NCBI GenBank assembly: GCA_009782915.1
Contig: WRIC01000006.1
Coordinates: 1 to 64,000 of the forward strand
From: Propionibacteriaceae bacterium
Lineage (GTDB): Bacteria > Actinomycetota > Actinomycetes > Propionibacteriales > Propionibacteriaceae
Reading direction: 5' to 3'
Length of the DNA: 64,000 bases
A program made the position numbers and the translations under genes. The notes beneath the pieces were generated by a model. That model saw only the letters and a program-made list of their open reading frames with translations, did no database searches and was not told the DNA's origin. This document shows positions 1 to 64,000 of this stretch, piece by piece (within the stretch, counting starts at the first letter, position 1; the number at the start of each line of letters is the position of its first letter).

Positions 1-273
1 GACAGGAAGACGTGGAAAGGCGACAGGGAGTCGAGTGTGACAAGGGGACGGTATGAACAGGGGACGGGGTGTTTGTCACCGGACGGATAAAAAGGGGACG
101 GGGTGTTTGTCACCGTGACAGTCAATACCGCCCACAACTGTCTCCATCCGTCATTCCGCGCGAAGTCGCGGAATCCAGACTCCACAGTTGCGAAACCACA
201 AGTTCTGGACCCTGCGACTTCGCGCAGGGAGACGGGGAAAGCGGACAGGAAGACGTGGAAAGGCGACAGGGAG
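1..273. repeat. Interspersed palindromic repeat pair with flanking direct repeats
   Basis: No gene is supported in 1-424. A palindrome ATTCCGCG-CGAAGT-CGCGGAAT lies at 153-174. A second one, CCCTGCG-ACTTCG-CGCAGGG, lies at 210-229; its loop is the reverse complement of the first, so the two units are inverted relative to each other, as in REP/BIME elements. A 30-bp direct repeat occupies 1-30 and 244-273, and a 22-bp unit beginning GGGGACGGGGTG occurs at 60-81 and 94-115. The same family recurs near 36.7, 38.1, 57.1 and 61.6 kb. Its function is unknown. Confidence 0.85.
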
Positions 274-424
274 ACCGTCCCCTCGTCATGCGTGTGACAG
301 TTCATACCGGGCCCGTTTGTCATGTTGTCCTCATTCATGGTCAAGATTATGTAAGATGGGTGGGCTGTAGAGATGAATCGACCCAGAGGTTGACACAGGA
401 CCCAAACTCACGAGAGGAATACTG

Positions 425-1003
425 GTGGCGAAACCAAAGAATCGACCGTCAGTGGATGACCCCTATTCACTTCTTCCGCCAGTGCCGTCTTTCACACTGG
501 TCAGTGACGATATTACTGATGGTCAACCGCTGGGCCCCGCTCAGTGCGCCGAGGGTGGGTCTATTTCACCCCAGCTTTCCTGGTCTGGATTTCCCTCAGA
601 TACCCATAGTTTTATGCTCACCTGTCTCGACCCTGATTCCCCGAAAGAAGGCGGAATGTGCCTGTGGTTGGTGGTCGATATTCCCCTGACAGTACGATCA
701 GTGGTGTCTGGGATGTCCACCACCATGGTGAAAGCTCTCGCTAGTCGATTCTTTCGGCCGGCATCCTCGATTGGTGTTGATGAGGCGCTCGATCTGCGCA
801 ATGATCGCGGGACCTTGGGTTTTGCTGGAGCTAACCCACCGAAGTCAGATGGTGCCCACCGCTACTATTTCGCTGTCCATAGTCTTGATGTTGAGCAGCT
901 GGATCTTCCCCATGGACGACGTACGGCCCCAGACCTCGCCTTAGCTACTGCCATCCCACACACCATTGGCCGTGGTGTCATCATGGGCACCTCCCAGCGT
1001 TAA
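425..1003 (+). CDS. YbhB/YbcL family PEBP-like protein
   Basis: The 192-residue product belongs to the phosphatidylethanolamine-binding-protein (Raf kinase inhibitor-like, YbhB/YbcL) family, usually soluble and of unclear role in bacteria. Visible family signatures are the CLDPDSP ligand-site loop near residues 67-73, WLVVDIP near 81-87 (the usual His-Trp is Leu-Trp here), and GANPPKSDGAHRYYF near 133-147, matching the GPxPPxGxHRYxF block. Start is GTG at 425 with AGAGGA upstream; length fits the family. It converges on the YbaK gene with a 4-bp overlap of stop codons. A small-molecule binding role is only inferred. Confidence 0.85.
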   Translation: MAKPKNRPSVDDPYSLLPPVPSFTLVSDDITDGQPLGPAQCAEGGSISPQLSWSGFPSDTHSFMLTCLDPDSPKEGGMCLWLVVDIPLTVRSVVSGMSTTMVKALASRFFRPASSIGVDEALDLRNDRGTLGFAGANPPKSDGAHRYYFAVHSLDVEQLDLPHGRRTAPDLALATAIPHTIGRGVIMGTSQR

Positions 1004-1545
1004 TCGACTGATACCGGGCTGGTGAGCCCCTCCATCAGTTGAACTCCGGGGAGGTTCAGTAGTGAAGCACCGGGTACAATGAGTTTGCCGTGGCGCACAC
1101 CCGAACCCACGATGAGCCATGGGACATCACGCAAAGACTCATCAATCCACACCGGCCAGTCGCTACTCAAACCCACTGGCGTGATCGCACCGTACTCCAT
1201 TCCAGAGGACTCCACGGCAAGTTCCATAGGCGCAAAAGAAGCCTTGCGTACGTTCAATTGCTTGCGAACAAAACCATTGACATCGACTCGACGATTCGCC
1301 AACGACATACAACAGCATTGCCGAACCTCGCCTTCACGTTTACCCATGACCAGCACAGCATTACCCATGATGTCGTGGGGAAGATCAAAGGTTTGGCACA
1401 CAGACTCGGTTTCGGAGAGCTCAGGATCAATCTCAAAGACTTGAGCCTGTGGAATGAGCTCTAGAGCTTGGAAGGTGGATTCCGCCATGAGGTCTGGTCG
1501 CTCCACTGCTGGAACAGGATTCAGTTTCTCAAACACAGGGTCCAT
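1000..1545 (-). CDS. YbaK/EbsC family protein (aminoacyl-tRNA deacylase-like)
   Basis: The 181-residue product matches the YbaK/ProX domain, whose characterised members hydrolyse mischarged tRNAs such as Cys-tRNA(Pro). Recognisable stretches are CMSLANRRVDVNGFVRKQL and EYGAITPVGL, which build the substrate pocket in this family. The specific substrate cannot be read from the sequence, and part of this subfamily is uncharacterised. It is the last gene of a minus-strand run and starts 10 bp after the ABC permease stop. Its stop overlaps the convergent PEBP gene by 4 bp. Confidence 0.8.
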   Translation of the reverse strand: MDPVFEKLNPVPAVERPDLMAESTFQALELIPQAQVFEIDPELSETESVCQTFDLPHDIMGNAVLVMGKREGEVRQCCCMSLANRRVDVNGFVRKQLNVRKASFAPMELAVESSGMEYGAITPVGLSSDWPVWIDESLRDVPWLIVGSGVRHGKLIVPGASLLNLPGVQLMEGLTSPVSVD

Positions 1546-1555
1546 TATCTCTCAC

Positions 1556-2323
1556 CTACAGCTGTTTGCGCTTGAAGACCACGATAGACAGAATCAAACA
1601 CAGAACAATAGCTCCCACACAGATAGCTATGGCGGGTGTGAAATCCTCCACACTGTGAGACCCATCAAGTAATCCGAGGGTGCCAGCAGCAAGGGTGATG
1701 GGATTGTACGGGCGTACCTCAGGAAGAAGATTCACCAGGTTGCCTGTGATGACGACCACCGCAACGACACCAAGACTGCCTCCCCAGTTGCTCACCAGTG
1801 TGCCACCAAGAATCATCAGAGCAAGAAAGAGTTCGCCCACAAGCCAGGGGGCACAGAAGGTTATCCATGGGTGGGTAAAATCTTGGGCTCCCCAGTAGTA
1901 GATGGTGTAACCCCAGCAGATAATCCAGCTCACTGCGTACCCAAGACTCCACAGAATAGTGGCCACAGTAAACTTCGCAAGGATAACTGTGCCACGAGGG
2001 ATTCCTTTGGTGAGGACCGGAATCAGGGTTCCTTTGCTGAGTTCGCTGGCCATGAGCCCAGCGAAAACCAGGATCATCGCGAGCATCCCCATCTGGGAGA
2101 CATTGGAGAAGAACTGTGTCCAGGAGTCAAAAGACGTCGGTTCAGGTAATTCGAGGATAAGCCCGCCACCCAAATCAGAACCGGAGAGAATATCAGGAAG
2201 GATCATGGCTGTGAAAGGACTCATGATTCCCATCAGCGCCATCACGACCAGGAGGATCACGAGGCGGTAGCTACGGTAACTCTCGGTGAGTTCTTTTCGG
2301 CAGAAAACCATGAATCCTCTCAT
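1556..2323 (-). CDS. ABC-2 type transporter permease
   Basis: The 255-residue integral membrane protein has about six hydrophobic segments, beginning with one at residues 19-45 after a short cytoplasmic 'RKELTESYRSYR' start. That arrangement, with the 'SKGTLIPVLTKGIPR' cytoplasmic loop after the second segment, is typical of ABC-2 permeases of the NatB/gliding type. Its ATG overlaps the ATPase stop by 4 bp (2320-2323), so the two are translationally coupled and form one exporter. The substrate is unknown. Confidence 0.85.
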   Translation of the reverse strand: MRGFMVFCRKELTESYRSYRLVILLVVMALMGIMSPFTAMILPDILSGSDLGGGLILELPEPTSFDSWTQFFSNVSQMGMLAMILVFAGLMASELSKGTLIPVLTKGIPRGTVILAKFTVATILWSLGYAVSWIICWGYTIYYWGAQDFTHPWITFCAPWLVGELFLALMILGGTLVSNWGGSLGVVAVVVITGNLVNLLPEVRPYNPITLAAGTLGLLDGSHSVEDFTPAIAICVGAIVLCLILSIVVFKRKQL

Positions 2324-3228
2324 CGCACTGCCTCCAGGAAGAGAGATTCGATGGTGGGGGATATGGCTTCTAAACTCAACGGAACGATTGTGGCGTCAGC
2401 AAGCATCCCTATCACCTGGTGTTCTTGGCGGATGTCGGTGGTACGAACAATGACAGAGGTTTGGGAGATGAGTTCAATAAACTCATCTAAAACCCTTTCA
2501 CAGAACCGTGTTAAGTCCTCTCGGCTGGCAAATTCTAGGCGCAACCCCTGGGACCCCTGTCGTGCTTTCAGATCCCCGAGGCTCCCCTCTAACACGATTC
2601 GCCCTTGGTGTAGGACAGCTGCACGGTCACAAATGCGCTCAACATCACCGAGAATATGGGTGGAGAAGATGACAGTGGTTGTGGCGCGAATAGCTCGAAG
2701 AATATCCAGGATCTCTTGCCGCCCTGTTGGGTCGAGGGCCGAGGTGGGTTCATCACAGATCAGCACCGCAGGCTGGTGAATCAGAGCCTGGGCCATACCT
2801 AGTCTTTGTTTCATTCCTCGGGAATACGCCCCGATCTTCTTTTTCACTGTCCCCAACCCGACGAGCTCCAAGAGTTCACCACTGCGTTGGTGTATCTGCG
2901 AGTGGCTGAGCCCAGCAGCCTCCCCAGAAAACTTCAGATACTCTCGGCCGCGCATGTAGGGATAGAACTGCGGGACATCGGGCAGATATCCAAGAAAACG
3001 ATTTGTTGTGGTGTGACCGAATCGTACCTTTTCCCCACAGACGTGAATCTGGCCACGATCACCTTGAAGCAACCCGAGGATGATTTTCATGGTGGTGGTT
3101 TTCCCTGCTCCATTTTCTCCGAGAAAACCATAGACCGAACCAGCAGGGACTCCTAGGGAAATGCCTTGAAGTACCTTCGCGGCCCCGAAACTCTTGTGAA
3201 GGTTCTGGATAGACAGAACCTCGTTCAC
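2320..3228 (-). CDS. ABC transporter ATP-binding protein
   Basis: The 302-residue ATPase of the CcmA/NatA class contains Walker A GENGAGKTT near residue 37, the signature YSRGMKQRLGMA, Walker B VLICDEPTSALDP, and the H-loop STHILGD. A C-terminal extension of about 85 residues follows the nucleotide-binding domain, as in NatA-like exporters. It overlaps the upstream small membrane protein and the downstream permease by 4 bp each. It probably powers the permease in an efflux or lipid/antibiotic-resistance type pump; nothing in the sequence fixes the cargo. Confidence 0.92.
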   Translation of the reverse strand: MNEVLSIQNLHKSFGAAKVLQGISLGVPAGSVYGFLGENGAGKTTTMKIILGLLQGDRGQIHVCGEKVRFGHTTTNRFLGYLPDVPQFYPYMRGREYLKFSGEAAGLSHSQIHQRSGELLELVGLGTVKKKIGAYSRGMKQRLGMAQALIHQPAVLICDEPTSALDPTGRQEILDILRAIRATTTVIFSTHILGDVERICDRAAVLHQGRIVLEGSLGDLKARQGSQGLRLEFASREDLTRFCERVLDEFIELISQTSVIVRTTDIRQEHQVIGMLADATIVPLSLEAISPTIESLFLEAVR

Positions 3229-3446
3229 TGATCCTCCTCATCAGTGCGCCCAACAATGAAGTACAAGATGGGACCAATGGTGTTGATCACGATAATGATG
3301 ATCAACCACACCCAGCGAGGCATGAGTTTGACCCTTGGATGAGTGGCCAGATGGATCAGTGAGGCAACCATCAGCCCCAGTTGGATGATCGCTGCTGGAA
3401 TCAAGATGGGCAGATAGGTGCGCGCAGCCTCCCAGGAATCAAGCAT
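3225..3446 (-). CDS. Small membrane protein, PLDc N-terminal domain type
   Basis: The 73-residue product has two hydrophobic segments and ends 'NTIGPILYFIVGRTDEEDQ', the hallmark of the phospholipase D N-terminal (PLDc_N) domain that often stands alone beside ABC transporters. The start is placed at ATG 3446 rather than an upstream in-frame codon, because AAGGAGG sits 7 bases before it. That Shine-Dalgarno is inside the last codons of the upstream ADP-ribosylglycohydrolase gene, giving an 8-bp overlap and likely coupling. It may tether or regulate the ABC pump; this is inference. Confidence 0.8.
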   Translation of the reverse strand: MLDSWEAARTYLPILIPAAIIQLGLMVASLIHLATHPRVKLMPRWVWLIIIIVINTIGPILYFIVGRTDEEDQ

Positions 3447-4449
3447 TCTTGGCCTCCTTAAGGTCCTCACATGCCTGATCAAAGAGACGACAGACCCCTA
3501 GTATTCCTTCCTTGTTGCCTAATTCCTCTAGCCATTCTTCGGGAATTTTGTGGGAAGGATCATCACGCAATTGGTAGTAGAGCCCAGCCAGTGATCCACA
3601 TACAGCACCTGTGGTGTCGGTATCACTACCGAGGTTCACAGCGGCGAGTACGGTTTCGGGGTAACCCTCATGATTGACCAGGCACCACAGGGCCGCATCC
3701 AAGGTGTCCACGACATAACCGCTCGAACGAATATCATCTCTGTCAATCTGCGTCAAAGAGACTAAATCACCGTTTTCGTCGGTATGGAAACAGGTGAACC
3801 GGTGAAGCTCTGAAGCATAGGTGGGTTGGTCGGAATAAAATTCCATGACCTCGGTCAAACCCGTGGTCACAGCCTCGATCAGGTCTCTTCCTTCAAGAAT
3901 CTGGTGGGCAACATTGCAATAGGCCACGCAGGCGATCCGTGAACGGGGATGACCATGGGTGAGAGAAGAAATATTATGAATGATATCGACTCCATCCTTG
4001 GTGAGGATGAGACCGTCACGAGCTCTCAGGTAATAGGTGATGGGCAGGATCCTCATCAGGGAACCATTACCGTTCTCATTGGCGGCACATCCGCCGGAGT
4101 CCGTGGGTTCTGCTCCTTGGAGGAAACGTTGAAAAGCTGTCAACGTGGTTGTACCAATATCAAAACGATGCCCATCGGTGGTGTAAGCCCCATCTTGATA
4201 CCAGGCAATGAATCTTCCCATCATGTCGCAATAGTCGATCTCACCACTGGACAGTGAGTCTGCTAGAGCAAGGGTAAGGCTTGTGTCATCAGACCATGTT
4301 CCTGCTGGCTTGCGGTAGGTCCCATGACCGTACATTCTGTCAACAGGATGTGCCTCTAATTGCGCGCGACTGGTGAATTCCACCGGGACACCCAAGGCAT
4401 CACCAATAGCTAAACCCAAGATGCCGGCTTCAATCTCGTTCACGTACAT
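3439..4449 (-). CDS. ADP-ribosylglycohydrolase family protein (DraG-like)
   Basis: The 336-residue enzyme has the metal-binding signatures of the family: GLAIGDALG near residue 12, TWSDDTSLTLA near 51, ENGNGSLMR in the middle, and LGSDTDTTGAVCGSLAG near the C-terminus, whose acidic residues bind the two Mg2+ ions. Members remove ADP-ribose from arginine or other acceptors; the target is not evident. AAAGGA precedes ATG 4449. It leads an operon with a PLDc_N protein, an ABC ATPase and permease, and YbaK, an unusual combination. It is divergent from hppA. Confidence 0.9.
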   Translation of the reverse strand: MYVNEIEAGILGLAIGDALGVPVEFTSRAQLEAHPVDRMYGHGTYRKPAGTWSDDTSLTLALADSLSSGEIDYCDMMGRFIAWYQDGAYTTDGHRFDIGTTTLTAFQRFLQGAEPTDSGGCAANENGNGSLMRILPITYYLRARDGLILTKDGVDIIHNISSLTHGHPRSRIACVAYCNVAHQILEGRDLIEAVTTGLTEVMEFYSDQPTYASELHRFTCFHTDENGDLVSLTQIDRDDIRSSGYVVDTLDAALWCLVNHEGYPETVLAAVNLGSDTDTTGAVCGSLAGLYYQLRDDPSHKIPEEWLEELGNKEGILGVCRLFDQACEDLKEAKNA

Positions 4450-4583
4450 CAGTCCTTTCGATCGTTGAGGTCAGTCTAGCGTTGAGACTAGATAATGGTC
4501 GGTGATTGTGGCCGTGTCTCCATGGAGTGGGTGTTAGCCTGCGGTGAGCAAGGGCTGTGACTCGGAACCGACAGATAGTGGGA

Positions 4584-4655
4584 TATACTAACCAGCGCAC
4601 AACCGGAGCAGTAGCCTATGCCTACTGCTCTTTGTTTCGGCAACGATGCCGAAAC
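4584..4655 (+). promoter_or_regulatory. hppA promoter -10 and two-hairpin leader
   Basis: TATACT at 4584-4589 is a good -10; the -35 is weak. In the predicted leader, GAGCAGTAG (4606-4614) pairs perfectly with CTACTGCTC (4622-4630) and is followed by TTTGTTT. A second perfect 9-bp hairpin, GTTTCGGCA (4634-4642) with TGCCGAAAC (4647-4655), follows at once. The ATG of hppA is 32 bases later. The first hairpin plus T-rich tail resembles an attenuator or terminator; either dyad could instead be a protein-binding operator. Confidence 0.6.
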
Positions 4656-4687
4656 ATGAAGCAAAGATTCTTGAGAAAGATGTTCCG

Positions 4688-6733
4688 ATGAACTTAATGT
4701 ACTTCGTGTATGCAGCGCCGGTTGCCGGTGTTATCTCTGTCCTGGTGGCTATTCTTCTCGCTTGGCGTATCCTGCGCTTGGATGCTGGTGATGATCGGAT
4801 GAAGGAGATCGCTTTGGCCATCCAAGAAGGGGCGATGGCCTATCTCAAGCGCCAGTATCAGACGATCGGTGTGGTGGCTGGAGTCCTTGCTGTTGGCATA
4901 TTTTTTGCCCTTGGTTGGAAACTTGCCCTCAGTTTTGTTGTCGGTACGATCGCTAGTGGTGTGGCCGGTTATATTGGCATGAATGTGTCTGTACGAGCCA
5001 ATGTGCGAACAGCCGCTGCCGCGCGTACCTCCCTCAAGGCTGCTCTCGACGTGGCCTTCCATGGGGGAGCGGTGACCGGACTTGCTGTGGTGGGTTTGTC
5101 CATGCTGGGTGTGAGCCTCAGCTACATCATCTTCCAGGACACTGACATCATCATTGGTTTCGGCTTGGGTGCCTCCCTGATGAGCTTGTTTGCTCGTGTG
5201 GGGGGCGGTATTTACACGAAAGCTGCCGATGTGGGAGCTGACATTGTGGGCAAGGTTGAAGTTGGTCTACCTGAGGATGATCCACGCAACCCTGCCACGA
5301 TTGCTGACAATGTGGGGGACAATGTGGGTGACTGCGCTGGAATGGGCGCCGATCTATTTGAAACCTATGCCGTGACACTCTTGGCCGCCATGCTCATTGG
5401 GACGATGGTCTCCACTGAGGGTTTTGCTGCCAAAGAAGTGGTCTTCCCCTTAGCCCTCGGCTCTGCTGCGATCCTGGCCTGTATTGCTTCAGTCTTTGTC
5501 GTACGGCTGGGTAAGTCCCAAAAGATCATGACTGCTCTCTACAAGGGGGTCTATGCCGCTGGGATTATTTCGACAATATTGTTTGCTGGGATCACCTATG
5601 TGATCTTTGGTGAGATGAGATATTTCTGGGTGACCATCGTTGGTGTGGTGATCACTGTTTTGATTTTCATGATGACCGAGTATTACACATCCACTGAGCA
5701 TCGCCCGGTGAAATCTATTGCTGAAGCCTCCGATCATGGAGCAGGGACAAATGTCATCACTGGTTTGTCAGTCGGTATGGAATCCACGATCCTTCCCGTG
5801 GTCACCATCGTCATTGGTATCTTGGCCGCCTTCTATATCGGTGGGGGGCCTGAGGGTAATGGCTTGTATGGGATTGCTATTGCTGCGATGGCGATGCTCT
5901 CTACAGCAGCCATGATTGTGGCACTGGACTCCTATGGACCAATTACCGACAATGCTGGTGGTATTGCTGAGATGAGTGAACAACCAGAAGAGGTACGCGC
6001 GATCACGGACGCTCTCGATGGTGTGGGCAACACAACCAAGGCTGTCACCAAGGGGTATGCGATTGGTTCGGCAGCTTTGGGTGCGCTGGCTCTTTTCACG
6101 GATTACTACTGGAAGATGATGAAGCATGCTGAGGAAGCAGGGGAGGCGAGCGTTGACTTGTCGATCACCAATCCTGTCATCCTTGTTGGATTGCTCATTG
6201 GTGGTTTGCTTCCCTTTGTCTTCAGTTCTGTGACCATGCAGGCAGTATCAAAGGCTGCCATGAAGGTGGTTGTGGAAGTACGCCGCCAGTTCAAGGAATT
6301 CCCTGGAATCCTCAAAGGAAAACAGCGCCCCGATTATGCACGCGCGGTCGACATTGTCACTGGCGCAGCATTGAAGGAGATGATTCTTCCTGGGGCGATT
6401 GCTGTGCTCACCCCGATTGTGGTGGGTGTTCTCTTGGGGTCAGCAGCACTGCCAGGGTTGCTCATTGGTATCATCACCGTGGGGCTCATGTTAGCTTTGA
6501 CCTTGAATAATGCTGGTGGAGCCTGGGATAACGCCAAGAAACTCATCGAGACTGATGGTTTGTTTGGTGGAAAAGGTAGTGAGGCTCATAAAGCTTCCGT
6601 GGTAGGTGACACTGTGGGTGACCCCACCAAGGACACTGCTGGTCCCGCTCTCAATGCCTTGATCAAGGTCGTCAACATGGTGGCTATCTTGTTTATCCCC
6701 CTATTTACCGTGCATGGTCTGCTCGGGCTCTAG
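4688..6733 (+). CDS. hppA: K+-insensitive pyrophosphate-energized proton pump
   Basis: The 681-residue multi-pass membrane pyrophosphatase couples PPi hydrolysis to proton export. Substrate-site motifs are YTKAADVGADIVGKVE near residues 176-191, DNVGDNVGDCAGMGADLFE at 207-225, DNAGGIAEMS near 421-430, and GDTVGDPTKDTAGPALN near the C-terminus. GNTTKAVTKG at 448-457 has Lys 451 and Thr 454; the lysine and threonine mark the K+-independent clade, where K+-dependent enzymes have Ala and Gly or Ala. Start ATG 4688 is chosen because it begins the first membrane helix; an ATG at 4646 lies inside a leader hairpin. With the PPi-PFK at 36.8 kb it points to PPi-based energetics. Confidence 0.96.
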   Translation: MNLMYFVYAAPVAGVISVLVAILLAWRILRLDAGDDRMKEIALAIQEGAMAYLKRQYQTIGVVAGVLAVGIFFALGWKLALSFVVGTIASGVAGYIGMNVSVRANVRTAAAARTSLKAALDVAFHGGAVTGLAVVGLSMLGVSLSYIIFQDTDIIIGFGLGASLMSLFARVGGGIYTKAADVGADIVGKVEVGLPEDDPRNPATIADNVGDNVGDCAGMGADLFETYAVTLLAAMLIGTMVSTEGFAAKEVVFPLALGSAAILACIASVFVVRLGKSQKIMTALYKGVYAAGIISTILFAGITYVIFGEMRYFWVTIVGVVITVLIFMMTEYYTSTEHRPVKSIAEASDHGAGTNVITGLSVGMESTILPVVTIVIGILAAFYIGGGPEGNGLYGIAIAAMAMLSTAAMIVALDSYGPITDNAGGIAEMSEQPEEVRAITDALDGVGNTTKAVTKGYAIGSAALGALALFTDYYWKMMKHAEEAGEASVDLSITNPVILVGLLIGGLLPFVFSSVTMQAVSKAAMKVVVEVRRQFKEFPGILKGKQRPDYARAVDIVTGAALKEMILPGAIAVLTPIVVGVLLGSAALPGLLIGIITVGLMLALTLNNAGGAWDNAKKLIETDGLFGGKGSEAHKASVVGDTVGDPTKDTAGPALNALIKVVNMVAILFIPLFTVHGLLGL

Positions 6734-6760
6734 GACCGATCAGTCAGAACAGACTAAACC

Positions 6761-6769
6761 TGGTACAAT
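6761..6769 (+). promoter_or_regulatory. Extended -10 promoter for the zinc peptidase gene
   Basis: TGGTACAAT combines the TGn extended element with a 5-of-6 match to TATAAT. It lies 28 bp after the hppA stop and 66 bp before the ATG of the peptidase gene. No strong -35 is visible at the expected distance. Confidence 0.5.
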
Positions 6770-6834
6770 ATTGCTGAAGTGAAGAATTCTTTCACAACGA
6801 ACAAGTGAGTCGTACTCATGTTTGGGGGATCACG

Positions 6835-7905
6835 ATGATCAGTCAAAGACCTGTTTCTGCGACGGCTGTGGCACAGCCAGTCCATCCTCAGGGGTTCCCC
6901 CCACCACAACAACAGGTTTACCCTCCACAATCATGGGCACACCAACAGCCTTACCAGCAACCAGGTGCCAACCAGCCCCATCCAACCTGGGTTCAAGGCC
7001 AACCCCCCAAGAAGAAATCACCACTGAAAACTATCGTGTTCGGGTGTCTCCTGCTTTTCATTGCGATACCGGTCATTGTTGGAATAATCGCTACCCAGGA
7101 TAAACAAACCTACCAACCACCTCCGCTACCACCGGTAACAGAAGAACCTCAGAGCCCATCTGCCCCTGCCAACAATCGACCGCGCTACCCAGTATCAGAA
7201 GAAAAAGCACAAGACATCGTACGAAATAATTCTCTGTATACCCTGACTGTTCCACCAGCAAGTTGCTCGACACCGGCCGTTGATCTTGTCAATAGTTCGG
7301 CCAGTGTCATTGAACAGCAAATGGAAGAAACCTTGGACTGTTTGATGGAAATATGGAGCGATGTGGTCAAATATGATGACCATTCTCTTCGCCGGCCTGA
7401 CCTGGTTTTCCATGAAGAAGAGGTCACTGGTTCTTGCGGGATCATCACAACTCACGTTGCCCACTACTGCAGCGCTAATAACACCATCTATTTTCCGCGA
7501 GCCTTTATCATTGGGTTTTCACCACAGGTGCAAAAGGCGCGTTATGCCTTTGATGACGTATTTGCCCATGAATTCGGTCACGCCATTCAAGATCACACCA
7601 TGATTATGGACGCCGAATATTATCTGCGAAACCACGCTGATAGCCCAAGCGAAGCCTTAGAGTCACAACGTCGTTTGGAAATACAGGCGCAGTGCTTCAG
7701 TGGTCTCACCTTGAACTCACTTGGATACAATTCCCAAGACCGCGCAGGTGTAGAACAAGTCCACAGAGAATACATGGACAGCCCACCCTACGAAGGTGAC
7801 CATGGCACAAACGCCAACTTCACCGGGTGGGGCAGACAAGGACTCAGTTCCAACACCCCGCTGACGTGTAATACTTTTGTTGCTAGCTCTGAGTACGTGA
7901 GTTGA
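6835..7905 (+). CDS. Membrane-anchored neutral zinc metallopeptidase (YpfJ type)
   Basis: The 356-residue protein has three parts. The first is a Pro/Gln-rich cytoplasmic tail to about residue 60. A single membrane helix, IVFGCLLLFIAIPVIVGIIA, follows a KKKSPLK stop-transfer cluster. A long extracytoplasmic domain carries HEFGH at 245-249, the zincin active site in the arrangement AFDDVFAHEFGHAIQDH seen in the YpfJ/putative neutral zinc metallopeptidase family. Several cysteines in the outer domain could form disulfides. Start ATG 6835 is preferred over GTG 6805 because GGGGGA lies just upstream. Substrates are unknown. Confidence 0.85.
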   Translation: MISQRPVSATAVAQPVHPQGFPPPQQQVYPPQSWAHQQPYQQPGANQPHPTWVQGQPPKKKSPLKTIVFGCLLLFIAIPVIVGIIATQDKQTYQPPPLPPVTEEPQSPSAPANNRPRYPVSEEKAQDIVRNNSLYTLTVPPASCSTPAVDLVNSSASVIEQQMEETLDCLMEIWSDVVKYDDHSLRRPDLVFHEEEVTGSCGIITTHVAHYCSANNTIYFPRAFIIGFSPQVQKARYAFDDVFAHEFGHAIQDHTMIMDAEYYLRNHADSPSEALESQRRLEIQAQCFSGLTLNSLGYNSQDRAGVEQVHREYMDSPPYEGDHGTNANFTGWGRQGLSSNTPLTCNTFVASSEYVS

Positions 7906-7955
7906 TTCTTCGCCAGTGACATACGGTGAACCTCAACAGGTTGCCTGAGATTTTG

Positions 7956-8029
7956 TAGCGGGAACAGGATTTGAACCTGTGACCTCTGGGTTATGAGCCC
8001 AGCGAGCTACCGAGCTGCTCCATCCCGCG
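7956..8029 (-). tRNA. Initiator tRNA-fMet (CAT)
   Basis: The minus strand folds into a 74-nt cloverleaf with anticodon CAT (7993-7995). Initiator hallmarks are present: the first base pair is a mismatch (C1 with T72) and the anticodon stem ends in three G-C pairs (GGG...CCC). The T arm is ACAGG-TTCAAAT-CCTGT. The CCA end is not encoded. Confidence 0.96.
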
Positions 8030-8040
8030 TCGGTCTGATC

Positions 8041-8069
8041 ATCATACCGGAGAGCTGGTCTGATCCCAA
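8041..8069 (-). promoter_or_regulatory. Promoter of the initiator tRNA
   Basis: On the minus strand TTGGGA (8069-8064) and TATGAT (8046-8041) are separated by 17 bases. Transcription would begin about 5 bases before the mature tRNA 5' end. Confidence 0.65.
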
Positions 8070-8210
8070 AATGACACAGGTTCTTTTTCAAGAAGACCAA
8101 CTTCCGACACCTCATCCCGCCTAACGGGAGCCAGCGCCACGATAGCGCCAACGTCAAGTAAGGTGGACCAAGCGAATTGGCGAAACTGGTCGCCATGGGA
8201 AAGGAATGTG

Positions 8211-9695
8211 ATGATGTCAGTTCGATCAGGAGTTATCCTGGGGTTGGTGTTGGGACTGTCGGGGATATTCTCGGCCTGTGTTCCCTCACCGGATTCTGTC
8301 AGAGAATTGTCTATTGGGATCACTGTTGAACCCACCACCCTCGACCTCACGACAGACTCTGCTGCTGCGATTCCACAGATGCTGCTCTACAACGTGTACG
8401 AAACATTGGTGAAACTTGATTCCCAAGGTGCGATACATCCCTTGTTGGCTAGTCGATATGAGGTTTCCGCTGATTCTTTGACTTACTCTTTTTCGCTCGA
8501 TCACAAAGCAAAATTCGCTTCGGGAACACCGGTGGATGCCGACTGCGTAGTGGCCAGCATCGACAGAATTCGCCAATCTCCGAACAAGACCCTGCAATCC
8601 CAGATGGCAGTCATTGAATCCGTGGAAGCCCCCAGTGCTGATCTGGTTGTGGTCACACTCAAAGAGCCCAGTAATTTCTGGCTCTACTCCATGACCGGTG
8701 TGGCAGGGATTGTCTTCGATCCGGCGTCGGACGACCTTGCTATGAAGCCTCAAGGATCGGGGCCTTATCAATTTGATTCGTGGACCAGTGGAGATCGTCT
8801 CACCTTGGCGAAGAATGAGTCGTATTGGGGAACACCCGGTCGCTTCGAAAACGTGGTTTTCCGCTTCATTCCTGACCCCAATGCCATGGTGGCAGCGATG
8901 CTGTCGGGGGACCTCGATATTGCTGGAGAGATGACTAGTCCTGATTCTTTGTCCCTGTTCTCAGATGAATCAAAGTTCACGGTTATTGAAGGAACCACCA
9001 ATGGTGAAGTTGTCCTGGGTTTCAATCACAGTAGGGAAAATATGAAGAACCTGGCTGTGCGCCAAGCCATTTGCCATGGGATCGATCGTGCTGCTTTGGT
9101 GAATACCGTGTGGGGTGGAAAAGGTGAACTCATCGGTACGATGACCGTACCCACCGACCCTTACTATGAAGATCTGTCTGATACTTATTCTTTTGACCCT
9201 GAGAAAGCCAAGCAATTACTCGCTGAAGCAGGGGTCAGTGATCTTTCCTTGAGCTTGAGGATTCCCACCTTGCCGTACGGGCCGAAGGCTGCCACTTTTA
9301 TCGCCAGCCAACTCGGCGATATTGGTATTACGGTCACGGTTGAGGAACTCGATTTTCCGCGCTGGCTGGAGGAGGTCTACCGCGATGGCAACTATGACAT
9401 GACCATTGTTGCCCATGTTGAGGCTCGCGACATCGTGAACTTCGCGAACCGAGAGTACTACTGGAAATATGACAATCCTGAGTTCCAGGCTCAGATTGCC
9501 TTAGCTGATCGGTCAACTCCCCAAGATTTCGTTCCCCAGATGCAGATTGCTGCGCGAATGCTCGCTGATGATGCTGCAGCTAATTGGCTGTTTGTTTTCC
9601 CGAATCTGATTGTTGCTCGTGAAGGAATCACAGGAATTGGGCACAACATGACCACCTTGAGTTTTGATGTGACCACCATTTCGTCGAAGGACTAA
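8211..9695 (+). CDS. Peptide ABC transporter substrate-binding lipoprotein
   Basis: The 494-residue family-5 solute-binding protein (DppA/OppA class) starts with a lipoprotein signal peptide: a short basic segment, a hydrophobic run and the lipobox-like FSAC about 23 residues in. The following TVEPTTLDLTTDSAA and LASRYEVSADSLTYSFSLD stretches are typical of SBP_bac_5. ATG 8211 (or 8214) is preferred because GGGAAAGGA lies 5-8 bases upstream. It is the first of five tightly packed genes for one importer. Peptide is the family's usual cargo, but nickel, heme or sugar ligands are also known. Confidence 0.93.
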   Translation: MMSVRSGVILGLVLGLSGIFSACVPSPDSVRELSIGITVEPTTLDLTTDSAAAIPQMLLYNVYETLVKLDSQGAIHPLLASRYEVSADSLTYSFSLDHKAKFASGTPVDADCVVASIDRIRQSPNKTLQSQMAVIESVEAPSADLVVVTLKEPSNFWLYSMTGVAGIVFDPASDDLAMKPQGSGPYQFDSWTSGDRLTLAKNESYWGTPGRFENVVFRFIPDPNAMVAAMLSGDLDIAGEMTSPDSLSLFSDESKFTVIEGTTNGEVVLGFNHSRENMKNLAVRQAICHGIDRAALVNTVWGGKGELIGTMTVPTDPYYEDLSDTYSFDPEKAKQLLAEAGVSDLSLSLRIPTLPYGPKAATFIASQLGDIGITVTVEELDFPRWLEEVYRDGNYDMTIVAHVEARDIVNFANREYYWKYDNPEFQAQIALADRSTPQDFVPQMQIAARMLADDAAANWLFVFPNLIVAREGITGIGHNMTTLSFDVTTISSKD

Positions 9696-9698
9696 CTC

Positions 9699-10658
9699 AT
9701 GGTAGTCCTCAGGGCTGCTGCGCGCCGACTCGCCGTCTTTCTTGGTACGGTGCTTGTTGCCTCGCTGGTCATCTTCTTGATGATGCAGGCCCTACCTGGG
9801 GATGTCGCACAGGTTGCTTTGGGGATGGGAGCATCACCGGAGAAAGTAGAGGAGTTGCGCCAAACCTGGGGTCTTAATCGTCCACTGGCTGTGCGATACT
9901 TCGAATGGCTGGGTGGAATGCTTCACTTCGATTTTGGATCATCGCTGGTCAAAGGCCAACCGGTCGTCGATCAGATCAGACCCCGCTTGGGTGTCACTGC
10001 CTGGCTGGTGGGGTTGTCGATTCCCCTGTCTTTACTGGTCGCGATCCCCATGGGCCTCACCTCAGCGATGTTGCGCAGGAGAGCCTCGGGTGCCTTGATT
10101 AATGCGCTCAGTCATGTGGGTTTGGCTCTGCCGGTGTTCTTCTTGGGTGCTGTCGCTTCGATGGTGTTTGCAGTGAAATTGCAGTGGCTTCCCGCTAATG
10201 GTTACCGAAGTTTTGCTCAGTCACCTGGTGAGTGGGCGCTGAGGATGATTCTGCCTGTAGGCACCCTGGTTATCGTCCAAAGCTGCTTCCTGGCTCGCTA
10301 TGTTCGTACTGGTTTCATTGATGTACTCTCCGAAGATTACTACCGGACGGCACGGGCTTCCGGGTGGACGAAGTGGAGGGGTCTGATTCGCCACGGAATG
10401 AGAAATATGGCGACATCCCTCGTGACCGTCGTGGGGCTGCAGGTGTCTTCTCTGCTGGTTGGTGCCGTACTGATCGAACAGGTCTTTGTCCTTCCTGGAT
10501 TAGGTAGTCTCCTGGTTCAATCGGTGGGCAGTAGGGATCTCATGGTGGTCCAAGCAGTGGTGATGTTGCTGGTGTTTGCGGTCTTAGCTATTAACTTTCT
10601 GGTGGATCTGCTCTATCTGTGGATAGACCCTCGATTGCGAAGGGGGAAGACCGCATGA
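9699..10658 (+). CDS. ABC transporter permease, DppB/OppB family
   Basis: The 319-residue membrane protein starts 4 bases after the binding-protein stop, with GAAGGA in the end of that gene. It shows the N-terminal helix and 'LPGDVAQVALGMGAS' region of DppB-type permeases, about six membrane helices, and the EAA-type cytoplasmic loop DYYRTARASGWTKWR that contacts the ATPase. Its C-terminus YLWIDPRLRRGKTA is typical. The stop overlaps the next permease gene by 4 bp. It forms the heterodimeric channel with the DppC-type partner. Confidence 0.95.
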   Translation: MVVLRAAARRLAVFLGTVLVASLVIFLMMQALPGDVAQVALGMGASPEKVEELRQTWGLNRPLAVRYFEWLGGMLHFDFGSSLVKGQPVVDQIRPRLGVTAWLVGLSIPLSLLVAIPMGLTSAMLRRRASGALINALSHVGLALPVFFLGAVASMVFAVKLQWLPANGYRSFAQSPGEWALRMILPVGTLVIVQSCFLARYVRTGFIDVLSEDYYRTARASGWTKWRGLIRHGMRNMATSLVTVVGLQVSSLLVGAVLIEQVFVLPGLGSLLVQSVGSRDLMVVQAVVMLLVFAVLAINFLVDLLYLWIDPRLRRGKTA

Positions 10659-11458
10659 AGAAACTAACGCTGATTGTTGGTCTGGTCTGTTCAGGTTTTG
10701 TTGTCCTGGTTGCCCTGGTTTCTTTGGTGTGGACACCCTTCGATCCCACTAAGGTTTCCACCCATCGCTATGGAGGATTGTCGTGGCCTCACATTCTTGG
10801 TACGGATGGGCTGGGTATGGATACTGCCTCACGGTTGATGACTGGGGCTCAGACCACCTTGCTGGTGGGTATCCTTGCTGTGGGGATTGCTGCTGTTATT
10901 GGTGTTCCGCTGGGGATATATGTGGGCATGGGGCACAAGATGCTCGGGGAAGTGGTGGCTCGGGCTTCAGATATTCTCTATGCCTTACCCGCCTTGCTCC
11001 TGGCGATCCTGCTGGCAGCAGCAGTGGGCGCCTCCGTGATGACGGCAACAGTGGCCATTGGTATTGCCACCATCCCCATCTTTCAGCGAATGGCCAGGGC
11101 AGCTACCTTGACGGTGATGAGCCAGGACTATATTTTGGCTGCTGAAGTTGCTGGAACACCGCGTTTCATCATTGCTCTACGCCATATTTTGCCCAATATC
11201 GCCCCACTACTGGGAGTTCAAGCTGCTGCATCCTTCTCGATGGCGATCCTTGCTGAGGCTGGGTTGGCTTATCTGGGGCTATCAGCTCCACAGGCTGTCC
11301 CTGCGTGGGGAAGAATGCTCCGTGATGCCGACATCTACACCGCCCCTGGCCAAGCGGTTATCCCTGGTATTGCTATCGCTGTGGCTGTGATGGGTTTCAA
11401 TCTTCTCGGTGATGGGGTACGCGACTATCTTGATCCTCGACTGCGGGAGGTGAGATGA
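10655..11458 (+). CDS. ABC transporter permease, DppC/OppC family
   Basis: The 267-residue permease starts at ATG 10655 within an ATGA overlap with the preceding permease; AAGGGGGAAG precedes it. It contains 'HILGTDGLGMDTASRLMTGA', the DppC hallmark after the first helix, an EAA loop DYILAAEVAGTPRFI, and ends GVRDYLDPRLREVR. Partner of the upstream permease in the peptide importer. Confidence 0.95.
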   Translation: MKKLTLIVGLVCSGFVVLVALVSLVWTPFDPTKVSTHRYGGLSWPHILGTDGLGMDTASRLMTGAQTTLLVGILAVGIAAVIGVPLGIYVGMGHKMLGEVVARASDILYALPALLLAILLAAAVGASVMTATVAIGIATIPIFQRMARAATLTVMSQDYILAAEVAGTPRFIIALRHILPNIAPLLGVQAAASFSMAILAEAGLAYLGLSAPQAVPAWGRMLRDADIYTAPGQAVIPGIAIAVAVMGFNLLGDGVRDYLDPRLREVR

Positions 11459-12297
11459 GTCTTCTTTCGATCACTGACTTGTCTGTGGAGTTCGGGCACA
11501 ACCGTACTCGCGTGCTCGACCAAGCATGTCTCAGCGTTGAACCTGGACAGCGCCTGGGATTGGTGGGAGCCTCAGGATCAGGGAAAACAGTTCTCGCCTC
11601 AGCGGTCATGGGTCTTCTTCCCGACAATGCCTATGTCATGGGGTCGGTTGTCTTTCAAGATCAAGAATTAACCACGATGAGAGATAAGGAATTCTCTGCT
11701 CTTCGAGGACAGAAGATGTCCATGGTTTTCCAAGAACCCATGACTGCCCTCGACCCCACCATGAAAGTTGGTCGACAAGCTGGAGAGCTCATCGGACTAC
11801 ACCAACAAACCTCCCCGAAAGCAACCAGGACGAGGGTTGAAGAAATATTTGATCAAGTGGGTTTGAGCCATGCCTCTCGAATAGCTGAAGCCTATCCCCA
11901 CGAACTGTCTGGTGGTCAGCGCCAACGAGTGGTCATTGCCATGGCTTTAGTCAATAATCCTGACCTCATCATCTGCGATGAACCCACGACAGCCTTGGAT
12001 GCCACTGTTCAAGCAAAGGTTCTCACCTTGCTCGATGAGGAACTCAGCCGTGTCAATGCCGCTTGTTTGTTTATCTCCCATGACCTGGGTCTGGTCTCTC
12101 GTCTCTGCGAGGATGTGGCAGTGATCTATGCGGGGCGAATAGTGGAAACAGGACCAACCGCGAAGGTTTTCCATGACCCCCAACATCCTTACACCGCTGG
12201 TTTGGTGGCTACAGCCAACATTGATGCTGTGACCCCAGGTGAGCGACTTCCTGTGATCGAAGACTTCTTTGATCCTTCCCAGGAGGTACGGTCATGA
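11455..12297 (+). CDS. ABC transporter ATP-binding protein, DppD/OppD family
   Basis: The 280-residue ATPase has Walker A GASGSGKT near residue 38, Q-loop MVFQEPMTALDPTM, signature LSGGQRQRVVIAMAL and Walker B LIICDEPTTALD. The family C-terminal block HDPQHPYTAGLVA follows. Unlike many DppD/OppD proteins it lacks the cysteine-rich C-terminal iron-sulfur segment and is correspondingly short. It overlaps both neighbours by 4 bp. Confidence 0.95.
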   Translation: MSLLSITDLSVEFGHNRTRVLDQACLSVEPGQRLGLVGASGSGKTVLASAVMGLLPDNAYVMGSVVFQDQELTTMRDKEFSALRGQKMSMVFQEPMTALDPTMKVGRQAGELIGLHQQTSPKATRTRVEEIFDQVGLSHASRIAEAYPHELSGGQRQRVVIAMALVNNPDLIICDEPTTALDATVQAKVLTLLDEELSRVNAACLFISHDLGLVSRLCEDVAVIYAGRIVETGPTAKVFHDPQHPYTAGLVATANIDAVTPGERLPVIEDFFDPSQEVRS

Positions 12298-13073
12298 CTG
12301 CTTTTCTGCTTGATCACGTCAACAAGGTTTTCGGGGGGCGTCGACGAGAGGTGAATGCCTTGAGTGACTTGAGCCTCACAGTTGCCCAGAATCAGCGCTG
12401 GGGGATCGTGGGGGAATCTGGTTCTGGGAAAACCACCCTGCTGAAGATTCTTGCTGGTTTGATGCCTCCCACATCGGGCAGGGTCCAGTTCCTTGATAGA
12501 GACCTCGATCTGAACAATAGGGCCACCATGGCTTCTTTGCGCTCCAGTGTGCAAATGATCTTTCAAGACCCTCGATCATCGTTAAACCCCCGAATGAAGA
12601 TTTCGGACATTATCAGTGAACCCTTGAGATCCCCTCTGCTCAAAGGCAGAACCGACGTACCAACCGATATGCGCGCTCGGGTGGATGAGGTTCTGAGTGA
12701 AGTGGGTCTGCCCCTGGATTCTGCTGACCGCTACCCGCATGAGTTTTCTGGGGGTCAGCGCCAAAGAATAGCTCTCGCTCGCGCATTAGCCCCCCGGCCC
12801 AAGATCTTGCTGGCCGACGAACCTGTGTCGGCTCTCGATGTATCTGTACGAGCACAGGTGCTCAATTTGCTGAACACGCTGGTTGACTCCTTTGAGTTAA
12901 CGCTCATCATGGTGACCCACGATCTGGGTGTTGTTCGTCACACCTGTGACTATGTGGGGGTCCTCCACCAGGGCGTACTGGTGGAATCAGGGCCTGTTTC
13001 TTCTGTGATGAATGATCCGCGCCAGGGTTATACTCGTGAACTGCTCAACGCTGTTCCCCGATTGGATTCGTGA
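12294..13073 (+). CDS. ABC transporter ATP-binding protein, DppF/OppF family
   Basis: The 259-residue second ATPase of the importer has Walker A GESGSGKTT near residue 41, MIFQDPRSSLNPRM in the Q-loop, signature FSGGQRQRIALARAL and Walker B ILLADEPVSALDVS. The C-terminal DPRQGYTRELL motif is shortened relative to long OppF proteins. It closes the five-gene operon; no convincing terminator hairpin was seen in the 67 bp before serA. Confidence 0.95.
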   Translation: MTAFLLDHVNKVFGGRRREVNALSDLSLTVAQNQRWGIVGESGSGKTTLLKILAGLMPPTSGRVQFLDRDLDLNNRATMASLRSSVQMIFQDPRSSLNPRMKISDIISEPLRSPLLKGRTDVPTDMRARVDEVLSEVGLPLDSADRYPHEFSGGQRQRIALARALAPRPKILLADEPVSALDVSVRAQVLNLLNTLVDSFELTLIMVTHDLGVVRHTCDYVGVLHQGVLVESGPVSSVMNDPRQGYTRELLNAVPRLDS

Positions 13074-13102
13074 AAAGAAAGCTCACCTGGTGGGCGGAAA
13101 AA

Positions 13103-13132
13103 TTGCCATAGGGTGCGCTCATGGAAGACAAT
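13103..13132 (+). promoter_or_regulatory. Promoter for a probably leaderless serA mRNA
   Basis: TTGCCA (13103-13108) and GACAAT (13127-13132) are 18 bases apart. Transcription starting 7-9 bases downstream would coincide with the GTG start at 13141. No Shine-Dalgarno lies at a usable distance, which supports leaderless translation. Confidence 0.45.
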
Positions 13133-13140
13133 AGTCCATC

Positions 13141-14340
13141 GTGAAGGCTCTCCTACTTGAAAATGTCCACCCAGCTGCACTCGACCTGCTCACCGAGCGG
13201 GGGATTGAGGTCACCTCGCTTGACGGTGCTCTGGAGGGTGAGGAACTGATCCAGGCTCTCAATGGAATCGACATTCTGGGTATACGTTCGCGTACATATG
13301 TCACCAAGGATGTCATCAATGCGTGTCCCCAGCTGAAAACCATCGGGGCTTTTTGCATTGGAACCAACCAAATCGATGTGGCCCACGCAACACAGGCAGG
13401 GATTCCTGTGTTTAATGCCCCCTTCTCGAACACTCGCTCAGTGGTAGAACTAGTCATTGGTGAGATCATTGCACTGGCTCGCCACCTCACTGATCAAAAC
13501 ACCAAGATGCAGGAAGGGATATGGGTGAAGTCAGCCAAGGGTGCCCATGAGGTTCGCGGGCGTACCCTCGGTATTGTGGGGTATGGGAATATCGGGTCCC
13601 AACTTTCTGTTTTGGCTGAATCCTTGGGTATGCGAGTTGTTTTCTATGACATTGCCGACAAGCTTGCGTTGGGTAATGCCGTGCGCTGTGAGACCCTCGA
13701 CGAATTATTGCGAATCTCCGATGTTGTTTCACTCCACGTCGATGGGAGGAAAGAGAATACTGGTTTCTTCACTCGGGACATGATTAATGCCATGAAACCG
13801 CGGGCCTTCTTGATGAATCTGTGTCGCGGCATGGTGGTTGATATGGACGGGCTCAAAGAGGCTTTAGAGTCGGGCCACATCGCTGGAGCTGCTATCGATG
13901 TCTTCCCGCAGGAGCCGGCGAATTCTGGGGATGAATTTGTCTGTCAACTTCAGGGAATCGACAATGTCATTCTCACCCCCCACATTGGTGGGTCCACTGC
14001 TGAGGCCCAAGAGGACATTGGACAATATGTTGCCGGCAAACTCGTCGACTACAGCCTCTTTGGGGCAACCAGCATGTCAGTCAATATTCCCCAGGTCCAC
14101 ATGGACACATCCGGGGTGAGCCGTATCCTCCACCACCATGCCAATGTTCCGGGCGTCCTAGCCAAGGTGAACACTATTTACTCAAGTCACGGCGTCAATG
14201 TGGAAACCCAACAGTTGTCCACCCGCGGAACGGTGGGATATGCCGTCACCGACATTGATGCGCCCATGACCGATGAGTTACTCGGTGAACTGGAGAGTCT
14301 TCCTGAGACTATCCGTGTCACCCACATCTCACGTGCGTAA
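13141..14340 (+). CDS. serA: D-3-phosphoglycerate dehydrogenase
   Basis: The 399-residue enzyme oxidises 3-phosphoglycerate in the first step of serine synthesis. It has the substrate domain with FCIGTNQIDV, the NAD-binding GIVGYGNIGSQLS, catalytic Arg in NLCRGMVVD, Glu and His (ILTPHIGGSTAEAQ), and a C-terminal ACT-type domain from about residue 325 that starts 'RILHHHANVPGVLAKVNTIY'. The length and the lack of an intervening domain match the shorter E. coli-type enzyme rather than the roughly 530-residue mycobacterial form. GTG 13141 is the start. Confidence 0.93.
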   Translation: MKALLLENVHPAALDLLTERGIEVTSLDGALEGEELIQALNGIDILGIRSRTYVTKDVINACPQLKTIGAFCIGTNQIDVAHATQAGIPVFNAPFSNTRSVVELVIGEIIALARHLTDQNTKMQEGIWVKSAKGAHEVRGRTLGIVGYGNIGSQLSVLAESLGMRVVFYDIADKLALGNAVRCETLDELLRISDVVSLHVDGRKENTGFFTRDMINAMKPRAFLMNLCRGMVVDMDGLKEALESGHIAGAAIDVFPQEPANSGDEFVCQLQGIDNVILTPHIGGSTAEAQEDIGQYVAGKLVDYSLFGATSMSVNIPQVHMDTSGVSRILHHHANVPGVLAKVNTIYSSHGVNVETQQLSTRGTVGYAVTDIDAPMTDELLGELESLPETIRVTHISRA

Positions 14341-14346
14341 GAACAC

Positions 14347-15183
14347 TTACACGGCGTGGCGGGGGATGATCAAGGAGTCTTCTCTGTCGTCGTCGTGATC
14401 CACACTGAGCATGTCGATGACCTGCTCATGGAGACGGCCATTGGTGGCCAGAGCTCCAGGGCCAACAGGGCCCGGATCGCCATCAAGTGAGGTAAATTTT
14501 CCTCCAGCCTCGCTCACTATCGGCACAAGCGCAGCCATATCGTGGAGCGCCAACTCGGGTTCACAAGCAATGTCAACAGTCCCTTCGGCTACCATCATGT
14601 AGGACCAGAAATCACCGAAAGCCCTCGTACGCTGCGCACTACGCAGAAGGTCCCCAAATTGGCGGCCTCGACCGGAATCCACCCAGCCCCCCAGCGATGA
14701 GTAGGACAGGAAACTCTGGGAGACCCACTGGGTTGAGGACACCTCAATGGGTTTGCCGGTGAGAAGGGTTTTACCTGTAAAAGCGCCACCACCAGCGTGT
14801 GCCCACCAGCGTCTGAACAAAGCAGGGGAACTCACCACGGACACCACCGGTTGGTCTTTGATCACCAGGGCAATGAGGGTGGCCCACACAGGAACCCCGC
14901 GGACATAGTTCGCGGTTCCATCGATAGGATCAATGATCCATCGCCGTGGGCCCCAACCAGTCTCACCAGTCTCCTCGCCCTGGAATCCATCTCGCGGTCG
15001 GGCCTTAGCTAAGGTGCGACGTATGGCTTCCTCAACAGCGGTGTCTGCATCGGAGACTGCCGTCGAATCGTCTTTGATGGTGATGCTCAGGTCTCCAGCA
15101 CGGAAGCGGTCCATCGTGATGGAGTCTGCTGAATCAGCCAGCATGTGGGCCAGTCGAAGGTCATCGACAAGGTTATCGGTCAT
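14347..15183 (-). CDS. hisN: Inositol-monophosphatase-family histidinol phosphatase (HisN type)
   Basis: The 278-residue Mg2+-dependent phosphatase carries GEETGETG (metal ligand Glu), WIIDPIDGTANYVRGVP (the IMPase DPIDGT motif) and a C-terminal ALHDMAALVPIVSEAGG segment. In actinobacteria the copy next to rsgA and aroA is the HisN histidinol-phosphatase of histidine synthesis; that assignment here rests on synteny plus the family, so a generic inositol phosphatase is possible. It is the last gene of the doxX-aroA-rsgA-hisN run, 65 bp after rsgA. Confidence 0.85.
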   Translation of the reverse strand: MTDNLVDDLRLAHMLADSADSITMDRFRAGDLSITIKDDSTAVSDADTAVEEAIRRTLAKARPRDGFQGEETGETGWGPRRWIIDPIDGTANYVRGVPVWATLIALVIKDQPVVSVVSSPALFRRWWAHAGGGAFTGKTLLTGKPIEVSSTQWVSQSFLSYSSLGGWVDSGRGRQFGDLLRSAQRTRAFGDFWSYMMVAEGTVDIACEPELALHDMAALVPIVSEAGGKFTSLDGDPGPVGPGALATNGRLHEQVIDMLSVDHDDDREDSLIIPRHAV

Positions 15184-15248
15184 GGGATAAGGCTAGTGGG
15201 TGCAGTGGGTCATTGAGTCCAGAATTGAGAAAAAGTCTTGAATACCAC

Positions 15249-16229
15249 CTACCAGGTGGTTGTTAACTCCATGCGACGGAAGGATTCCAATCGAGGTGTT
15301 GAGAGTTGGTCTTGTTGTACGGCCACATCCAGGGCACATTCGGGTTCACTGGCTCGATGGGTGCATCCACGAGGGCAGTTGGCCGAGATCTCATAGAGAT
15401 CGGAAAAGGCAGCAATCACGTGGTCTGGGTCAACATGTTTCAGTCCGAAGGATCGTACTCCAGGGGTGTCGATGACCCAGCCACCAGGCGAGGGTAATTC
15501 TAAAGCAATAGCTGAGGTGGAGACATGGCGTCCTTTGCCGGTGACATCGTTGACTTCACCAGTACGCCGGTCAGCCTGGGGGATGAGAGCATTAACCAGT
15601 GTTGACTTTCCCACACCCGAATGCCCGATAAACACAGATACCTGGTCAGCGAGTTGCCTGCGCAGGGGATCCAAGTCGGCCCCGGGTTCCACCACAAGGC
15701 AGGGGATAGACAGTGGTTCGTAGGCAGCCACCAGTGATGCCGGTGATGAAAGATCAGCCTTCGTCAAAACCAGGATGGGGTGGAGCCCTGCGTCAAACCC
15801 GGCCACCAGTATTCTGTCGATCATGCCCATCCGTGGTTCAGGATCAGCGAGTGCAGTCACGATCACCAGTTGGTCCGCATTGGCGACGATGGGGCGCTCA
15901 TAGGGATCATCGTCGTCGGCAGTGCGCCTGAGAACAGTACGTCGAGGTTCAACCTCAGCAATCCGGGCCAAACTACCTGGCGTACCTGAAATATCTGAAT
16001 CAAGGCGAACAAGATCACCAACAATCACCGATTTGCGCCCCAGGGCTCGCGCTTTGGCCGCGGTGACCTCTCGGTGATCAACCAGACATCGATAGCGCCC
16101 CCGATCTATGGTCACCACACGTCCCACAGGAAGGGAACTATAGTCGGGACGGTCCTTGGTTCTGGGGCGGGTACGCTTTGGTGGACGACCGAAACCCGTG
16201 TGGTCATCATCAAAGAGGGACTGACTCAT
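15249..16229 (-). CDS. rsgA: Ribosome small-subunit-dependent GTPase A
   Basis: The 326-residue circularly permuted GTPase has the motif order G4 (LTKADL, residue 155), G1 (GHSGVGKST, 202-210), G3 (DTPG, 254-257), diagnostic of RsgA/YjeQ. An OB-fold precedes the GTPase domain. A zinc-binding module follows, with ligands Cys 285, Cys 289, His 291 and Cys 298. It assists 30S maturation. The N-terminus is rich in Arg/Lys. It overlaps aroA by 4 bp. Confidence 0.95.
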   Translation of the reverse strand: MSQSLFDDDHTGFGRPPKRTRPRTKDRPDYSSLPVGRVVTIDRGRYRCLVDHREVTAAKARALGRKSVIVGDLVRLDSDISGTPGSLARIAEVEPRRTVLRRTADDDDPYERPIVANADQLVIVTALADPEPRMGMIDRILVAGFDAGLHPILVLTKADLSSPASLVAAYEPLSIPCLVVEPGADLDPLRRQLADQVSVFIGHSGVGKSTLVNALIPQADRRTGEVNDVTGKGRHVSTSAIALELPSPGGWVIDTPGVRSFGLKHVDPDHVIAAFSDLYEISANCPRGCTHRASEPECALDVAVQQDQLSTPRLESFRRMELTTTW

Positions 16230-17494
16230 TGAACCATCTCCTGCCAGGTGGCCGCAAAGTCGGGCATGGTTTTCGATGTGCAGGTGACGTCATCGAGGCG
16301 AATATCAGGGACTCTCAGACCAATCAGTGCCCCGAAATGTGCCATGCGATGGTCAGCGTAACTGCGGATTTTCCCTCCCTTGAGCTGTGCTGGTGTGATG
16401 ATCAGTCCATCTTCGGTGGGTGTGCAGACCCCGGAGAGTCTGGCAATTTCTGTGCTGAGCCCAGCCAAACGATCAGTTTCATGTCCACGGATATGCCCCA
16501 CTCCTCGAATACGGGTTTCTGAGTTAGCCAAGGTGGCTAGTGCAGCGACCACCGGCGTGAGTTCACTGCAGGTGTTCAGATTAATATCGATGCCATGAAT
16601 TTCACCGACACCACACACTTGCGCATACCCATCTTCCACATTCACCTGGGCACCGAAGCGAGCCAGAATATCTAAAAACTGTGCGCCTGCTTGGGTAGTG
16701 TGGCTGGGCCAGCGCGGGATGCGAACCACACCCTGGGTGATCACCGCTGCAGCAAGAAAGACCGCTGCCGTAGTCAAGTCAGGTTCAATAGTCTCGTCAC
16801 AGCCACCGATCGAGGTGGCAGGGACCTCCCAGGTGAGGGTGTTGCTCTTGCGCGCCCAGGTGACATCCACCCCATGGCGAGACAGACTCTCCATCGTCAT
16901 CTCGATGTGAGGCAGTGATGGCAGGGAGTCGCCTTGGTGGGTCAGGCGCAAACCTTGAGGAAACTGTGCACCACTGAGCAGCAGAGCTGAGACGAATTGA
17001 GAGGATGACGAGGAGTCGATGAGAACATCTCGTGAGGTGATCGGACCGCACACACTGAATGGTAGCGCCGATCCTTCCACCTGAGCCCCCAGCTGACTCA
17101 TAGCGTTCAGGAGGGGTGCCACAGGTCGGTGACGTGCCTGATCGTCACCAGTGAACATCACCTTCTGGGCCCCCAGGGCGGCCACAGGGGGGAGAAACCT
17201 CATCACCGTACCAGCCAATCCACACTGAATGACTATCTCTGGTGACTGACGATCGGATGCGATGGGGGAAATGGTCCACACCTGCGGGTTGTGGTCGTCG
17301 ATGATTGCACCGAGGGCTGACAAACCCTCGATCATCAAAGAACTATCGCGTGCACGTAATCCTCCACGGATAGTTGATGGTGTGTCCCCCAGAGCAGCCA
17401 GAACGAGGGCTCGTGCAGTCGCCGACTTCGATCCGGGGACATCAATGGTGGCCTGGATGGGATGGGTAGCTTGGGGGGCAACCCACGAACTCAT
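16226..17494 (-). CDS. aroA: 3-phosphoshikimate 1-carboxyvinyltransferase (EPSP synthase)
   Basis: The 422-residue enzyme of the shikimate pathway starts with the substrate-binding PGSKSATARALVLAA and has QCGLAGTVMRFLPPVAAL (variant of the LGNAGTAMRP loop), DQARHRPVAPLLNAM, SSSSQFVSALLLSG and HRMAHFGALIGL. Length is standard. ATGA overlaps join it to doxX upstream and rsgA downstream, the conserved actinobacterial order beside sigR. Confidence 0.95.
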   Translation of the reverse strand: MSSWVAPQATHPIQATIDVPGSKSATARALVLAALGDTPSTIRGGLRARDSSLMIEGLSALGAIIDDHNPQVWTISPIASDRQSPEIVIQCGLAGTVMRFLPPVAALGAQKVMFTGDDQARHRPVAPLLNAMSQLGAQVEGSALPFSVCGPITSRDVLIDSSSSSQFVSALLLSGAQFPQGLRLTHQGDSLPSLPHIEMTMESLSRHGVDVTWARKSNTLTWEVPATSIGGCDETIEPDLTTAAVFLAAAVITQGVVRIPRWPSHTTQAGAQFLDILARFGAQVNVEDGYAQVCGVGEIHGIDINLNTCSELTPVVAALATLANSETRIRGVGHIRGHETDRLAGLSTEIARLSGVCTPTEDGLIITPAQLKGGKIRSYADHRMAHFGALIGLRVPDIRLDDVTCTSKTMPDFAATWQEMVQ

Positions 17495-18060
17495 GAAAGA
17501 CCTATCGGGTTGAAGATGTCGCGCAGAGCCTGGGTACGACTGCGGGCGTACTTGGCGTGTTCTTTCTCCGCTGAACGTTGGAGTGCCAGGTCTTGTTTCG
17601 CTTGGGAACGTACCTGGGCTGTTGTTTGTTTGGCATAAGCCTTCATCCAGGCAGTACGCGCCTTTCCTTGGGTGTCACTGGCAGCAACAAGAACCCCTCC
17701 GAGCAGTGCCAGGTCACGCCAGGAATCCAGGTTGGGTGGAAGGCTGCGTGAAGAGGCGACAACCTTAGGTGCATAGGTGCAAGCCAAGATTGCTGCACCC
17801 AGGCGCCCAAAAAGACCTGTTGCCATCATGAGAGCGGCAATGATTTGAATAAACCCATGGCTTCGAACAAAACCCTCCGTGGTTTCAGGGAGAAACCGGG
17901 TCAATTCATCAGGGAGATACTTCTCGGAAACATCGCTGACCTTGTCGACCAAGGGTGTTGCGTCATCCAACAGAGGCTCAGGATCACGTATGGCTTTCAG
18001 GCCATCAACGATAAAGAAACCAGCAAGCAAGGATCGAGAAAGGAAGCGAAATAATCTCAT
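17491..18060 (-). CDS. DoxX family membrane protein
   Basis: The 189-residue protein has about four hydrophobic segments, starting FLSRSLLAGFFIVDGLKAI with the DoxX-type N-terminal helix. A charged C-terminal tail rich in Lys, Gln and Arg begins near residue 145. DoxX proteins in actinobacteria are linked to membrane thiol/oxidant defence; its place divergent from sigR-rsrA fits, but its function here is inferred. No strong Shine-Dalgarno precedes ATG 18060. It shares a 73-bp intergenic region with sigR. Confidence 0.85.
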   Translation of the reverse strand: MRLFRFLSRSLLAGFFIVDGLKAIRDPEPLLDDATPLVDKVSDVSEKYLPDELTRFLPETTEGFVRSHGFIQIIAALMMATGLFGRLGAAILACTYAPKVVASSRSLPPNLDSWRDLALLGGVLVAASDTQGKARTAWMKAYAKQTTAQVRSQAKQDLALQRSAEKEHAKYARSRTQALRDIFNPIGLS

Positions 18061-18133
18061 GGGGTCTTTTCTACCACACCTGAGAACTGCTGAAGACGAA
18101 ATGCGGTAGTCTGGTCACTGGCAAGAAGGTGAT

Positions 18134-18709
18134 ATGACATCAGAAACTCGCAGTGACAAAGCGCAACGCTTTGAACGTGATGCTTTACCCTTCCTTGATC
18201 TTCTCTATGCGGGAGCCCTCAAACTCACACACAACCAAGCTGATGCTGAGGACCTCGTCCAAGAAACCTATACGAAAGCTTTCACTAGTTTTGAGCAGTT
18301 CCAGGAAGGAACAAATCTCAAGGCGTGGCTCTATAGGATTTTGACCAACACCTTCATCAACAGTTATCGCAAGGCGCAACGATCGCCAAAGATTTCTGAT
18401 TCACCAGATATTGAGGATTGGCAATTGGCCAAGGCAGAAACACATGCAGTGACACCGACACCCTCAGCAGAGATGGAGGCGTTAAACAGGCTGACAGATT
18501 CCAGAATCGTAGATGCTATGAAATCACTGAAAGAAGAGTATAGATATCCTGTTTATCTTGCTGATGTGGAGGGTTTCTCCTACAAGGAGATCGCTGATAT
18601 TCTTGGTATTCCTGTTGGTACGGTGATGTCACGTCTCAATCGAGGTAGGACAGGGCTTCGACGGGCTCTTCAGCAGATTGCCGACATCAAGGTGGAGACA
18701 GATGGCTGA
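18134..18709 (+). CDS. sigR: ECF sigma factor, SigR/SigH type
   Basis: The 191-residue sigma factor has region 2 ([20 protein letters not shown] followed by [17 protein letters not shown]) and region 4 ([20 protein letters not shown] then [18 protein letters not shown]). It matches the thiol-stress SigR/SigH group, and its partner rsrA overlaps its 3' end. AAGAAGGTG precedes ATG 18134. The block doxX-aroA-rsgA-hisN on the other strand and bL37, pdtaS and whiB1 downstream match the mycobacterial and streptomycete sigH/sigR locus. No clear SigR-type GGAAT-GTT promoter was found in the short upstream gap. Confidence 0.94.
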
Positions 18710-18956
18710 TTATTCGCAGATGTGCAGTTTTGTGATGATGAGAATCAATGCATTCCTTGATCACGAACTTGATGAAAAGGTGGCCGACCAGATGCGTGTC
18801 CATCTGTCGGAGTGTGAAGAATGTCTCAATGAAGTTGAGATTTGGACCATGATTCGCACCAAGGTCAAAGAAGCACATGCTCCTGATCCGGCCCCGGTGT
18901 CATTATTAGAGAAGGTGACAGCGCGCATCCAAGCCCTTGAGCAGGACAGTGCTTAA
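18702..18956 (+). CDS. rsrA: Zinc-binding redox anti-sigma factor RsrA
   Basis: The 84-residue protein binds the sigma factor until oxidised. Cys 8, His 34, Cys 38 and Cys 41 have exactly the spacing of Streptomyces RsrA Cys 11, His 37, Cys 41 and Cys 44, the zinc and disulfide-switch residues. The extra Cys-Cys pair found further on in Streptomyces RsrA is absent. Start ATG 18702 is set by AAGGTGGAG upstream and the 8-bp overlap with sigR. Confidence 0.93.
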
Positions 18957-18960
18957 CCAC

Positions 18961-19035
18961 TCAGGAGTGTGGTCGCTTGCCGTGATTGGCTTTAGAGTTC
19001 TTGCGAGCCCTGCGTCTTCTTCCAGCCTTTGCCAT
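18961..19035 (-). CDS. 50S ribosomal protein bL37 (24 residues)
   Basis: A 24-codon gene runs from ATG 19035 to TGA 18961. The product begins MAKAGRRRRARKN and ends SKANHGKRPHS, nearly the same length and C-terminus as the actinobacterial bL37 first seen in mycobacterial ribosome structures. AAGGAG lies 7 bases before the ATG. It is convergent with rsrA (stop codons 4 bp apart), its usual neighbour. It is easily missed because of its size. Confidence 0.93.
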   Translation of the reverse strand: MAKAGRRRRARKNSKANHGKRPHS

Positions 19036-19143
19036 TGTTATTCTCCTTGGATGATCATCTGCGACCCCTAAGTCTGCCATATTCACCGGCGAGGCGCACA
19101 CCCATAAGTCGAGTGGGGCGCTGTGGAAGGCTAGGCTGGTGGT

Positions 19144-20607
19144 ATGTTGAGAATCCCAGCGGACGTACGCCCCCACCTCGCGCTGGGGGAGACACAGGTT
19201 GCCTTCTTGGAGGCACTGATTGATGACTGGCATATTCTGGCTGATCTGTCTTTCTCTGACCTGGTTTTGTGGGTTCCCGGGGTGGATGACCATCAGTTCT
19301 ATGCCATAGCCCAGATTCGTCCAGCGACAGGACCATCAGCTCTGGAGGAAGATATCGTGGGGGAGTCAATTTCCTATGATCCTTCTCACATGGTGACCCA
19401 GGCGTACCTCTCTCAGAAGGTTTGCGGAACCTCCGACAACAAGATTCAAGCTGGGATACCTGCCGATATTAGTGCTATCCCACTGATGGTGGAGTGCCAG
19501 TGCTGGGGGATTGTTGAAAGGCATACGAATCAGATGGGGGTACGTGCACCAGGGGAATTGGAGGATCACTATCGGGCTATCGCCGACATTGTCTTTGACA
19601 TGGCTTCTCGCGGTGAATTCCCAGACCCAGGACATCGTCGTTTGCGAGGAATCAGTCCACGAGTGGGGGAGGGACTGATCTTGATCGACCCTGACTCGAT
19701 CATCGAGTATGCCAGCCCGAATGCTGTCACCTCATATAGGAATCTGGGTCTCACCTCTGATTTGGTGGGCGAGAACATCATTGAGATGACCATTGGGTTG
19801 ATCCAGGAAACAGGTCACCCTGTGGATGCCCATTTGGCGAGCCATTTTCGTTCCCCACACTCCGATGAGGCAGAAATCGTCGCTGGTGACGCAGTGTTGT
19901 TCATGAGGATCATTCCCTTGATCACTCAGAAGGCCAGAGTTGGAACAGTGGTGCTCTGCCGCGACACCACCGAGATTCGCGAGAAAGAACGTCAACTCGT
20001 CACCAAAGACGCCACGATCAGAGAGATCCATCACCGCGTGAAGAATAATCTTCAAACAGTGGGCGCTCTCCTACGTCTCCAATCGCGTCGAATGACCTCC
20101 CCTGAGGCCACTTTAGCTTTAGAGGAAGCCATGGCTCGGGTCCAGACCATCGCGGTGGTCCATGAGATTCTATCCCAGTCGATGCCAGGGTCAGTGGTCT
20201 TTGATGATGTGGCCGATCGTCTGTTGAAGTTGACTGCTGACCTTGCCTCCGTACGCGGACATCTGGCAACAAGGCGCGAAGGAAGCTTCGGGGAGATCTC
20301 CGCAGAAGTGGCAACCTCACTGGCTTTGGTGGTCACGGAGCTGTGCCACAACGCGGTTGAACATGGTTTGGTGGGCGAGGTGGGCAGTGTTACGGTGGTG
20401 GCTAATAGGCTCGAAGACGCATCCTTGGAGATGCTGGTCATTGATGATGGGCAGGGGCTTCCTGATGACTTTGATGTCCAAGAAACTCGAACCAGTTTGG
20501 GTCTGTCTATCGTGCAAACACTGGTCAATGATCTTCACGGGGAGTTTTCTTTGATACCCAACCCGCAGGGGCCAGGTGCACGAGCGGTGGTGAGGGTTCC
20601 GCTCTAA
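19144..20607 (+). CDS. pdtaS: Sensor histidine kinase PdtaS
   Basis: The 487-residue cytosolic kinase has an N-terminal GAF-type domain (about 1-150), a PAS domain (about 170-280), and a HisKA_2 domain with TIREIHHRVKNNLQTVGALL (His pair at 296-297). A C-terminal HATPase follows, with ELCHNAVEHGL (N box) and VIDDGQGLP. No membrane segment is seen. It matches mycobacterial PdtaS, which phosphorylates the RNA-binding antiterminator PdtaR; pdtaR is not in this window. Its stop overlaps whiB1 by 4 bp, the order found in Mycobacterium. Confidence 0.94.
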   Translation: MLRIPADVRPHLALGETQVAFLEALIDDWHILADLSFSDLVLWVPGVDDHQFYAIAQIRPATGPSALEEDIVGESISYDPSHMVTQAYLSQKVCGTSDNKIQAGIPADISAIPLMVECQCWGIVERHTNQMGVRAPGELEDHYRAIADIVFDMASRGEFPDPGHRRLRGISPRVGEGLILIDPDSIIEYASPNAVTSYRNLGLTSDLVGENIIEMTIGLIQETGHPVDAHLASHFRSPHSDEAEIVAGDAVLFMRIIPLITQKARVGTVVLCRDTTEIREKERQLVTKDATIREIHHRVKNNLQTVGALLRLQSRRMTSPEATLALEEAMARVQTIAVVHEILSQSMPGSVVFDDVADRLLKLTADLASVRGHLATRREGSFGEISAEVATSLALVVTELCHNAVEHGLVGEVGSVTVVANRLEDASLEMLVIDDGQGLPDDFDVQETRTSLGLSIVQTLVNDLHGEFSLIPNPQGPGARAVVRVPL

Positions 20608-20855
20608 CCCATTCTCAGCCGTGAGCGTGCAGCGCGACGTTTCATTGATCGACGCTCCTCTTCACTCAACCCGCCCCAAACTCCATGATCCTGGCCGGCT
20701 TCCAAAGCCCACGTCAGGCAGAGATCTCTGACAGAACAGGCGGCACAGACTTTCTTTGCTTCCTCTATTTGGAGCAAGGCAGGACCAGTATTACCTATGG
20801 GAAAGAACAGCTCAGGGTCCTCAGTCAAACAAGCTGCTTGATGGCGCCAGTCCAT
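20604..20855 (-). CDS. whiB1: Iron-sulfur transcription regulator WhiB1
   Basis: The 83-residue Wbl protein has [4Fe-4S] ligands Cys 9, 37, 40 and 46, identical in number to mycobacterial WhiB1, then the GVWGG turn at 58-62 and a basic C-terminus KRRAARSRLR. The second of two adjacent ATG codons (20855) is chosen: the Shine-Dalgarno AGGAGG abuts the first, and the product then starts MDWRH as in WhiB1. NO-sensitive, normally essential regulator in relatives. Confidence 0.93.
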   Translation of the reverse strand: MDWRHQAACLTEDPELFFPIGNTGPALLQIEEAKKVCAACSVRDLCLTWALEAGQDHGVWGGLSEEERRSMKRRAARSRLRMG

Positions 20856-20910
20856 CATCCTCCTTTATTTGAGGGCAGTCAGTGCATCGCTCATGGTCAG
20901 CAACCGTACA

Positions 20911-20939
20911 AGAATGGCATGGGATGGAGGGTTTTTCAA
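20911..20939 (-). promoter_or_regulatory. Candidate whiB1 promoter
   Basis: On the minus strand TTGAAA (20939-20934) and CATTCT (20916-20911) are 17 bases apart, with a TGC extended element before the -10. A TGTGA half-site (complement of 20956-20960) lies upstream; mycobacterial whiB1 is CRP-controlled, but the second half-site is poor here. Confidence 0.4.
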
Positions 20940-21016
20940 GGGTTTTACGGCAATGTCACACACGTTATTAACGATTTTTGCGGTAAATTCCCCGAAAAAT
21001 GTGAGTGAACTCATAG

Positions 21017-21088
21017 CACCCCCAGGGCGATTCGAACGCCCGCACCCGCCTCCGGAGGGCGGCGCTCTATCCACTGAGCTATGGGGGC
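21017..21088 (-). tRNA. tRNA-Arg (CCG)
   Basis: A 72-nt cloverleaf on the minus strand has acceptor GCCCCCA, D arm GCTC-AGTGGATA-GAGC, anticodon stem CCGCC/GGCGG with loop CTCCGGA (anticodon CCG), and T arm GGGCG-TTCGAAT-CGCCC. The first acceptor pair is G-U. CCA is not encoded. Confidence 0.95.
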
Positions 21089-21142
21089 ATGGGACTATTA
21101 CACTGTATCACCTCCTCGTACCAGGGGCGGTAGGGTTATCTC

Positions 21143-22555
21143 ATGCACATTGAGAGTCCACCTGTTTCTTTCGAACCGAGGTTGGAGCCACCCGAGGATT
21201 TTTCCACCCTGGAGGAGCAGCTCTGGCCTGGGGGAACACGCAGGGATAGTCGTGGTGAACTAACCTTGGCTGGCCACCAGGTCAGTGATCTGGTTGCCCA
21301 GTATGGCACACCTCTGTATGTCATTGATGAAGCAGACTTTCGCCGTCGTGCTCGCAGTTTCACTGAGCATTTCCCTGGGTGGAGTATCCACTATGCAGGA
21401 AAATCCTTCCTCTGCCGTACGGTTGCCCGTTGGATCAACGAAGAAGGACTGTGTCTTGATGTCTGCTCCGGAAATGAATTAGCTGTCGCTTTGTCGGTGG
21501 GTTTTCCCCCTGAGCGCATCTCCTTGCATGGAAACAATAAGACCAGCGAGGAGTTACGCTATGGAGTCAAAGCAGGGGTTGGTTGTATTGTCGTGGATTC
21601 CTTTGATGAAATCGACCGGCTTCGCGTTATCTCTGATGATCTGGGGCGGCCCGTACCTGTTATGGTCAGGGTGACCACAGGAATCCATGCTGAAACCCAC
21701 CAATATGTTGCCACCAGTCACGAGGATCAAAAATTTGGGTTGTCGATCCAATCAGGTCAAGCGCTGAAGGCGCTACTCATCTGCCACGATCAACCTCAGT
21801 TTGACCTTCTCGGAATCCATTCACACATTGGTTCGCAGATCCTTGAAGTCGAAGGGTTCGCTCGGGCAGCTCAGATCACCTTATCCCTGGTCTCTCAGTT
21901 CCAAGACGCCACCAATGACTCCATTCAAGAAGTCAACTTGGGTGGCGGCTTCGGCATCGCCTACGTTGGAAGTGATGAACCATGGGAAATGGAACGTCTC
22001 AGTGATGTGCTGATCAGAGATGTGGAGAAAGGGTGTCATTATTACGACATCCCAGAAACAAAGTTCGCTATTGAGCCAGGGCGGGCCATCAGCGGGCCAC
22101 CCGGTGTGGCTCTCTACACTGTGGGGACTATCAAAGATGTGGACATTGGTGAGGGTTTCTCGCGCAGGTACGTCTCGGTGGATGGGGGAATGAGCGACAA
22201 CATTCGTACCGCTTTGTATGACGCAGACTACACAGCCACCCTCGCCAACCGTACCTCCGTCGCCACACCCACCTTGTCACGAGTGGTGGGAATTCATTGC
22301 GAGACCGGCGACGTACTGGTCAAGGATGTGTATCTCCCTGATGACTTGGCCTTGGGAGATATCCTGGCTATTCCAGCCTCAGGAGCCTATTCACGAGCGA
22401 TGGCGTCGAACTACAACTATGCACTGAAACCTGCTGTGGTTGGTGTTGTTGAAGGGGATACACAGGTGATGCTTCGCAGGGAAACCCTCGATGACCTTCT
22501 GAGGCTTGATCAGGGGGAAATTGGCGTTGGTTTCGAGGTAGAAAGAGAGGTATGA
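21143..22555 (+). CDS. lysA: Diaminopimelate decarboxylase
   Basis: The 470-residue PLP enzyme makes lysine from meso-DAP. It shows the PLP lysine in SIHYAGKSFLCRTV, HSHIGSQI (PLP-stacking His), NLGGGFGIAY (phosphate loop), EPGRAI, the catalytic HCETGDVL motif, and ASGAYSRAMASNYNY (PLP tyrosine). The extended N-terminus is usual in actinobacteria. It heads the lysA-(homoserine pathway gene)-rho series known from Mycobacterium, but hom, thrC and thrB are replaced by thrH. Confidence 0.95.
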   Translation: MHIESPPVSFEPRLEPPEDFSTLEEQLWPGGTRRDSRGELTLAGHQVSDLVAQYGTPLYVIDEADFRRRARSFTEHFPGWSIHYAGKSFLCRTVARWINEEGLCLDVCSGNELAVALSVGFPPERISLHGNNKTSEELRYGVKAGVGCIVVDSFDEIDRLRVISDDLGRPVPVMVRVTTGIHAETHQYVATSHEDQKFGLSIQSGQALKALLICHDQPQFDLLGIHSHIGSQILEVEGFARAAQITLSLVSQFQDATNDSIQEVNLGGGFGIAYVGSDEPWEMERLSDVLIRDVEKGCHYYDIPETKFAIEPGRAISGPPGVALYTVGTIKDVDIGEGFSRRYVSVDGGMSDNIRTALYDADYTATLANRTSVATPTLSRVVGIHCETGDVLVKDVYLPDDLALGDILAIPASGAYSRAMASNYNYALKPAVVGVVEGDTQVMLRRETLDDLLRLDQGEIGVGFEVEREV

Positions 22556-22558
22556 CCC

Positions 22559-23176
22559 ATGGCTATGGAGGTCCTATGTTTCGATCTGGAGGGTGTGTTT
22601 GTCCCAGAGATCTGGATTAATGTCGCCGAGGCAACAGGTATTGATGAGTTGAGATTGACCACCAGGGACATGGCAGACTATGACGAATTGATGACCCATC
22701 GGTTGACAACCCTGGACGCCCATGGTCTGGGGATCGCAGATATCCAGCAGGTGATTTCGACCATGGCCCCTTTGGACGGTGCCCAAGAGTTTCTTGGGTG
22801 GACCCATGAACACTTCCAGGTGGTCATCCTCTCCGATACGTTCTATGAATTTGCTGAACCACTGATGGCTCAGCTGGGGTTCCCCACCTTGTTCTGCCAC
22901 AACTTGGAGATCGATTCTTCAGGCAGGATCGTGGACTACCATCTGCGCTTGCCCAACCAAAAAGAACAAGCAGTACGTGCCTTTCAATCCCTCAACTTTT
23001 CGGTGTTTGCCGTCGGGGACTCCTACAACGACACCCGCATGCTCCTGGCTGCTGAACAAGGATTCCTCTTCTGTCCGCCACAGAAGGTTGTCGATGAGTT
23101 TCCTCAGCTCCCTGTTGTAACCGACTATGACCAGCTCAAACAAGTCCTGATCGAGGTTTCCACCCGTGGGTGGTAG
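22559..23176 (+). CDS. thrH: ThrH: phosphoserine phosphatase / homoserine phosphotransferase
   Basis: The 205-residue HAD-family protein is strikingly close to Pseudomonas ThrH in length and sequence. Shared blocks include CFDLEGVFVPEIWI (nucleophile Asp 9), VILSDTFYEF, LGFPTLFCHNLEI and GDSYNDTRML. Known ThrH dephosphorylates phosphoserine and can transfer the phosphate to homoserine, linking serine and threonine synthesis. GAGAGG precedes ATG 22559, 3 bp after the lysA stop. It may serve as the missing SerB after serA (13.1 kb) or replace ThrB; in vivo role is inferred. Confidence 0.92.
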   Translation: MAMEVLCFDLEGVFVPEIWINVAEATGIDELRLTTRDMADYDELMTHRLTTLDAHGLGIADIQQVISTMAPLDGAQEFLGWTHEHFQVVILSDTFYEFAEPLMAQLGFPTLFCHNLEIDSSGRIVDYHLRLPNQKEQAVRAFQSLNFSVFAVGDSYNDTRMLLAAEQGFLFCPPQKVVDEFPQLPVVTDYDQLKQVLIEVSTRGW

Positions 23177-23219
23177 AAAAGTGTTTGGACACAGATGGTT
23201 ATTGCTTGCACTCATCAAG

Positions 23220-23375
23220 CTACCCTTGATCACTGACTCGCCAGTGACCTGAACGCTCAGAGCCCAGGCGCTCGATTTGACCGGTCTTCTTCAGCACTTT
23301 GAGTTTCCTGGCAACGGTGTGGACACAGGTAGATACACTCTTGTGACAACAATCCACCAATAACATCGCGGTTGA
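23220..23375 (-). pseudogene. Winged-helix C-terminal gene remnant
   Basis: Within the 393-bp gap between thrH and rho, the minus strand encodes a short open stretch ending at TAG 23220-23222. It has a winged-helix tail containing VARKLKVLKKTGQIERLGSE then RSGHWRV. This pattern, 'alternating KLK..LKK.G.IER.GS..SG.W.V', is the C-terminal wing of AlbA_2/RecG-like or Fic-associated regulators. An in-frame ATG at 23366 would give only 48 residues with no good ribosome site, so it is read as a decayed fragment. Confidence 0.6.
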
Positions 23376-23425
23376 ACTTCTTATTTGAACCCGGGGGAAA
23401 CACAGTGTCGTACTATTCGTGATAA

Positions 23426-23453
23426 GCTCTTGGTGGAAAGAGCGATTCGCTCT
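23426..23453 (+). promoter_or_regulatory. Rho leader with mutually exclusive hairpins
   Basis: GCTCTT (23426-23431) can pair with AAGAGC (23438-23443). The overlapping segment AGAGCG (23439-23444) can instead pair with CGCTCT (23448-23453). Only one structure can form at a time, about 120 bases upstream of the rho ATG. No confident promoter was identified; a long 5' leader fits the known autoregulation of rho in other bacteria. Confidence 0.4.
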
Positions 23454-23569
23454 GCCGGGTGAATGATTTTAATCACTTGTCACACCCCCCAACACAATAC
23501 CTCGTGGTCCCGGAAGTGTCTTTGGGTTTCCCCAGGCTTGGACTTATCGAGAATAAGGAGAGGACGTCC

Positions 23570-25099
23570 ATGTCCGAACAGTACGAAGGCATGTTGCTTC
23601 CGCAATTACGTCAGGCTGCCACTGACCTTGGAATTGACAAGGTTGCGGGTCTGAAGAAATCAGAACTTCTGGCCAAGATACAGGAGAAAACCTCAAGTGG
23701 CTCAGGTCGTGCCGGGCGAGATCCCTCCGGAAGCGACAACGCGAGTGTCACCCAGGAGGTGGGTGCTCGCTTGACAGCCTTGGGGATGGACTCCGGGGAG
23801 TCAAGCAAGCAAGATCAGCGCTCAGACAACAATCAGCGCTCACAGGATTCCTCTCGTGACGATGATGATTCAGCCAATGCACGAAGAAACCGTCGCCGTC
23901 GAAACCGTGACCGGCAGAACCGTCGCCGTGGGGGAATGGATCGCATGGAATCTGAGCCGCAGGTGGGTGCAGATGATGTCCTAGCACCAGTCAAAGGGAT
24001 CGTCGACATCATGGAAGGATACGCTTTCGTTCGTACCACGGGATATCTCTCCAGCCCTGATGATGCGTATATGCCTCTCGGGATGGTCCGCAGATATAGC
24101 TTACGTAAAGGTGATCTTGTTACCGGGTCTATCCGTCTACCAAAAGAAGGGGACCGTCGAGAAAAATTCAGCCCCTTTGTTGCTTTAGAAACTGTCAACG
24201 GCCAAGACCCAGAGACAGCAAAAAATCGCCCGGAGTTCGCCAAACTCACTCCTTTGTATCCTCAGGATCGCTTACGGTTGGAGACTGATCCCACCCAGAT
24301 GATCGGGCGCATCGTGGATATGGTGGCCCCCCTCGGCAAAGGGCAGCGCGGGTTGATTGTTTCCCCGCCTAAAGCGGGCAAAACCATGATCATGCAGGCT
24401 ATTGCTAACGCCATCACCGAGAACAACCCTGAGGTTCATCTCATGGTTGTGCTGGTGGATGAGCGCCCCGAAGAAGTCACCGATTTTCAGCGTACGGTCT
24501 CTGGCGAGGTCATCGCCTCCACCTTTGATCGGCCAGCAGATGATCACACCACCATCTCTGAGCTAGCTATCGAACGCGCAAAGCGCCTGGTGGAAATGGG
24601 CAAAGACGTGGTGATCCTTCTCGACGGCATCACCCGGTTGGGGCGCGCATACAACCTCGCCGCACCAGCCTCGGGCCGCATCCTGTCTGGTGGTGTGGAT
24701 TCCGCTGCACTGTATCCGCCCAAGAAATTCTTTGGTGCTGCACGCAACATTGAAGATGGTGGATCCTTGACGATCCTCGCTACAGCCCTGATCGAAACAG
24801 GGTCGAAGATGGATGAGGTGATCTTTGAAGAGTTCAAGGGTACGGGGAACATGGAGCTTCGTCTTCGCCGTGACCTGGCTGATAAGAGAATCTTCCCCGC
24901 CATCGACATTGATGCTTCAGGTACGCGGCGTGAAGAGATGCTGATGAGTCGTGAAGAACTCGGCATTATTTGGAAACTTCGTCGCGCACTATCAGGAATG
25001 GAGGATCAGGCTGCTGTGGAGACCCTGCTGAAACAGATGCAGAAAACCAAGTCCAACCACGAATTCCTTCTCCAGATTTCGAGAACCACCCCCAACTGA
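23570..25099 (+). CDS. rho: Transcription termination factor Rho
   Basis: The 509-residue hexameric RNA helicase has four parts. First, the N-terminal Rho_N helix bundle MLLPQLRQAATDLGIDKVAG. Then an Arg/Asn/Asp-rich insertion of about 85 residues (residues ~55-135, NRRRRNRDRQNRRRGG), typical of high-GC Gram-positives. Next the cold-shock RNA-binding domain with GYAFVRTTGYL. Last the ATPase with Walker A GLIVSPPKAGKTM and Walker B VVILLDGITRLGRAYN. ATG 23570 is chosen because AAGGAG precedes it by 8 bases and the product begins at the Rho_N fold; longer frames upstream lack family similarity. Confidence 0.96.
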   Translation: MSEQYEGMLLPQLRQAATDLGIDKVAGLKKSELLAKIQEKTSSGSGRAGRDPSGSDNASVTQEVGARLTALGMDSGESSKQDQRSDNNQRSQDSSRDDDDSANARRNRRRRNRDRQNRRRGGMDRMESEPQVGADDVLAPVKGIVDIMEGYAFVRTTGYLSSPDDAYMPLGMVRRYSLRKGDLVTGSIRLPKEGDRREKFSPFVALETVNGQDPETAKNRPEFAKLTPLYPQDRLRLETDPTQMIGRIVDMVAPLGKGQRGLIVSPPKAGKTMIMQAIANAITENNPEVHLMVVLVDERPEEVTDFQRTVSGEVIASTFDRPADDHTTISELAIERAKRLVEMGKDVVILLDGITRLGRAYNLAAPASGRILSGGVDSAALYPPKKFFGAARNIEDGGSLTILATALIETGSKMDEVIFEEFKGTGNMELRLRRDLADKRIFPAIDIDASGTRREEMLMSREELGIIWKLRRALSGMEDQAAVETLLKQMQKTKSNHEFLLQISRTTPN

Positions 25100-25101
25100 G
25101 C

Positions 25102-25169
25102 ATGACAAGTGCTGGTGCTTCCTGGCATAATGAGTCCTCGGTGCCGGTTCACGTACTCCCGACCCGGCA
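25102..25169 (+). promoter_or_regulatory. rpmE promoter and leader hairpin
   Basis: ATGACA (25102-25107) and CATAAT (25126-25131) are 18 bases apart, each a 5-of-6 match, with a TGG extended element before the -10. In the leader TGCCGG (25142-25147) pairs with CCGGCA (25164-25169), ending 18 bases before the rpmE start. The hairpin could be a regulatory site for this ribosomal-protein gene. Confidence 0.6.
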
Positions 25170-25187
25170 TGTAACAAGGAGAAAACA

Positions 25188-25403
25188 ATGAAATCAGGTA
25201 TTCATCCTGACTATGTGGTCACACAGGTGAGTTGCACCTGTGGCAATAGTTTCACCACCTACTCAACCAAGGCTGATGGTTCCATCCATGCCGAAGTGTG
25301 CTCGAACTGCCACCCCTTCTATACAGGGAAGCAGAAGATTCTGGACACTGGTGGTCGCGTGGCACGCTTCGAACGTCGCTACAGCCAAGACAAAGCCAAA
25401 TAG
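25188..25403 (+). CDS. rpmE: 50S ribosomal protein bL31, zinc-binding form
   Basis: The 71-residue protein begins [10 protein letters not shown] and has the four zinc ligands as SCTCGNSF and [14 protein letters not shown], so it is the C+ (zinc) form. AAGGAG precedes the ATG. An inverted repeat CTCGGG/CCCGAG follows at 25418-25436 but lacks a T-run, so it is not called a terminator. Confidence 0.97.
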
Positions 25404-25464
25404 CTTCAGGCGGACTCCTCGGGATTGATACCCGAGACTGACCGGTACCCACAGAAAGAACGCT

Positions 25465-26535
25465 ATGGCTGGTGCACAAGACTTCGTGACGGAGTTTCTC
25501 GACCTTGAAAACCGCCTGGCCGATCCTACCATTCACGCCGATGCCTCCTTGGCGAGACGATTAGGTCGTCGCTACGCAGAGCTCACCCCGATTGTGTCGG
25601 GATTGCGTGAAAAAGACCAATTGTCCGCCGATATTGAAGCAGCTCGCGAACTGGCCGAAGAGGACCCAGTGTTTCTTGAAGAAATCTCTGCTCTCGAACG
25701 TACGCTCGCAGCCGTAGATGAGCGTCTGGTGAAACTGCTGGCCCCCAGAGATCCTCATGACTCCCACGATGCCATCATGGAAATCAAATCAGGGGAGGGT
25801 GGTGAAGAATCTGCACTGTTCGCTAAGGATCTCTTCACCATGTACACCAAGTTCATCGACTCTCAACCCTGGTCGATGGATGTTCTGGATTCCCAGGAAA
25901 CCGATCTGGGCGGGTTGAAGTCGATCACTTTTGCTGTGAAAGGAACCTCGAGTGGGGACGCACCCTATGGAGCGTTGAAATTTGAAGGCGGAGTTCATAG
26001 GGTTCAACGAGTTCCTGTCACCGAATCCCAGGGGCGTATTCACACCTCGGCTGCAGGGGTGATGGTCATGCCTGAGATGGATGACACCGAGCTGGTCATT
26101 GATCCTGCAGAACTTAAAATCGATGTTTTTCGTTCCTCAGGTCCTGGAGGCCAGGGGGTCAATACCACCGATTCTGCGGTACGAATCACCCACCTTCCCA
26201 CTGGAACTGTGGTGTCCTGCCAAAATGAAAGATCCCAGCTCCAAAATAAGGAATCTGCCCTTCGGATGCTGAGAGCACGGTTGACCACCCTCGCCGAAGA
26301 GGAGGCGGCACAAAGTGCCTCACAGGCGCGTAAATCTCAGGTCCGTACGGTTGACCGATCAGAAAGAATCCGGACCTACAATTTCCCTGAGAACCGTATC
26401 GCCGACCATCGTATTGGCTATAAAGCCCACAATCTTGATGCTGTGTTGGCCGGGGATATTGGCCCACTGATGACAGCGCTTCAGGAAGCCGACCTTGCTG
26501 TCAGACTCACTGAAGCAACCCAAGGCCATTCATGA
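25465..26535 (+). CDS. prfA: Peptide chain release factor 1
   Basis: The 356-residue release factor reads UAA/UAG. The GGQ peptidyl-tRNA hydrolysis motif is within [20 protein letters not shown] near residue 230. The flanking blocks [18 protein letters not shown] and [20 protein letters not shown] are standard for RF1. Its stop overlaps prmC by 4 bp; PrmC methylates the GGQ glutamine. Confidence 0.97.
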
Positions 26536-27377
26536 CATCCCTGCGTGAGGTGTTGCGGGTGAGCGTCCAGGAGCTGAAGCAGGCAGGAATTGTTTCGCCA
26601 CAAGCTCAGGGGCGTACTATCGTCTCTTTTGTCTTGGGAATCTCCCCAGGAGAGTTTCCCCTCGTCACTGCGGTCAATGATGACCAAGTCGCCAAGGTGA
26701 ACCAGATCGTTCAACAACGTCTGAGTGGCACACCGCTGCAACACATCATAGGTACTGCGCCTTTTCGCCATAGTGAGGTACGAGTGGGGCCGGGAGTTTT
26801 CATTCCCCGTCCAGAAACCGAACTGTTAGCAGGGTGGGCCATCGACCACATCAAGGAAGATGACAAAGTTGTGGAACTCTGTGCAGGTTCTGGGGCACTA
26901 TCATTGGCGATTCACCAGGAGGCTTCGCAATGCCAGCAATGGGCTGTGGAGAAATCTGAGGATGCATGTGTTTATCTGAGCGACAACCTTCAGGGCACAC
27001 CCGTGGAATGGGTGTGTTCAGACATGGAGTTTGCGCTACCTGAGTTGAATGGCGGTGTTGATGTGCTTGTCGTTAACCCCCCCTATCTTCCCCTCCCGCC
27101 CAAGCCAGATGGTGGCGATTTCCCTTATGATGTTCTCGTTGATCCCTGGGAAGCCCTCTTTGCTGGCGATCAAGGCGAAGATCTTTTTCCTGTCGTTGCT
27201 AGGGTTGCACGTAGGTTGCTGAAACCTGGGGGAGTGTTGGGGTGCGAACATGGAGATGATCAATCCCAGATTGTTTCTGCGATCTTTTCCGACCATGGTT
27301 TCGTCCATCTCAGTAGTCACTGCGACCTCAATAATCGACCCCGCTTCATTACGGCAATGAAGCCAAACATGCAATGA
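26532..27377 (+). CDS. prmC: Release factor glutamine methyltransferase
   Basis: The 281-residue S-adenosylmethionine enzyme has the [15 protein letters not shown] cofactor loop and the substrate motif NPPYLP near residue 180, which holds the release-factor glutamine. N-terminal helical domain is present. It is co-transcribed with prfA through an ATGA overlap. Confidence 0.95.
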
Positions 27378-27384
27378 TGGACCC

Positions 27385-28038
27385 ATGAGCATCGACGCCC
27401 CCCAGTCATCAGGTGATGCCACTGTGCTCAATTTTGGCGATCCCACCCTGATTCCTCGGGTAACTAGTGTGCTCGATGCCGGAGGGTGCATCGTCTTGCC
27501 CACTGACACGGTCTATGGGATCGCAACTCGCAGTAACTCTCCTGGTTCGGTGGCCACCTTGCAGAAACTCAAGGGGCGATCGGATGCTTTTCCACCCCCA
27601 ATTCTTGTTGCCGAAATTGAGGACGCATGGAAACTTGTCACCATGGTGAGTGACCCGGTTCGTCGAGTTGCCGAAAAGTTCTGGCCAGGAGCATTGACAC
27701 TCATCCTTCCTGCTTTGCGGTTGGATCTGTCGCTGGCATCCTCAGTGGGTACACTTGGTCTGCGAGTCCCCGACCATGAGTTACTCAGGGGCCTTCTTCG
27801 TGCCACTGGGCCTTTAGCTGTTTCCAGTGCAAACAAACATCGCCATGAGCCAGCAACCACTATTGAAGAGGCCATGAGCCAATTCGGTAATGACGTGGGA
27901 CTCTATATTGATGGTGGGCCGACTACTGGGGCAAGCCCCTCCACTGTGGTGGACGCCACTGGAGACATCACTGTTCTTCGGGTGGGAAGCATTACTCGTG
28001 CACAGGTGATGGAAACCGCAGGAGAAACCCATGCGTGA
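27385..28038 (+). CDS. L-threonylcarbamoyladenylate synthase (Sua5/TsaC family)
   Basis: The 217-residue YrdC-domain protein makes threonylcarbamoyl-AMP for tRNA t6A modification. Signature segments are CIVLPTDTVYGIATRS, KLKGRSDAFPPPILV (usual KxR..P.PL pattern), WPGALTLILP and SSANKHRHEPATT. It lacks the extra C-terminal Sua5 domain, so it is TsaC-like in length. It overlaps the next gene by 8 bp. Confidence 0.93.
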   Translation: MSIDAPQSSGDATVLNFGDPTLIPRVTSVLDAGGCIVLPTDTVYGIATRSNSPGSVATLQKLKGRSDAFPPPILVAEIEDAWKLVTMVSDPVRRVAEKFWPGALTLILPALRLDLSLASSVGTLGLRVPDHELLRGLLRATGPLAVSSANKHRHEPATTIEEAMSQFGNDVGLYIDGGPTTGASPSTVVDATGDITVLRVGSITRAQVMETAGETHA

Positions 28039-29137
28039 GTACGGCATAGTCTTTCTCATCGGTGTTGCTGTCTGTTTTAGTCTCACACCGGCCTGTCGAT
28101 CTCTAGCACTGCGCCTGGGTGCGGTTGCCAGGGTTCGTGGTCGCGATGTCCACTCATCGGCAACACCCTATTTTGGTGGTTTAGCGATGCTGGGAGGTTT
28201 GGGTGCGGCATACCTCATGGCATCCAAGATGCCCTTCCTGAGCCGTTACCCCAATGTATTGGGTGACTCGCTGTTCATCTTGGCTGCTGCTGGCGTGATG
28301 TGTGTCATCGGGCTCATCGATGATGTGATAGAGCTCAACGCAATGATGAAAATCGCTGGCCAGATGTTGGCTGCCGGAATCCTTGTTGTCGGTGGGGTGC
28401 AGATGCGGTGGATTCCCTGGAAGTCAGGCATCATTGTTCTCGATCAAGCTGCAGGAATCCTTATTTCCTTGTTGTTTATTTTCCTGTGCACCAATGCTGT
28501 CAACCTCATTGATGGGCTCGATGGTCTTGCTGCAGGGATTGTTGCCATATCTGGCAGTGCCTTCTTCATCTATGCCTATTGGTTGACGGTGGGGGAGGGG
28601 CTGGTTCGTGCAACCACCTCAGCTTTCGTCACCATCGCCATGTGCGGAATCTGTCTGGGGTATCTCCCGCACAATTTCCATCCAGCCAAAATTTTCATGG
28701 GTGACTCTGGAGCGATGCTGCTGGGATTGCTCTTCGCCGCTTCCACAATCTCTCTGACCGGTCAGATTGATCCCACCACTTTGAGTGGGGGAGGCCAAGG
28801 ACTCTTCGTTGCCTACATTCCGCTGGTTCTTCCACTGGTAGCACTCGGTTTACCTTTCCTGGATATGTTCGTGGCCTATACCCGGCGTACCTGGGAGGGG
28901 GTGTGGTGGTTTGTTGCTGATAAACAACACCTCCATCACCGGCTCCTCCAGCGTGGCCATTCCCATCTTCGCGCCGTGATGATGATGTACGCCTGGACTG
29001 CCCTTCTCGCCTATTCAGCGATGTTCCTTGGCTTATTCCCGTCATGGCTGACGCTCATTATTGCCGGGGTTGCCCTGGTATCCACCCTCGTCTTTGTTCT
29101 TTTCACCGGTCGCAAAACTACTCCCGAAGATGCTTAG
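28031..29137 (+). CDS. wecA: Undecaprenyl-phosphate N-acetylglucosaminyl 1-phosphate transferase (WecA/MraY family)
   Basis: The 368-residue protein has about eleven membrane segments and the catalytic motifs of polyprenyl-phosphate sugar-phosphate transferases. These are VHSSATPYFGGLAM, LIDDVIELNAMMK (DD motif), NAVNLIDGLDGLAAGI, KIFMGDSGAMLLG and DKQHLHHRLLQRGHS. It transfers a HexNAc phosphate to the carrier lipid. Position between sua5 and atpI equals the mycobacterial rfe/wecA gene that starts arabinogalactan linker synthesis; the sugar specificity is inferred. Confidence 0.92.
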   Translation: MREYGIVFLIGVAVCFSLTPACRSLALRLGAVARVRGRDVHSSATPYFGGLAMLGGLGAAYLMASKMPFLSRYPNVLGDSLFILAAAGVMCVIGLIDDVIELNAMMKIAGQMLAAGILVVGGVQMRWIPWKSGIIVLDQAAGILISLLFIFLCTNAVNLIDGLDGLAAGIVAISGSAFFIYAYWLTVGEGLVRATTSAFVTIAMCGICLGYLPHNFHPAKIFMGDSGAMLLGLLFAASTISLTGQIDPTTLSGGGQGLFVAYIPLVLPLVALGLPFLDMFVAYTRRTWEGVWWFVADKQHLHHRLLQRGHSHLRAVMMMYAWTALLAYSAMFLGLFPSWLTLIIAGVALVSTLVFVLFTGRKTTPEDA

Positions 29138-29145
29138 GAGCTGAG

Positions 29146-29589
29146 ATGCCAGAAGAAAGAAAACCCATTCATACAGATTCCCTGTCCGTTGCCGGGTGGA
29201 AAATGGCTGCTGGTGGCGCACTTGGAGGTGCGGTGTGTGGTGGTGTCACAGCTGGGCTTCTTGCCCTGGTTGCAGGGGGATCTGCTGGAGTCAGCTGTTT
29301 AATCGGGGCAGTGGCTGTGACGGTTGCCCTGGTTGGTAGTCAAATTGTTCTCATTCTTGTCGAGAAACTCTCGCCATCGATCACCTTGCTAGTTGCTTTG
29401 GCTGTGATGGGGTTAGCAGCCTTTGGTTTGTTTGTTCTGCTCTCCTGGGCTAAAACCTCTGACCTGGTGAATATGAAGTGGGTGTTGGCGGGTGTTGCGG
29501 TCTCCAGCCTGGGATACCTCATTGGGGCCAAAGTGGCTCATTCGCGTGTGAGACTTCTGCATTTTTCTGAGCAAAAGTCCAAGGAATAG
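29146..29589 (+). CDS. AtpI-like membrane protein upstream of the ATP synthase operon
   Basis: The 147-residue protein has four hydrophobic segments and sits where actinobacterial atpI lies, between wecA and atpB. Sequence similarity to AtpI is weak by eye, so the call rests largely on context and topology. ATG 29146 is chosen from the AGGAG six bases upstream. AtpI proteins assist c-ring assembly in other bacteria. Confidence 0.65.
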   Translation: MPEERKPIHTDSLSVAGWKMAAGGALGGAVCGGVTAGLLALVAGGSAGVSCLIGAVAVTVALVGSQIVLILVEKLSPSITLLVALAVMGLAAFGLFVLLSWAKTSDLVNMKWVLAGVAVSSLGYLIGAKVAHSRVRLLHFSEQKSKE

Positions 29590-29628
29590 ACACGATCCGC
29601 CTGAGCAGTGTCATAGTTTGGAACTAAC

Positions 29629-29659
29629 TTGCGCAGGATGTGACTCAAGGCGCTAGGAT
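29629..29659 (+). promoter_or_regulatory. Candidate ATP synthase operon promoter
   Basis: TTGCGC (29629-29634) and TAGGAT (29654-29659) are 19 bases apart, a slightly long spacing, in the 147-bp gap before atpB. A leader of about 70 bases would precede the atpB start. Confidence 0.35.
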
Positions 29660-29736
29660 GACACCAGAAGCCGTAGATGCCAGTGTTGTCACTCGGCTTC
29701 TCTTGGACGTGAATGTGCTCGAGGAAAGGAGCGCCG

Positions 29737-30618
29737 ATGGGCATCAGACCCTTAGGGCTGACCCTCTTTGAAGCGCCCACCTTCGGAGTGAGTGGCTTTG
29801 ATTCCTCACCTGTTTTTCCCTCACAGCAATGGCTGGATTGCCATCCTCACACGGGCGAGCTCACTGCTGAGGTCAAGCGCATCTGTGAGACCGCTCCACC
29901 GGTGTGGAGTGACATTTGGGTCACCAATCACATCCTGCAGGCCATCATTGGTGCAACCCTCGTGATTGTTTTCTGGCTCTTTGTCTCCCACAAACCGAAA
30001 GTTGTTCCCACCAAGAGGCAGTGGGTGGGGGAGTGGCTCTACAACATGATCCGCAATGGTGTTGCCCGCGACATGATCGGTGACGGTTACCAGAAGTTCG
30101 TTCCCTGGTTGGTGGCGATGTTCACCTTCATCATCGTGAATAATCTCTTCGGCAGTTTCTTCATTTTCATGTTCCCGACCTTCTCGAAAGTGGGATTCGT
30201 CTGGGGTTTTGCGATCATCACCTGGATTCTCTACAACGCGGTAGGCATCAAGAAGTGGGGAGTCCTTCAATACTTTAAGAGGATGACTGTCCCTGAAGGT
30301 GTGCCTGGTCCAATCTTGCTGATGGTGGCACCCCTAGAGTTGATCTCCAACTTCTTTATGCGACCGATCACGTTGGCTTTACGTCTGTTTGCCAACCTGT
30401 TCGCCGGTCACTTGCTGGTAATGATCTTTGTGGTGGGTGGAACATACCTTCTCACCGAAGTGAAAAACAACCTCTTCTACAATGTCGCAGGTGGGGTCAC
30501 CGTACTCTTTAGTTTCGCTATCTTCGCTTTGGAGTTACTGGTCGCCTACCTGCAAGCTTATATCTTTGTCGTTCTAACAGCTCAATATGTGGCCTCGGCA
30601 CAAGCCGAGACACACTAA
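29737..30618 (+). CDS. atpB: ATP synthase F0 subunit a
   Basis: The 293-residue proton-channel subunit contains the essential Arg within ITLALRLFANLFAGHLLVM and the C-terminal helix LVAYLQAYIFVVLTAQYVA. An amphipathic N-terminal extension precedes the first membrane helix. ATG 29737 is chosen because AAGGAG sits 7 bases upstream. First gene of the complete eight-gene operon. Confidence 0.96.
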   Translation: MGIRPLGLTLFEAPTFGVSGFDSSPVFPSQQWLDCHPHTGELTAEVKRICETAPPVWSDIWVTNHILQAIIGATLVIVFWLFVSHKPKVVPTKRQWVGEWLYNMIRNGVARDMIGDGYQKFVPWLVAMFTFIIVNNLFGSFFIFMFPTFSKVGFVWGFAIITWILYNAVGIKKWGVLQYFKRMTVPEGVPGPILLMVAPLELISNFFMRPITLALRLFANLFAGHLLVMIFVVGGTYLLTEVKNNLFYNVAGGVTVLFSFAIFALELLVAYLQAYIFVVLTAQYVASAQAETH

Positions 30619-30631
30619 GGAAAGGAAAATC

Positions 30632-30865
30632 ATGACACTACTGGAGACCATGATTAACATATCAGGAAGTCTGAATACCCTTGGGTACGGCTTGGGCACC
30701 ATTGGTCCCGGTATTGGCGTGGGTATGATCTTCGCCTCGGTGATCCAAGGAACAGCACGTCAGCCTGAGGCGAAAGGCTCACTGATGTCCACTGCATGGA
30801 TCGGTTTTGCTGTGGTCGAGGCTCTGGCACTGTTCGGTATTGCATTCGCCTTTACGCTTAACTGA
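30632..30865 (+). CDS. atpE: ATP synthase F0 subunit c
   Basis: The 77-residue two-helix ring subunit has the glycine-rich first helix GYGLGTIGPGIGVGM, the RQPEAKG polar loop at 43-49 and the proton-carrying Glu 63 in VVEALALFG. The Gln and Ser/Thr residues that mark Na+-binding rings are missing, so H+ is the likely coupling ion. The true start is ATG 30632 after AAGGAAAGG. Confidence 0.96.
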   Translation: MTLLETMINISGSLNTLGYGLGTIGPGIGVGMIFASVIQGTARQPEAKGSLMSTAWIGFAVVEALALFGIAFAFTLN

Positions 30866-30867
30866 TC

Positions 30868-31401
30868 ATGAATCCCCTTGAAGGACAAGGCCCTCTCGGG
30901 CCTCTTCTCCCGTCACACTGGTCGGAGTTCATCGTCGGGTTGGTCTTGTTTGCGATCATCTACATGGTTGTGTGGAAGGTTGTGATGCCACGGTTCGAGA
31001 CCATGTATACCGACAGAGCTGACGAGATCCGTGGCGGCATTGAGAGAGCCGAACAAGCCCAAGATGAGGCGGCCAAGGCGCTAGCTGTTTATAAAGAGAA
31101 ACTAGCCAACGCTGACGATGAAGCAGCCAAGATTCGTGACGCTGCCAAAGCAACAGGTGCCCAAATCGAAGCTGAATCCAGGGCGAAGGCTGAAGAGGAA
31201 GCCTCTCGCATAGTGAACTCTGCACGTGTCCAAGTCGAAGCTGAAAAGAATCTGGCTATGGAGGACCTCCGTAAGGACGTCGGCTCCATGGCGACTACGT
31301 TGGCAGGCAAGATCTTGGGTGAGAATCTTGACGATAGTAGCGTGAAGAAGACTGTGGATTCTTTCATTAGCTCCCTGGGTAAGGAAACAGCGAAGAAATG
31401 A
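30868..31401 (+). CDS. atpF: ATP synthase F0 subunit b
   Basis: The 177-residue peripheral-stalk subunit has one N-terminal membrane helix (FIVGLVLFAIIYMVVWKVV), then a long Ala/Glu/Lys-rich helix for dimerisation. It overlaps atpH by 4 bp. Confidence 0.95.
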   Translation: MNPLEGQGPLGPLLPSHWSEFIVGLVLFAIIYMVVWKVVMPRFETMYTDRADEIRGGIERAEQAQDEAAKALAVYKEKLANADDEAAKIRDAAKATGAQIEAESRAKAEEEASRIVNSARVQVEAEKNLAMEDLRKDVGSMATTLAGKILGENLDDSSVKKTVDSFISSLGKETAKK

Positions 31402-32156
31402 CCACCCCATCCCAGCAGAGTTCGACAAATGCTCAGGTCACATCCGACCTGAACCTGATTCTGTCTACCCTCCAGGGGCATCCGGCACTGGGGCGTGCAC
31501 TGACCGACCCGTCAGCACCAGTGGCTGCTCGCTCGAAGCTGATTGATCGCGCATTTGCCAAGGTTTCGCCCGCGGCGCGTACGATTCTGGGAGAAGCCTT
31601 AGCGAAGAACTGGGATTCGACGAAAACTCTGCTGAACTGGGTGGAAGCCACCGCGGTGAAATCTGCCTGGCAGTGGGCACAAACATCGAACGAATTGGAT
31701 CGTTGTCTTGATGAGGTGTTCGCCTTCTCGCAGATGATATTCCACGACCACGAACTTCGATCAGCTCTCACAGATCGCCGCAGGTCCCTGGCAGATCGTC
31801 AAGGACTGGTTCGGTCATTGCTATCGAAGTCGATGGCAGAACCATCGGTGGAGATTGCTGCTGCCAGTGTCGCGGTGAGACAGGGCACTATCGATGAAGC
31901 TGTGCGAGGATTCCTCGACATCGGTGCTGGGCTCGTCGACTCCCAGATAGCCACTGTGTCAGTGGCCAAGCCTCTTGATGCCAAGCAGAAAAAGGACCTG
32001 ATTTCTGCCTTGAGTACGCGCATGGGCACCAACATTATTATCCAAGAAATCGTGGATCCCTCCCTGTTGGGTGGGGTCCGCGTCGAATGTGGAGCGGAGG
32101 TCATCGATTCGACTTTGACCTCTCGCCTTGAGGCCGCTCACAGAGAATTTGCATGA
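31398..32156 (+). CDS. atpH: ATP synthase F1 subunit delta
   Basis: The 252-residue subunit joins F1 to the b stalk. It is longer than the roughly 180-residue E. coli delta, as in other actinobacteria where an N-terminal helical extension precedes the delta domain. The C-terminal block IIQEIVDPSLLGGVRVECGA is the conserved family signature. Confidence 0.94.
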   Translation: MTTPSQQSSTNAQVTSDLNLILSTLQGHPALGRALTDPSAPVAARSKLIDRAFAKVSPAARTILGEALAKNWDSTKTLLNWVEATAVKSAWQWAQTSNELDRCLDEVFAFSQMIFHDHELRSALTDRRRSLADRQGLVRSLLSKSMAEPSVEIAAASVAVRQGTIDEAVRGFLDIGAGLVDSQIATVSVAKPLDAKQKKDLISALSTRMGTNIIIQEIVDPSLLGGVRVECGAEVIDSTLTSRLEAAHREFA

Positions 32157-32176
32157 CAACGAAGTGAGGAAGATCA

Positions 32177-33817
32177 ATGACTGAAGCAACCATCAAGGCA
32201 GACGAGATTCGTCAAGCCTTGGATAGTTACATCAAGGATTTCTCAGTGGCGGCCTCCGCTAGTGAAGAAATTGGTTATGTAGCGGACTCTGGTGACGGTA
32301 TCGCCCACGTGGTCGGTCTACCCTCCGCCATGGCCAATGAGCTCTTAGAGTTTGCCAACGGCGTACGAGGTATTGCCATTAACTTGGATGCCCGCGAGAT
32401 AGGTGTAGTCGTCCTGGGGTCCTCCGAAGGGATCGAAGAGGGTTCCGAGGTACGCCGTACCGGGGAAATCCTTTCTGTACCCGTGGGGGATGGGTATCTC
32501 GGTCGCGTCGTGGACGCTATGGGTAACCCCATCGACGGCCTCGGTCCGATTGCCTCCACTGGTAGGCGCGACCTGGAACTCCAGGCTGCTGGTGTGATGG
32601 ATCGCCAATCGGTGAACGAACCGCTCCAAACTGGTATCAAAGCCATTGACGCCATGATTCCGATCGGTCGCGGCCAGCGCCAGTTGATCATCGGTGACCG
32701 CAAGACCGGTAAAACTGCCATCGTGGTGGACACCATCATCAACCAAAAAGCCAACTGGGATACCGGTGACCCGAAACAGCAGGTGCGTTGCATCTATGTG
32801 GCTGTGGGGCAGAAGGGGTCCACGGTTGCTGAGGTTCGCGAATCCCTTCGTGCAGCTGGCGCCCTGGAATACACCACGATTGTTCATGCGCCAGCTTCAG
32901 ATCCGGCAGGCTTTAAATACATCGCCCCCTATGCTGGATCCGCTATTGGCCAGCATTGGATGTACGAGGGCAAGCATGTGCTCATCGTTTTCGATGACTT
33001 AACTAAGCAGGCTGAAGCCTATCGTGCCATGTCACTGCTCCTACGCCGTCCGCCAGGGCGCGAAGCGTACCCCGGCGATGTGTTCTACTTGCACTCGCGT
33101 CTGCTGGAACGCTGTGCGAAACTCTCCGATGATCTTGGTGGGGGATCGATGACCGGTTTGCCGATCATCGAAACCAAAGCCAATGACGTGTCGGCCTATA
33201 TTCCGACCAACGTCATCTCGATCACCGATGGACAGATCTTCCTCCAGTCTGATCTGTTCAACGCCAACCAGCGTCCAGCTATTGACGTGGGCATCTCAGT
33301 TTCTCGTGTTGGTGGTGCCGCCCAGGTGAAAGCCATGAAGTCTGTTGCTGGTACGCTCAAGATTTCGCTGGCACAGTTCCGTGACATGCAAGCCTTTGCT
33401 ATGTTCGCCTCCGACCTGGATGAAACCTCCAGACGCCAGTTGGAACGTGGCGCCAGGCTCACCGAGTTGCTTCGCCAACCACAGTTCTCTCCCTATCCGG
33501 TGGAAGAACAGGTGGTCAGCGTGTGGGCGGGACTCGGTGGTTTACTCGACATCGTGCCCGTCAACGATATCCTGCGTTTCGAGCGTGAGATGCTGGACTA
33601 TCTCAGGCGTGAAACCAAGGTGCTTGACGGTATCGCTGAATCGAAACTCTTCGGTGACGATGCCCAAGACGAAGCCAAGAAGGCTATTGACTCCTTTGCA
33701 CGTACCTTCCGTACCTCCGATGGATCCTTCCTGTTTGCTGACGAACTCGAAGGCACACCCATCTCACGTGAAGACGACATCGATCAAGAAAAGATCGTGA
33801 CGGGGAAAGCTAGTTGA
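32177..33817 (+). CDS. atpA: ATP synthase F1 subunit alpha
   Basis: The 546-residue non-catalytic subunit has the P-loop GDRKTGKTA, the [12 protein letters not shown]-type segment, and [20 protein letters not shown]. The C-terminal '[17 protein letters not shown]' tail is an actinobacterial-type extension. It starts 21 bp after atpH and ends 2 bp before atpG. Confidence 0.97.
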
Positions 33818-33818
33818 C

Positions 33819-34706
33819 ATGGTAGCCAGTCTCAGAGAGCTGCGAGAACGCAATAGGTCCGTCCAGGCGACACAGAAGATCACCCGGGCGATGGAACTCA
33901 TTGCAGCCTCACGAATTACGAAAGCACAAGCGGCTGCGCGGGCAACCCTGCCGTACACCCGTGAACTGAATCGTGCAGTCTCCGCTGTGGTTGGACACGC
34001 TGATATTAAGCACCCCCTGACAACCGAGCAGGAAAACATCGGGCGAACAGCGATCCTGGTGATTACCTCGGATCGTGGGCTGGCTGGCCCGTACTCATCA
34101 AACGTGATTCGCATGGCGGAGAGACTCACCCAGACCCTGCTCGGGGAGGGGCGCGAAGTCGTCACCTATATGGCTGGTCGAAAAGGAATCGCGTACTACG
34201 AATATCGTGAGCGTCCACTGGAGGCCACCTGGGCTGGATTCTCGGACAAACCCACCTACGGCGATTCGGATGCAATCTCTGATGCCTTGATTGAGCGATT
34301 CCTTCAAGACGTGGCTGATGGCGGAGTCGATGAGATCCAGGTGGTGTATACCCGCTTCGAGTCGATGCTGGTTCAAGAGCCCCGAGTACGACGTATCCTG
34401 CCCCTCCAAGTTGTTCGTGGCGATGAAACCCATGAAGTTGGTCCGCTGTATGACTTCGAACCCGATGCGGAAACTGTTCTCAATGAACTGTTATCCCTCT
34501 ATGTTCGCAACCGTATCCACTTCTACCTCATGCAAGCTGCAGCCAGTGAATTGGCGTCCAAACAGAAGGCCATGAAGTCCGCCACTGATAATGCCCAGCA
34601 ACTGATCGAATCCTTGACACGCCAGACCAACCAGGCACGTCAGGCCAAGATCACCCAAGAGATTACCGAGATCGTAGGGGGCGCTTCCGCGCTCGCTGAA
34701 AAATAG
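33819..34706 (+). CDS. atpG: ATP synthase F1 subunit gamma
   Basis: The 295-residue rotor shaft has the N-terminal coiled-coil start SLRELRERNRSVQATQKITR followed by AMELIAASRI, and the matching C-terminal helix AMKSATDNAQQLIESLTRQT. The insertion around 'YEYRERPLEATWAGFSDKPTYGD' is within the family's variable domain. Confidence 0.96.
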   Translation: MVASLRELRERNRSVQATQKITRAMELIAASRITKAQAAARATLPYTRELNRAVSAVVGHADIKHPLTTEQENIGRTAILVITSDRGLAGPYSSNVIRMAERLTQTLLGEGREVVTYMAGRKGIAYYEYRERPLEATWAGFSDKPTYGDSDAISDALIERFLQDVADGGVDEIQVVYTRFESMLVQEPRVRRILPLQVVRGDETHEVGPLYDFEPDAETVLNELLSLYVRNRIHFYLMQAAASELASKQKAMKSATDNAQQLIESLTRQTNQARQAKITQEITEIVGGASALAEK

Positions 34707-36154
<1,448 letters not shown>

Positions 36155-36155
<1 letters not shown>

Positions 36156-36559
36156 TGGCCGAAACCTTCAAGGTTGAGATCGTCTCGGCTGACAGACTCG
36201 TCTGGGAGGGCGAGGCGGTCCAACTCACCGCGACAACCATTGAGGGGGAGGTGGGCATCCTGGCACACCATATTCCGCTCATCGGCAATCTCGCTCCCGG
36301 TCGCGCCCAGGTCACTGATTCTGAGGGTACCTTGCACACTGTTGCTGTTGATGGTGGATTCATTTCCGTGACACCCGAGATGGTCGCCATCATTTCCCCG
36401 TACGCCCAAATGGCTGATGACATCGACGCCAAGGAAGCCCAGCGCGCCCTACTCGATCTCCAGGCCAAGCGCGACGCCGGCGACAACTCCGTAGCCACCA
36501 CCATGGCCTACCGTCGCGCCACCGCCCAAGTCAAAGCCGCCGAACGCCACACCAAGTAG
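36155..36559 (+). CDS. atpC: ATP synthase F1 subunit epsilon
   Basis: The 134-residue subunit has the N-terminal beta barrel with EGEVGILAHHIPLIGNLAPG, then a short C-terminal helical part ending AQVKAAERHTK, which in relatives inhibits ATP hydrolysis. It ends the operon. A tandem repeat region, not an obvious terminator, follows. Confidence 0.95.
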
Positions 36560-36629
36560 GTTTTCCCGCCTTCCCGTGACCGTACCGCGTCTCTCTGGTG
36601 ACCTTTCCCCGTCTCCCTGCACCCTCACC

Positions 36630-36748
36630 CCGGTCATTCTGCGCACACACCCCGGTCATTCTGCGCACTCACTCCGGTCATTCTGCGCACTCACTCCGGT
36701 CATTCTGCGCACTCACTCCGGTCATTCTGCGCGAAGTCGCAGAATCCA
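36630..36748. repeat. Tandem 22-bp array ending in a full palindromic unit
   Basis: CCGGTCATTCTGCG starts at 36630, 36652, 36674, 36696 and 36718, a period of 22 bp. The first four copies carry only the left arm of the palindrome and continue into CACACAC or CACTCACT. The fifth is complete: ATTCTGCG-CGAAGT-CGCAGAAT at 36724-36745. The array thus amplifies half of the interspersed element. It lies between the converging atpC and PPi-PFK genes. No gene is present in 36560-36777. Confidence 0.9.
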
Positions 36749-36777
36749 GACAATCGAGTTAAGCTCATCACCTGTGG

Positions 36778-37980
36778 CTAGGTTGTTGACTGCCCAATCT
36801 CTTCCTTCAACCCAGTGAACCAATCCAGGGTGACATCAAAGTGTTTCCCACCAGCAATCCGGTCAAAGGCAATTGAGGTGAGCTGGTCCCCGTTTTCCTC
36901 ATCGTGGCCGATCACACCGGGTTTTCCTTCGAGGGCACAGTCCACAGCCATATCGGTCATGGATTTGATGAGCTTAAGATCGTACTCATTAGCAGGAGCT
37001 GATCGGGAATAGTATCCCGACTTTTGAACCATGACTTTCTCAGCACCAATCCTGTGGGAGAACTCGCGGGCAAACCATGATCCAGGATTCACCTTGTCGA
37101 GCTGTACGTGCCCGAAAGCATCGCGGGGGACTGATTCCCCTGCTTCCTCCATCTCGGTAACAATTCTCTCCACACCAGCCCCCTCCGAGAGGAAGATGTT
37201 GATGTTGCCCACCTTGTCCATGAGTCGGTCCAAGCGATCTGCTTCCTGATCCAAATCAAAGTCATCCTCGGGTACGTACACCGCATGGATATCCCATGTT
37301 TCTTGGCTCAACCCAATCTCCGGCAACCACTGGGAGTCCTTGACCCAGTCACGGTATTTCCGTGCAGCAGCGGCGGTGAGCCACCCACAGTGACGCCCCA
37401 TGACCTCATGCACGATGAGGTGGCGGGTGGCAGAGTTGTGTTCAGCCAGAACGTTCTTGGCGAACCCTGCGGCCATTTCTGCTGCTGTATCAGCTCCGAG
37501 TGACTGTTTGATGGGAATAATGTCGTTGTCGATGGTCTTGGGCAATCCCACCACCGTGAGCGGGTATTCGTTTTTGGCGAGGAAAGCAGCCAGATCAGCT
37601 GCTGTGGTGTTGGTGTCATCCCCACCAATAGTGTGCAATACATCCACTCCATCAGTCACAAGCTGGTCAGCAGCCTTGCGGAGCGCTTCTTCACCTTCCG
37701 CAATCAACCCACGTTTGATCAGGTTCTCTGTGTTGGTGAGCTTCACCCGCGAGTTTCCAATAGGGGAGCCCCCATACTGGTGCAGCAGGTGCGCCTTCTC
37801 CCGTACTGCCGGTGTCACAGTGAGGTACGTCCCAGTCAGCAACCCCTGATACCCATGCTTGTAAGCAATAATCTCAGTAGAAGGAGAGAGGGCCGTATAG
37901 CGCTGGATCAACCCCCCCACAGCCGACGACAAACAGGGAGCAAAACCTCCAGCAGTCAGTAGCGCAACTTTCTTCACCAT
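36778..37980 (-). CDS. pfp: Pyrophosphate--fructose-6-phosphate 1-phosphotransferase
   Basis: The 400-residue PPi-dependent phosphofructokinase makes fructose 1,6-bisphosphate reversibly with PPi. Gly-Gly-Asp-Asp at 119-122 (Asp where ATP enzymes have Gly) and PKTIDND at 147-153 are the PPi-type determinants. The sequence closely resembles the characterised Propionibacterium freudenreichii enzyme, including VKKVALLTAGGFAPCLSSA and GGSPIGNSRVKLTN. ATG 37980 is chosen because GGAGGAAAC precedes it; longer frames add unrelated residues. Its neighbour beyond 350 bp is a second PFK, and hppA (4.7 kb) also uses PPi. Confidence 0.96.
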   Translation of the reverse strand: MVKKVALLTAGGFAPCLSSAVGGLIQRYTALSPSTEIIAYKHGYQGLLTGTYLTVTPAVREKAHLLHQYGGSPIGNSRVKLTNTENLIKRGLIAEGEEALRKAADQLVTDGVDVLHTIGGDDTNTTAADLAAFLAKNEYPLTVVGLPKTIDNDIIPIKQSLGADTAAEMAAGFAKNVLAEHNSATRHLIVHEVMGRHCGWLTAAAARKYRDWVKDSQWLPEIGLSQETWDIHAVYVPEDDFDLDQEADRLDRLMDKVGNINIFLSEGAGVERIVTEMEEAGESVPRDAFGHVQLDKVNPGSWFAREFSHRIGAEKVMVQKSGYYSRSAPANEYDLKLIKSMTDMAVDCALEGKPGVIGHDEENGDQLTSIAFDRIAGGKHFDVTLDWFTGLKEEIGQSTT

Positions 37981-38071
37981 GTTTCCTCCAAACCTGAGGT
38001 TGTACCCCCTCATCCTAGTGCAGTACCTGACGCGGGAGAAGAGCCTCAACCCAGTGGGGGACCCACTGCCG

Positions 38072-38090
38072 ACTTCGCGCAGAATGACGG
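38072..38090. repeat. Degenerate copy of the palindromic repeat
   Basis: ACTTCG-CGCAGAAT-GACGG at 38072-38090 matches the reverse-oriented unit, but the left arm (CCACTGCC) no longer pairs. It is a decayed family member. Confidence 0.65.
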
Positions 38091-38147
38091 GGTTTGGTGT
38101 GGAACGGAGATCGAATGATTGCTCTCGATTTCCCGAGTAAACAACAA

Positions 38148-38229
38148 GTACATTATGTCCTTTCACGGAATCCTTTCCGGCAGGGGGGCAAGAATCTGCC
38201 CGAAGATTCCGTGAAATGACATAATGTAC
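38148..38229. repeat. Long inverted repeat (25-bp arms) upstream of a membrane-protein gene
   Basis: The arm GTACATTATGTC at 38148 onward continues to 38172 and pairs with 38205-38229 over 25 bp with one mismatch at 38160. The 32-bp centre contains further imperfect pairing (GGCAG with CTGCC), so 82 bp can form one long hairpin. There is no T-run. It sits between the divergent PPi-PFK and membrane-protein genes. It could be an operator, a miniature mobile element or a termination structure; none is shown. Confidence 0.85.
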
Positions 38230-38305
38230 CTTATCGGACTTGGGAACAAGCGGGGGAAATGATACTGTCTGTGTGTGTTGCTGTGAAATGGGTCAGGAAG
38301 GAGAA

Positions 38306-38332
38306 ATGTGCCGTGATAGAATTCACGCATGA
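38306..38332 (+). CDS. Candidate 8-codon leader ORF
   Basis: AGGAAGGAG is followed by ATG at 38306 and eight codons (MCRDRIHA) ending in TGA 38330-38332. This TGA overlaps the ATG of the next gene at 38329. The layout suggests translation coupling or a leader peptide. The Shine-Dalgarno is only 2 bases from the ATG, so its use is uncertain. The alternative is leaderless translation of the main gene from a TAGAAT -10 at 38317-38322. Confidence 0.35.
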   Translation: MCRDRIHA

Positions 38333-38856
38333 CAAAATCCGAAACCCCTGAAACTCCTGAAACCACGCCAGAGGCTCCTGTGGCTCCTGAGCAACCAGTT
38401 GTGGCCCCTGCTCCTGAGCAACCTGTGATGGCTCCCACTGTGGAACCGGCAATGATGCCGCAGATGGGCTATGCCCCCGGGCAGCCGATGTACGGTATGC
38501 CACCAGGTATGCAACCTGGGATGCAGCCAGGCATGCAACCAGGTATGCCGGGAATGCCAGGGTATTATCCTCAGCCACGCCCTAATCCTTTTGCCAAGTT
38601 GTTTTCCAGTGAGCCTCATGACATGTGGATCAAAGCAGTGAAGATCATCGCTGTCGTTACTTCTGGGTTGACCTTCCTGTTGTTCCTTATCTTGGCTATC
38701 TCTAACTTCACAGATCGGTATGGCAACGCAGGCGCTGGTGTTTCTTATCTCATTAGTGCTCTGGTTTTCCCCATCATCATGATTTCTTTCACGATGATGT
38801 CTGTGGGTATGGCCGAAGATCTGCGCTATATCCGCAATAAGACCAAGGACGACTAG
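38329..38856 (+). CDS. Proline-rich two-helix membrane protein of unknown function
   Basis: The 175-residue protein is not recognised. Residues 1-80 are rich in Pro, Glu and Met with short tandem repeats (GMQP three times, PEQPV twice) and are probably disordered. Two hydrophobic helices follow (IIAVVTSGLTFLLFLILAIS and VSYLISALVFPIIMISFTMM), then a short charged tail RYIRNKTKDD. The Pro-rich tail would lie in the cytoplasm if both ends are inside. It lies 72 bp upstream of the second PFK gene. Confidence 0.8.
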   Translation: MTKSETPETPETTPEAPVAPEQPVVAPAPEQPVMAPTVEPAMMPQMGYAPGQPMYGMPPGMQPGMQPGMQPGMPGMPGYYPQPRPNPFAKLFSSEPHDMWIKAVKIIAVVTSGLTFLLFLILAISNFTDRYGNAGAGVSYLISALVFPIIMISFTMMSVGMAEDLRYIRNKTKDD

Positions 38857-38928
38857 AAAGTCTTCCCAATCAGCGTGGTTGATCCGTGAGGATACACCAC
38901 TCTGGACGCTTACCCTGGAGGGAACCTC

Positions 38929-40059
38929 ATGGGAAAGAAACCCCGCAGAGTCGGTATCCTCACCGCGGGTGGTGATGCCCCTGGTTTGAATGCTGTCATC
39001 CGCGGGTTTGGCAAGACCATCATTAACCACTATGGCATGGAGTTGATTGGTTTCAACGACGGGATCACTGGTTTAGTGGAGAAACGGTATGTGAATCTGG
39101 ATGGGAAGGCTCTATCCGGGATTCTCACCCGGGGCGGAACGATTTTGGGTACGAGCCGTGACAAGGTGAATCGTTACACTGTGGGTTCCACCACCAAGAA
39201 CATGGTGCCAGTGGTCAAAGAAAACCTTGATGAGTTGGGTGTCGATGCTCTGGTGTTGCTCGGTGGTGGCGGCACAGCCAAGAACGCTAAACAGCTCATG
39301 GATGCTGGGATTAATGTCATTCTTCTTCCCAAAACGATTGACAACGATATTTGGGGTACGGACACGTCTTTTGGGTTTGCCACAGCTATGGAGGTGGCCA
39401 CGGAAGCCATTGATCGCCTCCACTCCACAGCCCACTCCCATCACCGCATTATTTTGACTGAGATCATGGGTCACCGTGCTGGCTGGTTGTGTTTGGGCGC
39501 AGGCATCGCTGGTGGTGCTGACATCATTCTCCTTCCTGAAATCCCCTACAGCGTTGAATCAATAACAGCCACAATTAAGAAAAGAATCTCCCATGGGAGT
39601 ACGTTCTCGGTGGTGGCTATTGCTGAAGGTGCACGTGACACCGTGGACACCGCCAATACTCAAGCTGCACTAGACCTTGTGAATTCTGCCCCTGAAGGGG
39701 ATGCTCGTAGGGCTGCTAAAGCTCACTTGGCGGCTGTTGAGGATTCTCAGCGCGAGCATACGTTCAAACTTGCCCGTGAGCTTGAGGCTTCCACGGGATT
39801 GGAATCACGGGTGTCTATTCTTGGTTATATCCAACGTGGCGGTACCCCTGTGTCTGAGGATCGCCTTTTGGGCACGCGACTGGGTTCGGCCACAGCGGAC
39901 CATGTTGTCCGTGGAGAATTTGGGATTCTGGTGGCTGCACGCGGACAAGGAACTGAACCTGTCCCCCTTGATGATGTTGCTGGCAAGTTGAAGCTTGTTC
40001 CCACCAATCACCATTGGATTGAAACAGCCCGCAAGATTGGTACGGGTTTGGGTGACTAG
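38929..40059 (+). CDS. 6-phosphofructokinase, phosphoryl donor uncertain
   Basis: The 376-residue PFK family member has ILTAGGDAPGLNAVIRG at the N-terminus, GTSR, PKTIDND at 134-140, and MGHRAGW. The donor-site motif is Gly-Gly-Gly-Gly-Thr at 112-116: the residue equal to E. coli Asp 103 is Gly, while the position that separates ATP from PPi enzymes (104) is Gly as in ATP forms. The Lys in PKTIDND occurs in PPi and mixed-substrate groups. It may be ATP-dependent, complementing the PPi-PFK 1 kb upstream. It overlaps lpdA by 4 bp at the 3' ends. Confidence 0.88.
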   Translation: MGKKPRRVGILTAGGDAPGLNAVIRGFGKTIINHYGMELIGFNDGITGLVEKRYVNLDGKALSGILTRGGTILGTSRDKVNRYTVGSTTKNMVPVVKENLDELGVDALVLLGGGGTAKNAKQLMDAGINVILLPKTIDNDIWGTDTSFGFATAMEVATEAIDRLHSTAHSHHRIILTEIMGHRAGWLCLGAGIAGGADIILLPEIPYSVESITATIKKRISHGSTFSVVAIAEGARDTVDTANTQAALDLVNSAPEGDARRAAKAHLAAVEDSQREHTFKLARELEASTGLESRVSILGYIQRGGTPVSEDRLLGTRLGSATADHVVRGEFGILVAARGQGTEPVPLDDVAGKLKLVPTNHHWIETARKIGTGLGD

Positions 40060-41447
40060 AAGTTGGTCATCTGCCCGCCAACCCCTTCAGCTGCCTCTTT
40101 AATGGCTTCTGACAAGGTGGGATGTGCGTGAACTGTTCGTGCGACTTCATCAGCAGTGAGATCCCAGGTGGTCGCCAAGGTGAGTTCTGGTAACAGTTCG
40201 GTGACTTCGGGACCAACCATGTGGGCGCCCAGAATCTCATTGTGGGTGGCATCGGCAACGATTTTGACGAACCCTGTGGCTTTCCCCAGTGCCCAGGCTT
40301 TACCGTTGGCAGCAAAAGGGAATTTGGAGACGCGTACATCCAACCCGTGAGTTTTGGCTTGGGTTTCGGTGTATCCCAGGGATGCGACCTGGGGTTCACA
40401 GTAGACAGCGCGCGGGATCATCGTATAGTCCACGGGCAGTGGTGTCTTTCCGGCGATGGATTCAGCCGCCACTGCAGCTTGTGCTTCGGCCGTATGAGCG
40501 AGCATGAGTTTTCCGGTGACGTCACCAATGGCGTACAGGCCATCAACAGTGGTTTTCATCATGTCGTCGATGACAATGGCACCTGTGTCATTCAACTCCA
40601 CACCGGTGGATTCTAGGCCGTACCCTGAGGTGCGTGGCTGGAATCCTGTGGCAACCAACACCTGGTCAGCTTCGAGGGTGAACGTGGATTCACCGGAACT
40701 GACATGCACCTTGGCAGCCATCATCTCCTGGTCGATGCTCTGGACTGTGGTGGCTGTATGCACGGTGATCCCAAGTCCTTTATAGGCCTTGGCGACTTCG
40801 GCTGAGACCTCGGCATCCTCCATGGGCAAGATACGGTCCATATATTCGACAATAGTGACTTGAACCCCATAGCTGGACAGAATATAGGCGAATTCTGTGC
40901 CGATCGCTCCCCCACCACAGATGATGACAGACCTAGGAAGATTCGGCGACATGATGAGCTGTTCATAACTCATCACCCTGGGCCCGAGTGTGATTCCGGG
41001 AAGCATCTTGGGTGTTGCCCCTGTGGCGATGATGCAAGAATCGAAGGTCAGTGATTCGATGACACCGGTGTCGAAGGCAACCGAGATGTTCTTGGGGCCA
41101 CGGAATTCCCCCCAGCCATTGTATTCGGTGATCTTGTTTTTCTTCATCAGGAAGTGAACACCTTTGACCATGCGGTCGGACACCGATCGGGATCGATTGA
41201 AAGCTGCCCCATAATCACATTGTGCATCCCCCATGATGCCGAAGGTTTTCTTTTCTTTGCTGAGGATTTGAGCGATTTCTGCATTGCGAAGCAGTGATTT
41301 TGTGGGAATGCAGCCTACATTGAGGCAGACACCGCCCCACCATTGTTTCTCAATGATCGCTGTCTTCATTCCCTGTTGGGCGCAATGAATCGCAGCAACA
41401 TATCCTCCTGGTCCTGCACCAAGAATGACGGCATCAAAGTGAGTCAT
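40056..41447 (-). CDS. lpdA: Dihydrolipoyl dehydrogenase
   Basis: The 463-residue flavoprotein reoxidises dihydrolipoamide in 2-oxoacid dehydrogenase or glycine-cleavage complexes. It has the FAD motif ILGAGPGGYVAAIH, redox-active Cys 41 and Cys 46 in GGVCLNVGCIPTK, the NAD motif IICGGGAIGTEFAYIL, and the C-terminal acid/base pair in HAHPTLSEAIKEA. No E1/E2 genes are adjacent. Confidence 0.95.
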   Translation of the reverse strand: MTHFDAVILGAGPGGYVAAIHCAQQGMKTAIIEKQWWGGVCLNVGCIPTKSLLRNAEIAQILSKEKKTFGIMGDAQCDYGAAFNRSRSVSDRMVKGVHFLMKKNKITEYNGWGEFRGPKNISVAFDTGVIESLTFDSCIIATGATPKMLPGITLGPRVMSYEQLIMSPNLPRSVIICGGGAIGTEFAYILSSYGVQVTIVEYMDRILPMEDAEVSAEVAKAYKGLGITVHTATTVQSIDQEMMAAKVHVSSGESTFTLEADQVLVATGFQPRTSGYGLESTGVELNDTGAIVIDDMMKTTVDGLYAIGDVTGKLMLAHTAEAQAAVAAESIAGKTPLPVDYTMIPRAVYCEPQVASLGYTETQAKTHGLDVRVSKFPFAANGKAWALGKATGFVKIVADATHNEILGAHMVGPEVTELLPELTLATTWDLTADEVARTVHAHPTLSEAIKEAAEGVGGQMTNF

Positions 41448-41550
41448 GGGTTAACTCTATCCCCCACTACGGAAATTGTATGGAATCGTCCATTGAGGTT
41501 GAGACTTTGGTGTCGCCTGTGTCTCATCTCATGGAAGGCCCCGCCATTGC

Positions 41551-41579
41551 CGGACAATATATCGTATGTGAGATATGCT
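41551..41579 (+). promoter_or_regulatory. Promoter with overlapping inverted repeat for the HTH-MurA gene
   Basis: CGGACA (41551-41556) and TATGCT (41574-41579) are 17 bases apart, and the ATG at 41586 is 7 bases beyond, so the mRNA is probably leaderless. An inverted repeat ATATC-N8-GATAT (41559-41563 and 41572-41576) overlaps the spacer and -10, a fitting place for self-repression by the encoded HTH domain. Confidence 0.5.
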
Positions 41580-41585
41580 AGGACC

Positions 41586-43109
41586 ATGGTGACATCAGCG
41601 CAGGAAATTGGCCAACTCGTCCGTGAAGCTCGTCTAGCGAAGGCGATGACCCAAGTCGAGTTAGCTCAGTTGCTCAATACTTCCCAAAGTGCCATTGGCA
41701 GGATCGAAGCAGGAAACCAAAACCTCTCCTTGGAGATGGTCAACCGAATCTCTGCCGTACTAGACAAGCAGCTCATCTCCCCTGGAAGTGGCACAGTTAG
41801 TCTTTCAATTGAGGGTGGGCGTCGTCTCCACGGCAGTATTGAGACCAGGTCATCGAAGAATGCCGCTGTTTCCACCCTGTGTGCCTCCCTGCTCAACCGT
41901 GGGCGTACGACCCTGCGTGGTATCGCCCGAATTGAGGAAGTCAACCGCTTAGTCGAAGTATTGTCCAGCATCGGTGTGGAGTGTGAGTGGAGCGAGGACC
42001 AATCAGAGCTCACCTTGACCCCCTCCCCTGGCTTGGACCTTGGGGCTATGGATGTGGAGGCCGCACGGCGTACGCGAAGCATCCTGCTCTTCCTTGGGCC
42101 CCTGATGCATCTCTTCGGCAATTTTTCTCTTCCGTACGCTGGTGGTTGCCACTTGGGTACGAGAACAGTCGAGCCACATCTCCAGGCTTTACGCCACCTG
42201 GGATTGTCGGTGGAAGCCACTGATGGTTTCTATCACTGTGACGTCTCCCCCCTGACCACTGATCATCGTCAATTTACTTTGACAGAACGCGGGGATACAG
42301 TCACCGAGAATGCTCTCATGGCAGCAGCGGTCTCTCCTGGCGTCACGATCATGCGCAATGCTAGTTCCAACTACATGGTCCAAGATCTGTGCGCCTTCCT
42401 GCTTGCTCTAGGGGTGGAGATTGAGGGAATCGGTTCCACAACGCTGGTGATCCATGGACAGCCCGATATCAACAAAGATGTGGTTTATGACATCTCCGAG
42501 GACCCTATTGAATCCATGTCGTTGCTCACCGCCGCTTTGGCCACTGATTCGGAGTTGACGATCACCCGTATCCCCATCGAGTTCATGGAAATCGAGTTGG
42601 CCGTCTTAGAATCGATGAAGTTGAACTACGAAGCCAGTGAGGAATACACCTCACGAAATGGGCTGACCCGCCTAGTGGATCTCACGGTGAAACCCTCGGA
42701 ACTGATCGCACCGGTGGACAAGATTCACCCCATGCCTTTCCCAGGACTCAATATTGATAATCTTCCTTTCTTTGTGGTGATTGCTGCGATGGCGCAGGGC
42801 TCTACTACCATTTTTGATTGGGTGTACGAACACCGCATGATTCATATGATGGGCCTCAACAAGCTTGGTGTGAATCTGAGCTTGCTTGACCCACACCGTC
42901 TGATGGTGACCGGTCCCACGAGGTGGCGCGGTGGTGGGGAAATCACCTGCCCTCCTGCTCTGAGACCAGCTGTCTGTCTCTTCTTGGGAGCCTTGGGTGC
43001 GCGCGGCGAGACGGTCTTGGAGGACACCTATGTCATTGCTCGAGGGTACGAGGAGTTGCCGGAACGGCTTAATGCTTTAGGGGCGAATATCCACAGCTTC
43101 CTGAAATAA
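41586..43109 (+). CDS. XRE helix-turn-helix / MurA (UDP-GlcNAc enolpyruvyltransferase) fusion
   Basis: The 507-residue protein joins an XRE-type HTH (residues about 8-60, with MTQVELAQLLNTSQSAIGRI) to a full-length MurA-like domain from about residue 71. MurA active-site features are kept: Lys 91-Asn 92 in RSSKNAAVSTL, the catalytic-loop Cys 188 in GGCHLGTR, an Asp in NIDNLPFF, and Arg in VIARGYEELPERL. It may therefore be an active enzyme that also binds DNA. ATG 41586 is chosen because the longer frame upstream runs antisense into lpdA. It may be a second MurA; the usual one is not in this window. Confidence 0.9.
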   Translation: MVTSAQEIGQLVREARLAKAMTQVELAQLLNTSQSAIGRIEAGNQNLSLEMVNRISAVLDKQLISPGSGTVSLSIEGGRRLHGSIETRSSKNAAVSTLCASLLNRGRTTLRGIARIEEVNRLVEVLSSIGVECEWSEDQSELTLTPSPGLDLGAMDVEAARRTRSILLFLGPLMHLFGNFSLPYAGGCHLGTRTVEPHLQALRHLGLSVEATDGFYHCDVSPLTTDHRQFTLTERGDTVTENALMAAAVSPGVTIMRNASSNYMVQDLCAFLLALGVEIEGIGSTTLVIHGQPDINKDVVYDISEDPIESMSLLTAALATDSELTITRIPIEFMEIELAVLESMKLNYEASEEYTSRNGLTRLVDLTVKPSELIAPVDKIHPMPFPGLNIDNLPFFVVIAAMAQGSTTIFDWVYEHRMIHMMGLNKLGVNLSLLDPHRLMVTGPTRWRGGGEITCPPALRPAVCLFLGALGARGETVLEDTYVIARGYEELPERLNALGANIHSFLK

Positions 43110-43110
43110 C

Positions 43111-43965
43111 TCAACGGAGTCTTTCGACTTCGAAGTCGTGTGAGGGGTTCACAATCAGATCCTGACCTTGAACCAGAGCTAGTTCTCGTCGCCCAAGTTG
43201 GGTGGTGATTTCGAGGATCGAATAGACAATGTCGGCAGTCTTTTTCAAACTTTCACCCAGGTTGCCTGTTTCCAGAAGGTGGGCAAAGAACATCGCCGAG
43301 GTGAGGTCACCTGAGCCGGTGAAAACCTGGTTCAGCCGTGGCGTCGTCGCGAGGTAGGCTTCATCACTGGTGGCAGCCACCATCGAGATGGAATCCGCGG
43401 GTGCAGAATCACTGAGAGCCGAGGTGACCAGAACCGTACTGGGGCCTTGGGTAATTAACTCATCAACAGCCACGAGTAGTTCCTCGGTTGTGTGGGTCTC
43501 GGCACCAGTGAGAAAGTCCAACTCGTACTGGTTGGGGGTGACAATGTCTGCCTGCGGTACGACATGGTCACGCAGGAATTCAGGAATCCCTTCAGCCACA
43601 TACATTCCTCGACCCTCATCACCCATGACCGGGTCGCAACAGTAGAGGGCTGAGGGATTGCGTTGCTTCGTCAATGCAGCGGCGGCAAGAATCGTTTTCC
43701 CCATCTCCTGGGAACCTTGGAAGCCGGAAAGAACACCATTCACCGATGTGAGGGCTTCGCGTTCATCAATGCCTGTGACCACATCCATCACGTCTGTTGC
43801 CGACAGGACTGGGCCCTTCCAGGAGCCATAACTCGTGGTATTCGAATAGTGCACAGTCAGTACGGGAAACGTCTCAACACCCAGGCGCATGAGGGCAAAG
43901 GCAGCCGCGGAATTTCCAACGTGCCCATAGGCGACAGAGGACTGGATCGACAAAATAGTGGTCAT
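43111..43965 (-). CDS. pdxY: Pyridoxal kinase (PdxY type)
   Basis: The 284-residue ribokinase-fold enzyme phosphorylates pyridoxal in PLP salvage. It has ILSIQSSVAYGHVGNSAAAF at the N-terminus, TVHYSNTTSYGSWKG, YCCDPVMGDEGRGMYV, the TPNQYELDFLTG block, and the GSGDLTSAMFFAHLL anion hole with catalytic Asp. It converges on the MurA fusion with 1 base between stops. Confidence 0.94.
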   Translation of the reverse strand: MTTILSIQSSVAYGHVGNSAAAFALMRLGVETFPVLTVHYSNTTSYGSWKGPVLSATDVMDVVTGIDEREALTSVNGVLSGFQGSQEMGKTILAAAALTKQRNPSALYCCDPVMGDEGRGMYVAEGIPEFLRDHVVPQADIVTPNQYELDFLTGAETHTTEELLVAVDELITQGPSTVLVTSALSDSAPADSISMVAATSDEAYLATTPRLNQVFTGSGDLTSAMFFAHLLETGNLGESLKKTADIVYSILEITTQLGRRELALVQGQDLIVNPSHDFEVERLR

Positions 43966-44106
43966 AGGTTCCTATTGTTCCCTGAAAAGCTCCAATAGTC
44001 ACCTGGTGCTCACCTGTTGGCGCAAGTTGTGGTTTCTAGGTCATGTGCTAGAGAATGATGATGTGCCTAGTGCAATGGTATTTTTCCTTGGGAACCTTGG
44101 TGTGTG

Positions 44107-44889
44107 ATGTACGCCGACAAGTATCCCTATTGCTCACCCACGTTTGTGGCGATGGCCCACCGAGGTGGGGCCCTGTATCCACCTAATCTGGGCAAAGAAA
44201 ACACTCTGCATGCCTTTGAACAGGCCGTAGATTTGGGATACCGCTACGTTGAGACTGATGTTCAGGCCACCAGTGATGGCCAATTGGTGTGTTTCCATGA
44301 TGACACCTTGGAGCGCATGACTTCTGTGTCAGGAAAAGTCAGTGATTTCACTGCCGACCAGTTGCGTGAGATCATGGTTGATCGTCAACCGATTCCCTTC
44401 TTTCATGAGGTGGTCGAAGCTTTCCCCCATGTCAAGTTCAACGTCGATCTGAAGACCGATAATGCAGTGATTCCTTTGGTACGCCTGATCTCCAGATTGG
44501 ACCTTGCCGATCGTATCCTGGTGGATTCTTTCTCTCAGCGACGAATCTCACAGTTTCGATCCCTCACCTCGAATGTGCCCACAGCAATGGCGCCACCAGG
44601 TGTTGCCTGGACCACCCTTGCTCCCGGACTATCAACCCTCATCTCTTCACCTGGTGTTGCCCTACAAGTCCCAATCACATCCAAGGTCGGACCACTCACC
44701 CTCCAGGTGATTTCGCCAGAAACCATTCGCCGAGTTCACCAGATGGGAAAGGTGATCCACGCATGGACGATCGATGATCCCCATGAGATGGAATGCCTCA
44801 TTGATTGGGGAATCGATGGAATCATCACCGACCGACCTGACGTACTCAAAGACGTCCTCATCCGCCGAAACCTTTGGGAGAACCAATGA
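44107..44889 (+). CDS. Glycerophosphodiester phosphodiesterase
   Basis: The 260-residue GDPD TIM-barrel enzyme hydrolyses deacylated phospholipids to glycerol 3-phosphate. It has AHRGGALYPPNLGKENTLHA with the catalytic His and Glu, YVETDVQATSDGQLVCFHDD with metal ligands and second His, and HAWTIDDPHEM near the end. No signal peptide is seen, so it is cytosolic (UgpQ-like). It overlaps the next transporter gene by 4 bp. Confidence 0.92.
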   Translation: MYADKYPYCSPTFVAMAHRGGALYPPNLGKENTLHAFEQAVDLGYRYVETDVQATSDGQLVCFHDDTLERMTSVSGKVSDFTADQLREIMVDRQPIPFFHEVVEAFPHVKFNVDLKTDNAVIPLVRLISRLDLADRILVDSFSQRRISQFRSLTSNVPTAMAPPGVAWTTLAPGLSTLISSPGVALQVPITSKVGPLTLQVISPETIRRVHQMGKVIHAWTIDDPHEMECLIDWGIDGIITDRPDVLKDVLIRRNLWENQ

Positions 44890-46343
44890 ACGACAACAAT
44901 TCCCCTCAATCAAAACTAGCTCTAGCGAAAACCGAGAAAGTTCCCAAATGGAAGGTCATGAATTGGGCTTTGTGGGATTGGGGCAACCAGCCCTGGGCCA
45001 CGGTGGTGACAACCTTTGTCTTTGCTGTCTATTTAACAACACCTGAGTTTTTCGCCGCTGACCCGAATAATAGCAATGGTCCCACCTTGGCTCTAGCTAT
45101 TTCGACAGGAATCGTGGGGGCGTGTATCGCTCTGCTTGCTCCAGTTCTCGGCCAGTCGTCAGATCGATCCGGTCATCTCATCAGGAATCTCCGCATCTTC
45201 ACCTGGGCTTTGGGGTTATCGGCGCTCTGCTTGTTCTTTATTGCTCCTCGACCTAGTTTCCTGATTCCTGGACTCATCGTTCTCGGTGTCGGTTCTATTA
45301 TGATGGAAATCGCCAGTTCCCTGTACAACGCCAGCATTGACCAGGTGGCTACCGAAGACAATGTGGGCAAAATCTCTGGATTTGGTTGGGGCTTCGGGTA
45401 TCTTGGTGGAATCGTTGTCCTGATCATTATTTTGGTATTTTTCATCCTCCCGGATGTGGGGCTCTTTGGAATCACTGACACTCCCATGAAGATTCGAGCC
45501 TCCATGGTGGTGTGCGGTATCTGGATCCTCCTCTTCACGATTCCAGCCTTGGTGACTTTGAAAGATCGACCCAACGAAGACCAGTCCCCCAAACTTGGTG
45601 TCGTGGGATCCTATCGAGCTCTCGGTCGAAGCATCGTCCATCTGTGGAGAACAGAACGCCACGTTGTGTATTTCCTTCTTGCTTCAGCTCTTTTCCGCGA
45701 CGGCTTAGCTGCTGTCTTCACTTTTGGTGCAGTCATTGCTGCCCAGTCTTTTGGCTTCACCACTACTGAGATCATTATTTTCGGTGCAGCAGCGAATCTT
45801 ATTGCCGGGATTGTCACCATTTTGTTCGGCCTACTTGACGACAAGATCGGCCCGAAAAAGGTCATTCTTTTGTGTCTGGCGATCCTTGCTGCTGGAGCAG
45901 TGGTGGTCTTCGTTCTTCATCAACCTGCTTACAGTGAACCACAGCAGATATGTGACAAGTTAACAGAGGTGTGTCAGGTGAATCCCGCGTACGACGAGGC
46001 ATTGGTCGCCCACGGGAAAATCATTTTCTGGATCTTTGGGTTGCTCCTGTCCTGTTTGGTGGGCCCCACTCAAGCAGCATCGCGCAGTTTCCTTGCCCGA
46101 GTAATACCTGAGGGTCATTCGGGAGAAATCTTTGGGCTCTACACCACCACAGGTCGGGCAGTGTCCTTCATTGCTCCGATTCTCTTCGGCTTATTTGTAT
46201 GGTTCGGGGCTCAAGTGACAGGGTTGGCCTCCACACAGCATTGGGGACTCCTAGCGATCTCGGTCATTCTGACTGCCGGTTTCCTGGTTCTTCTTCCAGT
46301 ACGCCAACCCAGTGGACCAACTCATTTCTCTGCGGAGCAATAA
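44886..46343 (+). CDS. MFS transporter, UMF1/Atg22-like family
   Basis: The 485-residue protein has about twelve membrane segments. NWALWDWGNQPWATVVTTFV near the N-terminus is the UMF1 family hallmark, and 'SRSFLARVIPEGHSGEIFGLY' marks the C-terminal half. ATG 44886 overlaps the GDPD stop and GGGAGAA precedes it. Coupling with a GDPD gene suggests a role with glycerol or lipid-derived solutes, but the substrate is unknown. Confidence 0.9.
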   Translation: MNDNNSPQSKLALAKTEKVPKWKVMNWALWDWGNQPWATVVTTFVFAVYLTTPEFFAADPNNSNGPTLALAISTGIVGACIALLAPVLGQSSDRSGHLIRNLRIFTWALGLSALCLFFIAPRPSFLIPGLIVLGVGSIMMEIASSLYNASIDQVATEDNVGKISGFGWGFGYLGGIVVLIIILVFFILPDVGLFGITDTPMKIRASMVVCGIWILLFTIPALVTLKDRPNEDQSPKLGVVGSYRALGRSIVHLWRTERHVVYFLLASALFRDGLAAVFTFGAVIAAQSFGFTTTEIIIFGAAANLIAGIVTILFGLLDDKIGPKKVILLCLAILAAGAVVVFVLHQPAYSEPQQICDKLTEVCQVNPAYDEALVAHGKIIFWIFGLLLSCLVGPTQAASRSFLARVIPEGHSGEIFGLYTTTGRAVSFIAPILFGLFVWFGAQVTGLASTQHWGLLAISVILTAGFLVLLPVRQPSGPTHFSAEQ

Positions 46344-46401
46344 CGGGAATACGTGGGGCTTTTCGAGCGTTGATAGTGATGAACATCAACGAGAGGACAT
46401 C

Positions 46402-46692
46402 ATGCCCAGCACTGCGCGTACTACGGACCTAGCCGACAGAGTATCCATGACATTTTCCTGCGAATTCGGTCATCGTTTTGAACCTGTCTTCTCGGTGGAA
46501 GCAGAAATCCCTGAAGTCTGGGAGTGTCCCCACTGTGGACGAATGGCTAGCCATGACCAGGCTCCACTGCCCTCCCCCACGTCACCCAGTCGCAAAACCC
46601 ATTGGGCGATGGTCTGTGAGAGGCGTACGACCGAGGAATTGGCAGCCTCACTAAAGACACGTTTAGAGACTCTGAGAGCTGCTCACGCCTGA
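46402..46692 (+). CDS. rbpA: RNA polymerase-binding protein RbpA
   Basis: The 96-residue protein stabilises promoter complexes with the housekeeping sigma in actinobacteria. It has the RbpA core with zinc residues in SCEFGHRFEPVF and ECPHCGRM, the AEIPEVWEC block, and the sigma-interaction helix THWAMVCERRTTEELAASLK. The N-terminal tail before the core is only about 13 residues and lacks the usual LRGxRLG-type segment. GAGAGG precedes ATG 46402. Its 3' end overlaps the convergent ppm gene by 30 bp; rbpA-ppm adjacency also occurs in Mycobacterium. Confidence 0.92.
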   Translation: MPSTARTTDLADRVSMTFSCEFGHRFEPVFSVEAEIPEVWECPHCGRMASHDQAPLPSPTSPSRKTHWAMVCERRTTEELAASLKTRLETLRAAHA

Positions 46693-47412
46693 ATGCTGAC
46701 CTCGAAACCGATGTTTCAGTCCCCACCTAGTGGTCTTGATCAGGGACTCGATTCCGATCTTCAGATTCATCTTTGACTTGCCGTGCTGCCGGTTAATGAA
46801 AGTAATGGGGGTTTCTCGCACAGTCATTCCCGCCGAGATCACATTCCAGGTGAGGTCGGTTTGAATGTTGTATCCCTGTGACGACAGATGGGGAAGGATG
46901 GTGCGCAAGGTTTGAGCGTGGAAAGCATTGAAACCCCCTGTGATATCTCGACACTCAATGCCCAGCAGTAAACGAATCCACAGGCCTCCTGCCCTGCTGA
47001 CGAGCTGGCGCAACCAGGGCCAATCTTTCATCTGTCCCCCAGGTATATAGCGCGAGCCCTTCACCATGTCAGCACACGAAAGCGCCTCCAGGAGCCCAGG
47101 AAGTTCCTCGGGTTGATGGGAGCCATCTGCGTCCATCTGAACCAAGACCTCATAACCGTCATCCAAACCCCACTGAAAACCAGCAACATAGGCTGTTCCC
47201 AATCCAGTCTTTTCAGTTCTGTGCAGAACATGGACATGAGGGTCTTGCTCAGCGATCGAATCGGCAATGTCACCTGTACCATCGGGGGAACTGTCATCAA
47301 CGATGAGAACATCAGCCTCAGGAACACTCACGCGTAGCCGGGATGTGATTGAGGAGATGTTCTCTGCTTCGTTGAATGTGGGGATGATCACCAGGGTCGT
47401 TGACTCAGACAT
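46663..47412 (-). CDS. Polyprenol-phosphate mannosyltransferase (Ppm catalytic domain)
   Basis: The 249-residue GT2 enzyme transfers a hexose, typically mannose from GDP-Man, to polyprenyl phosphate. It has LVIIPTFNEAENISSI, DDSSPDGTGDIAD, the metal motif QMDADGSHQPEELP, and MVKGSRYIPGG. ATG 47412 overlaps the lnt stop by 8 bp. In Mycobacterium the same two activities are fused or adjacent (Ppm1/Ppm2), so lnt and ppm are likely one unit feeding lipoglycan and protein mannosylation. Confidence 0.92.
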   Translation of the reverse strand: MSESTTLVIIPTFNEAENISSITSRLRVSVPEADVLIVDDSSPDGTGDIADSIAEQDPHVHVLHRTEKTGLGTAYVAGFQWGLDDGYEVLVQMDADGSHQPEELPGLLEALSCADMVKGSRYIPGGQMKDWPWLRQLVSRAGGLWIRLLLGIECRDITGGFNAFHAQTLRTILPHLSSQGYNIQTDLTWNVISAGMTVRETPITFINRQHGKSKMNLKIGIESLIKTTRWGLKHRFRGQHSGVSSSQSL

Positions 47413-48964
47413 GGGACTCCCCAGTCTTCTTGCGACCAATGGTGAAGGCAATTCCGGCGCCGAGTAAGGGAAGGAGAACAGCTCCTAAATCGAGCCAGGT
47501 GCGATAGACCACTGCGGGTGTGACCTGGGTACGTGTAGGAACAGTAAAGACCTGAGAGTCGGAGGTTCTCAGCTCAGCGGCGTAGACCACGCGCCCATGG
47601 GTGTCGACGAGACCTGCTAAAGAATTCGTGGTTGCGATGAGTATCTCGCGGCGGGATTCCATGGCGCGTACTCGGGTGATGCGATCCTGCTGGGCCATCT
47701 GCGTACTGCCAGTGAACATGGCATTGGAGGTCTGAACGACCACCACGTGGGCTCCGGTGGTCGTTTGGTCACCGAGGATAACATCGTCGAAGGTGGAGTC
47801 ATAGGCCAGCTCGAAACATATCAGAACACCGACTGCTCGTGGTGTGTTGGCCACCTCGACGTTGAGAACACCCACCGTGGTTCCAGGAACAGATTGGGCA
47901 CCCACGTACTCCAAGATGGGGACCACTTTCACCAGAACGGACTTGAAGGGCACCCATTCCCCAAAAGGAACGAGATTTCGTTTGTGGTAGCTCGCCGCGA
48001 CCTCCCCAGATTGGTCGTACCACAATGCTGTTGTCTGGCGCTCATCGATTCCTGGCCCATGGCTAATGGTTCCCACCAAGATAGGTGTTTGAATGATGTC
48101 CACCGCCAGGTCAATGATCTGGGCTGTTCTTGGGTAAACAAAAGGATCAGTGGCGGTGGAGTTCTCTGGCCAGACAATGAAATCTGGCGCAGGAACCTGG
48201 CCAGTGTTGACCTTAGCTGCTAGGAGTATGGTCTCAGAGAGATGATTATGATCCATGGTGTAAGCCGAACCAATAGCGGATATACCCATTCCGGGGACAT
48301 TTCCTTGGACGACACCAATGGTGACCTCGCTAGAATCAGGCGCGGGGTCATAGGTCCGACCCAGCAGTCCTGCGAGACCCACGAGCAGTGCAACACCGAA
48401 ACACACCGATGGAACAATGAGGTTGCGCGATACTCCCGCAGTCTTCAGTAGTGTGCTCACTGCCCAGGCAAGAAGGAAAGCCGTCGAGATGATGATCAAT
48501 GAGACACCTGTGGCTGAGATCAGTGGAAAGAAACCATCCAGTGGGGTTCCCACTGTGGTGTAGGCCAGTCTCCCCCACCCGAAACCCCCGAAAGGAAAAC
48601 GAGCCCCCAACCATTCACCAGCCATCCAGGTGGCCACACCGAGGAATCCCCACATAGCAGTGTTGCGCGATGCAGCAACAACCAGACCAACCAACGCGTA
48701 CCAGATCGCCAACCACGCGGCAAAGACAGCCAAGACTGGTAGTCCCAGCACACTCGTCCAGCGAAAAGCTGTCATCGCGAGGGCGAATCCGAAAAGATAT
48801 CCGTACACCAAACCAATCTTGGGGCGAGTTTCTTTCACCACCACAAGGAAGACCGCGATCCCTGGGACCACCAACCACCACAGATCAGTGGGGGCGAAAC
48901 CCAACCCAACGCTGATTCCAGCCATCAAGCAAAGAACGGGTCTCCCCCATGATCTCACGGTCAT
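47405..48964 (-). CDS. lnt: Apolipoprotein N-acyltransferase
   Basis: The 519-residue protein has an N-terminal multi-helix membrane domain (with GLGFAPTDLWWLVVPGI) and a periplasmic nitrilase-like domain with Glu in FIVWPENSTA, Lys in YHKRNLVPFGEWVP and Cys in LICFELAYD, the acylation triad. It N-acylates lipoproteins. ATG 48964 overlaps the metW stop by 4 bp. The binding-protein lipoprotein at 8.2 kb is a likely substrate. Confidence 0.93.
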   Translation of the reverse strand: MTVRSWGRPVLCLMAGISVGLGFAPTDLWWLVVPGIAVFLVVVKETRPKIGLVYGYLFGFALAMTAFRWTSVLGLPVLAVFAAWLAIWYALVGLVVAASRNTAMWGFLGVATWMAGEWLGARFPFGGFGWGRLAYTTVGTPLDGFFPLISATGVSLIIISTAFLLAWAVSTLLKTAGVSRNLIVPSVCFGVALLVGLAGLLGRTYDPAPDSSEVTIGVVQGNVPGMGISAIGSAYTMDHNHLSETILLAAKVNTGQVPAPDFIVWPENSTATDPFVYPRTAQIIDLAVDIIQTPILVGTISHGPGIDERQTTALWYDQSGEVAASYHKRNLVPFGEWVPFKSVLVKVVPILEYVGAQSVPGTTVGVLNVEVANTPRAVGVLICFELAYDSTFDDVILGDQTTTGAHVVVVQTSNAMFTGSTQMAQQDRITRVRAMESRREILIATTNSLAGLVDTHGRVVYAAELRTSDSQVFTVPTRTQVTPAVVYRTWLDLGAVLLPLLGAGIAFTIGRKKTGESHV

Positions 48965-49563
48965 GGCGTTCGGTGGGTCAGACGATACACTGTAGCCCCA
49001 GCGGAAAAATTCCTGGTCACCGTGGGCAGATGGGAAACACGTCCTGTGGCGGATAAAGGGACACATTCGGCAATAGTGAACCCCAATTCCGCGAAGAGTG
49101 ATTCCAGGTCCTTACACGAGCCGAAGTGGATGTTGGGGCTGTCATGCCAGGCGTAGGGAAGATCCTTGGATATGGGAGCGCGACCACTCAACAAACGCAA
49201 TCTGTTGCGCCAATATCCAAAGTTGGGCATGGAGACGATCGCTGTCGGTGCAATTCTGAGCATATGGGTCAGTACGCTAGCTGGGCGGTGGACGGCTTGC
49301 AGGGTACGGGAGAGGATCACCACGTCGTAGCTGTTGTCGGTGAAAGCATCCAACTCCTTGTCGATGTCCATCTTCATCACAGGTACACCCTTGCTCACTG
49401 CACTGAGCAAGGATTCCGGGTCCATTTCTACCCCTTGGATTCGGCAGGACTTATCAGTGGCAAGACGATGAAGCAGGGTCCCATGGCCACAACCAAGATC
49501 CAGGACACGCGCTGAGGGAGAAACCCAGGAGGAGATGAGAGAGAAATCAACGCGAAGAGTCAT
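48961..49563 (-). CDS. metW: MetW methyltransferase-like methionine biosynthesis protein
   Basis: The 200-residue class I SAM-fold protein has RVLDLGCGHGTLLHRLA and the MetW signature FGYWRNRLRLLSGRAPISKD followed by PYAWHDSPNIHF. MetW occurs with MetX and is needed for homoserine acylation in some bacteria. ATG 49563 has GGAGG ahead of it and overlaps metX by 17 bp. Confidence 0.93.
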   Translation of the reverse strand: MTLRVDFSLISSWVSPSARVLDLGCGHGTLLHRLATDKSCRIQGVEMDPESLLSAVSKGVPVMKMDIDKELDAFTDNSYDVVILSRTLQAVHRPASVLTHMLRIAPTAIVSMPNFGYWRNRLRLLSGRAPISKDLPYAWHDSPNIHFGSCKDLESLFAELGFTIAECVPLSATGRVSHLPTVTRNFSAGATVYRLTHRTP

Positions 49564-50689
49564 GAGCCACCTCCAAGCGATAGTCCAAGAAATTCCCCAC
49601 GAGTTCCAGATAGTCAGGAATCTCCAGCAGGAAGGAATCATGGCCGACCCCTGCTTCGATCTCCTGATAGGTCACTGGCACCCCGGCCCTCTCCAAGCGG
49701 GTGGCTATTCTCTTGGATTGGCGTGATGAGAAACGCCAATCCGAGGAGAAGGAGCACACCAGTGTAGGAACAGGATGATCACTCAGCAACTCGCAGGCAC
49801 CATCGTGAGCGAAAGGATCGAAATAGTCCATGACACGGCTCAGATAGAGATAACTGAGCGCATCGAATCGATCCAGGAAGGTCTCCCCCTGATATTGAAG
49901 ATAACTTTCCACAGCAAAATCAACACCGAGATCCCCCGAGAGGTCAGTGTTTTGTGGTGAACGGCCAAATTTGTCCCACAGCGCACCCTCAGATGTGTAA
50001 GTGATGTGAGCCATCATGCGGGCAATGGATAGCCCTGTGTCTGGGGAGGTGCCCTCGTCAACATACTGGCCTCCAGAGAACCCATCATCTCTCATGATGG
50101 CTTCTCGCGCTACAGCGGAGAAGGCAATGTTTTGCGCTGTGAGACGTGATGAAGCCGCGATGATGATGGCCGAAGCCATATCCTGTGGCGCATCGAGGGC
50201 CCACTGAAGAACCTGCATCCCACCGAGTGAACCACCGATGGTGGCTAGCAGGGTGTCGATACCAAGGTGGCTCACCAAGCCGCGGTGCACACTAACAAAG
50301 TCGCGCATGTCCAAAGCAGGAAAACCCAACCCGTAGGATTTCCCCGTCGCAGGGTTAATGGAACTGGGTCCTGTGGTTCCCTGACATCCACCCAAGAGAT
50401 TGGGGCAGATCACATAAAACCGGTCGGTATCAATAGGTTTTCCTGGTCCAATCAGTGAATCCCACCAGCCAGGTTTCTTCTCCCCATCACGTTGACCAGC
50501 CGCATGGGCATCACCGGTCAGTGCATGGCAGACGAAAACTGCATTGGTTTTGTTCTCATTGAGGGTTCCGTACGTCTCGTAGCGTACTGTCACCTCGGTG
50601 AGCTGACCACCCTTGGCGAAGGATAGTGGATGATCTTTGGTGAACAACTGGACATCTGCCGTCACCGTATTCAGTGGGTCAGAAGCCAT
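49547..50689 (-). CDS. metX: Homoserine O-acetyltransferase (MetX)
   Basis: The 380-residue alpha/beta hydrolase acylates homoserine with acetyl-CoA for methionine synthesis. Features: FVCHALTGDAHAAG, the nucleophile elbow GGSLGGMQVL (Ser 154), catalytic Asp in FSSDWRFSSRQS and His in GVGHDSFLLE. Acetyl rather than succinyl specificity is the default for this family and not proven. It is translationally linked to metW, then lnt and ppm follow. Confidence 0.94.
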   Translation of the reverse strand: MASDPLNTVTADVQLFTKDHPLSFAKGGQLTEVTVRYETYGTLNENKTNAVFVCHALTGDAHAAGQRDGEKKPGWWDSLIGPGKPIDTDRFYVICPNLLGGCQGTTGPSSINPATGKSYGLGFPALDMRDFVSVHRGLVSHLGIDTLLATIGGSLGGMQVLQWALDAPQDMASAIIIAASSRLTAQNIAFSAVAREAIMRDDGFSGGQYVDEGTSPDTGLSIARMMAHITYTSEGALWDKFGRSPQNTDLSGDLGVDFAVESYLQYQGETFLDRFDALSYLYLSRVMDYFDPFAHDGACELLSDHPVPTLVCSFSSDWRFSSRQSKRIATRLERAGVPVTYQEIEAGVGHDSFLLEIPDYLELVGNFLDYRLEVAHDSSR

Positions 50690-50750
50690 GTCGAATCAAG
50701 CCTAGTCGTTGGTGGAAAAGCCGAGAGAAACCCCCTGCGACTCACCTGCG

Positions 50751-50759
50751 ATCATAACA
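50751..50759 (-). promoter_or_regulatory. Extended -10 promoter for metX
   Basis: The minus strand reads TGTTATGAT, a TGn element joined to a 5-of-6 -10. Transcription would start about 55 bases before the metX ATG. No riboswitch fold is evident in that leader. Confidence 0.45.
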
Positions 50760-50806
50760 CAAGTGGAATCAGGCTTCTCTGCTCCTCAATCGACCCTCAT
50801 ACGGGA

Positions 50807-50853
50807 GTTCGTGGTTGTTTATTCGTCATGATGACGAATAAACAACCACGAAC
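50807..50853. repeat. Perfect 47-nt palindrome between metX and tRNA-Asn
   Basis: Arms of 23 nt, starting GTTCGTGGTTGTTT and reading into the centre as TTCGTCAT-G-ATGACGAA, pair without mismatch around a single G at 50830. There is no T-run on either side. It may be a strong DNA-binding site, a cruciform or a remnant of a mobile sequence. Nothing else is seen in 50690-50959 beyond promoters. Confidence 0.9.
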
Positions 50854-50959
50854 GGCATTGTTTCAGCCCTTGGATGCCACCAACTCATGTTTTGGGTGAA
50901 CACATGGTGGCGGACATTCGACTTGAGCGACTGTGATCTGGTAACCTCGTAGGGCACAA

Positions 50960-51032
50960 TCCTCCATAGCTCAATTGGCAGAGCAACGGACTGTTAATCC
51001 GTGTGTTCCTGGTTCGAGTCCAGGTGGGGGAG
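50960..51032 (+). tRNA. tRNA-Asn (GTT)
   Basis: A 73-nt cloverleaf with acceptor TCCTCCA/TGGGGGA, anticodon GTT at 50993-50995 in loop CTGTTAA, and T arm CCTGG-TTCGAGT-CCAGG. CCA is not encoded. An extended -10-like TGGTAACCT ends 13 bases upstream. The 3' half is repeated at 52258-52296, marking this gene as an integration site. Confidence 0.96.
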
Positions 51033-51034
51033 CT
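50996..51034 (+). repeat. attL-like copy (39 bp) within tRNA-Asn
   Basis: The stretch from the anticodon loop to two bases past the tRNA 3' end is identical to 52258-52296 over 39 bp; flanks diverge at once on both sides. Confidence 0.9.
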
Positions 51035-51062
51035 ACATTTTCCCTAGTCAGAGCAATATTAT

Positions 51063-51137
51063 AAACCTTAGTAAACCTTAGTAAAGGTCTATAGTATGGC
51101 TCCCAAATGGCTCCTATGGCTCCCATAATGGCTCCCA
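51063..51137. repeat. Arm-like direct repeats near attL
   Basis: AAACCTTAG occurs at 51063 and 51073. ATGGCTCC then occurs four times, at 51096, 51107, 51116 and 51128, spaced 9-12 bp, close to one helical turn. Such clustered repeats next to an att site resemble integrase-arm or excisionase binding sites. Confidence 0.6.
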
Positions 51138-51155
51138 TTTTGGTACTCTAGGGAC

Positions 51156-51323
51156 GTGGTCAAGGCATCAAAAACCAGGGCAAAAGGAGACGGGGCGCTC
51201 TACCAAACCGCTGAAGGTAGGTGGATTGGGTCCGTTGATCTCGGAGTACGAGACGGAAAACGAATCAGGAAAAAGGTCAGCGCATGTGTCCCTGGTCAAG
51301 AAAGCCACCGACTCACTGACTGA
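51156..51323 (+). pseudogene. Tyrosine-recombinase integrase, N-terminal fragment
   Basis: From GTG 51156 the frame encodes KGDGALYQTAEGRWIGSVDL followed by GVRDGKRIRKKVSA, the AP2-like arm-binding N-terminus of phage integrases. After residue 43 similarity ends, and the frame stops at 51321-51323. The core-binding and catalytic domains are gone. An extended -10 TGGTACTCT ends 6 bases before the GTG, suggesting an originally leaderless mRNA. Integrase reads inward from attL, as is usual. Confidence 0.75.
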
Positions 51324-51483
51324 GAACCCCAGACCACATGGAGTGAAAAAACTCTCAGGCAGAGACCAATACAGGATCAGCGTCAAGGACTATCGCATTA
51401 TCTACACCATTCAAGACAATATTCTTCTCGTCCGGGTTATTGCTGTCGGGCACAGAAGCAAGATATATAGGAGTAAGAAATGA
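51286..51483 (+). pseudogene. RelE-like toxin lacking its N-terminus
   Basis: The frame encodes SLTENPRPHGVKKLSGRDQY then RISVKDYRIIYTI and VIAVGHRSKIYR, the C-terminal two thirds of a RelE/ParE toxin. The first strand and helix, about 20-25 residues, are missing, and the upstream sequence is the integrase fragment in another frame. A GTG at 51286 behind AAAAAGG could still start a 65-residue product. Its stop overlaps the antitoxin start by 4 bp, so the toxin is upstream of the antitoxin. Confidence 0.7.
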
Positions 51484-51734
51484 GCGCACTCATGCCCACT
51501 ATCATCCCGATCAGTGAAGCGAAACCACGTTTGGCTGAACTAATCGACAAATCAGACACCGAAGATATTGTGGTGACCCGTCGCGGTCATGCGGCTGCTG
51601 TGATCGTGTCAGTGGATCGATATAGTGATCTTCTCGACCGTATCGAAGATGCTGAGGATTCCCTCGCTATTTACCAGGCTGAAGGTGAAGAGACCATACC
51701 AGCAGAAGAAGTGTATGCGAAGCTCGGAATCTGA
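51480..51734 (+). CDS. Phd/YefM-family antitoxin
   Basis: The 84-residue protein looks complete. PTIIPISEAKPRLAELIDKS and DIVVTRRGHAAAVIVSVDRY are the DNA-binding Phd/YefM fold, followed by an acidic helix (RIEDAEDSLAIYQAEGEE) that normally wraps the toxin. The partner toxin upstream is truncated, so this is an orphan antitoxin inside the decayed element. It could act on RelE-type toxins elsewhere in the genome. Confidence 0.88.
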   Translation: MSALMPTIIPISEAKPRLAELIDKSDTEDIVVTRRGHAAAVIVSVDRYSDLLDRIEDAEDSLAIYQAEGEETIPAEEVYAKLGI

Positions 51735-51998
51735 CTATTTCCAGCGTCCGAAACCCGTGATTCTCACTGCCCGGGTTTCTATGCCAGCGTTCGGTCTAAA
51801 TACTCTGACATTCCCTGCGTTAGTGACCGTCTGCCCCTGTGTGCCTGTCCAATAAACCTGAGCCGCACACGCGGGAGCCCACGAGTAAAGATCAGTAAAT
51901 GGTTTCGTCCATTCCCCCATTGCATGATTTGAGTAATAGATACTGTTCGTCCAGAGGGTTCCACCGAGCGCTGTAGTTAATGTCTTCCATCCGATCAT
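51735..51998 (-). CDS. Small frame of unknown function, possible C-terminal fragment
   Basis: An 87-codon minus-strand frame is not recognised. It is rich in Thr, Trp and Tyr with no membrane helix (for example GTLWTNSIYYSNHAMGEW). It stays open about 30 bases upstream of its ATG, so it may be the 3' end of a longer, lost gene such as a surface or tail-fibre-like protein. It abuts the antitoxin stop. No convincing ribosome site was seen. Confidence 0.3.
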   Translation of the reverse strand: MIGWKTLTTALGGTLWTNSIYYSNHAMGEWTKPFTDLYSWAPACAAQVYWTGTQGQTVTNAGNVRVFRPNAGIETRAVRITGFGRWK

Positions 51999-52041
51999 GA
52001 ACCCGTCAGGGAAGCAAGGATTTCCTGCGAATAGTCATCCT

Positions 52042-52060
52042 CTAAGGTCTCAAACCTTAG
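52042..52060. repeat. Arm-like inverted motif near attR
   Basis: CTAAGGT and ACCTTAG form an inverted repeat, and AAACCTTAG at 52052-52060 is the same 9-mer found twice near attL. It lies about 200 bp inside attR. No gene was found in 51999-52257. Confidence 0.55.
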
Positions 52061-52257
52061 AACCCCCACAAACACAACATCTGACTAGCGAGAACACCCC
52101 AAACCAGACACACATTTTGTCCTATACCCCCCTTTTCCTAACCCATCAGCATGGGGAATTGACAACAAGGTCCCGACCTGTGAGACTTCAGTAAGTAGCT
52201 GCTTATAAGTGGCTAAACCGATTATGGGCTATCTGCCCCACCATCGAGTTGCCAGCG

Positions 52258-52296
52258 AATCCGTGTGTTCCTGGTTCGAGTCCAGGTGGGGGAGCT
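52258..52296 (+). repeat. attR-like copy of the tRNA-Asn 3' half
   Basis: Thirty-nine bases identical to the tRNA-Asn 3' half, without the 5' half needed for a tRNA. Confidence 0.9.
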
Positions 52297-52318
52297 GAGA
52301 TTCATCACACGGAAATTC

Positions 52319-52327
52319 TGGTATATT
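52319..52327 (+). promoter_or_regulatory. Extended -10 promoter for the activase-like gene
   Basis: TGGTATATT joins a TGn element to a 5-of-6 -10, 23 bases past attR. Transcription would begin about 25 bases before the GTG start. The element thus lies just upstream of this promoter. Confidence 0.5.
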
Positions 52328-52358
52328 TTCTGTGGTCTAGCACAATAAAGGAGTACGT

Positions 52359-55300
52359 GTGTCGCAGCGTTATGCCCTCGGATTGGATGTGGGGTCTACC
52401 ACTCTCAAAGCTGTACTCATCGACAATGACACCATCATCCATCAGGAATACCGTCGCCACAATGCTGATGTCCAAGCTGAATTGGTGAAACTCGTTCGAG
52501 AATTGGCCACGGAATTTCCCGAAATTGAGGTTGCGGTGGCGATCACAGGCTCGGGAGGCCTTGGAATAGCCCAGGCACTTGAAGTCGAGTTCATTCAAGA
52601 GGTCATCGCTGGCACCCACGCGGTGCAGAAGTTCTATCCCCACGCAGATGTGGCGATCGAATTGGGTGGTGAGGATGCCAAGATCACCTATTTCAAACCT
52701 GTTCCTGAGCAGCGCATGAATGGGACCTGTGCTGGTGGTACAGGGGCTTTCATCGATCAGATGGCCACACTCCTACAGACTGATGCTGCTGGACTCAATG
52801 ACCTTGCGGCTGGTCATCTTCACCTCTACCCTATTGCTTCGCGTTGTGGTGTGTTCGCTAAAACCGATCTGCAACCACTCATCAACGAAGGTGCGCGCCA
52901 CGAGGATTTGGCAGCATCGATCTTCCAGGCGGTAGCTACCCAGACGATCTCTGGGTTAGCTCAGGGTCGTCCAGTACGAGGAAGAGTCATCTTCTTGGGT
53001 GGGCCACTACATTTTCTTCCCGAACTTCGACATGCTTTCGAGCGTGCTTTAGAAGGCGAGGCAACCGAATGCTTGACACCACAATCAGCCCAACTCTTTG
53101 TTGCCTTGGGAGCTGCTCACCAAGCTTCCGCCACCGTCCTAACCCTGGATGAGCTGAGCCACAGACTCTCCGAGCGTAGCCATCTTGTTCCCATTTCTGG
53201 ACGTATGGCTCCCCTGTTTGCTACGCCCGAGGATCGTGCAACCTTCCTTGCTCGCCATGGCAGTGAAACCATCCCCCACAAGGACATTTCCGAAGCAACA
53301 GGGGCCTGTTACCTGGGTATTGATGCGGGTTCCACCACGATCAAAGCAGTGTTGATTGACGAAGACGACACTCTCCTGTGGTCCTACTACGCTGGCAACC
53401 AAGGGGATCCTGTTTCTGCGGCTATTCAGATCGCCACCGACGTACGCCAGGCACTGCCGCGCAACGCCATTATCGCTCAGACCTGTGTCACTGGATATGG
53501 GGAAGGACTGATTAAAGCAGCCTTGCATATTGATCATGGTGTGGTGGAAACCATTGCCCACTTCCGCGCAGCCGACAAGATCGTTCCAGGAGTAACCTCG
53601 GTTATTGACATCGGTGGACAGGACATGAAATATCTCTCGATTCACGATGGTGCTATTGATTCGATCGCTGTGAATGAAGCATGCTCGTCTGGTTGTGGGT
53701 CCTTCCTCCAAACCTTTGCCGAGTCTCTGGGGCTCACCACTGAAGAATTCACCCAGGCAGCCTGTGAAGGTGAATCTCCGGTTGACCTCGGGAGTCGTTG
53801 CACGGTGTTTATGAACTCTTCGGTCAAACAAGCACAAAAAGAGGGAGCAACAGTTGGGGATATTGCTGCAGGACTGAGTTATGCCGTCATTCGTAATGCC
53901 CTCTACAAGGTCATCAAACTGCGCGATTCTTCTCAGCTCGGTGACAAGGTGGTTGTTCAAGGTGGCACCTTCCTCAATGATGCCGTCCTGCGTGCATTCG
54001 AGTTGTTGACCGGACATGAGGTCGTACGCCCCAATATCGCTGGACTCATGGGTGCTTATGGGGCTGCTTTGACTGCGAAACAAGAATTCACTCCTGGGGT
54101 TCCCACCCAGATGCTGTCGGTAGCTTCGCTGAAGAGGGTCAACCTGGAGACAGAAACCACCAACTGTGGGCTGTGTCACAACAATTGCCAGTGCACGATT
54201 TCCACTTTTGGCAACGGGGAACGCCACATTTCGGGGAACCGCTGCGAACGGGCCGCTGATCCGTCGAAAGACAAATCCGAGTTGCCAAATCTCTTCGATT
54301 ACACCTACAAGCGCCTTTTTGGTTATCGTCGTTTGACTGAGAAGGAAGCAACTCGTGGCGACATTGGAATACCGCGCGCTCTCAACATGTACGAGAACTA
54401 TCCGCTGTGGTTCACGATCTTGTCTCACCTGAAATTCCGTGTGGTGATCTCCGGGCGAAGCTCACATGAACTCTTCGAATTGGGGATGCACTCTATTGCC
54501 TCAGAGAATGTGTGTTATCCCGCCAAACTAGTCCACGGCCATGTGGAATCTTTGTTAGATCGTGGGGTGACAACGATCTTCTATCCGAGTGTGAACTATG
54601 AGCAGGAACTCATCGAAGGTTCGGATAAGAACTACAACTGTCCAGTGGTTGCTTCGTATCCACAGGTCATCCAAAATAATCTGGAGAAGATACGCAGACC
54701 TGGGGTGCGCCTGATCAACCCTTACCTGAATCTCGCCAACCGCGACCATCTTGCTCATCGGTTGGTGGAGATCTTTGCCGACGATGGTGTCACTTTGGTG
54801 GAAGCCCAAGAAGCGGTGGCCGCTGGATACGCTGAGGATGAGGCTTTCCGCTGCGACATTCAGCGGGCAGGCCAAGAAGCCAGGGAGTATTGCGCGCGGA
54901 ATAACGTACGAGGAATCGTTCTCGCTGGTCGGCCGTACCATATTGATCCTGAGGTCCACCATGGGATACCCGAGTTGGTGACCAGCCTCGGTATGGCTGT
55001 GTTGACAGAGAATTCTGTTCTCGGCGCCCAAGAGCTCGAAAGACCCCTGCGCGTACGAGACCAATGGTCCTATCATTCCCGGTTGTATGAAGCAGCCAGT
55101 GTGGTGGCTGGGGATGAGAACCTGGAGCTCGTGCAGTTGAACTCTTTTGGGTGCGGGTTGGATGCGATCACCTCCGAGCAGGTCTCAGAGATTCTGGAAG
55201 CGAAGAACAAGGTCTATACCTTGCTGAAAATAGATGAGGTTTCCAGCCTGGGGGCTGCGAGGATTCGCTTGCGTTCCCTGGCAGCAGCAGTCAACCAGCG

Positions 55301-56690
55301 CCGCACTTTGGACCGCAAACCGAGAAGTCACGCCCTCGTGAGGGTTCCTTTCACCAAAGAGATGAAAAAGAATCACACGATTTTGGCTCCCCAAATGGCT
55401 CCCATTCATTTCCGCTTGGTGGTTCCCATCATCGAATCAGCTGGTTTCAAGGTGAAATTCCTGGAACATGCCTCACCGCAGGATGTGGAAAGAGGACTGA
55501 AGACAGTCAACAATGATGCCTGCTACCCCGCCATCATGGTCATCGGGCAACTCGTGGAGGCCCTTCACAGTGAGGATGTTGATCCAGAGAACACCTCGGT
55601 CCTCATCACCCAAACTGGTGGAATGTGCCGGGCCACCAACTACACTGCCCTGCTGCGCAAGGCACTGCGCGATGCTGGTTATCCCCAGATTCCGGTGATC
55701 GCTATCTCCACCTCAGGGATCGAATCTAATCCGGGTTTCAAGATCACTCTGCCTTTGGCCCACAAGGTCATGAGGGCTTTGGCTTTAGGTGATTTGCTTC
55801 AAGACCTTTTGTTGAGGGTACGCCCGTACGCGCTGGTCGAGGGTAGTGCGACCGAGCTCTACCATCGCTGGGACACCATCTTGAGCGAATGGATTGCTAC
55901 TGGCCACTCCCCCACCCTAGGGCGACGAATGACCTATCCTCAGATCGTCCACGCGCTGGTGGAAGAGTTTGATGCTTTGACCTTAAATAAAGCACCTCGT
56001 CGTCCACGTGTGGGTGTGGTCGGCGAGATTCTGGTCAAATTCCAGCCCGATGCGAACAATCATGTGATTGATGTCATCGAATCCGAGGGATGCGAGGCTG
56101 CCCTGCCGGGTCTCATGGAATTCATGCTCACTGGTTTACACACCGCGGATTGGAACTGGGAAAACTTCGGTATTGGTGGCAAGTGGAGACGGTTGAAGGG
56201 AATCCTTCGGTGGTGGATGGAGAGATACCGCACCCCCGTACGTCAAGCACTTCAGAAAGTAAATGCTCGCTACGATGAGCCCAAGTTCACTGTTCCCGGA
56301 TCGATGGCGGAACTCGCAGCACGTGCCCAAGAGGTGACTAGTTTGGGCAATCAAGCTGGTGAGGGTTGGCTTCTCACCGGTGAAATCGTGGAGTTGATCC
56401 ATCATGGCGTCCCCAATGTGATCTGTGTGCAACCTTTCGCCTGCCTTCCCAACCATGTCACGGGTAAGGGAATGTTCAAGGAGATTCGCCGCCAGCATCC
56501 CCGCGCAAACCTGGTCACTATTGATTACGATCCTGGCGCTTCTGAGGTCAATCAGCTCAATCGCATCAAATTGATGTTGACCACCGCCCACATGGGACAC
56601 AACGGTGAATTGGTGGTGGTTGACGATGAACCCTCCCTGGTGACGTTCACCATCGATGAGTCATCGGTCAAAGAATCCTCACGACGCTGA
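52359..56690 (+). CDS. 2-hydroxyacyl-CoA dehydratase activase-related multidomain protein
   Basis: The 1,443-residue protein has three parts. The first ATPase module of the BcrAD/BadFG/HgdC type (about 1-270) begins RYALGLDVGSTTLKAVLIDN, with Cys 124 and Cys 163. The second module (about 315-575) begins CYLGIDAGSTTIKAVLID, with Cys 442 and Cys 481. The C-terminal 850 residues resemble DUF2229 and HgdB-like dehydratase components, with a Cys cluster NCGLCHNNCQC at 602-612 and two CYPA motifs. Each module keeps the 39-residue Cys spacing of HgdC. AAAGGAG precedes GTG 52359. The family is widespread in anaerobes with no settled function; no dehydratase genes are adjacent. Confidence 0.9.
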   Translation: MSQRYALGLDVGSTTLKAVLIDNDTIIHQEYRRHNADVQAELVKLVRELATEFPEIEVAVAITGSGGLGIAQALEVEFIQEVIAGTHAVQKFYPHADVAIELGGEDAKITYFKPVPEQRMNGTCAGGTGAFIDQMATLLQTDAAGLNDLAAGHLHLYPIASRCGVFAKTDLQPLINEGARHEDLAASIFQAVATQTISGLAQGRPVRGRVIFLGGPLHFLPELRHAFERALEGEATECLTPQSAQLFVALGAAHQASATVLTLDELSHRLSERSHLVPISGRMAPLFATPEDRATFLARHGSETIPHKDISEATGACYLGIDAGSTTIKAVLIDEDDTLLWSYYAGNQGDPVSAAIQIATDVRQALPRNAIIAQTCVTGYGEGLIKAALHIDHGVVETIAHFRAADKIVPGVTSVIDIGGQDMKYLSIHDGAIDSIAVNEACSSGCGSFLQTFAESLGLTTEEFTQAACEGESPVDLGSRCTVFMNSSVKQAQKEGATVGDIAAGLSYAVIRNALYKVIKLRDSSQLGDKVVVQGGTFLNDAVLRAFELLTGHEVVRPNIAGLMGAYGAALTAKQEFTPGVPTQMLSVASLKRVNLETETTNCGLCHNNCQCTISTFGNGERHISGNRCERAADPSKDKSELPNLFDYTYKRLFGYRRLTEKEATRGDIGIPRALNMYENYPLWFTILSHLKFRVVISGRSSHELFELGMHSIASENVCYPAKLVHGHVESLLDRGVTTIFYPSVNYEQELIEGSDKNYNCPVVASYPQVIQNNLEKIRRPGVRLINPYLNLANRDHLAHRLVEIFADDGVTLVEAQEAVAAGYAEDEAFRCDIQRAGQEAREYCARNNVRGIVLAGRPYHIDPEVHHGIPELVTSLGMAVLTENSVLGAQELERPLRVRDQWSYHSRLYEAASVVAGDENLELVQLNSFGCGLDAITSEQVSEILEAKNKVYTLLKIDEVSSLGAARIRLRSLAAAVNQRRTLDRKPRSHALVRVPFTKEMKKNHTILAPQMAPIHFRLVVPIIESAGFKVKFLEHASPQDVERGLKTVNNDACYPAIMVIGQLVEALHSEDVDPENTSVLITQTGGMCRATNYTALLRKALRDAGYPQIPVIAISTSGIESNPGFKITLPLAHKVMRALALGDLLQDLLLRVRPYALVEGSATELYHRWDTILSEWIATGHSPTLGRRMTYPQIVHALVEEFDALTLNKAPRRPRVGVVGEILVKFQPDANNHVIDVIESEGCEAALPGLMEFMLTGLHTADWNWENFGIGGKWRRLKGILRWWMERYRTPVRQALQKVNARYDEPKFTVPGSMAELAARAQEVTSLGNQAGEGWLLTGEIVELIHHGVPNVICVQPFACLPNHVTGKGMFKEIRRQHPRANLVTIDYDPGASEVNQLNRIKLMLTTAHMGHNGELVVVDDEPSLVTFTIDESSVKESSRR

Positions 56691-56936
56691 GGTTAGTGCC
56701 CTCATCAGTGGGCAGGACTCAATGAGGGATTCATCGCAATCCTCCAGTAGAACCTCTATCGCCTGTTGGCGTGTCATAGCCCCAGGTGCGACCACCTTCT
56801 CTGCAGCCTGGCGTGAAGCGCGTACGACAAAAGCAGAGCGAGACACGCCCAAAAGATCAGCAGCCTCACTAATGAGATTATCGGTCTGGGCATCAAGGCG
56901 GGTTTCAAACCGACGCTGACGTAGTGGTTGAGCCAT
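56679..56936 (-). CDS. DUF1778 (TacA-like) antitoxin without adjacent toxin
   Basis: The 85-residue protein has an N-terminal ribbon-helix-helix region, RRFETRLDAQTDNLISEAAD followed by LLGVSRSAFVVRASRQAAEK, matching DUF1778 antitoxins of TacAT modules. The usual GNAT-acetyltransferase toxin gene would follow downstream, but that position holds the convergent activase-like gene, with which it overlaps by 12 bp. ATG 56936 is chosen to fit the family's N-terminus. Orphan regulator or remnant. Confidence 0.8.
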   Translation of the reverse strand: MAQPLRQRRFETRLDAQTDNLISEAADLLGVSRSAFVVRASRQAAEKVVAPGAMTRQQAIEVLLEDCDESLIESCPLMRALTSAS

Positions 56937-57028
56937 ATCCCGATCGTACGGTGAATGTACGTGCTCAAGCAAACCCACATGATCCGGTGCCCCTGACAAA
57001 TGGGGCATTTTGTCCACTCCCATCCCCC

Positions 57029-57340
57029 GTCATTCCGTGCGAAGTCACGGAATCCAGACTCCACAGTTGTTCCTTGGTCATTCCGTGCGAAGTCATGGAA
57101 TCCAGACTCCACAGTTGTTCCTTGGTCATTCCGTGCGAAGTCACGGAATCCAGACTCCACAGTTGTTTAAATGTGATGTCTGGACCCTGCGACTACGCGC
57201 AGGGTGACGGGGGGAGAACCCAGGGTGACGGGGGGAGAACCCAGGGTGACGGGGGGAGAAAACAGACGAGACGGTGACGGTGAGAAAACAGACGAGACGG
57301 TGACGGTGAGAAAACAGACGAGACGGTGACGGTACAGAAA
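57029..57340. repeat. Large palindromic-repeat block with three nested tandem arrays
   Basis: Three tandem 48-bp units start at 57029, 57077 and 57125; each carries ATTCCGTG-CGAAGT-CACGGAAT (the second has CATGGAAT). An inverted unit CCCTGCG-ACTACG-CGCAGGG follows at 57185-57204. Then come about three copies of a roughly 20-bp unit with GGGTGACGGGGGGAGAA, and about three copies of a 26-bp unit with GACGGTGAGAAAACAGAC. No gene is supported in 56937-57350; frames across it are repeat translations. Confidence 0.92.
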
Positions 57341-57350
57341 CAAGTGGGGG

Positions 57351-58433
57351 TCAGTAGCTCATTTGCATGGCTGTGCGTACCTCGGTGAGGGTTTGTTCTG
57401 CTATGTCGTTGGCGCGGGTGTTTCCTGCGCGGATGATCGATTCCAGGTAGCCCTGGTCCTTCATCACAGTTTCTCGGCGGTCGCGGTGTTCGCGCAACTG
57501 CTCGTTGAGAGCCTCGGTGACAAGTGCCTTGAGTTGTCCTGCTCCCCCATCACCAATCTCTTCGGCGATTGATTGCGGGTCGCGGTCGAGACACAATCCT
57601 GCAATATCCAACAGATTCGATACCTCGACACGATTGACCGGATCATAGGTGATGGTGCGATCAGAGTCAGTGACAGCCTTCTTCAAAGCTTTTGCTGTTT
57701 CGTCAGCGGTCATTCGTAATTCGATGACATTACCCTTAGATTTGGACATCTTGGTTCCATCGGTTCCCAAGATGAGGGTTCCGCTGGTGAGCAGGGCATC
57801 AGCTTGAGGGAAAACTGGCTGGTCACCGTGAGCGCGCCCATAGCGCTCGTCAAAACGACGCGCGATAACCCGACACATTTCGATGTGAGGGATCTGATCC
57901 TTCCCCACAGGAACAAGATTGGCCTTGCAGAAGAGAATATCGGCTGCCTGGTGAACAGGATAGGTCAACATCAACCCGGACATGGGCATCTGTGAATCAG
58001 CAAGCTCAGCTTTGACAGTGGGGTTCCTCTTCAACTCAGCTTCAGTGACAAGCGATAAAAACGGAAGCATCAATTGGTTGAGGGCAGGAACTGCTGAGTG
58101 AAGGAAGATCATCGATTTGTCAGGATCAATTCCTGCAGCCAGATAGTCTGCCACTAGCGAATAAACCCGTTCCTTGATGGGTCCCACACCTTCACGATCG
58201 GTGATGACCTGATAGTCAGCGATCAACACGATGGTATCCACACCCATATTTTGGAGGCGTACGCGATTGGTCAGCGAGCCGAAATAGTGACCAATGTGCA
58301 GGTGACCGGTGGGGCGATCCCCAGTTAACACTCGATAGTCGGAGGGATTCTTGTCCAGTTCAGCATTGATTTCTTGACTTCGAGCGACCGTACGCTCCAA
58401 GGAGGAGGATTCTGCATGTGGTGTCTGGGTCAT
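57351..58433 (-). CDS. trpS: Tryptophanyl-tRNA synthetase
   Basis: The 360-residue class I synthetase has GDRPTGHLHIGHYFGSL (HIGH motif), the TYPVHQAADILF tryptophan-site region, VPVGKDQIPHIEM, and GTDGTKMSKSKGN (KMSKS). Its N-terminal extension of about 35 residues is longer than in E. coli. It overlaps the PHP gene by 4 bp. Confidence 0.95.
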   Translation of the reverse strand: MTQTPHAESSSLERTVARSQEINAELDKNPSDYRVLTGDRPTGHLHIGHYFGSLTNRVRLQNMGVDTIVLIADYQVITDREGVGPIKERVYSLVADYLAAGIDPDKSMIFLHSAVPALNQLMLPFLSLVTEAELKRNPTVKAELADSQMPMSGLMLTYPVHQAADILFCKANLVPVGKDQIPHIEMCRVIARRFDERYGRAHGDQPVFPQADALLTSGTLILGTDGTKMSKSKGNVIELRMTADETAKALKKAVTDSDRTITYDPVNRVEVSNLLDIAGLCLDRDPQSIAEEIGDGGAGQLKALVTEALNEQLREHRDRRETVMKDQGYLESIIRAGNTRANDIAEQTLTEVRTAMQMSY

Positions 58434-59290
58434 GGGCGACCGCCTCTTTCTTCAATGGTGGATTTCAAACGCTCGTAGATGTCGTACGGTGTGGTGTTGA
58501 CACCCAGAGGATTACGAGTCTTTCCTAAGCCGTGATAGTCACTGGAACCAGTGATGATGAGACCCAGGTCTTCCGCTAAACCACGTAGCACCATTCTCGC
58601 TTGATCGTCATGATCCACATGGTCGACTTCGATGCCATCGAGATGGTAGTCACCCACCAGTTTCTCAATCTCCGTAGCGTCAAGAACCTCTTGGCTACCT
58701 CTCCCCCATGGATGAGCAAGAACAGCAACCCCACGAGCCTGGTGAATGAGTTCTATTGCTTCATTCAAGCAAGGAGTGTAGCGAGAGATATATGCGGGAC
58801 CCTCTTCACTGAGATAGGTGGCGAAGGCTTCCTCCCGGCTAGCTACATATCCCCTGGCCACCATGGCATCAGCCACGTGGGGTCGTCCGGACACCGACGC
58901 AACCGACGACTGCGCTTCCACCTCTTCAACAGTGAGCTCCAACCCTAAACCATTGAGAACCTCCACCATCTTGGGCACCCTCGATTCGCGTGCTTCAGTG
59001 AGGTCGCGAAGCAAGGTGATGATATGTTCGCTGGTCGGATCACAACCGTAGGCCAACAAATGAATCGATGTGCTACCGGCCCCAGTGGTGTGATGGGTGG
59101 ACAATTCCATTCCCCGCAGAACCTCGATACCTGCCTTGGCGCCTAGTTCTTGTGCGAGATCCACCCCATCCATGGTGTCGTGATCTGAGATGCTCAGGAT
59201 TTCGATTCCCGCTTGACCTGCTTTCCCGACTAGTTCCTCGATAGTGTCCGTACCATCAGACACCGATGAATGTGTGTGCAGATCAATCAT
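58430..59290 (-). CDS. PHP-domain phosphoesterase (RNase AM/YciV type)
   Basis: The 286-residue PHP-fold metal enzyme has DLHTHSSVSDGT, SISDHDTMDG, the GMELSTHH metal region, AVLAHPWGRG and GSSDYHG. This pattern fits 3',5'-nucleoside-bisphosphate phosphatase / 5'-3' exoribonuclease AM. ATG 59290 is preferred; a GTG 18 bases further upstream with no better ribosome site is possible. It is co-transcribed with trpS. Confidence 0.9.
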   Translation of the reverse strand: MIDLHTHSSVSDGTDTIEELVGKAGQAGIEILSISDHDTMDGVDLAQELGAKAGIEVLRGMELSTHHTTGAGSTSIHLLAYGCDPTSEHIITLLRDLTEARESRVPKMVEVLNGLGLELTVEEVEAQSSVASVSGRPHVADAMVARGYVASREEAFATYLSEEGPAYISRYTPCLNEAIELIHQARGVAVLAHPWGRGSQEVLDATEIEKLVGDYHLDGIEVDHVDHDDQARMVLRGLAEDLGLIITGSSDYHGLGKTRNPLGVNTTPYDIYERLKSTIEERGGRP

Positions 59291-59382
59291 TGTTACAACT
59301 ACCTCCACTAGCCATTATCCCCCCTGTCCCTGACAGTGGGCAAAACCGCGCCAGCAACGGATTCTTTTTGTAGCGTAGTTCC

Positions 59383-60780
59383 ATGGTCGGAACAACACTC
59401 ACTTTCCTGGGTGGTGCACTCAGTGTTACTGGCTCAAAGTTCCTTCTCGAAACAGATCAACAAAGAATCCTCATCGATTGTGGTCTCTTCCAGGGGGAAA
59501 AGAAACTTCGCCTTCTCAACTGGGAACCCTTGCACGTTGATCCTGCCTCCATTGACTGTGTTCTTCTGACCCACGCCCACCTCGATCACTGCGGTTATCT
59601 TCCGCGTTTGGTACGCGACGGCTTCGCAGGGCCCATCTGGGCTACGGATGGAACGATAGCACTAGCAGAGATTGTTTTGCGTGACTCGGCCCACATTCAA
59701 GAATCAGACGCTCGCGATGCAGCTCAGGGGGGATATTCGCGTCACGACTCCCCACAGCCGCTGTACACCACTGCTGATGCTGAGACAGCAATTTCCCTGT
59801 TGAAGTTCATCGACTTTGACACCGATCTTGAACTCCCTGGTGGTGTGATCGCCCGTTTCACTCGTGCCGCCCATATTCTCGGATCAGCGTCCATCCATGT
59901 CACCACACCCACTGGCGATGTTCTGTTCTCCGGCGATCTGGGACGGCGTGATCATCCTGTCCTGCGCCCGCGTGAAACCCCCCCATCAGCATCCGTGGTT
60001 CTCATCGAATCCACCTATGGGGATCGTGAACACCGTGAATGGGAGGATTGTCCTCATGAAGAGTTAGCTGATGCTATCCGCCGTACGATTTCTCGTGGTG
60101 GTCGGGTTCTCATTCCCTCGTTTGCTGTGGATCGTACTGAAATCCTGCTCAAAACCTTGGCGGAAATGAAAGAAGAAGACCGGATTCCCGACGTGCCGAT
60201 TTTTGTCGATTCGCCCATGGGTGTCCAAGCTCTTCGTGTTTATCAATCCGAGGAGCAAAGAGATGAACTGCTCACCGACCTTCAGGGACGTGATTTCACC
60301 CACCTTGGTGATGTCCATGAGGTCCTCACCCTTGATGAGTCTGTGAAACTCCAGTCCTCCACCGAACCTGCGATCATCATTTCTTCTTCTGGCATGGCCA
60401 CAGCCGGTCGCGTTGTTCATCATCTGGAGCGCATTCTTCCCAGTGGTCTCAACACGATTGTTTTCACCGGTTACCAAGCCAAGGGTACGCGTGGTCATTC
60501 CCTGATTACCGGGGCCAAACACATCAAGATGTTTGGATCTCAGGTTCCTGTTCGTGCTGAAGTCCTACTCGATGATGGTTTCTCTGTTCACGCAGACGGA
60601 TCTGACCTGATTGATTGGCTGGCAGACCTATCGCCGAAACCTCAATCTGTGTACTGTGTGCATGGCGAAGCAGGAGCTGAGGTTCTTGCTGAAAGAATCC
60701 GAACAGAATTGAATATTGACACCTATGTTCCCGCTTTGGGAACAACAATTGAACTTCCCCACCCACTATTTTCGTCCTAA
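59383..60780 (+). CDS. Beta-CASP metallo-beta-lactamase-fold RNA-processing hydrolase
   Basis: The 465-residue protein has LLTHAHLDHCGYLPRLV (zinc HxHxDH), the metal ligands in SGDLGR, the beta-CASP insertion with IISSSGMATAGRVVHHL, GYQAKGTRGH, and the C-terminal motif FSVHADGSDL. This is the CPSF73/Ysh1-like family of prokaryotes, related to RNase J but without its C-terminal domain. RNA cleavage is the family's role; the target is unknown. Confidence 0.9.
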   Translation: MVGTTLTFLGGALSVTGSKFLLETDQQRILIDCGLFQGEKKLRLLNWEPLHVDPASIDCVLLTHAHLDHCGYLPRLVRDGFAGPIWATDGTIALAEIVLRDSAHIQESDARDAAQGGYSRHDSPQPLYTTADAETAISLLKFIDFDTDLELPGGVIARFTRAAHILGSASIHVTTPTGDVLFSGDLGRRDHPVLRPRETPPSASVVLIESTYGDREHREWEDCPHEELADAIRRTISRGGRVLIPSFAVDRTEILLKTLAEMKEEDRIPDVPIFVDSPMGVQALRVYQSEEQRDELLTDLQGRDFTHLGDVHEVLTLDESVKLQSSTEPAIIISSSGMATAGRVVHHLERILPSGLNTIVFTGYQAKGTRGHSLITGAKHIKMFGSQVPVRAEVLLDDGFSVHADGSDLIDWLADLSPKPQSVYCVHGEAGAEVLAERIRTELNIDTYVPALGTTIELPHPLFSS

Positions 60781-60790
60781 GGAGACAATC

Positions 60791-61516
60791 ATGGCCACCC
60801 CCCATATCACTGCCGAGCAAGGCGATTTCGCCTCTGCCGTTCTCATGCCTGGAGACCCTAAACGTGCCGAACGCATGGCTGGTTCAATACTCAGCGATGC
60901 TCGCCTCGTAACCGAGGTACGCGGAATGATGGGTTTCACTGGAACCTTCAGTGGTCCTGGTGTTCACCACGGCAAACCGCTGTCGATCATGGGTTCCGGA
61001 ATGGGTATGCCCTCGATAGCGATTTATGCCACCGAACTGTTCAGGGAATATGGTGTTGAGCGCATCATTCGCGTGGGTACGGCTGGTGGTATCTCACCAG
61101 TGGTTTCTGTCGGTGATGTGTTGATCGGTGTGGGTGCTCACACCACCAGTTCGATGAATGAACTGCGCATCCCGGGAACCCATTTCTCTGCTGTTGCGGA
61201 CTTGAGAATGGCTGCTGCTGCACTCAGTGCTGCCGATGATTCGATGACCGTGTTCACTGGCGCGATCATCTCATCCGATCACTTCTATTTCCCTATCCCT
61301 GGGCAACTGGACGCTATGGTGGCTCATGGTGTTCTCGGTGTTGAAATGGAAGCAGCCAGCCTCTATGGTGTCGCAGCCCAAGAATCCAAGGGTGCCCTGA
61401 CCGTACTCACCGTGTCTGATCACCTCACCAAGAAGGGGACAGACATGACCGCCGAGGAACGCGAGACTCGCTTCCAGGGTGCCCTGACCCTCGCTGTGGC
61501 TGCTGCCTTCGCCTAG
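60791..61516 (+). CDS. deoD: Purine-nucleoside phosphorylase, DeoD type
   Basis: The 241-residue hexameric-type enzyme cleaves purine (deoxy)nucleosides with phosphate. Visible motifs: VLMPGDPKRAERMA, GMGMPSIAIYATELF, VGTAGGISP, VEMEAASLYGVA and TVSDHL. AAGGAG precedes ATG 60791. The deoC and phosphohexomutase genes lie just beyond on the opposite strand. Confidence 0.94.
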   Translation: MATPHITAEQGDFASAVLMPGDPKRAERMAGSILSDARLVTEVRGMMGFTGTFSGPGVHHGKPLSIMGSGMGMPSIAIYATELFREYGVERIIRVGTAGGISPVVSVGDVLIGVGAHTTSSMNELRIPGTHFSAVADLRMAAAALSAADDSMTVFTGAIISSDHFYFPIPGQLDAMVAHGVLGVEMEAASLYGVAAQESKGALTVLTVSDHLTKKGTDMTAEERETRFQGALTLAVAAAFA

Positions 61517-61530
61517 TGATATTCTCCACC

Positions 61531-61714
61531 CCGTCATTCTGCGCGAAGTCGCAGAATCCATTGACCAATCCACAAGTGGTGAGACCCATGGGCCCTGCGA
61601 CTTCGCGCAGGGAGACGGAGGTGGTGGAGTGTAGGGAGACGGAGGTGGTGGAGTGTAGGGAGACGGAGGTGGTGGAGTGTAGGGAGACGCGGTGGAGTGC
61701 AGGGAGACGACCGA
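61531..61714. repeat. Palindromic repeat pair followed by a 24-bp tandem array
   Basis: ATTCTGCG-CGAAGT-CGCAGAAT at 61536-61557 is paired with the inverted unit CCCTGCG-ACTTCG-CGCAGGG at 61593-61612. A 24-bp unit, GAGACGGAGGTGGTGGAGTG plus TAGG, then starts at 61612, 61636 and 61660, with shortened copies at 61684 and 61704. The region separates deoD from the convergent hexomutase. Confidence 0.9.
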
Positions 61715-61735
61715 GTGATGCACGTACTCAGACAC

Positions 61736-63406
61736 CTAGGTGAACAGAGATGATTGCAGGTCGGTTTTCAGTAGCTCCAGGCGATTTCCGGCACGAGCAC
61801 GAATCTCGCTGAGTTCCTCGAAGCTGGCTTGAGAGTCAACCGGTTCAATGACCTCCAGGTAGCATTTCACCTTGGGTTCGGTTCCTGAGGGGCGTACGAC
61901 CACCTGATCATCAGCCTCGGTGAGCATGAGAATCCCATCAGTGGGGGGAATCTTTCCCCATCCCCCAGCCAGATCGATGGTTTGGGTGACCCGACTACCT
62001 GCCAGTGAATCCATGGGGTAGTCCCGCAGTTTTACCATCACCTGAGGAATCTGCGACAGGTCGTCGAAGCGTACTGAGAGTTGAGAACTGAGATAGAGTC
62101 CATTCCTGCGTGCGAGATCATCGAGTAACCACATCAAAGAATTAGATTCCTTCTTGAGTTCACTAGCCAGTCGAGCAATTTCCAGAGCAGTCGAAATCCC
62201 ATCCTTGTCACGAACCAGGTCAGGGCGTACGCAATAACCGATGGCTTCCTCGTAGGCAAAGCCCAGGTTTTCTACTCGGCCCATCCACTTGAACCCTGTC
62301 AGCGTTTTGGAGTACGCATTGCCATAGTGTGTGGCGATTTTCTCCAGTTGGCGTGAACTCACCAGTGAATTGGCATAGACCCCTGAGCGCCCGCTGCGAC
62401 CAAGGGATTCACCCAAGATGGCGCCCAGCTCATCGCCGTGAAGAATCCTCCAACCTTGTCTTGGATCCAGGACTGCCACAGCACATCGATCAGCATCAGG
62501 GTCACTAGCGATAATGAGGTCCGCATCAGTGGACTGGGCTAGTTCAATAGCCATATCCAGGGCGCCAGGTTCCTCAGGATTGGGGAACACCACAGTGGGG
62601 AAATCCGGATCAGGGTTTTGTTGTTCCTTCACACAGACCACATCAGTGAACCCAGCCTTATTCAGCACGCTTTGCACCGTGGGTGCACCCACACCATGCA
62701 TGGCGGTATAAACAATACGCAAAGGTGCCGTGATCACTTCTCCCGCAGTGGAGATCGTCTCGATGTAGGCCTGTTGAATGTCGTCACAGGTGTCCCAGCC
62801 CTGCGCCAAAGGGATCTGGTTGGCTGGTGGCGCTAACGTAATTGCCTGAGCAATCAAAGAATCATGGGGTGCAACAATTTGGACCCCTGCTTCATGATCA
62901 GGCACCATACGCCCACCGAGATACACCTTGTACCCATTGTCGGCTGCAGGATTATGGGAGGCGGTCACCATCACTCCTGCGTCAGCCCCCAAGTGGCGTA
63001 CGGCGAAGGCCAACAGCGGTGTCGGCAGGGCATCGGGTAGAAGAACCGCCTGACCACCAGCGGCCATGACCACACCGGCCGTGTCGAGAGCAAACTGGCG
63101 TGACTGGTGGCGAGCATCATTACCAATAACCACTATGGGTTGTTCACAGTTTTCCTTGAGGTAGGTGATCAAACCATGGGCAGCTTGGATGACCACAGCG
63201 CGATTCATCCGGTTGGGTCCTGCACCCATCGCCCCGCGCAACCCCGCCGTACCAAACTGGAGGCGCACGGCAAAGCGATCTTCTAGCTCAGCCAAAGCTT
63301 CAGGGTCTGACTGTGCTTGTTGAGCTAGTTGACGCAACTCATCTTGAGCAGAAAGATCAACATCAGAATCAATCCACGAGGTCACCTGTTCATGTAGCTC
63401 AGACAT
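61736..63406 (-). CDS. Phosphoglucomutase/phosphomannomutase family protein
   Basis: The 556-residue alpha-D-phosphohexomutase has FGTAGLRGAMGAGPNRMN, the phosphoserine loop VMVTASHNPAADNGYKVY, the Mg2+ loop IASDPDADRCAVAV, the sugar-binding KTLTGFKWMG region and PSGTEPKVKCYLE for phosphate binding. Length and KTLTGFK type resemble PGM2-like mutases, which can act on phosphopentoses. That would suit its place between deoD and deoC, but glucose or mannose phosphate is equally possible. ATG 63406 (second of two) fits the AGGAG spacing. It overlaps deoC by 8 bp. Confidence 0.92.
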   Translation of the reverse strand: MSELHEQVTSWIDSDVDLSAQDELRQLAQQAQSDPEALAELEDRFAVRLQFGTAGLRGAMGAGPNRMNRAVVIQAAHGLITYLKENCEQPIVVIGNDARHQSRQFALDTAGVVMAAGGQAVLLPDALPTPLLAFAVRHLGADAGVMVTASHNPAADNGYKVYLGGRMVPDHEAGVQIVAPHDSLIAQAITLAPPANQIPLAQGWDTCDDIQQAYIETISTAGEVITAPLRIVYTAMHGVGAPTVQSVLNKAGFTDVVCVKEQQNPDPDFPTVVFPNPEEPGALDMAIELAQSTDADLIIASDPDADRCAVAVLDPRQGWRILHGDELGAILGESLGRSGRSGVYANSLVSSRQLEKIATHYGNAYSKTLTGFKWMGRVENLGFAYEEAIGYCVRPDLVRDKDGISTALEIARLASELKKESNSLMWLLDDLARRNGLYLSSQLSVRFDDLSQIPQVMVKLRDYPMDSLAGSRVTQTIDLAGGWGKIPPTDGILMLTEADDQVVVRPSGTEPKVKCYLEVIEPVDSQASFEELSEIRARAGNRLELLKTDLQSSLFT

Positions 63407-64000
63407 CATCAATCTCCTGCAGAATAGCAGCACTAGCCGACAGACCAAGACGAGTAGCACCAGCTTCCACCATGGCCAATGCATCCTCAAGAGTGCGGAT
63501 TCCTCCACTGGCTTTGACTTCGAGTTCATCACCGACAGTGTCTTTCATGAGGCGTACAGCGTGGGCGCTTGCGCCTCCCGCAGAATGCATTCCCGTGGAT
63601 GTTTTCACAAAGTCAGCTCCTGCAGATCGTGAGACCTGACAGGCAGCAATGATCTCCACGTCGTTTAACACAGCCGACTCAATGATGACCTTCAACACAG
63701 TCGGCGAAGGCGCTGCGTTACGTACTGCCTGAATCTCTTCTTGGACTTGGTCCCAATGGCCAGCCTTAGCCAGTCCTAGGTTGATCACCATATCGATTTC
63801 ATCGGCCCCGAATTCAACGCTCTGCGCCGCCTCACGGGCCTTAGACTCAGCACTGTGAGCTCCAGAGGGGAATCCGCAGACAGTAGCCACCTTGAGCCCT
63901 TGGGCCTCCACAGGAAGCATCGAGGGGCTCACACAGACCGAATACACCCCCAGTTCCACCCCTTGGGTGATGAGAGCCTCAACATCTCGAAAAGTTGCCT
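63399..64000 (-). CDS. deoC: Deoxyribose-phosphate aldolase (5' end beyond the window)
   Basis: Two hundred codons of DeoC are present and the frame is open at the window edge, so about 20 N-terminal residues are missing. Visible: VCVSPSML, VATVCGFPSGAHSAESKARE, EIDMVINLGLAKAG, VLKVIIESAVL, and the Schiff-base lysine in FVKTSTGM. It splits deoxyribose 5-phosphate to acetaldehyde and glyceraldehyde 3-phosphate. It precedes the phosphohexomutase with an 8-bp overlap. Confidence 0.93.
   Translation of the reverse strand, partial: ATFRDVEALITQGVELGVYSVCVSPSMLPVEAQGLKVATVCGFPSGAHSAESKAREAAQSVEFGADEIDMVINLGLAKAGHWDQVQEEIQAVRNAAPSPTVLKVIIESAVLNDVEIIAACQVSRSAGADFVKTSTGMHSAGGASAHAVRLMKDTVGDELEVKASGGIRTLEDALAMVEAGATRLGLSASAAILQEIDDV

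Follow-up and report, generated by a model that had tools for sequence, protein, structure and literature searches.

A 1.26-kb insertion in a tRNA-Asn gene of a Propionibacteriaceae bacterium, very probably the stub of a collapsed temperate prophage

Introduction

In the excerpts of PMC6379469 used here, degenerate "grounded" prophages that have lost the integrase and undergone deletions are described at tRNA genes of Escherichia coli. In the excerpts of PMC5704250, CIMEs derive from decayed ICEs or IMEs and are often found in tandem. The locus described here shares with the E. coli prophages, as the excerpts of PMC6379469 present them, the position at a tRNA gene, integrase loss, deletions, an insertion sequence (IS) scar and the retention of att-like ends. 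It lies in contig WRIC01000006.1 of a Propionibacteriaceae bacterium (assembly GCA_009782915.1; 1.64 Mb, 33 contigs, 93.5% complete), of which the first 64,000 nt were analysed and are referred to below as the window. Two ends, gene pieces and an IS scar are observed at the locus, together with an empty site in a relative. It is very probably a decayed temperate prophage stub of 1.26 kb in tRNA-Asn, collapsed by deletions and unable to move by itself. A literature search found no paper combining termite Propionibacteriaceae genomes with prophages.

Table 1. Features of the tRNA-Asn locus, in window positions
Feature	Position	Strand	Remarks
tRNA-Asn (gtt), complete	50960..51033	+	ARAGORN; 3′ half is the attachment site
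attL core, 39 bp	50996..51034	+	exact direct repeat; left copy completes a normal tRNA-Asn
CCTAGTCAG, just inside attL	51043..51051	+	
Four ATGGCTCC repeats between attL and integrase	51096..51135	+	absent from the initial annotation
Integrase N-terminus, about 43 codons, without catalytic part	51156..51284 (about; to 51287)	+	similarity to integrases of relatives
RelE/ParE toxin, C-terminal ~62 codons, first ~25 absent	51295..51483	+	PF05016, 2.2e-12; frame differs from integrase; absent from the initial annotation
Phd/YefM antitoxin, complete	51480..51734	+	PF02604 (PhdYeFM_antitox), 1.2e-14; phd_fam
3′ end of phage gene, probably a tail gene	51735..52016	-	45% over 93 aa to G006 prophage protein; absent from the initial annotation
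IS1249-family insertion sequence, outer 116 bp	52015..52130		absent from the initial annotation
127 bp adjoining attR	52131..52257		weak gapped match to G006 right arm
attR core, 39 bp	52258..52296	+	exact direct repeat; displaced tRNA 3′ half

Results and Discussion

Repeat ends and the tRNA-Asn target site

The initial annotation described a 39-bp repeat of the 3′ half of the tRNA around about 1.26 kb, and both copies are borne out, with 39 of 39 nt identical and a start-to-start distance of 1262 bp. At up to 3 mismatches, the core is found in its own assembly exclusively as the attL and attR copies, and a reversed-pattern control gave no match. Site-specific integration, as had been proposed, is supported by these paired att-like ends and by an empty site in a relative, genome G006. 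The G006 tRNA-Asn region is the best match in the genus (93%) and displays the gene order of the window without the insertion, i.e., an upstream alpha/beta hydrolase gene (so assigned by Pfam; we take it to be metX), tRNA-Asn and a BadF-type gene. A second 39-bp copy in an uninserted relative, which would speak against integration, was not seen; G006 has one copy.

The tRNA-Asn gene was surveyed in the genus at 17 loci from 16 of 18 relatives, with 0 to 5.2 kb of downstream sequence each. Integrases of the broad family are present at three of the 17 (genomes G007, G017 and G005; E 2e-66 or better, with a model built from six sequences that include the G007 integrase). At a fourth, in G015 (L120:2283-3025), there are two weak integrase fragments (E 0.049 and 0.099) and an integrase-like start, MVKQSGRRG, in the translation; these may be what is left of another element that decayed independently at this site. 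These loci suggest that tRNA-Asn is used repeatedly as an integration site in the genus. The motif CTAGTCAG follows the G015 tRNA-Asn at the same position as in the window, and it likewise lies 3′ of the tRNA where G006 and G002 carry their integrases, as well as 3′ of the tRNA-Asn of G002.

A full prophage with the 39-bp core in tRNA-Asn was not found. No stretch of the viral contigs has the exact core. A 28-bp portion of it matched 27 viral stretches, none of which was matched in tblastn searches with two related integrases (E<=1e-5) or with pieces of the window (E<=1e-2).

Several features lie beside or across the repeats. Upstream of the tRNA, at 50807-50853, two 23-nt arms around a 1-nt centre form a perfect inverted repeat. 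Three further arms, each single and with 3 mismatches, are found on other contigs (C1, C4 and C13) and none in a backwards control, and the repeat may be a dispersed motif. Downstream of attR, 52359-56690 encodes a 1443-aa BadF/DUF2229 CoA-enzyme activator-type protein that is conserved in G006; in locus L011 of genome G010 the BadF-type gene lies upstream of tRNA-Asn and is encoded on the opposite strand. An inverted pair at 51038-51052 and 52080-52094 was considered as a feature of the element and rejected, because one arm falls inside the IS end.

Truncated integrase

The inward-reading integrase N-terminus at the start of the stub, noted earlier as having lost its catalytic domain, is confirmed by a search of relatives but not by Pfam profiles, which gave no match to 51156-51287 at E<=1. 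With a 44-aa query, matches were obtained in 19 of 198 genomes of the family, its own genome counted among the 19. The best relative is a 392-aa integrase of G002 (E 7.7e-15, about 68-70% identity). Silence in Pfam was therefore rejected as an argument against an integrase, the search of relatives being unambiguous. In viral contigs, an integrase alignment search returned 40 relatives, the best at 33% identity.

Toxin-antitoxin remnant

The complete antitoxin recorded by the initial annotation is retained, and it is the sole complete gene recognised within the stub. Its start overlaps the end of the toxin by ATGA. The full-length toxin homologue in genome G001 has 87 aa, with which the stub toxin aligns from residue 26 onward; the point of fusion with the integrase is at about 51285-51294, and the truncated toxin is probably inactive. 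The G001 toxin matches "RelE-like toxin", a moron family of PHROG. RelE/antitoxin pairs with the toxin gene first are found in actinophages, e.g., Xeno and Bunnybear. An antitoxin pattern matched 16 stretches in viral contigs, none of them confirmed. The genome encodes one further PhdYeFM antitoxin, with a PIN-domain gene after it, and two more RelE/ParE proteins.

Orphan antitoxins and anti-addiction are the subject of published papers. The antitoxin could have been selectively kept for an anti-addiction function, directed at the toxins that related phages or plasmids encode, as its being the only complete gene, the presence of homologous full pairs in relatives and its codon comparison with G001 (37 silent and 16 replacement changes in 84 codons) might indicate. 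However, the codon pattern, seen also against G003 (36 silent, 24 replacement) and G008 (38 silent, 26 replacement), reflects constraint as the relatives diverged and does not measure selection after the toxin was lost. A promoter scan gave 2 sites where 1.3 are expected, i.e., chance level, and if the deletion is recent, that by itself would account for an intact antitoxin. Selective retention is thus unlikely; it is compatible with the collapse of a prophage, to which it would add.

Phage-gene end and IS1249 scar

Next to the antitoxin, with the two stop codons directly adjacent, is the minus-strand end of a phage gene, which matches a 174-aa G006 prophage protein in the C-terminal half of the latter. 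In 18 same-genus genomes, relatives of the fragment are found only in that prophage, as the 174-aa protein and a second short match. None of the Pfam, NCBIfam and PHROG families passes, and of 9 stretches matched by a fragment pattern in viral contigs none was confirmed. The N-terminal part of the 174-aa protein is similar to minor tail or tail fibre genes of Microbacterium phages (10 of 50,697 phage records). Because these matches fall in the N-terminal part, the tail label has no basis in the stretch kept in the window itself; the fragment probably belongs to a tail gene.

The outer 116 bp of the IS show 99% identity with the end of contig C21 of the same assembly and 98% with two sites in G006. 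At the G006 copy there is an ORF for an IS1249-family transposase (7.2e-29, first quarter of the model); the match is under the curated cut-off because the ORF is truncated there. It was also observed that contigs C21, C10 and C3 of the assembly itself, G000 (loci L031, L032, L033 and L034), end in or near the IS end sequence CAGACACACATTTTGTCCTATACCCC. With several contigs ending at CAGACACACATTTTGTCCTATACCCC, a multi-copy IS1249-type element probably breaks the assembly.

Related prophages

A prophage of about 37 kb occupies tRNA-Lys in G006, flanked by 46-bp repeats (C3:120505-120550 and C3:157598-157643 of that genome). Its genes, read outside C3:130000-139000, include an inward integrase related to that of the stub, a tape measure and an endolysin. 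In G002, a related integrase gene is located at tRNA-Thr, and after it, on the opposite strand, come genes for endolysin and tape measure; a second copy of the tRNA-Thr end was not found in C13:81000-139000. As a separate observation, a 481-aa ORF of the G006 prophage (L035:3920-5365) starts like the tail-type protein next to it and then runs into an IrrE-type peptidase domain (Peptidase_M78, 6.3e-14); apparently the start of a phage structural gene has been joined to a protein of regulator or defence type.

Arm regions and mobility

An 8-mer repeated at least three times, as in the region of the ATGGCTCC repeats, arose in 11 of 20000 mononucleotide shuffles. Since each end of the G006 prophage carries two ATGGCTATA repeats, the ATGGCTCC repeats are, by analogy, probable arm sites of the integrase. 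The left arm of the window resembles the left-arm region of G006 (0 of 300 shuffles as good), and the right end has gapped matches to the right arm of G006, weakly (12/300), and to its left arm (21/300). The 127 bp next to attR probably represent the right end that the prophage had originally.

The locus had been viewed in the initial annotation as a miniaturised element, possibly mobile in trans. This is not supported by the interior, which consists of a truncated integrase, a truncated toxin, a phage-gene end and an IS1249 scar. Nor is a related integrase found in the genome as the proposed driver: the search with the 44-aa N-terminal query gave the remnant itself as the sole match there, and the assembly has two PF00589 proteins, both Xer-like, and no phage-type integrase with the N-terminus of the stub. 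Both proteins carry the Xer-type SAM-like N-terminal domain (Pfam); the best NCBIfam models are XerC for one and tyrosine-recombinase and XerD for the other, and one of the two passes a curated cut-off (PRK00283) while the other is below every cut-off. As these are the only tyrosine recombinases of the assembly, there is no visible driver for mobilisation in trans.

It is very unlikely, then, that the stub is a CIME- or satellite-like mini-element with functional ends that the integrase of a related phage excises and inserts in trans. Exact cores and left-arm repeats are indeed kept, other members of the genus have related integrases, with three relatives having integrases at tRNA-Asn now, and the right end bears the weak resemblance to the G006 right arm. 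But no ATGGCTCC repeat is found at the right end with up to 2 mismatches, and the two arms of the window show no resemblance (172 of 300 shuffles as good). In addition, those of the related prophages that were analysed in full detail sit in tRNA-Lys and tRNA-Thr, not tRNA-Asn, and the core is absent from the viral contigs searched. Slightly less likely still is the combination of both ideas, in which a phage-derived, att-bounded 1.26-kb stub, moved in trans by the integrases of related phages and retaining a single intact gene, the orphan antitoxin, would be a minimal anti-addiction passenger. An assembly artefact, i.e., an interior misjoined in a metagenome-assembled genome, is the least credible reading, for although the named relatives are metagenome-assembled genomes and IS1249-type ends are found at contig ends of the assembly, the locus is inside a single 103,820-base contig, both flanks are syntenic with G006 and the att arrangement follows the logic of integration.

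Origin of the locus

The collapse of a prophage is the preferred reading. The tRNA 3′ end is directly repeated at the borders, phage gene pieces lie inside (the integrase N-terminus, and the gene end shared with G006, which is outside the PHROGs), and the site is empty in a relative. A temperate phage with a tyrosine integrase would have inserted in the 3′ half of tRNA-Asn, restoring a full tRNA at attL and displacing the original 3′ half to attR. A first deletion would have joined integrase codon ~43 to toxin codon ~26, with loss of the intervening DNA. A second would have extended from inside the tail gene as far as a copy of the IS1249-family element close to the right end, taking with it the greater part of the phage and the IS body.

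Mycobacterium phage Xeno may serve as a model of the intact ancestor. Its order is integrase (+), small genes, lysis genes (-), RelE toxin then antitoxin (+), and small genes and tail (-); in the window it is truncated integrase (+), truncated relE followed by phd (+), and phage-gene end (-). Since order and strands are shared, two deletions can explain the locus. It should be noted that Xeno is distant in sequence, its antitoxin being 37.5% identical. Because the stop codons of the antitoxin and the phage gene are adjacent, a third rearrangement is possible between them. Against the model of collapse, the integrase and the tail-like gene of the G006 prophage are on one strand and their counterparts in the window on opposite strands, and the tail fragment has one relative only with a phage context, which it matches in the C-terminal half, whereas the hits of that protein to minor tail proteins in phage records fall in its N-terminal part. 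The identical att copies and the 99% identity of the IS end suggest that the collapse was recent.

Comparison with known systems

Among phage records, the best matches to the G002 integrase are the integrases of Propionibacterium phages PFR1 and PFR2 (40.5%). In PFR1, which like Xeno may serve as a model of the intact ancestor, the integrase gene converges on lysis and tail genes. However, PFR1 is distant from the stub in sequence, and there is no annotated RelE pair in the 15-kb PFR1 stretch read.

Phage satellites have their own integrase and genes for replication or packaging interference. In the stub the integrase is truncated, and no replication or packaging gene is recognised among the ORFs of the interval; thus it is not a satellite. 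With the CIMEs, as the excerpts of PMC5704250 describe them, it shares the retention of attL and attR and the loss of the integration gene. However, the stub is solitary and its recognisable pieces point to a phage, whereas CIMEs come from ICEs or IMEs and are often in tandem; no conjugation genes were seen among the ORFs of the interval (ORF list, Pfam). Because it comes from a phage, the stub is not filed as a CIME.

From the grounded prophages of E. coli, so far as the excerpts of PMC6379469 describe them, the stub differs in being far smaller, with almost nothing between its ends. Of little significance alone, it records the collapse of a prophage at a tRNA gene cleanly and in a form that can still be read, and it is ordinary in that it fits a known kind, the degenerate grounded prophage.
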